From the NCBI GenBank assembly GCA_019096065.1, contig JAGUCH010000001.1, positions 4,526,001 through 4,590,000 of the forward strand: DNA of 64,000 nt, read 5' to 3'. The first letter of the stretch is position 1; each line of letters starts with the position of its first letter. Shown here one piece after another: positions 1 to 64,000 of the stretch. The notes under the pieces are model-generated. The model was not told where the DNA came from. It was given only the letters and a program-made list of their open reading frames with translations, and made no database searches. Source of the DNA: Paracyclopina nana (lineage: Eukaryota; Arthropoda; Copepoda; Cyclopoida; Cyclopettidae). The position numbers and the translations under genes are program-made.

Positions 1-600
1 CTCCACTGCATTATAGCTTTTCAAAAGATCTTTATCGAGATGGATGTGGCACTACTGTAGGCAAAAACAAATTCCTTTAAAGCTCGTCATATAGACATCA
101 AAGGCTTAGGCAAAAAACGCCTTCATACAGTTTCTGAAGCGTCTGGATCCAATTTGGGCAAAGGGCTGGCTGTTTTGTTGATATAGCTCACAGTGGGGAA
201 ACTCTCCCCAAAAAATTGCTCTAATCCCTTGCCGAAGGTGAGAACAGTAAATGTGTTTTAGCTGCGAATGCTTGAACAATTTCACAGTTTTTGCGCCATG
301 TTAGCCCCAATGTAATAATCTGGGTGCGACCAGGCATGCAACAGCTCTAATAAAATGAGGTGCTCCACACGCATCAATTCTAATATTTTGAGACACAAGA
401 TGAGCAGTACGGCGACCACAGCTTCGGTTGAGGTTAATTGGCATGATTAAACAACCTATCTATAACTGTACAATATTTATCAGAGATGAGGGTGCAGTCA
501 AGCAAAAAAGTTAAGGACCTTCAAACTAACTATATTTGGGAAATATGACAAAAATCTCGATTCCACTATATGCGATGCCAGAAAATAATTGGCTTTGAAC
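1..600. other. No gene recognised upstream of the tRNA
   Basis: AT-rich DNA without a convincing reading frame, splice-flanked exon or repeat. A short minus-strand open frame at 526-723 only runs through the tRNA gene and its flank. Confidence 0.5.
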
Positions 601-610
601 GAAAAAAAAA
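601..610 (-). terminator. RNA polymerase III terminator of tRNA-iMet
   Basis: The plus strand has nine consecutive A at 602-610, which is a run of T on the minus strand starting 2 nt after the tRNA 3' end. Runs of four or more T in the coding strand terminate Pol III, so this fits the end of the tRNA transcript. Confidence 0.85.
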
Positions 611-612
611 TA

Positions 613-684
613 TAGCAGAGCGTGGTTTCGATCCACGGACCTCTGGGTTATGGGCCCAGCACGCTTCCACTGCGCCACTCTGCT
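613..684 (-). tRNA. tRNA-iMet(CAU): Initiator tRNA-Met (CAU)
   Basis: A complete 72-nt cloverleaf can be folded on the minus strand: acceptor AGCAGAG/CTCTGCT plus A73, a GCGC D stem, anticodon stem CTGGG/CCCAG with loop CCCATAA, and T stem CGTGG/CCACG. The anticodon CAU is at 652-650. Three features mark the eukaryotic initiator rather than an elongator: the A1-U72 pair, A54 in the T loop (ATCGAAA, not TTCGAAA) and the three G-C pairs next to the anticodon loop. It delivers methionine to the start codon in the 40S pre-initiation complex. There is no intron. The outer T-stem pair is C-G where I recall G-C in human, and it still pairs, so the gene looks functional. A T-run terminator follows directly. 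Confidence 0.97.
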
Positions 685-3600
685 TGCATGAAAACTAAAC
701 ACAAAATTTACTTTAACCAACATGTTAATTGAGAAGCTTTAATTTAGGGAGTCTCTAATTAACGCCTTTGCTCTTGAGTCTATACAGCAGCATGCACCTT
801 TGTCTTGTCTCAACTATTTGATGACGGTTAAACCAAAAAATTGGTCCATAATTACCGAGCAGGCTGGCCTCTATATTGAAAGTGTAACCTCTTCTTCTTC
901 GTCTACTTCCAGATATCGTGACATATTTGAGGAATTTGGGGAGCTGCTGGAATTCGACCATGATCATGAGACGACCAAGCAAAGGATTACCCTTGGCTGG
1001 CCATGACTGCAGATGTGACCAAATGATAATCACAGACCTGTCACAAACTCTCCTGAGAAATCTCTTCATAAAAATTTCAAGGAATTCTTCTTGGGCGCTC
1101 GACTTTCCCAAGGTTGGAAAACTTGCAAAGCTATCTTTTTTGCTGCATCCTCGTAATCTTTTCAGACCACGCACCATTTTCCCTACCACCAAAAAATCAT
1201 CGCAATTCGCAACGGCTTTCAGTCCGACCTTTTTTCTCCCTAATTCCATTTGGCTAGATGATGGCTCGACTTCTTTCAATTTAATTGGATCAAGTTATCG
1301 CTGGATTCCCATGGAGTCAGATTTTGAGCAAATTTCCGAGATTGGTAAAGGAACCGTCGTCCACAAAGGGGATTTGCAACATTTTTGTCTCAAGAGTTCG
1401 AACCCCCCAACGTGATGGCCAGTAACGATATCACTTTATAGCTGAGGTGAGCACTGTGGGGAGCTCTGGAGCAAAAATCGTCTCCAACATCTAATGCTGT
1501 TCAGGCCATGATGAAGAGATGAAATTACGCCTCGAGTTTCAGCTTCAACTGGGGGCCATGAATTACAATTTTCACACTGTGCTTTAGGGCTGGTTCAATT
1601 TAACGTTGGTGAAAAACAATGGCTGGTTGTAAATAGCTAATGGAACATTGGGAAGCCCATTTCTCACCAACAATAGAAAGTAAAACTAAAGATTAGCCAG
1701 GCTGGCTGATTTGATGTTGCCAAATCTTTAGACCAAGTTGGTAATGATCATAAATAAGATATGCCTACAGAGTCTAGTTTTTGAATTATTAATAGGGTGA
1801 AAAGAAGGGGCTTTGTTACTCGGCTCTGTGGCTATGCTGATTCTTCACTAACAAGCAACAATGTTCCCGTAAAGTATGTGTGCTTTTCTAGATGAGGAGG
1901 TTCAATATTTATATTTATGAGCAAGAAACTCTTGACTGGAAACGATCAGCGCGTTGAAATCACCCACATGCATCACTGCTGTAGGGAAAACAGCTACACC
2001 AATCCTAATGCACGAATGAATCATAAAAAAGGTGGAGTGTTTCTGGCTGTGGACATAAAAAGACACGACTATTTTGACTTGAAGCTTGTTTGAGTGACAA
2101 AAGATGAAGAAGCTCTCCTAATTTGAAAATTACAAACCAGTCTTCTGCAGTTTTTTTAATAAATTAGAACTGCTAGCTGCCTCTGCTTTGTTAGTCATTA
2201 ATAGGCTGGGAAAAACGAAGCCACCTGATTATTATTTTCCTGGGCTATAAAATAAAAGATCTGCGTGACCAACAAAGTCGATTTTTTTCATCATCTTGAG
2301 CTTCTATAGAAGCTGCTTCTCCTTTTATTACACCGCGCTCAGTTCAAAGTTGATGAGCAGAAGCAACAACTTGCGCAACGGCTTCAAAATTATCCCCATA
2401 TAATGCGCACATAATTATGTAGGGCAACTTAGTTGATTTTTTTTGGTTACTTCCCAGAATATGCAAGATAGACCTTTACCCTTGCTTTACTATAGCACTA
2501 TACTTCAAGTTGCCAAATCAGGGTTAAGCGAGAGCTACCATAATTACTATTGCACAGCATTGTTGGCCGCTTGCACACCCCTCAAAAAGAGGGGAGTCAT
2601 GCCAAAATTACTATCCTCAAAGGAAATCACATTTCATGGTCAATTGATGAATGTGATTCAAACAGAGAGAGGCCTCTGATGAAAGGGATTTCCTTGTCCT
2701 CTGTGGTAAAATGATTTTTTACCAACTCAGGCCAATGGCTGATGACACGAAGAAATAAAACCGAAGCAGTAAAGCAATAAACGATGCGCCTCTATTAGGG
2801 CTACTGGGAAAACGAAACTAGTCATACTATAACCTAAAATTATTTGAGTAAATCCCTACAACAAAGGCCCCCCAACCAACTCATCCATTGTTTAGAGTAC
2901 ACTTTAATTGAATTTTTGTTGGCAGAATCCTTTTCTGTCTTTTTTTGCCACGGCCGTTGTGAGTTATTTTTGGCCGACATTTTTGCCCCTTCTGGAGGAG
3001 GGTGCGGGCATCCATAATTTCAGTTGTGTACGTGGGAACCCAAATAATGAATCTCATCTTTAGGGAAAAAACCGTGGCCACTAAAATGATGATTAGCCAC
3101 GATGATCTATTTGCTCGTGAAACCAAAAGTAGATCAGCGCAAACAGATGCTATTTTGATGAGGTGACAACGACTTCGATGACAAACGGGAAATCACCACG
3201 ATTTCCTGTTCAAATAATAATCATAAAAGCAGCATTGTGCTGCTGAATACTGAGGTGTCTGAATTTCAAATTATCCCATGACCAGATTAAATGAGCGTGA
3301 GCAATAATAATTCTGGCGATAGGAAGCAGTGATCAATAAAAATCTCGAGAAAATCCGACGAGCTGGAGTCCAACACATGGCTATCGTTTCCTCTATAGAA
3401 TTGAGGTCAATGTTTCTTTACATTTCGTGGGGTAGCCCAGCAGTGATTGAAGTTTTCTCAAAGCTTTTGTATGAGTTCATTTGGCAAGGTGTAAAAAACA
3501 GCCTTTCTTGTCGCGTCTATTGCGGAGAGTTTCCATTTGACAAAAAAGTTTAATTTTGTGTCGGTCGCCATTGTGACCAAGCCATATCAAATTGACTCGC

Positions 3601-6600
3601 GTAAATCATCATTACAGGTGTCAACAGAGCCATGTCGAGTCACGACGAATAAGTTGCGCCAGTCGGTCGATAAAAAGTGTATATGTATACTTTGCATCTA
3701 ACGCAATATTCACGACGTCCCAATGAAGAAGAAGAGATCATGAACTGAGTCCGATGATCATAAAAATTGTTGCTTTAAAAGAGCGGCACTCGGGAATTCA
3801 CGTTCGATCCATTAAAGAGATGTTGCCCATAGATGCACACGTAGTACACTGCAGCAGTACACCTACTTTAAACACCTCGCACAGATTTCTACTCAGGTCT
3901 CCCTCCACTGTGGACACTATTCTCTTTATGGCGAATTCCTCTAGCTGAAAGCTCTTCTTTTTTTGAGGGCTTGGCTCTTTTACTTTTTTTTAGCTTGGCT
4001 ATATGCCATGCTCGCACACCATTTCCCCCTCAGTGTTTGAGGAAAGATCCGAGCCCTTCATCTGATGGCATAAAAACGAGCTGGGGATGAAGCCATCTGA
4101 ACTTTTAGCATACCAGAGCTGTTAACAAGTTCACGGAGCGGAATCGAGCCTAATGCGAAGTAAAAGTGGGACAGATCCGCGCAACGATCACCAACAGCAA
4201 CAACAATAAATATCTCATTAAGATCACCTGCTGGCCTGCAGTTTTAGCAAACAAGCCTTGTCGCATAAGGTCATAAAAGTACTAGGAAAGCTGTTATTAG
4301 GTTATCTCTAATGTTGTATAGAGTTCCAGGTGCTACGCACCTTTTAAGCCGAGCATGAATGTAAACACGCGCAGAAGACCCAGCATTTTTGTCAGTCCTT
4401 ACAATAGGCGAACAAAGGCCTTATTTTTCCCTCAGAAAACTAGGGAGAGATTCTTTCTATCCATTTAGACGTGCGTAGTTTATGTGCATAATTCCATTTA
4501 AAAGCCCCTGCGCACACACACACACTGGGCTGGTTCCAGACCATGTTGTACATCAAGTCAGGTCAGGTAGGAGCAAAAAATTCTTTCAAGAGGGCAGGTG
4601 TGAAAGAAAGAAGATAATTCCTCACTGCTGCAGCAGTTTCAAAAATTCTCGAGTCAAGTCAATAATGACGAATGATCACTGCATCAGAAAGACAGCCGTG
4701 CCGAATAAGTGGTGAATTGCTTAAAAAAGCCCCAGACTCTTGCTACATAAGACTTCTTATCTGGCGCTTTTTTTACATCAAAAGATGGGTTTAAAATTCA
4801 GCCATAATTGCTGGGTTTCTCCTCAGGAATCGACACCCCTGGAGGACCCGAATCCGTCAATTAGAACGTCATATTTAAACTTTTTTAAGCCTCCATTGTT
4901 TACTCTTTTTTATGGAGGGAAATTTACTGAGCAGATCGGTGCCCGGGCAACAGCTTGAGCTCTCGCGGTTTTTTTTTTATTTTTTTGCTTTTGTCTTTAG
5001 GTGAGGCTCCTCTTTCAACTTTGACCCTGGTGCATCAGTTAATTTATTGCTATCATGTGATCCAGGTTTTGCCGGGTCATCTTTAAATAGCATTTAAAAC
5101 TGATGAGTTCTTGAGAACAACTAGCTTCATCATCTACCAGCGAGGAATTTCCAGAGCTGCAGCTTTTGTTATGGATACCCAGATCTCACAGCACTTTGTG
5201 CTGCTAGCTTCTATAATGATCTGGCAACACCCAAGTTGTTGAAAGAAAAATTAAAAAATCATCTTCTTACACTTGATCTTATTTGTTTCACCATAAGGCC
5301 TTGAGGAACAATAGCAACTTTTTTTCAAAACTACCATGACTTGTCGTTTTTATTGAAGTGAGAGTGTCTGAGGCAATACCGATTATGGCTTTGAATATAA
5401 AAAGTCCTTTATTTTGGCCATTCGTGAGATGCTTTGACATGAAGTTGGCAGATTTTTAGCTTGCTTGTCTGCAGCTTTATTAGCATAACATAGCGTAAGG
5501 TGTGTGTATTGACACATTTGAGGAAGAAGAATAATGCTGAAAACAAGTTGGGTCACAATATATTGACGCATTAATAAGTGCTACAAAATATGACGCGCAT
5601 GAAACATTTAATTATGCAGTTACACGAATTACATTCCCATGATGTTAAATTGCACGCAAAATTCTCCCTGTCGACCATTGCACTTGAGTTTGCACACATG
5701 GAGAACTTTTTTTAAAGCCCCTTCAATATTTCAAACTTTCTGGATAGTAGTTTAGACAAAATGGCAAGAAACCTATTGCAAATTTTGATTACGAGGGGTC
5801 AATTTCCCCAAGTGGATTTCAGACCTATGCAATTACGTCATTACCTCCAGTGCAGGGATTCAGGGGCGTTTTTTTCAAAATGCCTCGCCTTCTTTTTTTC
5901 CGGAATGACAACTACAAGCGTCGAGTCACACGACATGGTTTGTTTACTTTCCCCTTAATTAATTGATGGTTCTAAAATAAGCCCCAAGTCTGGCAGATTT
6001 TCAAGATGATATTGTCAAAATTGGTGGCTGGTGCCAACTGGCCCCACAGCAGTAGACCAAAATGGTAATTATTTTTGTCCTGGACCATTGATTTTGCAGA
6101 TGATAAGTAGCATGTGTCCTGGTCAAAAGTCAGCCAGGAATCCCCACAAAATCCTCATCCTGATCCCTGATCAGAGACACAGATAGCAAAACCTTCCAAA
6201 TCATGAGAAGAAATCCAAGAAAAATGTTTACCCTTCCCCCTTGCTGGGAGTAAATGAAATTCAAAGTTTTAAGTCAATCCCCCATACAATTTCCGTGAGA
6301 ACCCATTGATGCAAATTAAGGCAAATTCCAAGACAGCTGCTGCCTGGTCAGCACAGCAAGAGATGGACTTTGACTGATTCTCAGACACTTTTTTCTTTGT
6401 TTGTTATTCAAAAATGTGACCTGCTACCAGCTGCTGCAGCTGCATTTTCCACATTTTATCACTTTTACCCATCTTTACTGCATTGCAAATACAATTACGA
6501 CAACTACCTAGCGTCTACTGAGGACTATGCGTTGTTGGAGACATGCGGAAAAAAAGGAATTTTAAGTACCCAATGGGGTCAAAGTGTTGTAACCATTGAC

Positions 6601-7700
6601 ATTTCAAACATTTCACTGCGCCGCTTGCTGCAAGATTGAAATGGTTGAAAAAGCTCACATTTTTAACTGCTTCGCCTTGATGACCAATTCAAGCACCCCC
6701 TTTTTTGGAAATCTGTCCCATTTTTCATGCCTGTCCCTGCAACAATGACGTTGCCCGAAAATTCCCGCTGATAAAGAGATGAGTTATGTTAGCGAGAGCA
6801 ATGTGAGAGAATTTCTGTGATGCTTCAAACATCCCACCCAGCCAAAGAAGCTTGACACCAAAGCTCTCCATAAAAACGCTCTCTGATTAGTTCGAGTGGG
6901 TGGCTAATTCGGCCTGGGCAAAAAAGTGAGAAGCGATAAAAACCCATCCAGCGAGGTGTGAGATCTGCTTGCTATCAAAAGCGATTTCACTTGGTGAGTG
7001 CGTTTTCCAAAGCGTCCGGTCGGGATGCAAAGTGTCAACCAACTGCAAATGCACATAGGGGGACAGTGGTGAAGTGCCAAAATAGCTCCGAATTCAAAGG
7101 GAGCAACGGTGATGACACTGCGAGGAGAGCCTTTAGCATCATCCGCGTTGTCAAAGTGCGGCCAATTTTAGGATTAGCATGCCAGTGTGAGGGAAAAAAG
7201 TCTTTTGTGCTAACCAGAGAGATATATTTTCATTTGGGGACCATTGCGCCCCGCAGTCACTGTAATAAGTTTAGTCACAACTCTCTACAAAACCTATTGA
7301 GAATTGAGCTCTCACACTCGGAAAAATACCTCGACATTCTCGGTTTTAGCATGCGCGCGCATTCAAAGCTAGCCAAGCAAAAAGTTGCCGAGGAAAACAG
7401 TCAAATCTTTGCTTTGACTTCCCCAGGTTTGCTTCAGCTTTGGATTTCATGGAAGCCTGTCATTTCCCTTTTTTTGGCTGTGGGTGTGTGATGAGGCTTT
7501 TTCCTCCATTTGCTGGCCAGTGAGCGAGGAAAACACTCCGGCCTCGCAGGAATTTTGAGCTTTTTTGTCGTAACAAATGACCCAGTGACTTATGGGCAAT
7601 CATTACGGAGAGTTGGTATAGACGTAGGCGAGCGCCACCTCGCGGGTGAAGTTGCGTTGTTTTGTTGCAGTAGAGACGCGCTGCTCATAGTGTAAACCTG
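685..7700. other. Intergenic region, no supported gene
   Basis: About 7 kb of AT-rich sequence. The longest open frames are at 755-1279 (minus), 918-1415 (plus) and 6958-7491 (plus). They do not resemble a known family, the last two begin at or near non-ATG codons or lack good context, and none is flanked by matching splice sites. A small perfect hairpin (CCCCTC, five A, GAGGGG) lies at 2578-2594. The proximal part, about 7-7.7 kb, is upstream of the Toll promoter and may hold its regulatory DNA, but nothing specific can be read from it. Confidence 0.5.
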
Positions 7701-7739
7701 TGAGCGCACCACGCGCGCTTCGCTGCTACCTTGGCTGGC

Positions 7740-7872
7740 ACCGGCCAAATCCTTCAGTTCAGTCGCTACGCTTGACCTGACTACACGCGCATTTCTCTCT
7801 GTGCTCATTTCCAAAAGTTAGCAGCAAAAGTACTATCGCACTTCGCAGCACCAACAATTATTCACTATACAG
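7740..7872 (+). promoter_or_regulatory. Candidate start region and 5' noncoding exon of the Toll gene
   Basis: The region just upstream, about 7620-7800, is clearly richer in CpG and GCGC than the surrounding DNA. A TTCAGTTCAGT stretch at 7753-7763 resembles the arthropod initiator. A strong splice donor, CAG then GTAAGA, ends the candidate exon at 7872, and a strong acceptor (TTTTGCAG, ending at 8414) precedes the Toll coding exon. This gives a spliced 5' UTR with a 542-bp intron at 7873-8414. The transcription start itself is not determined. Confidence 0.5.
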
Positions 7873-8419
7873 GTAAGACCATCACTTTAACATAAGTTCA
7901 CAAACGCAGTCAAAGCATAACCAGCAAAAATGGAAATTCCCGCGAAAATAGCATTATGGTCAGAAGTGATCATTTGTAATACCTTTTGTAATATCTTCTG
8001 TAATATCTTTTGTGAGGAGGACGCAAGATTCACGATTAATCCTTATTTTTGTCGTGACCACGTCCGATCATGATTTGAGCAGAAATCGACAACGTTATCA
8101 GTCATCCTTTTAATACTGAGAGGGCAAAAATCTTATAAGTGTGTAATTGAGCGCAAAAAGAAACTAATGATGCATGCCATACGCGGCCATCGTCTACTTT
8201 CACAATTTTTTGCAAGCCTTTATGCATTGAGCTCAATAATAATCTCGCTCTTCAATCTGAACTGCAGCCATTCTTGTTTTGACCATAATTGCGAGCTGGA
8301 AAATAAATCTTGCGAAAAGAGACCCGCTTTTGGAGTGCCCTGACATCTTTATAAGCACGATATCGGCTTGGCAAAGGAAAAAGGCTCTAACTGTTACCAT
8401 CATCACTTTTGCAGATCAA

Positions 8420-8440
8420 ATGGGACGCATACAAGCATAG
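8420..8440 (+). other. Short upstream ORF in the Toll leader
   Basis: In the predicted spliced leader, which starts at 8415, the first ATG is at 8420. It encodes six residues (MGRIQA) and stops at 8438-8440, 10 nt before the Toll start codon at 8451. The ATG has A at -3 and G at +4, a strong Kozak context, so it would be expected to reduce or condition translation of the receptor. Confidence 0.55.
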
Positions 8441-8450
8441 CATCAGCAAG

Positions 8451-11400
8451 ATGTTTGTCAGAACCTTAGTGGCCTTGTCGGCCATCTTGGCCTTCAGTGA
8501 CGCCTTTTACGAGGCTCCTGATGACTGCGAATGGACATTCATCGATGACGAGTCTGGTTTTGCGGGCGGAGTCAGCCTCACCTGCCACCTCTCGGCCATC
8601 AACTCGAACCTGGAGAAGACCAACTTTTCCGTCATTCCCACCGAAGGAACGCGAAAACTGACCGTGAAATGCAGGGAGCCCACGCTCTCCAACCTCGAGG
8701 CCAGGGGCTTCTCCAACCTTCACTACTTGGAAGAGCTCGTCATCGACGCCTGCAGACTCGAGCATATCCCAGCCCTGGCCTTTGACGGCCTCACCCGCCT
8801 CAAGTCCCTCAAAATTCAGTCGAGGTTCGCCGCTGAGTTCAGCATGGCCTCCGAAGCCTTTGCCGGCCTCACCAGCCTCCAAAGGCTGGATTTGAGCGGA
8901 AATGGCATACGGTCGATGCCCCCAGATGAACTTTGCCACCTGCCTTCCCTGACGAGCCTCAACCTGTCCAGCAACGAGTTGGGATCGGTGGCCGACCTCG
9001 GCCTCGTCACCTCCCAGTGCCGGCTTTTGAGGCTGGAGAGTCTCGACTTGTCTGCCAACGAGATCACGACTCTACACAGTCACATGCTCAGCGCGTACTG
9101 GCCCTCGCTCAAGTCGCTCGACCTCAAGAACAACTTTGTGAGGCACGTCGAGGCCGTGGAGGTCAACACTGTGCACAAGTGCTCGCTCGCCTATTTCGAC
9201 CTCAGCAACAACCAGATCAACGCGTTGCCCGTGAAAATGCTCGAGGACTGCCACAGCCTCAAAACCCTGAATTTGGCCAACAACAGCCTGCCTTCCTTCG
9301 ACGTGGCCTTCTTTGACAACCTCAAGAGGCTCGAGAGGCTGAACCTCTCTGGCAACAGGCTCGTCAGCCTCACCGGCAGACAAACGAGAGATCTGGTATC
9401 TCTCAACGACTTGGACTTGTCTGGCAACCAGTTGAGCATTTTTGCCGAGTCCTCGAGAGTGTTCGAGGCCATGTCCTCCACTCTGCAGACGTTGAGGCTG
9501 AACAACAACAGGTTGAAGACAATCGAAGCCAAAGTCTTCCAGTCCCTGGTCAATCTCAAGGAATTGGACTTGTCGCAAAACCAGCTGGCTGCCATCGATA
9601 AGGAGACGCTGAGCGGCCTCGGCCGATTGACGCACGTCCATTTTGCGAGGAATGACATCAACACCATTCACGAAGATGCTTTCGCGTCCATTCCTGAGGT
9701 CCTAGTGCTGGACCTGTCCTACAACAAGCTCAGGGAATCTCCCCTGGCGTTGAAATCTCTGGGGAAGCTCCAGACATTGGACTTAAGCTTCAACAGCCTC
9801 GAGGGCCTCGAAAATGCCTCTTTCCTCAATTTGGACACTCTGTGGAGGCTTCAGTTGAACGGCAACAACGTGAAGAACATCACCAAGTCGCTGTTTGGCC
9901 AATTGAACTCGCTCCAGATTTTGGACCTGTCCTCCAACGCCATCTCCTTCGTGGAGGCCGGCTCCTTTGACGCCAACCAAAAGTTGCGGGCAGTGAGGCT
10001 GGACTCGAACAGCCTCACCAAAATGGAGGGCTTGTTCACCAAGTTGGGCGAGCTCATGTGGCTGAACGTGTCGTCCAACGCCATCGTCAACTTCGACTAC
10101 GTCCTCTTGCCAGTCAGCCTGAGGTGGTTGGACATTTCGCACAACCTTCTCACCGAGTTGGGCAACTACTTTGACCTCAACACCGAGCTGGCTCTCACGG
10201 AGCTGGACGCGAGCTTCAACCGGATCGTCCAGTTGGGCCCTCACAGCATCCCCGACTCCATGGAAACCCTGCTGGTGAATGACAACTCCATCAGTCAAAT
10301 TGTGCCCTACACCTTCTTCAAGAAGATGCGGCTCATTAAGGTGGACCTAACCGTCAACAACCTGAAGCAGATCGACCGGAATGCTTTGAGGCTGAGCGCA
10401 GACGTCACCAAATTGCCTGATTTCTATCTCACCGGCAACCCCATCGAGTGCGACTGCGAGATGGTCTGGTTCAAGTCCATCAACTCGGGCAGCACCCTGC
10501 AAAACTACCCCTTGGTCAAGGACATTGAGTCCATCTACTGCAGGCTGGTGTACACCCGGCAGCAGACCTTCATTCCGCTGGTGGAGGCCAAAAACGAGCA
10601 GTTTTTGTGCCCCTACACCACGCACTGCTTCGCGCTGTGCCAATGCTGCGACTTTGATGCCTGTGACTGTGAAATGACCTGTCCGGACAATTGCACTTGC
10701 TATCATGACAGCTCCTGGTCCAAGAACATTGCCGAGTGCTCAAGCGCGGGATTTTACGACCTGCCTGACCAGCTGCCCATGGATGCCACCGAGGTCTTCC
10801 TCGATGGCAATATATTTCCCGAGCTTGACAGCCATACCTTCATTGGGCGCAAAAACCTGGAGATTTTGCACCTCAACAACTCCCAGATCCACTCGATTCA
10901 CAACAAGACCTTCAACGGGCTCAAAGCGCTGACCGTGCTCCATCTGGAGGACAACCAGCTCACCAGCCTCAAGGGCTACGAGTTCGAGGCCTTGGCCAAC
11001 CTGAAGGAGCTCTACTTGGAGAACAACCTCCTGGAGACCATTCACAATGCAACTTTCAAGTTTCTGCGCAGCCTGGAAATCCTGCATCTCAATGGCAACC
11101 GGCTGATGGACTTTCCCGCCTGGCAGTTGGCATTCAATCCTCTCTTGGTCTCGGTCCAATTGGCGGAGAACCTTTGGTCGTGCGAATGTGACTTTGTGCA
11201 AAGGTTCCGAGCGTGGATGAGCGTGTATGGAGGCAAAGTCTCGGATGCCAAGGGCATTGAATGCGTCACCAACGAGGCTGACGGCAGAGGCGAGCTCATC
11301 ATCTCGTCGCCACTCGAGGGCTCCACCACGATGTGCGTGGACGAGACTGCTTCCAATTTGGCCATCGCCACCACCAGGGTCCAAGAGATGGTGACTGAAG

Positions 11401-12305
11401 ACTATTTGCCACTCCTTGCCGCCACCCTGGCCACATTTGCATTCATTCTTCTCATCCTGTTGGCCGTGTTTGTCTACAGGAACACTCTCAAGGTATGGCT
11501 GCACTCCAAATATGGCGTGCGTGTCTTCGACAACTTGGATGTGGAAGCCAGCAAGGGCGACGACCTCAAGCACTTTGATGCCTTCATCACCTACAGTCCC
11601 AAAGATGACGCGTTTGTCAGAGAAGTCTTGGCGCCGGAGCTGGAGCGAACGGATGCTGGCTTCAGAGTATGCCTTCACCACCGGGACCTGATGGCGTCCA
11701 ATCAAGCCTTTGTGGCTGACACCATCATCGAAGCCACGGAGGCCTCCAAGCGAACCATCGTGGTGCTCAGCGAGAACTTCCTCAAGTCAGAGTGGAGTCG
11801 CTTCGACTACAAGTCCGGCCTTCACCAGGCCCTGCGATCCGGACGCAAGAAGCTGATTGTCGTCATGCTCGGCGATGTGGCCAACCGGGACATTGACCCC
11901 GACCTCAGGCTGTACCTCAAGACCAACATCGTCCTCAACTGGGGAGACAGGCTTTTCTGGGAAAAGCTCAAGTATGCTCTGCCAGATAAGAAGCAACAGG
12001 CATCCAACTCTTCAGTGCACTCCTCAGTGGTCTCCTCCACGACAAGTGTGCTCAGCTCAGTTGCCAGCTGTGGTGGCCCCAGCGGCCTCATGCACCACCC
12101 CCAACTGGGCGCAGGGCATCATTTCATGCACCACCAGCCGCGCTACACGATGAGGCCCAACTCAGTGGTGATGAACAACAACCACCACATCTACAACATG
12201 CCCGGGCCTCAGCTGGCCTCCGGTGCCAACAGCCTCTATGGAAGCCTCAATGGGGTGCCCGTTAGCGGACGCAGTCTGTCGCCAGCCGCGGCCGTCCATA
12301 TTTGA
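8451..12305 (+). CDS. Toll-family receptor (long Toll-2/6/7/8 clade)
   Basis: Single-pass cell-surface receptor of 1284 residues in one coding exon. ATG 8451 is chosen because it opens a hydrophobic signal peptide (MFVRTLVALSAILAFSDA); the open frame extends further upstream only through a splice acceptor and a TTG. Order: signal peptide; a long run of LxxLxLxxN leucine-rich repeats to about residue 660; a Cys-rich cap (NPIECDCEMVWF); a second Cys cluster (CDFDACDCEMTCPDNCTC); about five more LRRs; a second cap (NLWSCECDF); a transmembrane helix at about 984-1009; and a cytoplasmic TIR domain at about 1041-1180 (FDAFITYSPKDDAFV, LCLHHRD-like and FW motifs). The tail is about 100 residues and rich in His and Ser. 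Two LRR blocks separated by paired Cys caps define the arthropod Toll-2/6/7/8 group, which acts in epithelial patterning, neural development and in some cases immunity. The exact orthologue is not settled. AATAAA lies at 12466-12471. Confidence 0.95.
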   Translation: MFVRTLVALSAILAFSDAFYEAPDDCEWTFIDDESGFAGGVSLTCHLSAINSNLEKTNFSVIPTEGTRKLTVKCREPTLSNLEARGFSNLHYLEELVIDACRLEHIPALAFDGLTRLKSLKIQSRFAAEFSMASEAFAGLTSLQRLDLSGNGIRSMPPDELCHLPSLTSLNLSSNELGSVADLGLVTSQCRLLRLESLDLSANEITTLHSHMLSAYWPSLKSLDLKNNFVRHVEAVEVNTVHKCSLAYFDLSNNQINALPVKMLEDCHSLKTLNLANNSLPSFDVAFFDNLKRLERLNLSGNRLVSLTGRQTRDLVSLNDLDLSGNQLSIFAESSRVFEAMSSTLQTLRLNNNRLKTIEAKVFQSLVNLKELDLSQNQLAAIDKETLSGLGRLTHVHFARNDINTIHEDAFASIPEVLVLDLSYNKLRESPLALKSLGKLQTLDLSFNSLEGLENASFLNLDTLWRLQLNGNNVKNITKSLFGQLNSLQILDLSSNAISFVEAGSFDANQKLRAVRLDSNSLTKMEGLFTKLGELMWLNVSSNAIVNFDYVLLPVSLRWLDISHNLLTELGNYFDLNTELALTELDASFNRIVQLGPHSIPDSMETLLVNDNSISQIVPYTFFKKMRLIKVDLTVNNLKQIDRNALRLSADVTKLPDFYLTGNPIECDCEMVWFKSINSGSTLQNYPLVKDIESIYCRLVYTRQQTFIPLVEAKNEQFLCPYTTHCFALCQCCDFDACDCEMTCPDNCTCYHDSSWSKNIAECSSAGFYDLPDQLPMDATEVFLDGNIFPELDSHTFIGRKNLEILHLNNSQIHSIHNKTFNGLKALTVLHLEDNQLTSLKGYEFEALANLKELYLENNLLETIHNATFKFLRSLEILHLNGNRLMDFPAWQLAFNPLLVSVQLAENLWSCECDFVQRFRAWMSVYGGKVSDAKGIECVTNEADGRGELIISSPLEGSTTMCVDETASNLAIATTRVQEMVTEDYLPLLAATLATFAFILLILLAVFVYRNTLKVWLHSKYGVRVFDNLDVEASKGDDLKHFDAFITYSPKDDAFVREVLAPELERTDAGFRVCLHHRDLMASNQAFVADTIIEATEASKRTIVVLSENFLKSEWSRFDYKSGLHQALRSGRKKLIVVMLGDVANRDIDPDLRLYLKTNIVLNWGDRLFWEKLKYALPDKKQQASNSSVHSSVVSSTTSVLSSVASCGGPSGLMHHPQLGAGHHFMHHQPRYTMRPNSVVMNNNHHIYNMPGPQLASGANSLYGSLNGVPVSGRSLSPAAAVHI

Positions 12306-12465
12306 TCTGTGATAACAGTTTTGACCATGATTATATGTAAGACGAGAAGAGCCTACAGAGGATTTTGTTGTTTGGCCAGCAGAATAAGTGGCCATTTTTT
12401 GTTTGTCAGACTGTATTTTTAGCCTGTACTGCTATCATTATTCTCATTCAGAAGTGCTGTGATAA

Positions 12466-12471
12466 AATAAA
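12466..12471 (+). terminator. Poly(A) signal of the Toll gene
   Basis: A canonical AATAAA lies 161 nt after the Toll stop codon, followed by a T-rich stretch suitable for cleavage and polyadenylation. Confidence 0.75.
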
Positions 12472-12479
12472 TTGATGAT

Positions 12480-15400
12480 TTTTTCCCGAAAGAATTTCAC
12501 TTTGGCAAGATCATTTGAGAAATGTAGGGAATCTTCTTCTTCAGGACAAGATGTTTATCGCTGCATAGCCTTAGTACCACCGAGATTGGCACTTGGAAAA
12601 CTACAGCATGAGTTCTTGATGCGAGCCTAGCTTGGAATGTCAAAATTCCGAATTGACATTTCCGCGAGAGAATAGTTCAAATTTTTTGAGGGCTTCAGGC
12701 ATATCTTTGCCTTATCAGAAATCTTTCATAAACTACATATACGTAGCGTTTTGCGCAAAAACGGCTGCATTGTATGAGGTGCACGGTGCACTTTTATAGC
12801 TGGTATGCTAAATAGAAGGTTTTTTTTTCCACCAGCTGAAAAATCAGCAAATTCTGCAATTGTGACGGCAACCCAATTATGGCCGAGTCCTGGATATCGA
12901 AGAGTACAATAGCACCGAAAATGGTCAGAATTATGGTTGATGATGACCCACAAACTCCAAGTAATCCGGCTGAATATGAGAAAATTAACAATTTCACCTC
13001 GAGGTCTTCGTCTTCTGATGATGAAGAAGAAGAATGACCGCAACAACTAACTTCAACTTTGAAATTTGATTTTTGTGGCTGCCCAATCAACATTCATGGA
13101 AAAACAAAATGGCCAATTCATTCATTAAGACCGGGCGCGGGTCAGCGAAGACAACTTGTGCAATTCTGCCAACAGTTGGAAATGCAAAACGTAATTTCCA
13201 GCCTTCATTTGAGCTCTTTACAACTAGCTATAGCAGTTGAGAATTGCATAAGGGAACTATAATAAAATTGCAGTTCTTGGTTTTACTATCTTTTTTTCGA
13301 GCGAAAAACAGCTCGGCTGTATTGATTACAAAGGTAAAACAACGCTTGGCTCAAAAGATATAAATTGTTTGCCTTTAGTGGTCTTTAAAGCGAAAAACCA
13401 ATTTCCCTTGGTGAAATGCTCGAGTCGAAATAGAGAAGCTGGAAATGTCCCATAGTGTCTTTTGATGCTGGCCCGAGATAGATGGTTTGCCAGTAAAGTG
13501 CTCAGATTCGGAATGTCTGGAACGGTCACACTACTTTCCAAAACTATTTGTGGCTCGATCCATCCTCGCAGCGTTATAGCTACACACAGAGCAGGGATTA
13601 GTTCGGGGATTAAACTCCTTGGTTAGGAAGAAAAATCACACTAATCTCCATAAAGATCCACCATCAATCTAGTCTAAATAGCAAGTTGGCTGGTCATTAA
13701 AGCTGCATTCATTCCCCCCAAAAGGAGAACTCTTTTGCCAGGACCACATTTTCTTCGGTATTGTGAGATAGCTGCTGACCTGACAAGAAATGCATCCAAG
13801 AAACCCGACCAAACGGGGCAATTAAAGCAGCAAATTAAAGCTGAACAAATACTTTGATTTCAGCAATCATCTCGCCGCCCATAAAGTGCAAATTGACGAT
13901 TGAGGTTGAGTGAATTTCAATCAGCAATTATTGCGTAACCAGTGAAATTGATAACCGAAAATTAAATGGCTGACGACGATGGAGACAAAAAACTAATAAA
14001 TGAGCCCAGATTGGCCATTCATGACTTTTTTGCTGTCGTTCGGACGGGAATGTCTGGGTCATCAATTCCGTGTAAAGGCTATGAGCACTAAACTGGAGCT
14101 TTTAAACACTGACCGAAAACACTTGTGCGTGAACTGCAACGCCTATCTGACTAATTTTTAGGGGCATTTTTCAAGCCTTCCTTTGTGTCACAACCGTTTC
14201 TCTAAATACCACGAGGTTCAAAGGAATGAGTAATGGCACTCACCCCCCAAAAGAGGCTGAATTGGGCTTGATTTTGAATTATCTGCAAACGACGAAAAAA
14301 CCATTGGCAGTTCACTAGCTCGCTTATCAAAAAGCAGCATTAGGCAGCCATTAATTTTAATTGACTCTCTTACCTTTTTCACCGGGTGAAAAAAAGCCTA
14401 CTCTCATCATGACTAATGCGATGTGTCATTTAAGTTGATCTTAATTAGGTTTCCCAGCTTTTTGCGAGGACATTTCCCAAAGTGGCGGTTGCAACGCCTG
14501 ATGAGCCGCATAATGGCATGTTACTTACTGGCTGCTAAAAATGGGCCCTTTTTTGCTACGCAATGTTAAGTAAGACGAATGTCCTCAAGCAAAGAAGCAG
14601 AAATTGCTCTCGCCTTGGACCCAAAGGCGGAACTCATTCATTTCCAAGCCAAATTCACTCAGGGAAAACGAGCAAAATTCCGTAACGTAATTGCCGCCTT
14701 CTGCTCCTTTGCTGCACGCGGTAGACTTTCCTAAAAATCCAATTCCTGCTTATTTTCGAGGACGTTTTATTTACCTTCCCACTTTGCTGTGAATGCCCGA
14801 GACACATTTGAAGCAAATTGGATGTGTGGGACGAGGATTATGTTATAGCAACTTTGTGGCCTTTTTATGGACTTGACACTATTCTTTGGATTATTGGCCA
14901 TTTAGCCCAGTAGTTCTCCCTAATGGCATTCTCCGCCATTTTTGGGCCGACAGGGAAAGTTCAAATTCGCTATTTTTACTTTGCAGCACACAGCCTCTGA
15001 TTTACGAGCGACGTGGATGTTTTTCAGATGTGTCACCATGGATGCTGCTGCTGCCATCTTCAGAGAGTTGTGTATATCTTTAGTCAAACAAATTCTGGCC
15101 AGGGAGAATTTCCAGAAATTACAATATATGCCCAAATCTCACATCTTGAATGGTATCTTGCATAAAAGCCACTTGCTGTTTGATTGGAAATTGAATTTCC
15201 ATTTTTGGCAACCCTTCCAATTGCCAAGATTCACGACATGTCAAATATTTTGAGCGTACTACAACAACCGAGCATAAATCACTCCTCTATTTTCTCCCAG
15301 GCACTGTGGGAATGAATAAGTAAAGGGTAGAAACTTGAGGGAAAAAAGGGGACTTTTTCTAATGGTTCAACTTAGGAAAACATCGCAAACTTTTTGCGTT

Positions 15401-18400
15401 GATGGCGCACACAGTGCTATATTTTTACCAATTAGTGAAGTTGCTAGACAGAACAATGGGCTGAATGAGGTTTTGTTAAAATTCAGCTCTTTTGTGCTGA
15501 CAATCGGGAGGTCTCTTCTATAGAGGAATGAATGCCCATACCTAAGCGAATGGCATCTTAATTGTGCAGTGGCCAATTTTGCAATAACTGGCCCAAGAAA
15601 AATAAAAGGGAGCCAAAAATGGGTGCTCTCGTTTCTTCGTGACCCCGCGAAATTTAGGCCTGTTTTCACCCTGTTAAAGAGCGTACGACTTGAGTGCATA
15701 GACCATCATCTCTATTTTCCAATCAATTTTCTCCTCGTTTTTTGTCGAAGCTCGAGCACAATGGGCAATTTTCTACTCTCGCTAAGTGAGCTTTTAGAGA
15801 GTTTTCAAATACTTTCAGCGCAGATCGACATATCAGTCGATGACAGCACCACCGATCGAGAAAAGACTGTCATTTTTTAAAGAGACAAAGAAATGGCGCT
15901 CATTTTTTGGTCAAGACTGCAGTAATCCATACAATTACTATTCCAGCTTGTATGGGGATTATAATAGCACCGAGTGGCCACTTTTGCACATTAACAACAG
16001 TCATTCCAATGGATAATGTGGCATTACAGCCCATAAAAATTGGTTTGGCCATAGTAAAATGGCCATTTTTCTATCAATTAGCCTATAAGAAGAATTGGTG
16101 CATTCGCAACAGTTACTTTTTTTTCAAAGCCCGCTCCAGTTTCTGCTATTGTGTGAACTCATCTCTCAGCCATAAAAGTTCAATTATACAGCCCACATTT
16201 AACTGACATGAACACACATGGACACTAAAAGTCAATCTAGAAGTTTCATTTGGGGAAAATTAGCAGAGTTGCCACCGAATGCTGCAAATTGTCATGATTG
16301 GCTCATAATTAGTTTTTCAGCTAAAAATGCTCACTGTGCTCGTCTGGAAACATTGAAGATGTGAAAATTATGGTAGCAAGGAAGTGCCAGTCATCATCAT
16401 ATGAATTTCAGCCCGCCTTGGTGAGCTTACATTTCAACAGTAGCAAAAAGTGGTACCAAGTCTAGGAGCCAATTATGATGATTCGGCCTAATGACGTTTC
16501 ACAGCCTCTGGCCAACCTCTGTGCTCACTCCCATTGTTAGAGAAGTCGAGACAAGACTCGGCTGCTCCATTGTTGCACTGCATTTGCTTGGCTCAATTGT
16601 GCATGGGGACCGAGCACCGGTGTACCTAAAAGTGGCGGCGCCTAAGACGTCCCAATTCTAATGAGAACATGGCATGACCAACTGTTATTGTTTCAGTGTC
16701 TCGTGAATTTTTTTAGCCCAAATACTACAAAGATTTTTTCCAGACTACCTCTAGATTGGTCTGCCCGCAACGTGTTAAAGAGAAGGCCCAAATAGGTGGT
16801 GCAACTCGAACCTATTTATTTGTTGCTAGAAGCAAGCTAGCTGGGGCGAAATGTTGTGCTAAATTGGAGGCATAATTACAGGAGCACAAAATTAGCTAGA
16901 CATCAGACTTGAGACTTTTAAAGAGTCTATCATATTCAGTTTCAAAAAGTGACTCAAGTCAACGCTCACAGTCTCGCCATTTTTAATAGCAGCTTTTGTT
17001 TGTCTTTGGCAAAATGAATACGTTCGCACAAAGACCTCTCTTCGAGAAAGTTGGCGGAAAATATTCGGGTAAGTGGTGCGTGACTAAGCACAGTGGCGTT
17101 AAACTGTACAAAAAACTAAAGCGTTTGGGCACTTCTTGCGCTCATTCGCATAGCAGCAGCTAGCCAGGGAAGGAAAATTCAATCCAAATTGCAGTAGCAA
17201 TGAAAACTTGAGCGTATTTCCAATGACCCCAAATGCACCCTTCTTTTTTGCAGGGAGCTCATTTTACTTGAGGGCATTTTTTACCCATTGTGCAAGCTTA
17301 GGACATCAAGGATGCGTGTACGGAGTCACTTAGAAGTTTGCACATTGTCGACACCTCATGAGATGAGGGGCTTGAAGAAACAAGACAGAAATTGCATAAA
17401 CACACCCTTTCACAGGTGCAATAGATAATTTACTCATCAGTCTAACACAATTCAATCTCTACAGCTAGCAGGAGGGAGTTTATTATGCACTTAAGAATAC
17501 AGGCTAAATTGGAAATAATGTAAGGAAGGTAGAAGAGGTATCATCCTCCAAATTTGGCTCTAAAAACTTTGTCCTGACATTTGATGGCTTAATTGTTATA
17601 TCTGCCACAAAGTTTCTGACATCTAAAATGCCACAATTTTGCAACATTTTCTTAAGGTTGACTCAGCGGGACCAAATACGTATAAGGGCTTTTTTCTTAG
17701 CAGCCTCAGTAGGTGACAGCAGCGTGGATTCGTTGGTCTTGCCATAAAGAGCGATTGTTTTCTGCTCTCTCGGCAGCAATAAATGCACACACAAGAGAGA
17801 TAGTCGAGTGCAGCTCATGTAATTGCGCCTGTCACAAACCTAAGACACTGACGAAACTTGACGTAACAATAGGAGCAAAATCAGAGGTCACATTCCCTCA
17901 AAATCTGCTTTTCTCTTTTTTTCACAAATTGGCACAAAGGAAATAACTCACTTCCCCCACTTTTCCAATCTGCGCAACTTTAACAGATACAGGGTGGCTA
18001 TGGGTTGGCAGTATACCACGTGAAAAGAAGTTGGGGGCCCAAAGTGTGATCACTTTGAAAACTCGTTAAAAGGGCCTACTCGCTAAAAAGCCTCTTTAAA
18101 AGTGGAGTTTTATGGCTTTGTGGTAAAGATAAATAAGCTCGCTGCAAGACTCGCTAAAAGGCCTGATGCAATTCTGAAATTCTGAAACACTCGGTAATCC
18201 CTGTCTTACAACTTAGGTAGGCGTCATGCACTTCCTGTTCATTTGCAGGGGAAAATCAGGCTGACGAACAAAAAGAATCATCCACATTTCTGACGCGAAA
18301 AAATTCCTCGAGTCGCGCTGGAAATTAGGGTGAGGAAAAAGCGACAAAGAAATGCGCACGCCAGCTATCGCCAGTTCAGAGGCATTTTTGTCAACTTGGC

Positions 18401-18560
18401 GGTGGGTTCACTACATACAGCAGTGAAGCGAAAATCCTTGTATTTTGCTGAGATTTGGCGTGCGCTCGCATCCACCGTACAATAATGGATTTTTTTCGTC
18501 ACATGTGAAGAAATAATGTTCATTATTGTACAGTTGGCAACTTGAGAGTTCTTCCTCAAC
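12480..18560. other. Gene desert, 3' of Toll
   Basis: About 6 kb with no frame longer than about 110 codons, no recognisable exon and no conserved RNA that I could identify. A GAA/TCT-rich stretch occurs near 13005-13037. Around 18060-18150 the phrase CTCGCTAAAA(A)GGCCT recurs, which may be the remains of an interspersed repeat. CCATAAA/TTTATGG heptamers recur here and throughout the noncoding DNA. Confidence 0.5.
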
Positions 18561-18561
18561 T

Positions 18562-18642
18562 AAAAAAAGGCTTGACCGGGATTCGAACCTGGGTCGACTG
18601 GGTGAAAGGCTAGCACTATGCCAATGTACTATCTGAAACACC
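18562..18642 (-). pseudogene. Degenerate tRNA-like element (tRNA pseudogene or SINE head)
   Basis: On the minus strand there is a perfect B box (GGTTCGAATCC, plus coordinates 18579-18589) and an A-box-like TGGCATAGTGC (18613-18623), with a T-run terminator (18562-18568) directly after the 3' end. The anticodon-loop region CTTTCAC would read UUC (Glu). The T arm folds with one mismatch, but the anticodon stem does not pair and no 5' segment complements the 3' acceptor strand TCAAGCC. It therefore has Pol III promoter parts without a sound cloverleaf. A decayed tRNA gene or the tRNA-derived 5' part of a SINE are both possible. Confidence 0.6.
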
Positions 18643-19081
18643 TTACGAAATAGCTCCTAATCACATCATTATATTTTTCTATCAGAAGCCCTTACATAGC
18701 ATAGTTAGACCACAACCAAGTCTTCCAAAACACTTTTATTTAAAAAAAAATTTGCTAAAATCCAATTTTTTTTAAAGTTTTCAAGTCAATTTAGTGAAAA
18801 ACTTATATTGATCTTGCTAAAGTAATGGTATGTAACATCTTATCTTTCAAGCCAAATTCGTCATTTTGGTGCTTTTTGGAAAAATTCTGGCTATATATGC
18901 CCATAAAAATATCTGGTTACCCTACAAGTGCTGAGCTCTTGCTGGAGATGCGCGTGCGCGATTGACCGCAGAGATTGACCTGCAAGCGAGCTATCTTTTT
19001 TAAGGCCAATTTAATTGTTAAATCAATAAATTTTTAGCATTTATCACTACTATTGGGACTTTAAACCGTCACGAAGCTGAC
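18643..19081. other. AT-rich intergenic, nothing recognised
   Basis: Short homopolymer A and T runs around 18738-18775; no frame or repeat with support. Confidence 0.5.
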
Positions 19082-19249
19082 AAAAATGTCAATACTGTCC
19101 AGATGACTCGTCCATATAGGGTTTTTCGCTCATTCGTAGTAAAATTCCAGATCACTCGTGGCTTCGCCACTCGGTGATCTTTCATTTGACTACTCATGAG
19201 CGAAAAACCCTATATGGACTCGTCATCAGGACAGTATTGTTACATTTTT
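19082..19249. repeat. Fold-back (palindromic) MITE-like element
   Basis: A long imperfect inverted repeat of about 168 bp. The left arm begins AAAAATGTCAATACTGTCC and the right arm ends GGACAGTATTGTTACATTTTT. The arms match through CCATATAGGGTTTTTCGCTCAT and its complement ATGAGCGAAAAACCCTATATGG, about 45 bp per arm with a few mismatches and a 2-bp indel. A second, smaller inverted repeat (GATCACTCGTGGC ... GCCACTCGGTGATC) forms the centre, so the whole unit can fold into one hairpin. No ORF and no clear target-site duplication were found. It is most likely a non-autonomous fold-back or MITE insertion. Confidence 0.75.
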
Positions 19250-22200
19250 CCTCCTCGTAGTGCCAGTATATTTCTTGGTTGGGCGTTAAAATTCGTGGCA
19301 TCTCTCACACGGACAAAAGCGAGCCAAGTTTTAATTACCCGAGGAGAGTCTTTACAAATTTCTCCCTGAGCTTTTTCAAAGTGTTTTTATGGCCAATGTT
19401 GTGTTGCTCTTGGTATTTGCCAAACAATGCGTGAGGTCATAGCATCATCGCTTTTAAAAAAGCTTTCACGCGTTTTCTCTCTGGCCCGCTCAGGTCTATG
19501 ATACTATGATGATTTTGTTTGCAAAAAGTAGCATTGTAACGCAGGTTTTGTTCGAAAAGCAATTCGCTTTTACAGCTAGCTGCCCGCACTGCTCACTTTT
19601 GCAATGGAGTTTCAGGTTTTATGACCTTTTTGCATGCTTTTGGGTCTCAGATTTCAACGGGGATTGATTCCCTATGCTAAAAGTCAAAAGATCTGCCTTT
19701 TTCGACCCCCTTCTTAAAGCCTCTTCTTCTCCTGCCTTATCTTATTTGTGAGGCAAACGTTTATAGTCCCTTAAAAGTGTCTTCTTGTGGCTCGAGAGAT
19801 GCTATCAGATATGTGCACAAAACTCTCGAGAGACATAATTTCTTTAAAAAAAACCACCACCACCAAAAAAACGACCCCGAAGACCTCAAGGCCATCATCT
19901 CTAGTTCTTCCCCCTTTTTATCTTGTTTTGTCCTTCTTTGTTCCTCTAGCGCACTAAGAAGACGTAAAAATCAGTGACATTTCCCAAAATTAGATCTAAT
20001 CTCCAGAAGTTGTGCCATTGAATTCAACTGGTTGAATGAAGGGAGAAAGAAGTGGCTTGAATAGTATCATGAACGAATGAGGCAGGCTTTTCAATTAGGC
20101 TCAACAAAAAATCCACAGTTTCCTCGGTGCAAGCCATAAAGTGTGATTTTATCAGCATTTCATAGAATTCATCATAGTTGGTCAACATACAAGCGGTTTT
20201 ACAACTTCATAAAAAGCTCCGACAGCAACTGTTCTAGGGGTCCTATCCTGAATGTAAGTCTAGAGCCGTTAAATGTCCCGCATTTGGCTCAGGAGAGAAA
20301 TCTAAGCCGAGTTTGATTTTTTTGTACTAAAAGCGAGCAATCTGTCCATCAATGTCGGGAATTCGATCTTCTTTGGGTCAAAATAGCCTCATAGTACTCT
20401 AAGGTGAATTTGTCAGCTATTTTTTACGTGTTGGGCACAGTGGGGCTTGCAACTTTAATTTAAAACCTTATTTTTTTAAAAAGAAAATTGCCATACCAAT
20501 AAAATCTGTCTCTCTTAAGTTTTCCTTTTTTAACCTAGTTTTCCCAGAGTGCGAGTAAGCAACAGATTTGATGTCGACGCGTGATAAAAGGCAGAAGAGA
20601 AAACGATTCGTTCGCCTCTTTTGACACATTTTTTACAACGCCTGCTGTGAAAAAGCCAAGATTTCTCGGACTCGGGTCAATATATACTTGATGGACTTGA
20701 CCCAAGTATCAGTCATGATGAAGGGAATTGAAAAAGCGAACCTTATCTTAAAGCTCCCTGTTCAAATTCTGGTTTCATCCTAATTGACAAAGTGGGGCCA
20801 AAAAGATAGATGTGTCCCACAATGCCTTCTTGATTTTTCATCATCAAAAAGAGGGTAAAAAACGTTGTTTCTATTTCTCTCTTTTTTATCCACGCCATGA
20901 AATTCATCGGCTTCGAGGACTAACTTGACAGAGCCATTAAGCTTAATAGTCTTAGACATTCAAATGGTCTTGACACCACACTCGATTATTCAGTTTTCAA
21001 GGCGATCTCGATTCACAATCTGGTTAAACTAACGATGAAGTATAAAAAAGAGTCTTACCTTCCCCATTATTAGTAGGGAAACACTTGTGCACGCGACCAG
21101 ATGAACGCTTTTTGTTTTTATCGCAGATCGACTATGAACCTCAGCCCATGATAAATGGGTCGACAAGTTTGGGGCAAAAACGGGCCAATTTGGCGCTCCA
21201 TAAAAGGCGAAAACGAAGTGAAGAACGGATTCTGTTTACTCGGCAAAGTAGATAAATGGGCGATCATTTAGGAGATTTACTACACCAGCAAAGCGAACTG
21301 TTTGTCCATTAAAAGTCTTGTGCCATAAAGATCTAAAAACCAGATCTACTAAGTTATGGCTGGAATGTCTTCAGTCATATTCGCAGAGACAAACAAGATT
21401 TGACGTTCGCAAAACAGCAGCAGCAGCAGCAGCTTGAAGTCAGTCGAGCATTCTTGTTGCGCGCTGTGGTTCGTGTGAAATGACAAAAACCGCAGAAAAT
21501 ATTGTTTGTGAAGCTTCTGCGCAAGTTCATTTGCATCTGAGATCGCCATCAAAAAGCGCCAATGTTTTGCTTGCCCTAAAGGTGACCGACCTGAGAAAAC
21601 AAAAGAAGAAAGGAAAAATGCCGGCCCCTGCTCGCTCCCTATTATATACATATACTGACAGAACCTTAAACGATGTTAATTGCAGTCCTAAATTCCCAAT
21701 TGAAACTGCCAATGAATAGGTTTTCACTTCCAAACTGGACGCTTTTTTCCCGTAGCAAAGAGACGAGAGTAATTACTGGAAATTTTCAATTCCATTTGCT
21801 GCTGTTTTATGAGCTACTGCGGCAGCCGTGGTCTATATATAGGACGTTTTTTACAGTTTTGATGTTCCGTTTTTGATTGCTGGAATGATGGCTCAATTTG
21901 ATGTTTGCTCCTGCCAATGTTTGCCTCATTTTCAATTGGGCTCTTGAGACAGCCAGGCAAAGAAGAAATGGCTGCTGGAATGTTTTCATACCCCAAAAAT
22001 GCCAAAAAGACAGTGCGAGGCTGTTTAATCTGAAATTCAATCTGTATGTTGCATCAAGCAATTAAGCTGGGGACTCCTGCGGCTGCATCAGCAGATGTCT
22101 GGTTTTAAATGGCATGTTTATTGTCCATTTTAGCACTCCATCAATCTCTTGGGCCTCAAGTTGCTCGTTTTCATCATTGGCAAAGGCTGTTTGTTTAAGA

Positions 22201-24493
22201 AGGGTTGTTCATGCTGAATCGTGTGACTGGTTCTCACACATCATCTGGCCATCTTCTCACGATTTAATTGGAAGGGTCAAATATTTTTGCATCAAGATTT
22301 GCCTTCTGCCAGATGAACATCATCATTAATTGGATCGGAATTAAGAGCCAATCTTGCAATCGGCAATCAAGCAAGGTGCTGGAAAGCAAAAAAAACAGGT
22401 CTGTGTGAGTAATTAAAGCCTGGCAAAAGGAATTTTCTAATTTATGCTAGGATGGCTGATGAGTGCAAACTTCAAGGAACTCATTTGATGCCGTCAAGAA
22501 TGTGAATAATAAGGCAATTAAAAATTCCAAATAGCCACTTGTGCTACCCTTATTTGGAATCAATTAGATGCAGTTCCTTTTGTTTCCAAGTAGAATTGCC
22601 TAGTCAGACACTGCCTAGCTGACAACGCTACCAATCGATCAGAGCAAGATTTCAATTAAGAAGACTGGAATTATGCTTCTGAGTGGAGCTCTCAAGGATT
22701 TGCACGGGGATATCTTTGAATTTGTTAGCACGCCACGAATAGGTAGTAGACATATACCTAGGATTTCCTTCGCCAAAGATTGATTAGATCATACTGGAGG
22801 CCTGTGTCTTGCACATGACTGATGAAGAGGCGTTTTTGAGCTCATTTCCATTATACGTGGAATACTAGGCCATAGAAATTCTAATGAGGAAAGGTAGAAG
22901 GACACTAGGTATAATTTAAAATGGCTGTCTTTCAAAAGAATTGATTGATTCTTCAAGATATAGTATAGAAGCCTGTAATTTTGGCATGAGTAAGGAATGT
23001 CAATTTTTCACTCTGCCTCGTGGACAATTCAGAACATCTTGACCGCTTAATTGGAGCAATGTAGCTTAGGCATTCGGCAGGCATAGCAACCAATTAGCCA
23101 ATCTCGTTGCGAAAAATGGAGTCATCTCCACCTGTCTAAAAGATGCACAAGCATGCTTTGACATAGTTTGTAAAGTCTCCCATGGAAACTGCTGATTGTT
23201 TGATGATTTTCCTTGTTGTTGACAACCACCTCTCAAAAGTTAACTATGAAAAACAGAAGAAGTAGATGACAAATCTTACAATCGACGTTGAGTCAGCAAA
23301 TTCCTCTTGATGATGGAGATGCCAATGTGAGCTCCTCTCGTGGAAAATGTCACCCAATAAAAAATGAGGCATCAATTTTCGTTGGAACATTCATTCTTGA
23401 AGCAACTGAATACACACGATAGTGACCGCGTTTGAAAAATAAGTTGGAAAACTGCGGGCTTTTTTCGTTTGGCACTTTGATTGACGGGTGCGAAAAGTTC
23501 TCTAATAAGGCAACACAACCAAAAAAATACCCATTAGCTCCGAGGAAAAGCAATTATGGCCCAAGCAGTCAGTGCAGCACATTGATCAGAAGCCACCAAC
23601 TCTATAATTGCTCTAATTGTATGGAATCTTTCAAAGGTATAGTATATTAGCCTCTTCATCTTTTCAGCAGAGCCAGCAAAATTGCTGCTCGCATGATAGG
23701 GTTGATTCTACGAGGCTAATGAGCATATTGACTACAGTCATTTTTACATCGGTGCTACGTGAGCATGGCAAATTTGACCATTCATTACGGCTCGGTTCAA
23801 TTATCTTGGCTGATCGGTGATTGCCGGAAAGACTGCTTCAAATTCGTGGTTAGTCAATGAAGAGCACCAGAGTTGTTTACATTATTATAGGCAATATTTT
23901 CTCACGAGAAAGAGCAGCTTCAATGCCGTACTACTCCTGCAACCCTAGTATGTGAGTAAGGTTAACTAGTAGGGGTTCCTAAAGACCCCCCGAGTTGCAA
24001 AAATTGATGGGGGTGGCCATGGTGATTTAAAAGCTAAAATTCCTGTCTGCGCTTTTTCACACATTCATTTCGAGGATTTTGTTTGACAAATTGACTGACT
24101 TTTGTTGCTGTGCAGCCAGTCAACAGTCCAAATATTTTTATGGGACTTTGATGCCTTTGTTGAGCTTTGGGATGCTCGTTTGTCAAACCTATCTGAAAAG
24201 AGCGAGCAAAATATTGACACAACGCTTAAACATGGCCAAACTCTCTTTTAAAGCCTCACAGCCTGTTGGCCATTCTTGAGCATTTATTGCCAAGCAAACA
24301 CCAATAAAATGTGTCTTCGTAATAATCATGCTCGATAATATTTTAATGCATATGGGCGACATATGAACGCCTAGTAACACGTTCGTTCTATTTTCCGAAT
24401 ATTCAATCATTCTGAGATTGTGGTTTTAGGAATATAGGCTCAAAAGTACGAAAATATGCTGTAGTCGTCAAAGCAATATGAAAAATTCAATGC
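19250..24493. other. Gene desert with a short CAG repeat
   Basis: About 5 kb without a supportable gene. A (CAG)n microsatellite of six units lies at 21415-21433. Open frames here are under 100 codons and overlap on both strands without family resemblance. A short TATATA run at 21646-21655 and another at 21835-21840 have no associated gene that I can see. Confidence 0.5.
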
Positions 24494-24806
24494 ACACAAT
24501 GAAAGGTTTAACCACAGCCGAGCCTGAGAATTATGGGAATCGAGCATAAACGATTCGTGAGCCAACGACCAATGACCATCGAAATTAATTGGGAAACAAA
24601 GAGGCAACGTCAGTAGCTTGAAATATTTGAAGATGAAGAAAATAATAATAATAATAATCAACTTGCATTTTTTTTCAGATTATATATTGTAACGAGGCTC
24701 GTTTACAAACACTAAGCTGTGAAACAAAGATATTAAGTCATGAAACTTCGGAATTATTTAATCATTCCTTTGGCACTTGGATGTTGCAATGGACTGAAAA
24801 GTGGAT
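24494..24806 (+). repeat. Tandem duplication copy 1 (5' end of the kelch-like gene)
   Basis: This 313-bp segment repeats almost perfectly at 24812-25125, about 318 bp away. Only two differences were seen: one substitution in the AAT-rich stretch and one T in the poly-T tract before CAG. The copy includes a candidate splice acceptor (poly-T then CAG, ending at 24678), the ATG at 24740 and the signal-peptide codons. It breaks off after codon 22 and continues into the start of copy 2, giving a dead 26-codon frame (MKLRNYLIIPLALGCC..., ending LKTQ). The near identity points to a recent event. Confidence 0.92.
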
Positions 24807-24811
24807 TGAAA

Positions 24812-25125
24812 ACACAATGAAAGGTTTAACCACAGCCGAGCCTGAGAATTATGGGAATCGAGCATAAACGATTCGTGAGCCAACGACCAATGACCATCGA
24901 AATTAATTGGGAAACAAAGAGGCAACGTCAGTAGCTTGAAATATTTGAAGATGAAGAAAATAATTATAATAATAATCAACTTGCATTTTTTTTTCAGATT
25001 ATATATTGTAACGAGGCTCGTTTACAAACACTAAGCTGTGAAACAAAGATATTAAGTCATGAAACTTCGGAATTATTTAATCATTCCTTTGGCACTTGGA
25101 TGTTGCAATGGACTGAAAAGTGGAT
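24812..25125 (+). repeat. Tandem duplication copy 2 (feeds the intact gene)
   Basis: The second copy holds the same poly-T/CAG acceptor (ending at 24997), a TATATA-containing segment and the start codon at 25059, and continues into intact exon 1 of the kelch-like gene. Sequence identity with copy 1 ends after GTGGAT at 25125. Confidence 0.92.
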
Positions 25126-26355
25126 GGTTCACAAGGCAGAAATTTCACTCCGATTCTGTCTATGGAACCAAAAAGCTAACACTTGGGTGAGTGGCATTGA
25201 TGTAATTCTTCAAATAGTATGATATGAACAGTTTTCGCCGTTTAGAAAAGTCGCCTGTTCAGCCTACAGTCTGAAGAAAGGCCCTTCCGGATTTGTTGAA
25301 GATGCTGAAAACCCTCAAAGTTGCACCATTCTACAGAACGCACAACAGTTAGTCACTACCCCACCGAATGGGCCCTTTGCAAAGGATGTTTGGGTGATGA
25401 AGGAAAACGTTTCCACCATTCCTCATTTCTTAGTCATAAATACCAACTATGGTGAAATTGAAGATATCAGTGACAATCCAGCATTATCTCCTCCAATCAA
25501 TTACGGCACAAAGTGGCCTGAAAATGGAAATACGTCTCCGTTTCTGTTTGAGAGAGACACCCTCTCCCTATGGGTGAGGAGATTCAACGGAGGCGACGCC
25601 ATGTACATGTGGAACTTTACGAACTCCTCGCCGAAATTGTATCCGAATAAAAATACTGGATCATACAATCAGCCAGTTTATATGGCAACGAGTCACCAAA
25701 ACGGAAAAATGTTCTTTGTTGGAGGCAGAACCACAGCTAATGTTTGGTTAGCAAAAGCCTATGGTTTCATTGATCATAATTGGGTCTCATTGAAAGGCTT
25801 CGGATCCACTATAAATTATGCATGTGCAACCTTTGTTCCGACTGACGATGACAAGGTGTACATCATGGCTGGAAGAACTGGTCCAACTGTTTTCAACACT
25901 AAAGTGAGCTACTATAGTTTTGGGGCAAATGACTATACGGTTGTAACAAATTTGCCCGGCAATTCCCTTTTTAACGTTGGTTGCTCCGGATTTATCAACC
26001 CACAAGGCGAAATGGTGAGTGATATTTAATCTTATCAATAATTGGTCATTAAGTCACAATCTAATAGGTGTTGGTTATTGTCGGTGGAGATGTTGAATCA
26101 GTAGGCTACACTGACGAAGTGAAAACATATAATATCAATACAGACACTTGGGGTACAATGGCACCGTATCCAGCTAAAATTGTAAGCCCCCATTTGGTTG
26201 CCTATAAAGGCTATCTGTATTCGTTTGGTGGTCTTTATGCGTCAGGCAATTCCAAAGACATCTACAAAATACCAATAGATGGGAGCGGACCATGGACTTC
26301 AATTGGATCCTTGTCCATTGGATCTTTCCATCTGGTGGTAGCTGCATATAACTAA
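25059..26355 (+). CDS. Secreted kelch-like beta-propeller protein
   Basis: Three exons by hand: 25059-25186, 25246-26014 and 26068-26355. Introns are 59 and 53 bp with GTGAGT donors and TAG acceptors. All junctions keep frame and give 394 residues. The N-terminus MKLRNYLIIPLALGCCNG is a good signal peptide. The C-terminal half has kelch-type blades: FVGGRTTANVWLAKAYGF, YIMAGRTGPTVFNTKVSYYSF, VIVGGDVESVGYTDEVKTYN with NTDTW, and YSFGGLYASGNSKDIYKI. The double Gly followed by Tyr and Trp is the kelch signature. The degenerate blades suggest a six-bladed propeller without enzyme residues that I can identify. The protein is probably extracellular, with several NxT/S sites; its function is unknown. 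AATAAA at 26461-26466 serves as the poly(A) signal. The first exon lies inside a tandem duplication. Confidence 0.85.
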
Positions 26356-26603
26356 CTTGTCAATAATTATCTCACTCTGAGAATGATTTTCATTTATGTT
26401 GTGCTAAACGTAACAGACCTATGCATTAAAATTAGTATCATCTAAGGTTAGCAAAGGTGCAATAAAGGCAGTTGGCTCTTTTTAGAAGCTGTTTTCCAAG
26501 TCTGGCAACTCTTGCTTTGCAGCTGAGCAAGTTGTGTTCGGCACTAAAGCCTTTCTGTCAAGTTCTAGAAAGACAATTTAAAGAATATAGGAGACCAGAG
26601 AAA

Positions 26604-27167
26604 ATGGCAGAGAAGTCAGCTTTGATCTTTTTGGCTGAGGGAGCCGAGGAAATGGAAACTGTCATTGTGGCAGATCTGCTCAGAAGAGCTAAAGTCAATG
26701 TAACCTTGGCCAGCCTCAATCCAGATTCTGCAACTCCAGTAACTTGCTCCAGAAACATCAGAATCTCAGCTGATTGCTCGGTGGAGAGCATCAAGGGTCA
26801 AACATTTGATGCTGTCATTTTGCCAGGTGGAGGCAAAGGAGCTGAAAATCTGGCAGCTTCCCAAGACGTCAAAGAGATCCTCCAAAGCCACGACAAGCAA
26901 GGGAAGATTTTGGCTGCAGTGTGTGCAGCTCCCACTGCCTTTTTGAGCCATGACATTGGCAAGGGCAAAAAGGTCACTTCATACCCAGCCTTCAAGGCTA
27001 AGCTGGAGAACGACTATGTCTACAGTGAGGATCGAGTGATTGTGGATGGCAACATTGTCACCAGCAGAGGCCCAGGGACAAGCTTTGAATTCGGATTCAA
27101 ACTTGCTGAGCTGTTGGTTGACAAAGCAATGGCTGAACAGCTAAAATCTCAAACCCTTTGCTTGTAG
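26604..27167 (+). CDS. PARK7: DJ-1/PARK7 protein (protein deglycase family)
   Basis: 187 residues in one exon; human DJ-1 has 189. ATG 26604 has AAA before and G after it; the open frame continues upstream only to a TTG, so the longer form is not used. It shows the family's redox-sensing nucleophile elbow AAVCAAPTA, in which Cys corresponds to Cys106, the acidic partner EGAEEME (Glu18), LPGGGKGAENL and the C-terminal SRGPGTSFEFGFKLAE. DJ-1 is a dimeric cytosolic and mitochondrial protein that protects against oxidative stress and is reported to act on glyoxal-type adducts. The kelch-like gene ends 248 bp upstream, so this gene has its own compact promoter. DGCR6 converges, with only 22 nt between the stop codons, so the 3' UTRs must overlap. 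Confidence 0.97.
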   Translation: MAEKSALIFLAEGAEEMETVIVADLLRRAKVNVTLASLNPDSATPVTCSRNIRISADCSVESIKGQTFDAVILPGGGKGAENLAASQDVKEILQSHDKQGKILAAVCAAPTAFLSHDIGKGKKVTSYPAFKAKLENDYVYSEDRVIVDGNIVTSRGPGTSFEFGFKLAELLVDKAMAEQLKSQTLCL

Positions 27168-27189
27168 AATGAATGAAATAGATGCTTAC

Positions 27190-27832
27190 TTAACGTTGCT
27201 TTCCTATGTGCATTATGCTCTTCAACAGATGAATTTGGACCTTGATACTGATGGCATCATCAGTTTGGTACATTCCTGGGACTCCAGCCCTTTCCAGGGT
27301 AGACTGCTGGTCTTTTTGGTGGTCATCTAGCTTGCTGATGATTTCCTTGTCAAAGTCTGACAACTCCTTGGCTTGCTTTGCCTCCATGACTCTCCTCTCA
27401 TTATCAAGATCTTCTGTGGCTTTGAGAACTTCAGCAGGATCGAAAATATCACAGATGATCCTCTGGTACTTTGACTGGAACTCCATTTTTTCCTCTAGAA
27501 TAAGGCATGCTTATAGCGTTCTCGAAAAGTATTTGGACTTACGAGAGTGTTTCCTTAATAATTGAAGCCTTTCTCTGAATAATTGTTTTTCTGTGGCATG
27601 CTGGACCTCAGTCAAACCAGCCACGATTTCGTAAATAGGTCCCTCTACCAAACTTGTGGCCAATTCAGAGAGCAGCTCATTAGGAATGCGTTGCTGAAGT
27701 TCGCTGTGAATGAAAAGAGAATGGTAGAACTGCCCATTTTCTCGAAATATGTTATACTTACGCAGGAATTTCAGAAGTGAGCTTTTGCAGCTCTTCAAGG
27801 TTCTGGTAGATTTTTTGCTGTACTTCGCTCAT
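27190..27832 (-). CDS. DGCR6: DGCR6 / gonadal family protein
   Basis: Three exons on the minus strand: 27832-27762, 27703-27543 and 27494-27190. Introns are 58 and 48 bp (GTAAGT donors), the joins keep frame, and the product has 178 residues. Family signatures are LVEGPIYEIVAGLTEVQHATEKQLF near the middle and DQQSTLERAGVPGMY followed by LLKSIMHIGKQR at the end, matching vertebrate DGCR6 and Drosophila gonadal. The central part (LDNERRVMEAKQAKELSDF) is probably coiled coil. The molecular function of the family is poorly known. MRTO4 ends on the same strand about 345 bp upstream of this start. DJ-1 converges at the 3' side, and no AATAAA lies between the two stops. Confidence 0.93.
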
Positions 27833-28169
27833 GCTTTTTTTAAGTTGCAATTTAAAATCTGTCTTAATTTACAATAACTTCCTTTTTTCCAAGATATTTT
27901 GTTTTTATTTTGATCCGAATTGATGTTATTATGATGTTGCTACTCGTGGAATGGCTTGAAGCATAAGGAGACATTTGGCGGTTTTCCGAATTATTTGACC
28001 TTCTTTTCCATGTCACTTCTAGATTCACTTGCCTCCTTGCTACAGCGATACCAGAGATTTCTGCAGGAAAATTCAGAGACTTATAATATAAGTCATAGTT
28101 ATTAAAACCTCCATTAAAGAATTCTAAGCTAAAATTGTCATAATAATTATAGATGTGAGTTTAAACATA

Positions 28170-28175
28170 TTTATT
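28170..28175 (-). terminator. Poly(A) signal of MRTO4, one nt after the stop
   Basis: On the minus strand the MRTO4 stop TAG (28179-28177) is followed by a single A and then AATAAA. This would give a 3' UTR of only about 15-30 nt if it is the signal used. Confidence 0.6.
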
Positions 28176-28176
28176 T

Positions 28177-29015
28177 CTATTCATCATCCATGTCATCGTC
28201 ATTCTCTTCATCACTCTTATCTTGCTCCTCTTTAAAGTCCTCTCGGAGCATTTTAAAGGAGCCTTCATCCTTGCTCCACACAGCAATCATATTGAGCTTG
28301 AAGTTGGCCTGTTGGTGTCCAAGCAACTTCAAAATTCGAGCCTGCTCAGAACTTAACCTGTCTCCACATTGGCACACTGTGTACTCTTTGATCAGATGAA
28401 TAACACCCTTTTTCAGCTCAGTAGGCATTCCAAGCTGCCTCAATTGGGGCTCCATAGCGTGGCTGAACTGGTCCAGAGGTCCAGCTTCCAGAGTGACAGT
28501 CTCAGGGGCAATGCCGCCCGTTCTCAGGTAATCTTTCTCACTGTGATCACCAAAGAACTTGACCACTTCTTCCTCAGTTTTAGACGTGAACAAGAGGCCG
28601 CGTTGATTCCTCAGCAACTTTGAAACTCGATGAAGCTATTCAAAAAGTGCAGCTTGTAAACACGCAGGGATTAGCTAAAAATTAAAACTCTACCTTGTCT
28701 GCGTACTCCTCAGCTTCATCTTTGCCCAAAGCCAAGGCCATGATGCGATTCTTGCCCATGATGAACATCGAGTGATCCTTCCACATTTCTCTCACTTCTT
28801 TGAAATGCAAATTCCTCATGTTATCGACAGAAAAAACAAACATGCGAGGATATTTATCAACGCAGCCACGAATTCTGTCCACAATTCCCTAAGTTAGCAA
28901 CTGTTATTGAGTATGCTCGTAAAATGAATTGATAGCTCACTTGTTTCGTCTCAAGCCCCACTTTCTTGGTGGTTTTGGACAGTGCCACCTTCTTGTCTCG
29001 CTTAGATTTGGGCAT
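28177..29015 (-). CDS. MRTO4: mRNA turnover protein 4 homologue (ribosome assembly factor)
   Basis: Exons 29015-28941, 28888-28694 and 28635-28177, with introns of 52 and 58 bp. All joins fall between codons, giving 242 residues (human 239). The N-terminus MPKSKRDKKVALSKTTKKVGLE is the conserved basic start, and the body is a uL10 (P0)-type fold: RIRGCVDKYPRMFVFSVDNMRN, FIMGKNRIMALALG, FTSKTEEEVVKFF and AGPLDQFSHAMEPQLRQLGMPT. The acidic tail EENDDDMDDE is typical. MRTO4 occupies the P-stalk position on pre-60S particles in the nucleolus until it is exchanged for P0. Start context is ATG after AAA. The gene is transcribed toward DGCR6 and away from the PRTP-repeat gene at 29558, which suggests a shared bidirectional promoter region at about 29016-29557. 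Confidence 0.97.
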
Positions 29016-29557
29016 TTTGAAGCTTCACTGTACGTTGATTCAACAAGAAACGCATGTGCGCTAAGCTTTTGTTTTTATTATGGTGAGTGGTCGACTTTCT
29101 GGTACAATCAATTAATGCAGCTAATAATTAAAGTAAGTTCACTAAAAAAATATTCGAAAACCTTTAAAAGACTTTTTGGAGGGAATAAAAATATATTTTC
29201 TAATTTAGCAAATCATTTCTAATTCAAAATAAGCGAGAAATTCAGCTAAAAAATTAAAGATATTAAGCAATATATTGACCAAGATGTTTGTTGCAACGCT
29301 CTGCATATAAGTAAAATTAAAACGCCACGAAAGTAATTTTTGTTGGCAAGAAAAAAAACTTGTCAAAAAATTGTGAAATGCTTACTTTGATATGATGAAA
29401 ATTAAAATATGTTGTTACTAGAATTTGATTGTGAATTGTAAAGGTAGCTTTCAATGAACTCTTTATTTTACTCAATTCAGTGCACTGTCAATGCATAGCA
29501 AAATTCAAACCGAGGCTCTTGCTTGTCACTTTGGAAAGATAACATTTTCCCCTCAAG

Positions 29558-32465
29558 ATGACGGATGACGTTCGAAAAGAGCTCGAAAACCGGCTGGAAA
29601 CTGTCTACCACATTCGCATCAACTTGGAGGATTGCTCAGAAGTTCAACGACTCCGTGTAATAGGTTAGTGCTATTGTGATTTTATATTTCCAGAAACAGT
29701 CCAACAACACTAGCAATTCGTAATTTTCTCAATAAATAAATATCATGTCATCTTTCCTTAAAATTAAGAAAAGATCTTAGCTAGAAACAGCATGTTGAAG
29801 CTAAAAGTAGTGACTTTTATTGCATTTTAGCTTCACTTTTGAACGCCTATGATGGGTCGTGGCAGGTGGAATCCATTCCCTCACTGATTGGCCAACATAA
29901 TCTTCAAGGTATCTCGAATAATGAAGAAACATCTGCTATGGCCAAAAAGGACATTGCCACCCTGAAAAGGTATGTGGCTTCTTTGCTTCCAATCTTGATG
30001 TCATTTTAAATACGATATTTTCTCAAGGTGGATGATCATCATGGGCGTAGGGTATTTGATACCGAGTGGTACCAACTTGGCTGATCCCAAAAAATTCTCT
30101 CATTTGTGCTCGATGATGATGGATAAAATCGAGCAAAGGCATGGAGCCAAGCTGAAAGTTTTGGTAACTACTCTTAATCTGATAGTATTGTTTCTTCATA
30201 ACGAGTGGCAAAAAATAATGATTCACATTCTCCAACGTAAATGCATTTATTGATTTCCAGATCCGACATATTATCGGAAAACAAAACCGTTTGTCAGTGA
30301 AGGCAGTCGCACTAAATATGCGAGGCAACAACGCAGCAGAAAACTTGGACTCACCTTCAAGCTCGGCAAAAACTGTGGACTTGGAGAGTAATCCTTTCAA
30401 GGGTCGCACTTTACCTAGATCTGCAGTACAGCAATGCAAAGACGAGGCCAATAAGGAGCATGACTTTGCAAAACCAGATAGTGGTTGTTGTAGTGTAAAT
30501 GCTGGCACCTTGAAAACCACTGAAGACCCCTTCAAATCAGGCTCGACGATTCCACGAACTCCATCGAAATCAGATGGACTCCCCGAAAACGAAGAAAAAG
30601 CTCTTCCTCTCAAGGGGAAATCAATACCGAGAACCCCAATCACGACTGAGGCTTCAAAAGAAGAGGCTGCCAAAAATGTGATCCTACCAGGAAAATCCAT
30701 ACCTAGAACTCCTGTGGCAGCTGAACCACCGATTATTAACGTTGATGACATTGTTATAGTCCCAAAGGTTGATGAGCCAGAAGAGAATCCGGCGCAGTAC
30801 AGTGTTCCTAAGAGAAACTTCATTCCTAGTGGGAAAAATGCACTGCCCAGAACTCCATTTCATATAAGGAAACCAGATGAAGAAGAAGCTGATAATGTTG
30901 ATCTTACAGCCGAGGAAGACAATTTTGAGTCGCCGAAGGCTCAAAAGGAAAATACCGCTGCTGAAATATTAGAAAGCCCATCCAAAAGACTAAAGCAATG
31001 CTCAGAAAGTTCGATCAATGTGAATCACGACGCCCAAAAGGAAACCACAGACGAGGGCAAAATGCATACAGATTCATCACATAGCAGAGAAAATGATGAT
31101 TTTGCTGAACTTGCATCATCAAAATCTCCTGATGATAGTAGCTCCAATGCAAGATCAACGGAGAGCTCATCTTCAAGCGCCTCAAATAGCTCAGTAAAGA
31201 ATTCTGCAAAAAACTCTGGCAAGAACTCCGCTAAAAACTCCTCAAAAACCATTAAAAAGGGCTCCGCAAAAAATTCAGCAGACAACTCACCAAAAGGCTC
31301 TCCAAAAAGAACTTCGAAAAGCTCATCAGCCAACTCGTCTAAAAATAGGGATAATCAATCATCACCTGTTGAAGCAATGTACTCAGTCGTTGAACCAAGT
31401 CCAATTATGACTAGAGATGCAAATGAGGAAAATGGTGCAGAACTGGCTGAAATAACAGATGAGGACAAATCTTGCGGCAATCAGCTAATTGAAGCTGATC
31501 CACTTATGATTGATTCCAATCTAAAAAATGACAAAGCTATAGGGGAAAAAAGCGATAAAGATACCAGCTTAAGCTTAAAAGCCACAAAGAAAGAAGTAGA
31601 AAAAAAGAAGGATGGGAAGAAAAAGAAAAATGTCATAAAGAGCAAAATTGACACAGGAATAAGGCGGAAATCTCCGCGTATAATAAACCAGCTAGACGAA
31701 ACAGTGCAGAAAAAATCGTTTGAGGAGATTGTGGAGGCGGCCATTGAGGCTGTGGCCAGTAGGGCAAGAAAGGGAAAAAACATGGATGACGCAAAAGACG
31801 AACAAGCACAAAGACTTCAAAGCACTCGGGTACAAGACAAAAATGACAAGGAGGAGCAAGACAAGGATGAGAACAAAGTGAAGTTGCCAGAAATAAAAGC
31901 TGCGAGATTAAGACGAGGCCAAGGAGGTCGAAAACAGCTGCATGAAATCAAAGACATGGATGGGGCCAATGTCACGATTGAAGAGTTTGTTCCAGCTTTG
32001 GTAAGATTTTATTTTTAGCTCAAGACTATTATACACGATGCATCTTTATGATTTATTTCCTTGATGGGTTGGATTGATTTTTTAAGGGGACAACATATGT
32101 GAGACATATTGGATTTAAAGGAGTGTCATGGCGGTATATTTTATTGTTAAAAGTGGAATGACAGCATCGTAATCTGATGCAAGAGGTTTTACTACTAAAG
32201 GAATGGTGTCCAAATCATCAACCTTCAATTGTTATTTCAGAAAATGGCCAAAGGCAAACGAGAAACGAAAATATCAGATGAAATCTACAAAACGCCAATG
32301 GTAAAAGCCAAGCCCCCCAAACCGAAGAAAAAAGCTGTAAGTTGGAAAGCACGCTTAGTGTATAACCATTTATTGCAATTTTTTTTCTAGGGAAAATTAC
32401 TTCCTATTGAAGATGAAATGTACCAGACCCCCAAAAGACGTAAGCCACGTGGCCAGGATCTGTAG
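29558..32465 (+). CDS. Unrecognised Ser/Lys-rich protein with PRTP repeats
   Basis: Six exons: 29558-29663, 29831-29969, 30028-30163, 30261-32000, 32241-32336 and 32391-32465. All joins keep frame, for 763 residues. I do not recognise the family. Residues 1-127 look globular (LENRLETVYHIRINLEDCSEV, then SLLNAYDGSW and RWMIIMGVGYLIPSG). From about 145 the chain is low complexity and probably disordered. Four [I/L]PRTP motifs lie near 224, 249, 274 and 322, each in a G-K-S-I/L context and each a proline-directed kinase site. A block of alternating S, K, A and N lies at about 436-485, and a Lys-rich stretch (KKEVEKKKDGKKKKN) near 571. Exons 5 and 6 each carry a (D)E[I/M]Y[K/Q]TP motif followed by basic residues. 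The basic clusters suggest a nuclear, perhaps chromatin-associated protein regulated by phosphorylation; that is inference. ATG 29558 follows AAG. Confidence 0.75.
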
Positions 32466-33298
32466 ATACGATGTCAATTATATCATACTATTAACAGCAG
32501 TTGAAAATCGCCTTTTGAAAAAATACCCCTTAATACATAGTATGAACAAGTATTTCCAGTCAATATGTTCTCGTTTTGTGGGACTCACCAACAACTTCCA
32601 ATCTTGATTAGGATTTGCTTCCCAACATGAGTCCGGGATTAACCAGTTGCAGGTCAAATCCCCCAAAGATGGTGGAGGCATTCATAAAAATGTAGTAGGC
32701 CTTTGCACCCAATTGGAGCTACAATTAAACTTGCTTACCTCCACTAACGGAAGTGGCAGTTTGGGACTGATGCAGAAAATAGAGCAAAAGTGAGCAAAAC
32801 TTTGTCGGCAAGCCGATGGTGGTAATGCAAAAGTTTCACACAAAGCTTACATTAAATTAGGGCTGACAAGACACAAGTGATCTTTTTGTTCTTCAAAGAG
32901 GCTTTCTTAGGCCTTACACAACAGTTTATGGTCTACGTGGGTGAAAAGGTTGAGGGATGGCTATTACGTCAAACGGCCAATTCTACCCATTTGCATTCAT
33001 TAATAGGTGTGCCAAATTAGATATTGCTTGGCATTCAGTTCATGCTATTGCTCCAGGGTATTTTCAGAAATCTTCCGAGATAAATTCTGTTTTTGTGTAT
33101 GAGCAGTTATTTTTAATTTGGAAATTAATGTGAGCTAATGTAAAATATTAGCCAATAAAAACAACATCGTGGGAAAGCATCCCACCTCACAAATGGCCTT
33201 ACACGAAAGCGAGAGAAATCATGATGTGTAAAAGTGGTAAGACACTTTCTTGGCGCACCTCGAGCTTGCTCTGGCCAATGTTACACCACCCGTTAGTC
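32466..33298. other. Intergenic spacer before the AKH-like gene
   Basis: No exon recognised. AATAAA at 33153-33158 is too far from the previous stop to assign with confidence, so the preceding gene's poly(A) site is uncertain. Confidence 0.45.
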
Positions 33299-33306
33299 TA
33301 TAAAAG
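33299..33306 (+). promoter_or_regulatory. TATA box of the AKH-like neuropeptide gene
   Basis: TATAAAAG lies 174 bp upstream of the start codon, with GC-balanced flanks (GTC before, CCAGG after). That distance leaves room for a 5' noncoding exon, and TTTTATCGTAG directly before the ATG (ending at 33470) looks like its 3' splice acceptor. Peptide hormone genes often have TATA promoters. Confidence 0.65.
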
Positions 33307-33472
33307 CCAGGCTAAGTCCAACATTGCTGTACAGTAACTCTTTGTGGCCTTCGTAGACACACACATATACATACCACCAAATACCCCTTTACCACAGGTA
33401 CCAAACTTAAATCTTATCCAAAGCAAAAAGGCCAATAATTTTTTTAACATCATTACTCTTTTTATCGTAGAA

Positions 33473-34080
33473 ATGAAACTCAACTTGTCACTCGTGTGCT
33501 TCCTGGTCATCGCTTTTGTCGCCGTTTTCACATCTTCGACTCGGGGCATTTCGAGGTCTAAGCGGTCGGTCAATTTCACACCCTCATGGGGCAAAAGGTC
33601 GGGAAATTTCGAGGCTGGAGGCCAAAGGGGTATGATGATGCCCGCGTCTACTGGGTCTGAGGACAAATGTGTGGGCAGAGGGCTTTACTTGGAAATCCTC
33701 GTGGACAATTTGAAGGTAAAGTTATTGCAATTTCCCATGAAAATGGAGAGCTGGCGACAATTTTCCTTTTTTAAGTAGCATATTCAAAAATAGCGTTAGC
33801 AGGATAAAAACCCATGAATTCAGTCTTCGTTTGCATGCTTATGCGTTGCGTGATGTGGCTAACTATTTATGTCACATATATCTCATACGTTGTCATATTG
33901 TGTGGACATGGGGTGAAAATCACGTTTGCCTATTGCAAACACCAACTACCTCTTAGCTCAGATTGCGCTATCATGCAATGCAATTTTTAGTAATTGCACA
34001 GGCAAAAAACTCATTAGATCTCGTTTCAGGCTGAGCTGGAATCACTGGGTGACTGTCTTCAACAAGGTGGAAAGAACTAG
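33473..34080 (+). CDS. AKH: Adipokinetic hormone / RPCH-like neuropeptide precursor
   Basis: Two coding exons, 33473-33715 and 34030-34080 (intron 314 bp, GTAAAG donor), giving 97 residues. Residues 1-25 are a signal peptide. Then come ISRSKR, the octapeptide SVNFTPSW, GKR (amidation glycine and dibasic cleavage site), and a C-terminal peptide with two cysteines (EDKCVGRG and SLGDCLQQ). NFTPSW-amide is characteristic of the AKH/RPCH family, which mobilises lipid and sugar in insects and moves pigment in crustaceans. Compared with dragonfly VNFTPSW-type hormones, the residue before Val is Ser instead of Gln, and a dibasic site separates it from the signal peptide, whereas AKHs normally follow signal cleavage directly. 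The mature peptide would then have no pyroglutamate cap. Otherwise the precursor size and layout fit. The gene converges on the GPCR gene downstream. Confidence 0.85.
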
Positions 34081-34215
34081 AAGAAAACTTTGACGGCGCA
34101 TTTTGCGAGGAGGAGACACAAGATTGATTGATGAATAATTTTTAACTATCTCTGCGTTGCACACATCACAAATGTTCCAAAATACATATTGCTTCAGTTT
34201 CGAAAATTATTTCAC

Positions 34216-34221
34216 TTTATT
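34216..34221 (-). terminator. Poly(A) signal of the orphan GPCR gene
   Basis: AATAAA on the minus strand lies 26 nt after the GPCR stop codon at 34249-34247. Confidence 0.8.
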
Positions 34222-34246
34222 GCGTTACCATATACAATACAGTGTA

Positions 34247-36898
34247 TCACTTTTCCTCCATTTCTATCAATTCTTGATCTTCTGATGATTTTCGTTCATG
34301 CCTTCGACTTCTGTGCTTTCTGGAAGACCGGCTGTGGCTTTTGTCGGGAGACCTAAAAAAGTATATTTAGTAGATGCAAAATCTGAGCCTTGAATCAGTA
34401 CAGTTATCTTAACGTTCTCCAGAAAAAAGTGCAATATTTCAGCTTTTTCTGCAATAAAAGTAGAGCAGTTGTACTTCATGCTAATTACCTATCTTTGCTG
34501 CTTTTCCTGCTGCTGCTACTACTTTTTTTCGAGGGACTTTGATCCACTCGTGACTTCTTCTTATCTGGCGATGAAACCTCATCATGGTTCAAAGGTGGCA
34601 ATAATTTCTTTTTCTCGGGCGATGCCAACAGCTCACTTTTGGACTCCAAAAAGGGAATCTCATCAATTTGAGTCCGAAACTGCACCACCTTGCGATGATG
34701 AGGCTGCGGCTCAATCTCATCGATGAACCCCTCGTCCACCTCAGGACTTTGCCTGGGCTTCTTCAGAGATGGCTTCAAATTGGGCGCATGCTTGCTCACG
34801 ATCACTGTGACAGTGGCACCAAAGCCAGGATCAATTGCATTCTCCGAAGAGGAGTTGTTTGCAGTCGATGGAGTGCGACCTCGCGAAGCACTCATGGGCA
34901 ATTGCAGGTCGCACATCTCCATCACAAACTTGGGCTCAACTGACCACTGGCCTTTGATGGAGTCATCCAATACCTCAGTTTCGTCCTTATCTGGATCATC
35001 ATTGTTCAGCGAGCCGAAGCTGTCATCGATCAGCCTCAAATAGAGGCCCTCAGAGGAGGCGAACAATACTGGCACGTTATGATTGGTCACATTCTTGAAC
35101 TTTTTCTGCCGTTTCTCCCACTCTGCACGCCGCTGGTCTTGATAGGGCGACAGAAGCCTGGCTGGTTGTTTCTTGCTCTCAACAGAGTTGGGCCTCCAGC
35201 AGCATAAGATATGGCTCAGGATATCTTCAAGCTTTTTGCGAAGGTCTTTGTGGATGAGAAACACCAGGATTGGCATGAGCGCAGCATGAATATACCTGCA
35301 TTCAACCATTCGCTTTCACAAATGGAATATAAATCAAATTTAAAGAATTAAGCTACCTCAGCCAGACAAAGGCTGTGTCCACGTCCTCCCCGAGAAGTGA
35401 CTCCCTAATTTCTGGCACCAATTTTTCATCCCTTTCCTCACAGTTCTCCACTGCACTTGATGAAGTCACATTTGCATTAGTGCCATTTTGGTTGGAGCAA
35501 ATGACTGCGTCGAATAAGTTATTGTAGTACTCATAGTCATTTTTCTGCCAAGTTTCCTGTAAATGTATATTCTTTAATCCAATCTACTGCTTTAATAGAA
35601 GGGCTGGCAAACCTGAAAGCTCTGCGACACCTTGTTCAAAAGTATGTAGGGCACCATAAGGATAAAGTAGGCGATTGATAAAGCCACAATTATCCATGTA
35701 CTCTTCATCTCATTCCAAAAATGGAAATTCTGTTTCATGGCAAACATGAATAATGAAGGCTCAGCCAGTTTATTGGTTTGTTCCCGACCGCGCAAGGCCT
35801 TTAGCTCCTTCTTCCTCTCAGCTTGATAAATCCAATATTTCATCCCCATTGCCACTATGAGGCAAATCCAGGGCAGCAAATACAGAAGGCATCCCGTGAT
35901 TAACCCGTACTCTTTCGTGCCGCCATCCATTGGCTATGAAAAAAAAATAAAGTGGATATGCTGTTTACTAGAGGCGGAAGCGACAACAAAAGCAACTGAC
36001 GCAACCCCGCGCAAAAATATTTTGTAGTAGAACAGTGACTAAATATCATGCTCTTTTTTTTTCAAAAATAGTATTTCATTTCAGACCAAGGCCAAACGGC
36101 TTTCTTTGAGACTACAAATGTTTCCAGGTAGGGGCGCAATCCTGGATATAATAACTTTCTTTTTATGGCCTACCTGGCAGCTATATCGGTGTGGAAAAGG
36201 CCAACTTTTCAGCTTGGGGTCACTAATGTCAGGAAGGATTACAAGAGGCGAAACTGCGGTCAGGGACATAATCCAGTACAGTAAAATCATGGTGTATGCT
36301 CGGTGCTTGTTTAAAGGCAATGTCTTTTTGTACTTCATGGGATCTCTTATTGCTTGATACCGATCCACTGTGACAGAGAGCAGCATTAGCGTATAAACCA
36401 ATGGAATAAATTCCATGAATAAAGAGTTCACATAGCAAGGCCATTCTCCAAACTCCCAAGGCTGAGTTAAAACGTAGACAACTGACCATATGATGTTCAT
36501 CAAGCACTCAAATATACATGCAATACCCATTCCCATCAAATGGACATTTAGAGGGAGCCTAAAGGAAATTATTTCAACATCTCAGACAAACTAATTTGCA
36601 GTCAAAATACTTACTTCCTCAATACTAGACTGGTGCCAATAGTGCAAACCAGCAACAAGTTTCCAATCAAGCAAATAAGCACAAGTATCAGGAGGAAGAC
36701 TGCAGATGTGGCTTTGCTTGAAAACCCTGAACTATCACTGGCTGCAACAGAATCATTTTGAACCACTGGAATTAGCTTGCCATCCTTGTAGATGAATGTC
36801 AATCGGATTTCACTAGTTGCTTCCGGAGCAAATGCACCAGGAACTATCAGCAACACCAAGGAGGCCAAATAGACCCAATGATGTGGCCGTAAGTTCAT
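34247..36898 (-). CDS. Orphan class A (rhodopsin-like) GPCR with long C-tail
   Basis: Six exons on the minus strand: 36898-36615, 36558-36174, 35933-35613, 35556-35357, 35295-34489 and 34352-34247. All joins keep frame, for 700 residues. Signal peptide MNLRPHHWVYLASLVLLIVPGAFA; TM1 about 65-88 (LIGNLLLV); TM2 100-124; TM3 138-160 ending in DRY at 160-162; TM4 182-204; Cys222 in the second extracellular loop pairs with Cys136; TM5 234-257; TM6 301-322 (MVPYILL); an unusually long third extracellular loop of about 65 residues with two Cys; TM7 about 390-412 (LRYIHAALMPILVFLIHKDL), lacking NPxxY. The last 290 residues are Ser/Lys/Asp-rich and cytoplasmic. The DRY and the Cys pair support a working receptor. 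The ligand is unknown and I cannot name the orthologue. The track-like GTG start farther upstream is not used, because ATG 36898 begins the signal peptide. Confidence 0.88.
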
Positions 36899-36912
36899 TT
36901 CGTAGTGTTCAT
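36895..36912 (-). other. Overlapping upstream ORF of the GPCR
   Basis: An ATG at 36912 encodes MNTTK and its TGA stop overlaps the GPCR start codon (ATGA at 36898-36895). The uORF ATG is preceded by GAACA, giving A in the vicinity of -3 to -1. The overlap geometry is suited to termination-reinitiation. Confidence 0.5.
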
Positions 36913-37318
36913 TGTTCACGTTAAAATTATTCTATCACCACGCATGAGGTAGCCTGAACTTTTTGTTTGCCTGTTTGGTTGTCCTGGACGACGCATGTGT
37001 ATCATAGCTTTCTCCGGACGTCCAAAGCACTTGCGTATCGGATATTTGTATACTGTATGCTTTTGCATACACTGATAATGCGTGTGACTTCACAATGACC
37101 GCAATCGAAAGCAATACTCACAACTAATTGGTTTATTTGGCGAAATTATCAAATATAATGTACTTAATGTAAGCTAGTCCAGTATGAAACTAGCAACCAG
37201 CCTTTCCTTCGCCAAGGTTATGTAAAGAATGACTAATCAACCTTATTAGGTAGATTCAGTCAATAATTTAATGACAATCGACCTTGAACCGCTTGTATTT
37301 CTACATGATGAAAAGCAG
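36913..37318. other. Spacer between GPCR and CDC26
   Basis: About 400 bp serving as GPCR promoter and 3' flank of the tricistronic array. A short hairpin GTATGC/GCATAC lies near 37054-37071. No other gene seen. Confidence 0.5.
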
Positions 37319-37324
37319 TTTATT
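37319..37324 (-). terminator. Single poly(A) signal of the OST4-GTF2H5-CDC26 array
   Basis: AATAAA on the minus strand, 38 nt after the CDC26 stop. Neither inter-ORF gap (2 and 4 nt) could hold a poly(A) signal, so this is the only well-placed one for all three reading frames. Confidence 0.75.
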
Positions 37325-37361
37325 TTTAATCGAACGAAAAACGCAATCAAGGAAACGGACT

Positions 37362-37589
37362 CTATGATTTGGGAGATGGATCAAAGCCAATTCTTCTTCG
37401 GATCACTTCAGACCTCATTTTGGCAGTGTTGGGATCGTCAGCACTCATGCCGCTGGAGTCGTTGTTGCCGAAAAACGACCCGTTCGAAGTGGCATTGCCT
37501 TTCCTCAATTCCATTTCTCGCTTCGTTTGCTCGTATTCTTGGATGTCATCGAGCTTGAGCTCGATGCGAGTCGGTTCTCGACGTTTCAT
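37362..37589 (-). CDS. CDC26: CDC26, anaphase-promoting complex subunit
   Basis: 75 residues, single exon. The N-terminus MKRREPTRIELKLDDIQEYE closely matches the conserved CDC26 start (M-x-R-R-x-P-T-R-x-E-L-K-L-D-D-I), the segment that inserts into the TPR groove of APC6/CDC16 and stabilises it. The C-terminus RRRIGFDPSPK also fits the family. The start is 4 nt after the GTF2H5 stop (TAA, AAGC, ATG). A at -3 gives acceptable context. There is no room for its own promoter unless that lies within GTF2H5, so it is probably translated from a shared mRNA. It is the last ORF in the array, and AATAAA follows 38 nt after its stop. Confidence 0.93.
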   Translation of the reverse strand: MKRREPTRIELKLDDIQEYEQTKREMELRKGNATSNGSFFGNNDSSGMSADDPNTAKMRSEVIRRRIGFDPSPKS

Positions 37590-37593
37590 GCTT

Positions 37594-37861
37594 TTAATCG
37601 ACGACAGGCACTGATATTTTGTCCATTAAATCGTCGATCGTTTCTTGTAGTTGCTCGAGGGCGTCCTCGGATATGAAAATGCGACGCTCGTCCAAGTCTT
37701 GAATAACAAACTTGGAGCCCAAAACAAGCTTTTCGTCGAGATGCAACAAAAACTGCTTCATAACAGGATCACACTCAACTAAAACCTGGAATAAGAAATA
37801 GTGAGCCAAGTTTTTAAACGACCATCAAGGCAAAACTTACTCCTTTGGTGACGTTGACCAT
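37594..37861 (-). CDS. GTF2H5: GTF2H5 (TTDA / TFB5), TFIIH p8 subunit
   Basis: Two exons, 37861-37841 and 37785-37594, with a 55-bp intron (GTAAGT to TTATTCCAG). The product has 70 residues; human has 71. The sequence [25 protein letters not shown], then KFVIQDLDERRIFI, is an unmistakable match to TFIIH subunit p8, which stabilises XPB/p52 and is needed for nucleotide excision repair and basal transcription. The seven-codon first exon matches the family start. The ATG lies 2 nt after the OST4 stop (TAA, AC, ATG) in a good context (A at -3, G at +4). CDC26 starts 4 nt after its stop. Confidence 0.97.
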
Positions 37862-37863
37862 GT

Positions 37864-37965
37864 TTACTTGGAATTGGCGGCGACAAAGTGGTACAAAACG
37901 ACGAGAAGAAACAAAAAGATTCCCATCAGGTTGGAGAACAGGGCGAGTTGCATATCAGAAATCAT
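37864..37965 (-). CDS. OST4: OST4, oligosaccharyltransferase small subunit
   Basis: 33 residues: [20 protein letters not shown], then [13 protein letters not shown]. This is the whole OST4 family pattern, a single transmembrane helix beginning M-I-x-D-x-Q-L-A and ending L-Y-H-[YF]-V-A; human has 37 residues. OST4 stabilises the catalytic STT3 subunit of the ER N-glycosylation complex. It is too short for most ORF finders. The start is CCAAAATGA (A at -3). The reading frame is open far upstream, but only through the hAT element and without family resemblance. Its stop codon is 2 nt before the GTF2H5 start, making it the first ORF of a three-gene array. Confidence 0.95.
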
Positions 37966-38019
37966 TTTGGCAGCTTTCTCTCTCAAGTGACTCCGTTCAA
38001 TTTGCCGGAATTCTTCACT

Positions 38020-38602
38020 GTAAAATTCAGTGTTGCCAACGGATTTTTTGGCTTCCGACCACTTTTTTTCGCAAAAACGACCACTTTTGCGACCACAATT
38101 TTTCGATGAATCCAAAAACGACCAATTTTGCGACCAGTAGCCAAAAAACAGCAAATAAGGTGTATTTTTTGGCCCAAAATTGGCTTTTTTGCTTTCTGTT
38201 TTGTGTTTGGAGGCCTGAATAGTGATCCAAAACAAAAAAACAAACATATTTGCATAAAAATGACTTTTTTCAAAAAGCCACTTTATGGGCGGAGCTTAGT
38301 TCCACAAACTGGCTGTTCGCTAACGTAAAAAAAGAATTTTCGTGTTTATGCTTTTTTCAATTATTTTTGCTAATTTTTGGATTTGAGTTCATGGCCTACA
38401 TCAAATTCATCAATGCAAATCTACAAATTTCCAGGTTTTTTTTGAAAAAATGGCAAAATTAAGCTATTTTTCCGTATTTTTTTGCACTTTCGAAAACGAC
38501 CACTTTTGCGACCACCGACCACCAAAAATTTTTCCGACTAAATTAACTCAAAAACGACCACATTGGTCGTTTCCGACCACCGTTGGCAACACTGGTAAAA
38601 TT
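38020..38602. repeat. 8-bp target-site duplication around the hAT element
   Basis: GTAAAATT occurs at 38020-38027 and again at 38595-38602, directly abutting the two ends of the terminal inverted repeats. An exact 8-bp duplication is the hallmark of hAT transposition. Confidence 0.92.
38028..38594. mobile_element. Non-autonomous hAT-superfamily transposon (567 bp)
   Basis: The terminal inverted repeats are perfect over 15 bp: CAGTGTTGCCAACGG at 38028-38042 and its complement CCGTTGGCAACACTG at 38580-38594. The CAGTG start, the GTTGCCAAC core and the 8-bp GTAAAATT duplication identify the hAT superfamily. No transposase can be read in any frame, so it depends on an element elsewhere. Subterminal copies of CGACCAC cluster near the left end (38056, 38078, 38090) and the right end (38497, 38509, 38516, 38555, 38574), all on the plus strand, like transposase-binding repeats in hAT elements. 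It sits 62 bp upstream of the OST4 start codon, within the leader or promoter of the tricistronic array. Confidence 0.92.
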
Positions 38603-39247
38603 TGCCAACGTCAACAAATTCACCAGAGGATCGAAGATAACCCCGTCAACAATTTCTTTGAAAAATCGTTTGGCGCACAACTAATTCATAGTACATGAAA
38701 ATATGATTCAATGTAATTTTACACTATATTCGAAGTGCTTCCTCTTGTATATTTCTTATTTGACGAAGTTTTACCTCAGTTTTGGTCATCTATATGGGAT
38801 ATTGAGCCTTATTATTGTTGCACGGTTTTAGGTCACTATTGTCTTCTAAAATTAGAGGTTTGGCGGACAAACCACTCAATATTCCGCTAGACTAGCACGG
38901 AAAATTAATCGGAAGTAGATATAATCAACTTTTAAAAGAGGTACTTCATAGCTATTTGTGCATTCTCGAATTTTTTTGGTAGTAGTTGAAGGCAAATCTC
39001 ATCAGGCCAAGGAAGAAGCTTAGAAAATCATCAATATGCTTATAAAATTGCCTTAAATCGGTTCAAGCTTGATTATGAAAGTTTTTTCATTAGATCACAA
39101 AAGCTCTTTCACATATATCTGGTGATAGTCTAGGCCAAGTTTCAGCAACAGAAGATAAAACATATAAATTAGGGCAAAAGTTTCTCCTAAAATAAACATT
39201 GGAGATGGTTGTCAATCAGATTAAAGGCTCAAAAGGACACCTGCTTA
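38603..39247. other. Spacer between hAT element and four-TM gene
   Basis: AT-rich, no exon recognised. It must contain the ancestral upstream region of the OST4 array, on the minus strand, and the promoter of the four-TM gene on the plus strand. Confidence 0.45.
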
Positions 39248-40259
39248 ATGGAAGAGCAGGTGATTTACCAAACCCATCAGCAACAGAACAATCAAGGCGA
39301 TTCAAGGTTTAACATGAAGACCAAAATCAGGCTACTGAGCCTTTTCCTGACATGTGTAGAGGTTGGCCTCTTAATTCACAATTCCATCCTCGTGAATGCA
39401 AATGACGGAGAGTACGTCCGAGTCACAGGTAAAAAAGAACGAGCCGAGATAACATTAAAATATGCAAGGTTCATATACACAAAGTTGAGCTACTATGCAA
39501 GAAACAGGAAAGAACTAGCCTTAGTCGACCCACAAATATGAAACTTTTTTTTGAGGGTGACGTCGTTAACGACCTTGGGGCTTAGGACAGATTTAGCTTG
39601 CGTGGCCTTTATTTTAAACTGGCGAAAGAAAAAGCTACAGCCATCTGTAAATGGACTTCCTTTAAGGCAACTGTGTTTGTCAATTAGCGGAAAATTAGCA
39701 TTTTCGTCCTGCATTTCTGCATGCTAATGAGCAGCGCTGGCCATTAATATGCATTAAATGGCTAGAATTTTGATCATTTGAACATGTTGGTTTACTTATG
39801 ATCATCTATGTGCAAATGCAAAAACTTTGCTAATGGATTTTTGCTGCCACACGTTGCGTAGGTGAATCCACGGACAACTATTACATTCAAATGACCGTGA
39901 TCATCGGAGGTTACACCATTGCCATCCTCACCAATATTCTCCTTTTGTGGGCAACTGGAACCATGAGCAAGTGGTTGACTTTACCATGGTTGGTTTACTA
40001 TGTGCTCATTATCTTTGCATTGCTCTGCTCGGTGCCAATGATCATCATTTGGTTTGTTTGGCTTCAACCTGAGCCCATCTGGGCCTTGCTCTCACTTGGG
40101 TCTTTGGCAGTGGCCTTTATTCTGATTTATGTCTGGTTACAAGTCAACAAGTTTTTCATGATGATTTGTAACAATCAAGTGCAAAAGTTGCTGTCTGCCA
40201 ACTCAGCAAGTGAAGAAACGAGACAAAATGATGATGACGACTGCAGAGAGAAGTTTTGA
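39248..40259 (+). CDS. Four-transmembrane protein, pasiflora/fire-exit-like (tentative)
   Basis: Two exons, 39248-39428 and 39862-40259, joined in frame across a 433-bp intron (G|GT phase 1), giving 192 residues. A second in-frame ATG at 39314 would give 170, and I cannot decide between them. Helices: IRLLSLFLTCVEVGLLIHNSI; YIQMTVIIGGYTIAILTNIL; WLVYYVLIIFALLCSVPMII; and WALLSLGSLAVAFILIYVWL. The tail is polar and acidic (EETRQNDDDD). The size, the four helices and the extracellular loop after TM1 resemble the arthropod DUF4728-type family that includes Drosophila pasiflora1/2 and fire exit, which act in glial septate junctions. That assignment rests on topology and general feel, not on a diagnostic motif. 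A candidate AATAAA is at 40648-40653. Confidence 0.7.
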
Positions 40260-42409
40260 CTTTGTGCATATTATTCTCTGTTTCACTTTTTTTTCTGGTC
40301 GAGAAGTCGTGAAATTGATGCGTGTCAACCTTTCCTTCTTGTTTTGCTTTGAAAATACACACTTCATGCAGAGGGGTGGGTGAAACGCAAAGGAATTGCT
40401 CACACAATAGTGAAAAAGCATGATTGGACTAGCACATTTTGGTCCAAATGGGATGAGTGAAATGATCGCTTCCGGTCCTCAAATGTTGCTGCAACAGTTG
40501 CAAAAGTAAAAATCGTTTTTCTTTCGTCGTGTCCATTTTCTACATTTTTTCCCCAGGTGATTTCTTGTAAGTTGTTTTAGAAAGCACTCAGAGATAGGAA
40601 CTTGAGCACTTCTAAATACTCTTGAAGAAAGTACAATAGAATTATGCAATAAAATGGTTCAAAGGCTGGCTCAAAATGAATAGTTTTGCAACCCTACTGA
40701 AACTTTGCTTTGCTTACGTCTGACAGAAATAGCTCAAGTATGAGATATTCCAAGGAGAGCTCTCAAAAATGGAACTTTACAGGAGTTGAAGGGTCAACTT
40801 TTTGCCGTGATCCACAATGTGAGGCAGATGGTGAGAGCTTTCTTTTTTCGCGGCTTTTTGGGGTCATTAGTCACCTTTTGCGGCCTCTAAGGGACGATGA
40901 TTTTACGCACAGAAATTCGTGTGACCTGATTTTTCACTTCCTTAAAATTGTCAGGCTTCCGAAGAATCAACAAGAATTAGAAAATGCCCAACTCGTTGCA
41001 TGCCTGAGGACGATTGTTGAAACAATTGGTTTTTCAAAGATCCAAATCCGTGATACGAACACCCACGATGGATTTTCATGGTTGTCAAGCCACTAATAAT
41101 TTTCCATGAAAAATTGTCAATTCTTCTTGCGCAGAAGTTGACATTATTCATGCCACCCATATTTGCAATAATAGATCTTCCTGGCAATTTTCTTGATGAC
41201 TCATAAAGTAGACAGCAAGACTGAAACAAGCATATACTATTTTGCATTTCTTGCTAGATTTTCACTCAAAAAGCAGTGATCGTAATACTTAGGGGCGAGA
41301 GATCGAGCAGCTCAGAAAGAAGAGTAAAAATGCAGTTTCTAGACGCCAGTGTCTTTTGAGAGGCGAATTCCATCAAAATTGGCAAGATTTATTGCCTGCT
41401 AGGGTTCATTATCTCTCATAGCAGGTGGTAAAAGACGACACAAAAAGAAGTTTACAAACTTTTTCAATGGGGTTAGAAAAAACCTGCGCATTTTTCTCCT
41501 GTTGCCACTGATTGACATGTTCAGAATTCCTCAGAACCCCGAAGCAGAAGGAATTTCTCTCTTTAATTTAAAGGTGGCTCTTTCCTCACGTGTTGTAGCA
41601 TTCTTTTGTCAAAAGTACATATGCGAGAATAGAAAATAAAAGTAACCGGTCACGATCCACTTTAAAGGTAATCCTTTGAGCATTCTTTGATGTAGGCGGA
41701 TTGTGCTAAGAATAGCAAAAAAAAGAGCTGTGCAACCAGCCTAGACTTAATTGAAAAAAAGCACAAGTTTGTTCGAGGCAAAACAATCTAACACAAACGT
41801 GCACTCTTATCTAACTTATAAAGAGCTCCTTTCTCAAATCTCTTTCCATAACGACGCAGGCGATTACGAAATGATATCTTTTGAGCTTTTCTTAAACTTT
41901 TTAGAGAGGATTTGATTTTTTAAAATTGTGGCCTCCTTCTAGGTTGAGAGAGGCCTAGCATTGAGATTTAATTAGAGGCTGTCCCAGCAAATTGGAACTC
42001 TCATTAGACCTTAATTGTACTCGAAAATTCTCGCAGCCTTTAAAAGGAATTTCCCCCGCAATTCCCGAGGCCTGCAGCTGATTTTAGCAAGAGCCTCTCG
42101 GTCTGTTAGTCAGGGTTTCATTATTAGCTACTCAGCTTGTCTTTGAGAGCTTAGACTCATTTACATTCCAAAAGGGCAGCGCAAAATTAGGTCCCAATTG
42201 GTGTGTCTTTTCCTGGGCATTGTGATGGCAAGGCCCATTTCTCAACGGGGACTTTAACTTATTGAACCACTCCATATTAAGAAACATCGGCCAATTCTTT
42301 AAGAATCACGTGCAGCTAGACGTCTGCATTTAACTACGTTTGAGCAGCTGTGTAATAATTAAGTCCGCAAACGAAATGTGTTAGAAGACTGCGTTAAAGA
42401 ATTCAAAAA

Positions 42410-42458
42410 TGACATCAACTTCTCTGATGTCATCATTGCAAAAATTCAGCTGACGTCA
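42410..42458. promoter_or_regulatory. Cluster of three CRE/ATF-type octamers
   Basis: TGACATCA at 42410-42417, TGATGTCA at 42425-42432 and the perfect CRE TGACGTCA at 42451-42458 lie within 49 bp. Such sites bind CREB/ATF bZIP dimers. No promoter is recognised nearby, so a distal enhancer or chance are both open. Confidence 0.4.
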
Positions 42459-44489
42459 TGCATACAGTATATGCAGAATGCATTTTAATGATGCGAATTC
42501 CTGTCAGAAAATAAATACCCTAGAATAACTGGTGTAGCAACTAACTCTGGGCAGGACAAAACTTGCATTGACTCTGAAGACAAAAGTGACCCATGAGAAA
42601 GGGTGAAATTTAGCGTGATTAATGCAATGGTGGTAAATTAGGTCATCTTCCTTCGTAAAGCTGTAAACGCTTTTGCAACCAAAATGGCAAAAAGTGTGGC
42701 CCGTTGTTCTTGAAAAAACGCTTTTCGTAGCAATTACCCCTATATGCGAGAAAACTTCTTCAAAGATAAGAAAAACGATAAAGTGTGCCTTTCATTTCTT
42801 TTTATGGAATCATCATTGAGAGGAGGAAGGGAAAAGGTCGAGATTCGCGAAAAATTGGGACGATTTGGCACCTTTTTCCTCCATAAAAGATCTTCTTCAT
42901 AGGAACCCTTGAATTAGAACCGCCAGAAAAATTGTTTCCATAAAGTGGGCCCACACTGTGTGGGTCAATTGAGGCAAAAGTTACGCGGCAAAAAAGAAAA
43001 TAAGCCAACTTGAGGCCCCTTATTAGCACGAAGCAAAAATAAAAAACATTACGAAACAGATTCAATTTGACCTCCTTGTAGTGATAATCTCAAAAATGGT
43101 CATTTTTAGGCCTTTATGATGATGAAACACTCAGGGAATTTTGTATGAAAAAGTAACCCGAAAAAAAAATCTATGTGTGCTTACGCGGTTATTTAGGATC
43201 AAGGTACCTAATTTTAAAGTTCATAAATTAATAAATTGACTGTTACGGATTTTCGGAAAAACTTTGTTAAAAGATATGATCGGAAAATGTAGCAGGTTTC
43301 TTTTTCAAAAATGTTTCTCAGTGCTGACTCTTAAGGACTATAGAGCAAGGGGAAGGAAAAGGGGACGGGGATTTTTATGGGGAAAAATGCCTCTGCATCA
43401 GAGGGGAGCATGGAAAGCCATGCCAAATAGTTGCTTTGTGCGACCCAGAAAAAATTGGAGTGCCTTGAAACACACACACAACAGAAGCAGCAGTTCCTAT
43501 TTTCTTCCACATGGTTGAGCAATTAACTGTAGGGTCTGTCTGTGTGGAACCAAAAATAGTGACGCAAACGAAGATGCATATCACAAGCTTCAAGCATCAC
43601 GCGAAAACCAGATTATGCTTTTCATAGTGGTATGTGTCGTGACGAAATATAAATGGAATGACAAGTTTTCTTTTGTCAACTTTTCTCCATCAAGATGCTT
43701 TGAGAAAATGCATAAAAACCAACATCTTTCAATTTTTGTTCTTATCTAATTGCCCATGCCATGGAGAAACTCAATCTTTTTTTTTTTTACAAAACTAAGC
43801 ACATTATTTTTATCGTGCCAGACAGCACTTGATTTGGATTTAATTGACCTCAGATGAAATACATCCCATAATAACTTGCTGTCTCTATGGTATCAAAAGA
43901 GACAGCACACAAAACGTGTTTTTGGTAACATCTTTCAGAACCTCAAAAGTTCAAAAGAGGATAAAAAAATCTGAAGTTTCTGAAGAACCCTCCTATGAAA
44001 TCTTCCTCAATTCAAGTCTGCGAAGGGCACCAAAAAAAAAACTAAGAAAACAACTTTATTCAGCCAGACGTCTGGCAGCTTTCTTGATTTTTTAAAGTAC
44101 TATACATACCATGTTTCTTAATTATAGGAAGGATGCAGGATATTTAGCTGAAACCGAGAGCTAGCTGCGGTTACGAGTTACAAGAGTCAGAATGTCCTCT
44201 TTTTCTTTCTAGGCATAAATAAGGCCACATGTACTAGACGACTTGTCTCTTGAGAAATGCCAGCTCATGCTTCACGAGGCCTTACGCAGAAAGCCTTTGA
44301 CCTCATCTTATTTATTTGTGGGCCCAACAAGCATCAATGTTTCTGTTCATACGTATGTACTGTGTGGAAACAGAACGTAAAGGAAATCCTGACTTATAGG
44401 GTGTTCATCTATGCCTCGTTTCCTTAAAATCTTACGACAGTCTTAAACGAAATGCTTAAGTTTTTGTACTTCTGATTACTCAAAACACT

Positions 44490-44509
44490 TTTAGGTCATA
44501 TGACCTAAA
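44490..44509. promoter_or_regulatory. Perfect 20-bp palindrome with nuclear-receptor half-sites
   Basis: TTTAGGTCATATGACCTAAA reads the same on both strands. It contains AGGTCA and TGACCT half-sites spaced by two bases around a CATATG E-box, and another AGGTC follows at 44511. Inverted AGGTCA repeats are nuclear-receptor sites; the classical ecdysone element has a one-base spacer. Confidence 0.4.
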
Positions 44510-47500
44510 GAGGTCGAAAAAGTGGTCTAATTGAAGCTATGAAAAGTGAGTAAAAATGATCAGTTCTGAAATAGGAGGCTTAAGTAAAACGCAATTTAAT
44601 GGAAGGAAAAAATTTCCTTGGTAGGTGAACACAGCATTAATAGTCTTTTCTCAAGTGTGCATTTCAGGCCCATTGTTTGCCAACTCAAGTGATGATTTAT
44701 TTACTAAGATGGCTTCAACTGATAATTGTTTCATCGATTGACTATGTATGGCGATCTTCAGATGAAATCTCATGCAAAATCAGCTCAATGGCAAAAGCAC
44801 TGTGTGGCAACAAACCTGAAAGAACTTCAGTTCAGCCCAAAAAAGGGCTTTACGGGTCACCTTTGCACACTGTTCTCCTCAAAGAAGGCATTGTTCAAGA
44901 GCCAAGCTAAAAATAAGCTAAGATACGACCGGCTTCAAATATGAGATTGTAGTTTCGATAAAAAAATGTACTTAGCATAGTAGTAGGCCTCATTTTTCTG
45001 GGCATTTGCCCAACGTAGCAGCATATCAAGCACGAAATCTAGTCCAAATGTGCAGCAGAGTAAAACAAACTTGTGGTGTTACTGAGCTGGATCACCATCT
45101 ACGTTGCTTTAACAAAATATTCCGCCAAAATGGCTCAATAGCAATTAGTATAGTATGGGACAAAACTTGCTCGAGTATGAAGAAGAAGGCCATTTTTGAA
45201 TCTGACGAGCAAGCCAGCAAACAGAGCAAATCGAATCTTTGGTCAGTCATTCAAATAAAGAATATCTTGGCTTGAGAACCCATACTGAGCCAGAGACATT
45301 TTACATATGGGCCTAATGAGTAGGCCCAAAGTACTCAGGCGAGTGCACAGCCCACATTTATTGAGGAAAGTTTTGAGATTCGCCCACGAAAAGCAATGTC
45401 TTGTCTCTCAGAGGAAGAATAAGGCCTCATTGGATTAGGCTTATTTTAGGCCATAAGTCAAGTGTGTGAGCCTGCATATTTTTTACCTTGGTCACTCTGA
45501 CAACGCATGATCAGATTTGTGGCTTAGCCGAGTGACAGTAGGAAAGAGGCCTAATAAAGTGACATTCTTTATTAGGGAGCCGCAGACTTGATGAATGTGG
45601 CTTCAATCCCAGCTGAATCTGCAAGATTTTTCACTTCATTTCACACACATCAAAGTCCCCAACAAGAGGATGTCGATTAACGCTGCAGCTACGGACGTCT
45701 GATGATGTCACATAACTTTGCCTTCAGCAAGTTTTTGGGCAGAAAAGTGTCAATAGCATTCTAGCATTCCATCGGGCAAAATGCAAGACTACGTACGATT
45801 TGGGCAATAGGAAAAACAAACAATTGTCCACTTTAACATTTACGGATGCAATTCAGCTTCTTCAGTCAGCACTGAGCAACAGCTCTTAAAAAACGCCGCG
45901 CTGTTGCTCAGGAAAATCTCGAAAGAACGTTAAAAGGGGCTTAGCTAAAAGGCTAAGGATGACAATGACAAAAAAGCAGATGCCATATTAAAGGATTTGA
46001 TTCATGGCAATTCGCCCAGAGTGCATCTGCAACTGCGTCTGAGTCGATTAACCTTTTCTAAACCCAAGGGTCGATTTCTGCTGTTGCTGAAACTCGACGA
46101 CTTTCTTTTTTTCTCATGACTAAAATTACACAAACCCATAGCATTAGCCGTAATACGCATATGCTATATGCCTCGAGTTTCTCAAAATTGCTGAGGCCTG
46201 CTACTACAGTTTTATAATGGTGGTTAGAGTGAAAGCAGAAATTCATGAATTTTCACTCCTAAAATTCCCCGCATTTTTTGGCATTTTTCGCTTGCCACAT
46301 TTTCACCCATTAATCTCTTTTTAAAGACGAAGGAAAGAAAGAAAAAAGTCAAACACTAGCACTCAAGAGTCTTTAGCTGAAATCATCATGAGATAAAATA
46401 GGCTTGAAAGCCTCGTAATTTCCGACGGCCAACTTCACAAAGATGCAGTATGGCGACATGATAGTACGAATTTGATCGCCGCCTTTTTCATGCCCGCTTC
46501 ACCCCGCTGTGCAACGGCAACAAGAGTGTCACTTAAAGCACGCCAAAAAAATCGGTCAGGCGAAATCTTTCTGCTGTGAAAATTAAAAAAAGCATCTTTT
46601 TGACTCATTCAATTGGCAGCTAACAAGACAAATGATGGGCTCAAGACGTAAAAAATACGACACGTGCACACTGAACCGCCGCCTGCATGCGGTCCGCCCC
46701 AAAGCAAACAAGCACACAAATAGTGACCAAGATACGGGCGAAAAAGAGATTTTCGCCGCAGTGTGGCCCTTTTTAGCTATGCTCGTTGCAAGCAAAACAA
46801 TAATTTGTCCCATAGACCTTTTGAGTAATTGCTGTCACAATAGAGGAAAAGATTATGGAAATTATCATTATCATCATGTTCACCTTGGCCAATCAATGTT
46901 CAATTGAAGATAAATGTGTGTGTGTGTAGGACCTCAGTGCAAAATGAAAATTCTCAAAAGTGAATAGCCAGTTTTGACTATGCTATGATGGATGCGCAAT
47001 GCATGCGAAAAGTTCATGGGATGATTGCAGGCAAAACTCTAATCACATGCCAGTGAAAAGAAAATAAAGCTCCCATACTATTCACATTTAGGAAAAAGGA
47101 TCAATGCATGGAAAGTGAAAGACTTAAAAAAGGCATTTCAATTTCAAGATTTGCGCTCACTTTTCGGATTTCTTCCAGCTGCGCAATTCAATTTCAATTT
47201 GGCGACCATTAGCAATAATGGACGCAAAATGCTCGACAGTATCAATTACAGTGTCATAATTGATAATAAGTAATCATTTATGAAATGCTACTGGGAGAAA
47301 TAATTTGATTTGTGGTCTTTGCAATTCGCTGCTGCTAGTGCACATGACATGTGTATGGTACACGAATTGTGCAGTCTGTAGATTATTTGCTCAGAAGGCT
47401 CACCAGTTTTGTCGTAACACAAAAGTTTTTTTTTAAATATAGCCTCGTAGAGGTACCAGCCATTAAAAAAAATTTAAACTCTTTTTTATTTGTATGAACA

Positions 47501-50500
47501 GAATCATTTATCCCCTCAGAGAGCAAATATGTCTGATTGTGCTTGGCTAGCATGCAACCTGATAGTTAGAGATTTGCGATATTTGCGCTTTGCTGTGTGT
47601 GCGTACCCAAATTGCAGTACTCGTGTTCATCCTTGCACTGAACACTGGCCTCAAAGGGCCAAAAGAAAACTGCAACTGGGATTCTTCTTGAAATGTCTCT
47701 GAGCAAATAATGCTAATTTACCCCAGGTCATTAGGGCTTTGGGGCCTTGTTCACCCCAAGTGGTTTCAGTGATTATTATTCTGCATGACTGGGTCAAATG
47801 CCCCAGAGGAAATTAATGTAATGTGTTTTTGCCATTTTCAATTTATAATGGGCGTCGATTGGCCTAGGAGTGCAAAATAATAGCCGCATTCGTTGCCATT
47901 CAAATTGCTTAATCAGGCACAGAAGTAATTTATCTTGTTGTTTTTTAGGCAGAAATCTGCTAAGAAAAAGGCTGCTACTATTTTTCCGATTGTAAAGTTG
48001 GCGCGTGTGAATTTGAGTCTTATGTTTAGGAGCCTGATCGATTCCGCGTCTATCCTAAGCCACTTTTAAGGCACGTTTTCCATATTGGTGCACATCTTTT
48101 TGAATCTGCACAAAAAGGGACTCCATGATGCAGAATGCTTAAAATGAAGACTTTTCCCTGTTTTATGCCTATTCATGTCATGTCATAGGTAACAATCCTT
48201 TACAAAAATGCCGTCTTCATAATGTTGAAAGAAACATTGATGATGCTTGCAGCAAGGCTTGGAACTCATTATGGCCATCTATCGACCATATGGACTTGAC
48301 AAGGCGGAATAAAAAGTGACGCAGTTAATGCATTCGCCCTATAAGCCAAGGAAAAAAACCAGAATCTAAAATACTTTGCAGTAGCTGCTTACTTATAGTT
48401 CAGAGGCCAATTATCCTTTATTTCGCTCGTCTTTCAAAGCTAGATTGTATTTAGGGGCTTTAACTTCCAAAGAGGATTTTGTGTAGAAAAATAGCACGTC
48501 TCTAGAGCTGAGCAAAGAATTGCTTTCTATAATGCGGTTTGTGAGAAGGAAGAAGAATTATGGCTGTTGTTGTTCCACCGTGTATGGTTTTGTCATCAAG
48601 CCGACTTTGGCGTTAATACAGTGCGGAGTACAACACTCGACTTCTGAGTATGAGGAGGAGGTGTGAGCAATAAATAAAGTGAAGAAAATCTCATCGTTTA
48701 TCTTCAGTTCCAGCCAACGCCATATTTCCGACTCCCTTGCAATTCGATTACGAATAGAATGTCAAACTCGATAAATCTCAGATTTGAGAGCCCCAACTGA
48801 TCCACTGACCGGAAATGAACTTGTCAAGTTTCTTTTGAAAACAGCTCAAATAGAGTCAAAGTTTTAAAGGCTTGAGCGGGTTTTCTGAAGCAACTTACTC
48901 TCTTTATGTGGCACTTTTTTAGGCTCGTCTTTGGCGCTATATTGCTTTTAAAAGTGCAATATTTAAGAGAAAGTCGACCGGAATGCAGATATTGTCACCT
49001 ATTAAAAGCAAGGCCCGAGGTGCTCATTTGAGCATGCAAAAATGTAGAAGGGCCTATTGAGAGCTGATGTAGTGGAAATCGAGCCAAATTTGATTAATAG
49101 TTAGAGGGGGAGTAGCGCCAAAATCTTGCCATTTTACATTCAATTTTTCGATTCAGTTCGCAGACATATTTGAATGATCTTTTGAATGAGAAAAATCAAA
49201 GGAATTTTCTCGCATTCGGGGGGAAATTGCATGGTAACAGCATGTAGTGGAAACAAAGATACGAGAGAGCACTTATTTGTCCAGGCCTTTTTGCATAAGT
49301 AGATTCCCCACAGTGTACCTCAATCAGGGTGTTACTGAGCGCGACGCGAGCAATGCATCACAATGCAATCTAAGAAAAATGGCATCATTCAGCGCGGTAT
49401 CAAGAACCGTCAATCAACTTTCCGGCCATTTAGTTGTTTTGCCACTTTGAAAAGTGCAAGGGCCAGCTCTTTATTTGCACTCTGCCTGCTTACTAGCTAA
49501 AAGCCCACTTTTTGCGCAGCTGTTATTCAAAGGAGACCTTCTACGCTCGATCGGCATTTTACTGCAAAAATTCCTGCTTAATGTGCCTCTCAGATAAATC
49601 TTGATAGCAATTACTTAGCAATCGCCATTAGCACTACCATATGATGACAAATAGTGGCATGATCTCATTCCTCCAACTAGAGAGCAGGTTTTGCCAGGGC
49701 AAAAAATAAATAAAATATATATTTATCTAATGGCCCTCATTAGACCTTTCAATAGAGCTGAAGGGGACATTAACATCAAATCACACACACACTGAGATTT
49801 GGCGCATGAAAAAAAAATCGAAAAATGAGCCCATAAACTGAAGTAACGTCATCGCAATAATTCTGCGGCCAACGTCATTTTCATGCCGCGTCTTTGAAAT
49901 TGTGGAGCCCCATTGTGCGCTGGAAATCGTGTATTAAGAAAAGGGGAGACTCAGCTGCTGATGTGACAGATTTGCACTTGTTGATAATGGCAGCCCGAAA
50001 GTAAAGTAAACACCCCCCATGTACGAGTTGCAGCTACAGCTCCCTTTCCTTCTCCAGATAATGGAATCCCTTTATTCCTGATTGGGTTTTATGCCACGCT
50101 GCGCGAGGAGGCCACACTTTTAAGGGAATGTTTTCTCTCATTGCATTCTCTGCTGATAGGTGATACCAATATTCACTTAACGCCTAAAGACTCGTACTGA
50201 TGCAAAAAGACTCGCTTTTCCTTCAAGTACCTTACTGAGCTACTATTTTAGTAGTCTACTTGCAAATGGGTGACGAGTGTTTGCCAAAGGCCAATATGCG
50301 TTTTCTAGACGTCTCAAAGAGGCCTTGATTGCCCTATTTTTAAGAGGCTTCAACTTCTGTGCTTTCAGACAGCTAAAAATAGTAATACAACTGAGCTTCT
50401 GCCACCACATGCAATGCTCTAAATCGTACTTATATAGACAGTTTTTAAGTTGACATTTGAAAAGAGAGCCACAAGGAAAATAATCCCTTTCACCACATCA

Positions 50501-53500
50501 ATCAGGATTGAGGACATAAGAAGAGAGGCACATCTTTCTTGTGTAGGCCTCTAGTGTTGTTTCTGAAGCTTACTAGTGTCTCTCGTCCTATTTTCCATGG
50601 CTTACATTGCAGGATGCCATTATCATCATCTCGTGAGAATATGCAAACCAAAGCAAATGTGAGGGCGGCTCACGATGGGGTAAATATTGGCTAAAACGAC
50701 ACCTCAACTCATGATCTTTTCTCTGGCATATTTTGCCATGCATCTTTTAGCGCAGCTGAGCCATAAAATTGATAATCTTTTTTTCTAATCGTATGTCAAC
50801 AGTGCTTACAGATTTGCACACTTCTTCGAGCTTTTGCTATGTCATAGTTGGAACTGCCCCAATTCGGCTTGGTAATTAGGGGAAAAAATTCAAAGTGCGG
50901 CACTGAGTGACTGACCGTGGTCACCGATGCACTTCATATTAATCAAATAGTGCAACAATAGGCACTGAGGGATAAAACAGAGAAAACTTCAAATTATTTG
51001 CTCTTTTATAAACTTTGAAGTAATGATTTGGACATTTCAAAATGTGCTTTTTTCGGAAATTTGACCCAATGTGAGAAAGGGTCAAATGCCTTGGTCGGGT
51101 TAATCACCAATATTCGATTCTTTTCACTCGTTTTCCATCGTGACCATGCACTCAGACATTCACTCTATTTTCATATAAATGATTTTTCGGATAATTACTA
51201 TGCTGCTCCATAAAAGCAGCATAAAACAGCTTAGCTTGGCTGTTTTTCACGGTAGACGAAGTAGCAGCAAGAATTCCAAGCACTTTTCGTGAAAACATTT
51301 AAACCTTCCGTGAGAATTCGAAAAAAAGGGAAAAAACACCTTCTTCTTTTTGGCGTATCGAGAGGTGCCAAAAGATTTTTGCTTGGCAAACTTAGCATAA
51401 GCCATTTTTTCCATGAAAAAGAAAATGTTCTGAGTTTGCGCGCCAAAATCTCTGCGCTCACCTCATCTATCAAAAGTGTCATTTCCAAACATGATCAAGA
51501 TGAGATGTTCTATAGCCAATAATGACTTAACTTGGTCAATATTCTCAAGAATCATGGGACCCAATGTGTCATGCTGGTGTGGGCCTCTTTCAGCCAGAAT
51601 AAACTCAATTATCTAAAAAGCCAAGTTGGGCCTACTGATGACTCATAAAGCAACAAAGGTGGAATTATTTTGGGTGGGCTAAAGGAGCTATACACTCAGT
51701 CCAGGTTTTGGTTCAACATTTGCAGATAGGCATCAGTTGAAAAGATGTAAAAAAGGTCTGACCTAATGGAAAAATTAGGAAAGTTGTCAATCCAATTTTG
51801 GGCCCATTTTTCCCATTCTGCCCACGAAACAGGCTCTTTGACACATGATGCCCAGGCCTAATGCTACGTCGAGTGAGCTTGCAGTGAGGCAATTTTATGC
51901 ATTTCTTGGTGAATGCCCAGCAAGGAGCTCAAGATAAGTTCATCACTTTTTTGATGGTTTCTGTCTCTGACCAACAGCTTTTCCCCCGAGGTCGTTTGAC
52001 AAAATCTTAACAATTCCCTGCGGCAAAATTGCCCCTCAACTCTATTTGACTAAGGTGGTAATTCCCAGCTGGACACAAAAAGGTATGCTCATATCTACAT
52101 ACATTTTTCCAGACTTGGAATTCATGCCAGGAATGGAAAAATAATCTTTTGTTTCCTAAATGAGTTAGCCAAGAACAAATTGATTTTGACAGGTGTATGG
52201 TAGCTGCTGTTTTTGGATAATTAAAGGGAAAACTTGGCAAAAAGTAGACAGACTTTTTTCCACTCAAGCTGGCACGATTTTCTAGAACTACTAAACGTTT
52301 TTGAAGATGTCAACTTCTGGCCTACCTTTCAAATTCAGGCGATTTCACAACTTTTTCCGGCACAAATCATATTGATAGCACACGACGACGATGATGGGTA
52401 CTTTTGGCCAAAATTCAACTTTTTTAAAACTTGTTTGTTGATGTCTGCTGATGACACGCGGACTAACAAGGTCGCAACTTTTAGCTCGCTAGCTACACAA
52501 CCTAGCGTGCTTGTAGTCACAAGAAAAACAGCATCATTGTAATGCCATTCGATGCAATCGTCTTCAAGCTTTAAAAAAGGCATGACTGGAACACGATTTT
52601 TGAGAGTGCCTCGAGTCGTTCTTGATTTGATGATCATGATCCAATCTGATCTGTAAAAGTGGTTGCTTTTGTGACAAAAGCATCTCCATCCTTATCTAAA
52701 AATGGGATCATCTTGGAGAAGAGAGCGCAAAAAATGAGCTATACAAATAACCACTACGACTCAATCATGCCAATTACTGCTTGTACTTTATGCTGAGACA
52801 TCCTTAGCTGCCAAATAACATATATCCAAAGCTAAATAACTGAGACACTAAGTCAGTATTTCTTAGCACATCAGTGGTTTTCGATGAAATAAAAAACCTT
52901 AACAATTTCAATTTATAAAATACCAACAAATAACTGGTTTTCTTGGCAACAATTCCCACCGTGCATAGACTTTGTTTAATCCTCTTTGAAATCGTGTCCT
53001 AGTGAAACTTTTGGTGTCAGCTGAGACCAACCACCACGAAATAAATAGCATTCCAAAGCCCATTCAGGCAAGGATTTTGACGACGCTGCATCTATTAGCT
53101 AAAGGGGAGGAAAATGATGACAAAAATAGGGAGGAGCTGACCCTGTGCACCTGCGGTTTTCTCACCAAAAAACTGGATATTTTGACGATACAGCCCCGTG
53201 GAGACGAGCCTTCCCATCCTCCTTGTAGAAAACACGGCCATATTGCCAATTTCACTCTTTTCACTTTTTTCAAATGTTATCCCACAGTGGAGTCATGCAA
53301 ATTTCTGTCGCAAAATCTGCCATTGTCATGAAAAATGCTAATGGTGGCTTGCCTTATGCCCGCTCATGTCATGTTAGTTTTCCTTGCTAAAATGTGCAAT
53401 TTATGGCATACTATGATGCTCACAACAGCCAATACGTTGAGTGCAAAAACGGGCCAGGCTTCCTAAATATTTGCGTAGCTTAGGAAGCAGTCACAAGTCT

Positions 53501-54799
53501 GGACTTTGGGAAGCTGATGGAAGGAATTTTTCCTTGTGGCACGATCATACAATTTTCATCCAAAAATAGCATATTGGGCAAACTCGAGTCCTTCGAATGT
53601 CCATCTGGTTTGCCTGCTTTTGTTCGATAACATTTTTTAGCTATTTCAAAGAATTTTTCCTAATTCAAGTTCCGTCAGGAAATCTCGATATAATATATTT
53701 TGGTTGCATGTGCTATCATCAAAGCAAAATACAAAACTATTGGTCGTGCCAGACACAACATAGTAAAATGCGCCGAAATTCAATTCAGGTTTGGCTTGCA
53801 CTTTGCATTGATTCGTAGCAAGAGCCTTTGAAAGCGTAAGTTGGACTACATCATTTAATAAGAGTTTTCGGCTAAGTACTCATCATATGACAAGATTGAA
53901 GTCCATTAATCAGGCTTTTTGGGCCTATAATTTACAGGCACTGTTTTCAGCTTAAAAAACACGCGTGCAAGTTTTCATAACTATCAAGGAGTACACCTTA
54001 ATAATCCTTACCTTATTATTTTTAAAAGATATTTGAGGCCCCCTAGTCCAAGACTGCAACGCAAGGTTGATCATTTTCTGTCCTTTTTTCCGGAAAAATC
54101 TCAGTCTTCACAGCGTAAGTAGCAAAACGTAAGCACTACGCAAGCTGTAAGGCTGGACGCGCGAAATAGAATCGGGCGCTCGGGTGTTCAGGTCACTCGG
54201 CATTTGCCCGGCACGCATGAGTCACCAGTAGGCACATTTCAACGGGCGGAACGAGCCTTTAAAATTAGGGCCACTACAACCAAGTCCAACGCAAGGAAAT
54301 ACGAAATAGCTTGATTTTAGAACATCAACTAGTTCAAATGTTGGCTAAAATATCTAAGATATTTCCGATTTTCATTTTGCGTAATAAGCGTGCTCGAGTT
54401 ACTTTCTTTTTTCTCCGAGTCAAGAATTTCGCCAAAGCCATCAATGCTTGAGCTAAAAACCGCTCCAGCTGTAATCAGCTGAATTCTTAATCAAGCGATT
54501 TAGTGCGAATTGCAAGTTCTAACTCCTAATTTTGGAGAGATCGATGCAAGGCTGCTTCCTTAAAAAAGTGAACCATGACGCAGAAAACTACTCGTTTCCA
54601 AGGAGCTAGATAAGTAAGCACATTTTGAATTTTGCCCGTTTCTTCTCAAAAATCAAGGAAGATGATCCACCTATTCAAGATTTAGCACCGCGCTCCCACA
54701 TAGTAATTCCATTTGGATGCCTTTACCACATTGTTTTCTAAGAATTCATTTCGGAGCTACAATGAAGGATTTATGAGCTCCCACAAGGGGCGAAACTCT

Positions 54800-55080
54800 G
54801 CTCAAAAAATAGGCAAAGAGCTACGCGGCTTTTGAGGCTTTTGCGGAGGTTTTCGTGCCGTTTCTCCCAGAGTGGGCGAACGTTTGTCTGCGGCGCGTTC
54901 AAGCTACTTGGAGTTTTGACTCTTGAAGCTCGAATCGCGGATGACTACTCGCGGCGTTTTTCGTTTCACCAGTCTCAGACGGAACTTGACACCAAGAACA
55001 GGTTAATAAAAAAGCACAACGCAACGTGAATGGCACCGAAATTGGACAGCATCAACATGGAACATCTCCCCTGCAAATAG
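54800..55080 (+). promoter_or_regulatory. Candidate CpG-rich first exon/promoter of the FMRFaR-like gene
   Basis: From about 54100 and most strongly 54820-55020 the DNA has many CpG (GCGGC, GTCTGCGGCGCG, CTCGCGGCG), unlike the surrounding desert. It ends at a textbook donor (AAATAG then GTAAGT) at 55080/55081. The next strong plus-strand acceptor before a gene is TTTTCTCTTTGCAG ending at 60064, 190 bp before the GPCR start codon. A 5' noncoding exon with a 5-kb intron is therefore proposed. No transcript evidence is available. Confidence 0.35.
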
Positions 55081-58000
55081 GTAAGTAAACCACGCTACTA
55101 TTGCAGCTCCTGCAAAAATTACTACCATCAAAATCGCGAGGATTGAGACGAGTCATCCTCGGTGTACTCAATGTCACTTTTGGCATTTTCTGGTGGCGCC
55201 ACCGACAAAAGAAATTAATTGCCAACTCATTAGGCTTGACCTATGCGGCTGCAGATTCATCACTTTGTCACTTTAATGCGCGATAAATCTACGTGCCTTT
55301 GAAACATTTGACAATCCTCTTTGGCTCTGCGTGAAATATGCGCGTATTCGTGGGACGTTTATGCTATTTTTTGTGTCGCAGATTTTTATCTGCCTCAACA
55401 ACAGCTTGACTCGGTGACATATGCTAGTGTTTCGCGTTTTTTGTGAAAGCCCTAATGGCTTTAGAACAACGGACCGTAAAATGAAATCACCACACACTTA
55501 ACGATGATCTGATAGCCAATTTGGCATTTCCAGCAAAAAATGTAAAAAATAACCGAGGTGACAGTGCCTATTAGCCGGTTAGTGAAGCGCGCGAGCTGTA
55601 ATTGACGCGAAAAGTCGCCATGCCATGTCAAATTCGATCGAGCCACGTCACAATTGATGCAAAGTGCAGCAGGGAAAGGACTTTGAATGACCCTTCTTGA
55701 AATACAAGGCAATCACAGTTGCTTGTAACTGATAAGCTCTGGCGATGATGAATTGCTCCATGTGAGGTCGGTCAGTCAGTCAGGTTTTTTTCTTTGAAAA
55801 AATATCTGAAATGCCAAATAGGGTCACGTGATTGATGCGAGCCCCCCAATAACTCATTATAAATTTTTTTTATCATTCTCACTTCTCACAAGAGACTTCA
55901 TTTCGCGTTATTATTATTATTATTATTATTATTAGCAGGTGAACTTGGCTGCCCGTCAGAAAATTCATCCGCTATTAGAAGTTTGAATTACGACTGGGTC
56001 AGTCTAAAATGCTTGTTTGTTGTCACTTTAGGGGTCTGAGAGCTTTTTTCGCCCTTCATTTATGAGTGAGGACAAACCCTTTTCTAGCAGATATCTGTGA
56101 TGGCATCTCGCAGAGTGTAAAAGGGCCCTCCTCATCTCCTTATTCTTCTGCAGTTCAATCATAGAGCTTTGTAAATGGATACTAACTTGCGTACAAGTGA
56201 GAACTAACTCTGGAGCGAGGAGTACTCTCAAGTGAAGTGTAATGGGCCTATGATGCTTGCAATTCGAGAATCATCCAAGGAGGGCCTTTTTGCCAAAGTG
56301 GCCTTCTTTCTAAATGCATTATCTCCGCTGCTGTCGGTACTCGAGGCATTTTCCTGCTAAAAACAGGTCACTCCGCGCTGAAAGCGTTTCCTTTCACACC
56401 AAAGTGGCAGGAGATGATGCGCGCCACGAAGTGTGTGTGACAAGTCGAACTCTTTTTTCAATCATTGTTGAGCACTTGAAAAATGGGCTCATTAAGGCCA
56501 ATCACAAATCCGCCCATTGCTTTGTAGACCATCCCACCTAACAAGTACAGCATCTGAAAAGTGGGTATGTAGGATATATAGGATCAGCTGATCTGGGTCT
56601 TGCAGATGAGTGTATGTAGCCATCCCTAGCTGCGTTTCACAATTAGTGGCACTTTTTTGCTGTCGTCAAACCCCTTCGGTTTAGAGGAGATTTTTTGCCT
56701 GGAAATGCCGTTTTTGTATTGAGTGTCCCATTTGAGTTGGCCGCACCATTGGGAAAACCTTTTGACGTTTCAGTCGCATTCAAACTCGAGACTTTGGTGG
56801 CCTAATTAAAAGCTCGAATCCAAATTATCTGGCGATGTGGTAATAAACAACGCCCAATTTTAAGAGGTGTGCAAAAATGCTACGCGCACGAGATTGCTGC
56901 ACAAAAATTGCGGTCAATTGTTTTCAAGCCTCCAAGAATTGTGCGCGAGCTGCTTCTCTCTCAGTTTTCCTTGAAGGTAAACAAGCTTGAGTGAAAACTG
57001 AGATGTGAAATTTTCGACAAATTTTTCTTGTGCGCTGCTAATTTTTCCATTTTTCTGCTGCTCGCTTATAGGCAAAAGGTCAGCAGGAAAAATCATTCCA
57101 GAATCACGCGAAATGAGCATCGTCCGGTCGTGGGCTGCCGAACAAGTTCATTAGCACATATTACGCTTGGCACCTGTTGTTATTGTTGTTATGATGATAT
57201 ACGTTCGTAAATTGTTCAAATCCAGGATGGGGCCAAGTTGTGCGAGACACAAAAGCATCTACTATATAGCAGCAGTATTCACATTCCAATGGGAGAGAAA
57301 AGTCAATGGGAATGTTGTGTCAAACTCGGTTTAAAGTTGTCTTTTTCCATCTAGGAAAAGCACTTCTGTTGCTTCTCTCGCTATGAAAAAATGAGGCTAG
57401 TGGGCGAAAAAAGCCTACTTTTCTTAGCTTGATGTCTACTAGCATATTTGATTAAGTTGACCTTTTTCTGCTCCGTATTTCGTTTGTCGCCTCACTGTGC
57501 AAATGCAACTGCACTGTCGAGCACGATTTATTTGTGTGACAAGATCTAGACTAAATAACGTGATTAGGCCCACACATTGTCTCGTTTTCTGGCTCTTTTA
57601 GCATGAAACATCTTTTGTTAAAGAGCTCATGACATGACCTATTGTCAGGATATTGAGCAAACAAAACCCCAGAGCCAACAAAAGTTGAAATGGCTGTAAT
57701 AGTTCCATTTAGTGAATTCCGTATGTATTTTCAAAGCCATCAAACGTTGTCGTCGAAATTATGCAAATGAGGAATAAAAGGTGCTGGCCGTTGTACCACA
57801 AAAAGCATCATCTCTTGGCACAATTTGGACATGTTTGATTTATTGGTGTGAAATTCACATCTTGGCACTTGTTCACTCGGAAAGGAAAATCAAAATGAAT
57901 TCAGCATTCCTGTGATAAGGATCTGTTCAAGTAACCATGGTATGTGCTCACATTAAAATCGCCTCAATTTGGACAAATGGGCCATTCTTCTCGTTCACGG

Positions 58001-60064
58001 CAATAACGTCACGGTTAGCCTTTTCCCCATGTTCACATTTTAGGGTCCACATATTATGCGAGCATAAAACACCCCTAAAAAGGGCATTAAGCAAAGCTGA
58101 AATTTCAAACCATATAGTATACCTTAGGTCGAATTGAGGATCTTGCCATAAGGGAACAATGTGCAATAAAAACTAAGGTAGATTACGCGTGTGGACAGAA
58201 ACAAATCTTTGATTTTGCATGAATTGCAAAGCATACACAAGTATTTCCGATAGAGAACCTCGAGCTGAGGGCGTCGCGGGTCAGAAAGTGATCAAGGACA
58301 ACGCATCAGCTCGAAACTTTTTCCATTTCCATCATCGTCAGCAAGATTATATTGACAAGAGTAGCCAGGCGGGCAAAAAGTGTCCGGTTTGGCACAATAT
58401 TTGGCGAGATTGCGAATTCTGCAACTTTTTCGCGCCTTGCTCGTAAAATTCCGGCTTTGCCTGCGCAGATTTGTCACCAGCCATAACTTTAATGAGGAAA
58501 AACCATAAATACCGCACCAGTCAACATTAACAAAGAAATCTGTGGGGAGGAAAACCTCATTTTAACATACAGCAGATGCTTTAGCAATTATTTCAAGCTT
58601 CGCATACCTTCTTGTGCCTTCAAAAGAAATGCAGAAATTAACGTTTCCTGGATTCAAGCGGTGACCAGATCATTCGCAGAGTAAATATACAAATCAAAGT
58701 CACCACAACTGTGAATGACGAGTTTTCATCAGATCTCACCTCTTTTTGTCAGCAACAAATGAAGAGCTCTTCCAATGCTCTGGGCTTTAATTGAATAATC
58801 TCTTTGGTAAATCCTTCAGCTTTCTTTTTTGGCTCTATGTTGCGCAACCTTCTGCAAGTAACATCAGGCTAACCAGGTTAGATTAATTAACATTTTCTCG
58901 TTAATGTAGCCCACTTTTTTGTACATCTTCGTGGAAAAAAGCTAAAAACCCACGATCCTTTAATCTAAACCGAGGCCAGGTCAGGTTAGCAAATATGTAA
59001 CGAAACTCTCGAGTGCCATCGATCTTAAAGCACATCAAAACAATTCTTGAAAGAGTTTGTGTAAGCCTGCTTGATCGTGATGGCTTCTGAAGTTCCCACT
59101 TTTTTCCGAGTTCAGCTGAGATTTGCAATTTTAACGCTAGAAAAAAACTGAGCGCGTGTTTGTCACTTGTAAAAGATGTACGGCCGAATTACTTACTTTT
59201 TCCATCAGGTACGTGAGTTCAATTTCAGATGGAAACATTCCAACTCTGCATTAATTAAGTTACTTAGCTCACACTGAGAATGTACTCAGCAGCTCTTGGG
59301 GCGGGCCTAGATCTAATTATCGGCTGTAGACAATAATTATTAAGCCATGATTGTTGTTTATACTTGTGATCCGGCAGAAAAGTGGGCCAAGCCCAAATTA
59401 CAATAAATAATTAGAGATCATTCTTCGATGTCGTCGTCGTCAGCTGGGGCGAAGTTTTCAGCTTCTCTCACGAGTAGAGCAATCGATTTGAGGCAGTGAA
59501 ACAAAAAAAAATGTTTAAAATGTAGGCCTCTTTTTTGGGCCGCCACAGTGCAGTAGCCACTTAAGAGTACATGCTGTATACACAGAGCTCAATTTGAATT
59601 GTTCTCATCATGAGATCAGGTTACTGAGACCGACACTAGGAGAAGGGTAAACTAAGATGAGGCCAGTGCAACAATAACAGCAGCAGCATGCAGACTCGCG
59701 GCTTGAATGTGTATTAGCTGTCTCATTTGTCATTTTATGTCTCAATTAGCTTTGAGTAGGCAAGCCGTTTCTTTTGAGCCCGCGAATTCCCCATTTGCGG
59801 CAGTAGCAGAAGCGATGCTGTAAAAATAATATCCTCCAGCCAGATGTACAAATTGCATATTAGAGATGATGCCTTATTTGTTTGTTCAATCTCAAAATTG
59901 ACTGAGCAATACGTGCACAACATGTTTATTGCCAGAGTGGACTATTTGGCAATGCTGAGATCTGCTTTTCAATTTTCAAAGCTTTCAAGAGTAAAAGCCG
60001 CCTTTCCTTGCTCAGCTTCAACAAAGTAACGCAACTGATATAGAGCAACGTTTTCTCTTTGCAG
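55081..60064. other. Noncoding region, possible 5' intron of the GPCR
   Basis: No supportable exon. It contains a (TTA)9 microsatellite at 55908-55934 and otherwise AT-rich DNA. Confidence 0.4.
55908..55934. repeat. (TTA)n microsatellite
   Basis: Nine uninterrupted TTA units. Confidence 0.95.
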
Positions 60065-60254
60065 CCACGTTTCAGTGCCAATAATAATCATGATTTGGAG
60101 GAAGTGGAGTCCAAATAAAGAGTAAAACAAATCAAGCTGATATCAGGCTACAACATTGGAAAAAGGAGGCCACGAGGAAAAAGGCCGCCTACAGAGTGAG
60201 GCTGCAACAGTGAACAACCATTAACTCAGTCGCCATCAATTAAATCTCTCAATT

Positions 60255-61928
60255 ATGGCCCTTTGGAGAAGACTCAATGCGTCAGACCCCCAAATTGAGG
60301 CTGCGGCCGCTGGCATCCCCTTCATGGACTTCATGGATGACCTCCACGTCACGGAAGCGGCCTCCACAACCGCAACACCGCAGCCCGACATCCTGATGGC
60401 GTTGAACGACAAGCTGACCTGCGGCCACTTCACCCAGATCAACGGCAAGATGCACTTCACGAGGGACGTGGCCTCGAGCTGCCAGTTCTGGACCGAGGGC
60501 GTGGCGAGCGTGGGCGTGGCCGCCTTCGGCCTCATGGGCAATCTCATCTCGATTTGGGTGTTGTCTGTACCGGAAATGCGGAGCACACCCTTCAACCGGC
60601 TGCTCCTCGCCTTGGCCTTCATTGACTGCATGTTCATCGGGCCGGCTGTCCTCATTTACGTGTTTGAGGCCTTCAAGATCGAGGCCAACTGGTACAACTA
60701 CCTCTTCCCCATTGTCTTTTACCCATGCTCCGAGATCGCGCTTTGCAGCAGCATTTACATGACAGTGGCCATTGCGGTCGAAAGGTTCATCGGCCTTTGT
60801 CGGCCTTTCCGGAGGCTCTCCACTCGGCCTTGTCCGGCTAAGGCGTACATCTTGCCGGTCCTTGCCATCTCGATCCTCCTCAACATTCCCAAGTTCCTGG
60901 AGGCCGAAACTGTTGTCACATACCAATACTTGGAGGAGGGCGCTGCCAACGTGACCCGTACGCGCGTGGGCGTGACCTCGCTCCGCACGCACCCGCATTA
61001 CATCACCTACTACACAATGTGGACGCGCCTCTTGGCCACTGGCATCTTTCCGCTGGCAATGCTGGCCATCTTGAACACAAAGATCTACCTCGCGCTCAGG
61101 AAAAGCAAGGCTCAATTGAGGTCCATGGCCATCCGGGCGGCCCTACCCATGGCCATTTTGGGCAAGCCGGCCACGCCCCCTAGTCAAATGGACCTGAGGA
61201 TCGACGCCAACTGGCCACCCTCCGCCACCAACGGGCACGTGAACGGGGTCTCAAATGGGGGCGGTGTCACGCCCCCACCCGGCCACGCCCACTCAAGATC
61301 TCCGAGGCCACACCCCATGAACCGCTCGGTGTCTGCCGCGGTCGTGGAGTCCACGAGGCTAAGAGAGCCGCTCACTCGCTCACACTCAACAGCCGCGGCC
61401 ACGCCCTCCATGGCCTCCAACGGTGGAGGAGGGGGCGGGGCCTCTCCCTCGAACGATCTCAACCTGGCCCCCGTTTTGTTTGGCGTTGTCATCGTGTTCA
61501 TCTTGTGCAACGCTTTACGAGTCTTTCTGAACATCTTTGATTTCTCGCAAGTGGACGACATCATTGATTGCGAAAAGAAGGGGGTGGGGCGCATGCCTCC
61601 GGCCTGGGTCATGTGCTCGGTCTCCGTTTCACACCTGTTGCTTATGATCAACTCGTCGGTGAACTTTCTAGTCTACTGCGTGGCGGGCTCCAAATTCAGG
61701 AGCATTCTCTACCAACATTTGGCCTCCACCTTCAAGCATTGGAGGCTGAAGAAAACGCCCCCGATCCGAGGCCGCAACAATGAGGTGGCCCTGCTTCCGC
61801 CTGCGGCCGCCCCAACCACAACAGCCAATGGCCTCAATGGCCGAAGTCGATTTAACGGATATAACAATAAGCAGCGGTTCCAGCATCCGAGAATTGTGGA
61901 GTTGAACGAGGAGGCCGAGGCTGTCTAA
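60255..61928 (+). CDS. FMRFamide-receptor-like class A GPCR
   Basis: 557 residues in one coding exon with GC-rich codons. ATG 60255 is the first in frame after the upstream acceptor. Extracellular N-terminus with an NAS site; TM1 about 82-104 (GLMGNLISIWVL); TM2 116-138; TM3 152-176, ending ERFIGLCRPF in place of DRY; TM4 197-214; TM5 252-275; a long third intracellular loop of about 120 residues rich in Gly, Pro and Ser, with a six-Gly run; TM6 about 404-427; TM7 450-478 with NSSVNFLVYC, a variant of NPxxY. The ERF-x-x-L-CRP and NSSxNFxxYC motifs are typical of invertebrate FMRFamide-peptide receptors. It would couple secreted RFamide peptides to G proteins. The closest paralogue cannot be chosen by eye. 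AATAAA is at 62463-62468, 535 nt after the stop. Confidence 0.87.
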   Translation: MALWRRLNASDPQIEAAAAGIPFMDFMDDLHVTEAASTTATPQPDILMALNDKLTCGHFTQINGKMHFTRDVASSCQFWTEGVASVGVAAFGLMGNLISIWVLSVPEMRSTPFNRLLLALAFIDCMFIGPAVLIYVFEAFKIEANWYNYLFPIVFYPCSEIALCSSIYMTVAIAVERFIGLCRPFRRLSTRPCPAKAYILPVLAISILLNIPKFLEAETVVTYQYLEEGAANVTRTRVGVTSLRTHPHYITYYTMWTRLLATGIFPLAMLAILNTKIYLALRKSKAQLRSMAIRAALPMAILGKPATPPSQMDLRIDANWPPSATNGHVNGVSNGGGVTPPPGHAHSRSPRPHPMNRSVSAAVVESTRLREPLTRSHSTAAATPSMASNGGGGGGASPSNDLNLAPVLFGVVIVFILCNALRVFLNIFDFSQVDDIIDCEKKGVGRMPPAWVMCSVSVSHLLLMINSSVNFLVYCVAGSKFRSILYQHLASTFKHWRLKKTPPIRGRNNEVALLPPAAAPTTTANGLNGRSRFNGYNNKQRFQHPRIVELNEEAEAV

Positions 61929-63660
61929 ACACCGTAGTCAAATGAGCTCAATCTACTTGACATCACGTTAAGGGATAGTACATAGGCAGACTGGCGGCCT
62001 CAGTAATCGAGTCGGCTTTGATTTATCACGCGCTCAGATGATATCACACTGATCATTGGGAGGAAAAAATGGGGCGAGACTGGAAGCTCTTGACATGACT
62101 TATTGACAGCCTAGCACCTGTTCGCCACGCCGATGATCCCCTCCATTGATCGTCCGAGAATTTGTCCATCTACTCATGCTACTTAACTTAGTTGTTTGGC
62201 TTCCAAGTTTCGCTGAAAATTTTGGTAGAAGGATGTAAAAAGGCCGTCTTGGCAGCCGCAGCAGCTTCAGATCCGAAAATAATAAGCAATTATTCTTCAT
62301 TTACATAGAGTAGAGTTTTAAGACTGAGGCTGTCCAAATAGATCTCTCTTATTTATTCGGAAAAAACTACTATGAGCTACCGATTGAACCACTATTTATA
62401 TTAAATATTGTAGACCATTATGGAAAGCATAATACTAATAGATTTTATTTGGATTGACGTGCAATAAAGAAGCTCATCTCCATTCGTTCTTACACAATTT
62501 CTCTGTCTTTATAATGAGCGAGCGACATCTTGCGAGAGGAAAAATATCCCCGTTGACTTTTTCGATATTCCCCTTAATAGAAACGGCAACCGGCACGATA
62601 ATAAAGTGGAACAAACAGAGCAGCATTGCTATTGGTAAAAAGTAGCTTACATTAAGTGGGGAAAACGGTTCTCTTGTCACCCAACAGAGCATGCACATAA
62701 TACAAGGCCCATGGGCCTACTTTCCTTTTTCTAAGCTTATAAAAAGGCGGGAGAGGGGCTAGTTGCTTGCGAGGCTGGTCCAAAGGAAGGAAGACACTCA
62801 AGTTCATTGAATGGGAATTGGGGTTTATCATGGAGATGATGCACTTTCCCTTTACTAAATAAATACCAGGCATCATTCCTGCAAAATGTCAATTAACGTG
62901 GCAAAACAACAGCATACCCATATACCTATATACTGCAATGAGGCAGCTGCAACTTTGACATTACCAAAATAACACTTGCCTACAAATAGATGTTGTTTTT
63001 CTGCCGACCTGGCAATCGCTCTTTTTGACCCTTGCTTTAATGCATCCATCGTAGAGGTTTCAGCTATATTGTAGAAATGAATGGAATGCCGTTGTGCATG
63101 GCCAAAGACAAATACCTGCTATTGACCGAAATGTGTAAATAAAATGTTATAGTATTATCGAGTCACACTAAGGTCTGAGCAATTTAAAATCACTTTGAGA
63201 CATTTGATCGCCGTGTGGCCTTTTCAAGCTCGGCTCTCATAGCACAAAGTGCGACAGACTTATTTACCAAAACTATACCCACTTTTTGCATACACTCAGG
63301 CTGTCAAGTCCCAAGCACTTTTTTAAAATATGGTCGTATCAAACGCGAAAATTACCAAGACGTTTCAGATCCAAGATAAGTGTTTCGCCAAAAATAATCT
63401 CTGACGAGAGAAGAAGGCTTAATCTTTGAAGAGTGCAAGTAAGACCCAAAATGTCTTGGGGATTATTGAAGATGACACGTGATGGACATTTTTTATCAGC
63501 TCTTGAGAGAAAATGAAAAAAATCTTTTGTCAACTCATTCTCTGTGAATTAGCGAAATTATGAAAATATTGATTGCGAGCTTTTGAATGTAGTAGATAAA
63601 AAGTGGAACACACTTGATCATTTGTTTTATCAACGCGATAACGCCCCCGTCAAAACAAAA
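61929..63660. other. 3' UTR of the GPCR and spacer to VPS26C
   Basis: It contains the AATAAA at 62463-62468 and AT-rich DNA with no further recognised gene. The promoter of VPS26C should lie in the last few hundred bases; no TATA box stands out. Confidence 0.5.
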
Positions 63661-63830
63661 ATGGCGTCCAAAGCTGCCATGATTCGGTTGCAAAAAGCGA
63701 GCAAAACATTTCACGAGGGAGAAATGATATGTGGTACTTTGGAAATCGATACTGGGAATAGTGAGGTCACCCACGAGGGCATCACAATTCAGCTCTACGG
63801 CCAAATTACACTTGCACGAACGAAAATGAG
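63661..63830 (+). CDS. VPS26C: VPS26C (DSCR3), first coding exon, partial
   Basis: The exon encodes 56 residues plus two bases and ends at a GTAAGC donor (63831), with the rest beyond the window. MIRLQKASKTFHEGEMICGTLEI and HEGITIQLYGQITL match the arrestin-like N-terminal beta sandwich of VPS26C/DSCR3 (IKIKRANKVYHAGE...GVV pattern), the VPS26-related subunit of the Retriever endosomal recycling complex with VPS35L and VPS29. ATG 63661 has AAA before and G after it; an in-frame Met at residue 7 aligns better with the family start, so the first six residues are optional. Confidence 0.85.
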
Positions 63831-64000
63831 GTAAGCAAACAAGAGGTGAATTTCACTGAGAAAAATGGCTGCTCTTACCAAAGGGATTGAACTATTCTTG
63901 AGCAAAGCTGGCCTGCGTTCTAAGCAAAATAGCATCACATTTTCCTGTTGCAATTTTAGCTTTTTCATAATCATAGTGGTACTAGTAGTGCTATATACGA
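63831..64000 (+). other. Start of VPS26C intron 1
   Basis: Begins with GTAAGC. No acceptor followed by an in-frame exon is seen before the window ends. Confidence 0.6.

Follow-up and report, generated by a model that had tools for sequence, protein, structure and literature searches.

Animal messages normally do not encode several proteins. Kanamori et al. are said to have described in 2010 an insect tricistronic mRNA from which, by the title of the report, three proteins are made through context-dependent scanning. The accessible part of an insect survey gives 44 conserved-peptide uORF (CPuORF) or dicistronic genes and describes Tfb5, in flies as well as in Bombyx, as a conserved uORF of CG31917 (PMC2276209), while in the available sections of another paper the other ORF of the Tfb5/CG31917 transcript is Dmp18/Znhit1 (PMC9514664). 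In green algae, OST4 is ORF 1 of OST4_FAM32A, and a 14-nt inter-ORF is found among the chlorophyte bicistrons used; as far as the accessible text goes, algal bicistrons have weak ORF 1 starts and a shortage of AUGs, and mutation supports mainly leaky scanning (PMC11892635). The operons of Ciona, Oikopleura, nematodes and chaetognaths are resolved by spliced-leader (SL) trans-splicing, according to the available parts of two reports (PMC7986045, PMC12460157).

The OST4-GTF2H5-CDC26 array lies in this order on the minus strand of the window, by which we mean the whole 64-kb stretch of DNA that was analysed; its features are given on that strand throughout. The first cistron, the OST4 ORF (37965-37864), encodes 33 aa and starts in the context GCCAAAATGA. 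It matches Pfam Ost4 (PF10215) above the cut-off (E 1.8e-15), and its best PDB match is an annotated OST4 chain (E 4.9e-11). A 2-nt gap, AC (37863-37862), leads from the OST4 stop TAA to the ATG of the second cistron, GTF2H5, which starts in the context TAAACATGG and is 70 aa long in total. GTF2H5 consists of exon 1 (37861-37841; codons 1-7, MVNVTKG), a 55-nt GT-AG intron (37840-37786; GTAAGT...TTCCAG) and exon 2 (37785-37594; codons 8-70 and the stop TAA), and the exon junction, after codon 7, is 23 nt downstream of the OST4 stop. Its Pfam match is Tfb5 (PF06331; E 1.2e-25, above cut-off) and its best PDB match an annotated GTF2H5 chain (E 1.3e-20). The GTF2H5 stop TAA is followed by a 4-nt gap, AAGC (37593-37590), and by the third cistron, the CDC26 ORF of 75 aa (37589-37362), for which Pfam ANAPC_CDC26 (PF10471; E 4.8e-09) was above cut-off and the best PDB match was an annotated CDC26 chain (E 1.3e-11). 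Behind CDC26 stand two presumed poly(A) signals, recognised as consensus words only: ATTAAA (37330-37325) and then AATAAA (37324-37319), whose first base is the 38th nt past the CDC26 stop.

The sequence-only reading had proposed three complete ORFs of 33, 70 and 75 codons on one strand, gaps of 2 and 4 nt, and one AATAAA 38 nt past the last stop. The sizes, the strand and both gaps were borne out, but GTF2H5 is split by an intron, and the AATAAA is accompanied by the ATTAAA directly before it and by another ATTAAA across the GTF2H5 stop (37598-37593).

Searches of the 92-Mb genome (10 contigs) gave one match each for GTF2H5 and CDC26 and two for OST4. The single matches make it unlikely that duplicated loci have been joined, and chance or an assembly artefact was rejected as unlikely on the same grounds and because the geometry recurs in nine other arrays. 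The three-gene array is real. Its conserved ORFs for unrelated proteins lie close together on the same strand, as expected of an arthropod polycistronic gene. No relatives of GTF2H5 were found in one scan each of the viral_contigs and genome_contigs sets. The second OST4 gene (C1:11760344; L002 1502-1600) encodes 32 aa with 44% identity (Pfam Ost4, 2.6e-09), and a 49-aa frame with a hydrophobic stretch begins about 10 nt past its stop. This downstream frame has no Pfam or PDB match, and the copy was not counted as a second array.

Upstream of OST4, 62 nt (37966-38027) without an ATG separate its start from a transposon; they presumably form the 5′ UTR and perhaps also the core promoter. The transposon (38028-38594, no strand assigned) is a non-autonomous DNA element with 15-bp perfect inverted ends, CAGTGTTGCCAACGG, and is a neighbour rather than a cistron. 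Its 8-bp target duplication is GTAAAATT (38020-38027 and 38595-38602); the two halves agree at 8/8 positions in the window copy, as do the respective duplications of nine of the 11 other near-full-length copies. We take the element to be hAT-like from the length of this duplication. At least 12 near-full-length copies, the window's included, are present, the others being 91-97% identical to the window copy. Copies also lie just upstream of MANBAL and of one ORF without a Pfam match, which we take to be UTP3. Elsewhere in the genome, telomere-like TTAGG-type repeats were seen at the end of C1 and the start of C2, GGCCT repeats at the start of C1 (C1:1-3000) and other repeats at the start of C10. 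Rfam and tRNA scans of the 64-kb window gave one tRNA-Met only, and a bantam-like match (57.9 bits) was below the cut-off of 61. The TTAGG-type repeats and the bantam-like match point to a likely arthropod.

A partial survey of the genome revealed nine further arrays, which together with the window array make ten arrays with 14 tight junctions of 1-21 nt (1, 1, 1, 1, 2, 4, 4, 6, 6, 8, 9, 19, 20 and 21 nt). The first set consisted of genes that are dicistronic in flies, namely MOCS2, PIG-P, Snapin and Znhit1 (the partner of fly Tfb5), a choice biased towards success. MOCS2A and MOCS2B are separated by 6 nt, and the TRAPPC2-PIGP-ATXN10 array has gaps of 20 and 4 nt. The Snapin/Pallidin family has two loci; Pallidin and WWOX are 1 nt apart, and no tight partner was seen at the Snapin locus. 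The zf-HIT search returned six loci, four of them in tight arrays, one in a looser pair of INO80B with a SNRNP27-like gene (25 nt) and one at which no close partner was noticed. The tight arrays are RNF7-ZNHIT2 (1 nt, present twice as a duplicated block), ENY2-TRAPPC6-ZNHIT1 (1 and 6 nt) and ZNHIT3-PRELI (8 nt). MANBAL-NUDIX (9 nt) was found among the loci retrieved for the transposon.

The LSM family was sampled by gene size, not by known dicistrony, and all 17 matches were examined at 1.3 kb each. Two lie in tight arrays, LSM2-TXNL4A (21 nt) and TMEM42-like-NAA38-DNLZ (1 and 19 nt), and two have looser neighbours, NUS1-LSM8 at 51 nt and PAXBP1-like-LSM5 at 79 nt; at the other 13, no neighbour was noticed within 80 nt. 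A kinase-like ORF on the same strand about 170 nt downstream of LSM6 was not counted as a pair. LSM2 and TXNL4A/DIM1 are both spliceosomal tri-snRNP proteins, so some arrays may group related functions.

The 14 junctions include the two of the window and leave out the duplicate RNF7-ZNHIT2. The RNF7-ZNHIT2-DPH1 block occurs twice (L044, C4:8420148; L047, C3:6776550), with 90-97% identity across the coding parts compared; the RNF7-ZNHIT2 junction TAAAATGG is kept in both copies, and the possible DPH1 start codon differs between them. ZNHIT2>DPH1, with 41 nt in L044 and 14 nt in L047 and an uncertain start codon, was classed with the looser pairs. Mechanical ORF-gap histograms mix real genes with wrong-strand frames and were too noisy to be used as statistics; only recognised pairs were used, most members of which were then checked by Pfam. 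In nine other 10-kb segments, no recognisable tight pair was noticed by eye in such a noisy list, without a formal test. Gene names within families are presumptive, and so are PAXBP1, SNRNP27 and TMEM42, for which the Pfam match was absent or below threshold.

From its layout, the array is likely to be expressed as one tricistronic OST4-GTF2H5-CDC26 mRNA, as the sequence-only reading had held. This is the best reading because gaps of 2 and 4 nt offer no space for a 3′ UTR, a promoter or an acceptor between the cistrons, and because equal geometry recurs in the nine other arrays. One promoter upstream of OST4 would drive all three genes, and the product would be a capped, once-spliced and polyadenylated mRNA of very roughly 0.6-0.7 kb that is tricistronic during translation. 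The ATTAAA that overlaps the GTF2H5 stop is a possible internal poly(A) signal; it makes a shorter OST4-GTF2H5 mRNA conceivable and counts against a single mRNA form. Alternatively, GTF2H5 and CDC26 could each be transcribed into a capped mRNA of their own from separate promoters within OST4 and GTF2H5, with the closeness of the genes resulting from a compact genome. Initiators could reside in the 55-nt intron or in coding sequence, but a start site for GTF2H5 would have only about 60 nt of the OST4 ORF at its disposal, downstream of the third in-frame ATG. As the pattern also recurs in the nine other arrays, with gaps as small as 1 nt, and the nine 10-kb segments viewed by eye offered no comparable pair, we consider such promoters very improbable.

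A second way to single-gene mRNAs would be an operon pre-mRNA that is cut at acceptors within the preceding ORF, either by SL trans-splicing, the alternative raised by the sequence-only reading, or by alternative cis-splicing. According to the accessible parts of the respective papers, SL trans-splicing has been reported for calanoid copepods (PMC4664967) and SL sequences were trimmed from amphipod data (PMC5111886). We searched the genome with the amphipod SL pattern (one mismatch allowed) and the calanoid SL pattern (three allowed) and found no match to either, which weighs little against SL splicing since leaders are lineage-specific. Acceptors were scored with a model trained on nine cis-introns only, whose leave-one-out scores range from 1.7 to 9.4; the GTF2H5 intron, itself one of the nine, has an acceptor score of 5.6. 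Within 60 nt before the downstream ATG, an intron-grade acceptor was present at none of the 14 tight junctions, and the best AG scored 0.0 or less at every one. Among 861 control windows in downstream coding sequence, 80.5% were at or below 0, so that 14 of 14 has P ~0.05. By this measure the tight junctions resemble ordinary coding sequence.

At the OST4 array, the OST4 ORF contains just one AG, which scores -9.3 where true acceptors score 1.7 to 9.4; ahead of CDC26, the best AG within 60 nt reaches -5.4. Apart from the acceptor of the GTF2H5 intron, none of intron grade lies between the starts of OST4 and CDC26, and the best acceptor-like AG in the 62 nt upstream of OST4 reaches -2.2. The missing acceptors argue against spliced leaders and alternative splicing at this array and for one tricistronic mRNA; moreover, an upstream 3′ UTR would not fit into 2 or 4 nt. 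We therefore regard the cutting of an operon pre-mRNA as improbable here. Leader or hidden-5′-exon splicing may occur elsewhere in the genome. Three of the four looser neighbours have a strong acceptor before the next ATG, scoring 4.8 (25 nt), 8.4 (51 nt) and 6.0 (79 nt), and a score of 4.8 is reached by 1.9% of the control windows; the fourth pair, ZNHIT2>DPH1, has none (-4.0). In these three pairs the acceptor lies directly before the ATG and no donor was noticed in the gap, which makes them candidates for trans-splicing or a hidden 5′ exon. A good acceptor within 40 nt before the first ATG was also seen in the array-first genes MOCS2A (4.3), TRAPPC2 (4.6) and ENY2 (6.2), but not in OST4 (see above), LSM2 (1.4) or MANBAL (-0.3).

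For the downstream cistrons of a tricistronic mRNA, the sequence features make us lean towards coupled termination-reinitiation as the main route. Ribosomes would start at the OST4 AUG and terminate at its UAA, and part of them would escape full recycling and reinitiate at the GTF2H5 AUG two bases downstream. The same step would be repeated at CDC26 across four bases, and the protein yield would fall from the first to the third cistron. The stop codon and the A-rich gap also supply a good -3 base to the next start. At all 14 tight junctions a purine stands at -3 of the downstream start (12 A, two G), compared with A or G at about 54% of window ATGs overall. The stops are TAA (8), TGA (4) and TAG (2), an A follows the stop at 11 of the 14 junctions and UAA-A-AUG recurs. 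In the last 22 nt before the stop, no AUG begins at any of the 14. As in TURBS-type sites, the starts of the array are next to a stop, at 2 and 4 nt and without overlap. A TURBS-like signal was not apparent, as TGGGA showed no enrichment (two occurrences over 14 x 90 nt compared with 1.0 expected); one of these sits 59 nt upstream of the OST4 stop. Published work describes reinitiation past long ORFs as presumably very rare and puts its yield, in a human case that was measured, about 82-fold below the first product (PMC5972666). The idea in the sequence-only reading that such mRNAs are tolerated when leading ORFs are short proved too narrow, as PIGP (128 codons) and TRAPPC6 (159 codons) stand upstream of 4- and 6-nt junctions.

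GTF2H5 and CDC26 could instead be reached mainly by leaky scanning past the earlier AUGs of the tricistronic mRNA. This is the main route of algal OST4_FAM32A, and the algal study also names Drosophila stoned and Snapin as cases of it (PMC11892635). From the OST4 start to before the CDC26 start there are six AUGs, each in the frame of its own ORF. For GTF2H5, 2.8 out-of-frame AUGs are expected and none is present (P 0.022), so that some leaky scanning may take place at this array; ENY2, TRAPPC6 and LSM2 likewise have none, as under leaky scanning, and OST4 has 0 with 0.0 expected. The -3 base is A in four of the six array-first starts seen (C in MOCS2A), compared with 12 of 14 downstream starts. 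The OST4 start, CAAA-AUG-A, agrees with the fly consensus CAaaAUGg at -4 to -1 and differs from it at +4, where its A is the same as in AAaaAUGa, the predominant uORF context, which is called weaker in the accessible part of the insect survey (PMC2276209).

On the other hand, CDC26 lies behind all six AUGs, two of which have a good -3 context (CAAA-AUG-A and AAAC-AUG-G), and nine out-of-frame AUGs are present in one TRAPPC2 exon alone. Over 14 upstream ORFs or exon parts we counted 39 out-of-frame AUGs compared with 38.0 expected from synonymous codon choice (P 0.62), a count that includes INO80B of the looser 25-nt pair, omits the last exon of TMEM42 and enters several upstream ORFs as one exon only. 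Without INO80B, the tight set of 13 has 35 compared with 36.3. The control of ten downstream ORFs had 72 compared with 60.0 expected, so that the upstream ORFs are somewhat lower by comparison. No depletion of out-of-frame AUGs near the stop was found either (3 compared with 4.2 in 13 ORFs). Since there is no overall depletion, ribosomes need not scan through the upstream ORFs, and this favours reinitiation over leaky scanning, which we think rather unlikely as the main route. What the sequence-only reading had proposed, one mRNA translated by termination-reinitiation, is thus retained as the best reading for the mRNA and as the favoured one for its translation.

Finally, internal ribosome entry could drive the downstream cistrons. 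A 10-bp hairpin (window 37594-37640) ends at the GTF2H5 stop codon, but the stretch around this stop folds only slightly better than shuffled sequences (z -1.5; 16 of 200 at least as well). All 200 shuffles of the OST4-GTF2H5 stretch fold better than the stretch itself (z +2.93), which lends no support to an IRES, and we hold internal entry to be highly improbable.

Taken further, the arrays may reflect a genome-wide system in which small housekeeping genes are expressed from polycistronic mRNAs with coupled translation. This proposal has five parts: stop-start junctions of a UAA-A-AUG-like type; their crossing by reinitiation, even past ORFs of 100-160 codons; a possible second class of looser pairs with a splice acceptor between the genes; partners that would have been reshuffled between lineages; and the recurrence of OST4, GTF2H5, ZNHIT1, PIG-P and MOCS2 in such mRNAs. 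Because the survey was partial and sequence-based, we offer the genome-wide claim tentatively and would not yet call it probable. At least ten natural stop-start arrays, together with looser and mostly acceptor-bearing pairs, provide a testable internal contrast in one genome. If the proposal is true, OST4 (ER glycosylation), GTF2H5 (TFIIH) and CDC26 (APC/C) share a promoter and a fixed translation order, and gene prediction based on one ORF per transcript would miss such genes or merge them.

In our literature search, which covered mainly papers outside subscription, OST4, GTF2H5 and CDC26 were not found together, and in the titles and abstract starts of the arthropod operon and polycistronic literature, again mostly non-subscription, we found no comparable genome-wide class. 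The closest case is comparable in part: as in Drosophila Tfb5-Dmp18, GTF2H5/Tfb5 is an ORF of a polycistronic arthropod mRNA, here a predicted one. However, Tfb5 is upstream of Znhit1 in Drosophila, whereas GTF2H5 is here ORF 2, between OST4 and CDC26, and ZNHIT1 lies in a separate array behind ENY2 and TRAPPC6. The insect CPuORF/dicistronic genes, as far as the available part of their description shows, likewise have two real proteins per mRNA, and MOCS2A/B and PIG-P are common to both sets. In contrast to that set, the partners of PIG-P are here TRAPPC2 and ATXN10 instead of a Pcc1-like ORF, and at Snapin no tight partner came to light.

OST4 is ORF 1 both in the algal gene and in the present array, apparently by convergence; unlike in green-algal OST4_FAM32A, the partner and the lineage are different and AUGs are not depleted overall. 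Co-directional genes are closely packed here as in the operons of Ciona, Oikopleura, nematodes and chaetognaths, but, compared with what the available parts of those reports describe, the stop-to-ATG gaps are 1-21 nt and lack an acceptor. The start at or close to a stop is shared with viral and cellular termination-reinitiation (TURBS, GAD UGAUG), whereas the TURBS and GAD cases in the accessible text overlap (PMC5972666), and here there is neither overlap nor TGGGA enrichment. The OST4-GTF2H5-CDC26 array belongs with the known arthropod dicistronic genes. New in comparison with these are its three cistrons, the gaps of 2 and 4 nt, the new partners and the presence of at least nine sibling arrays in one genome.
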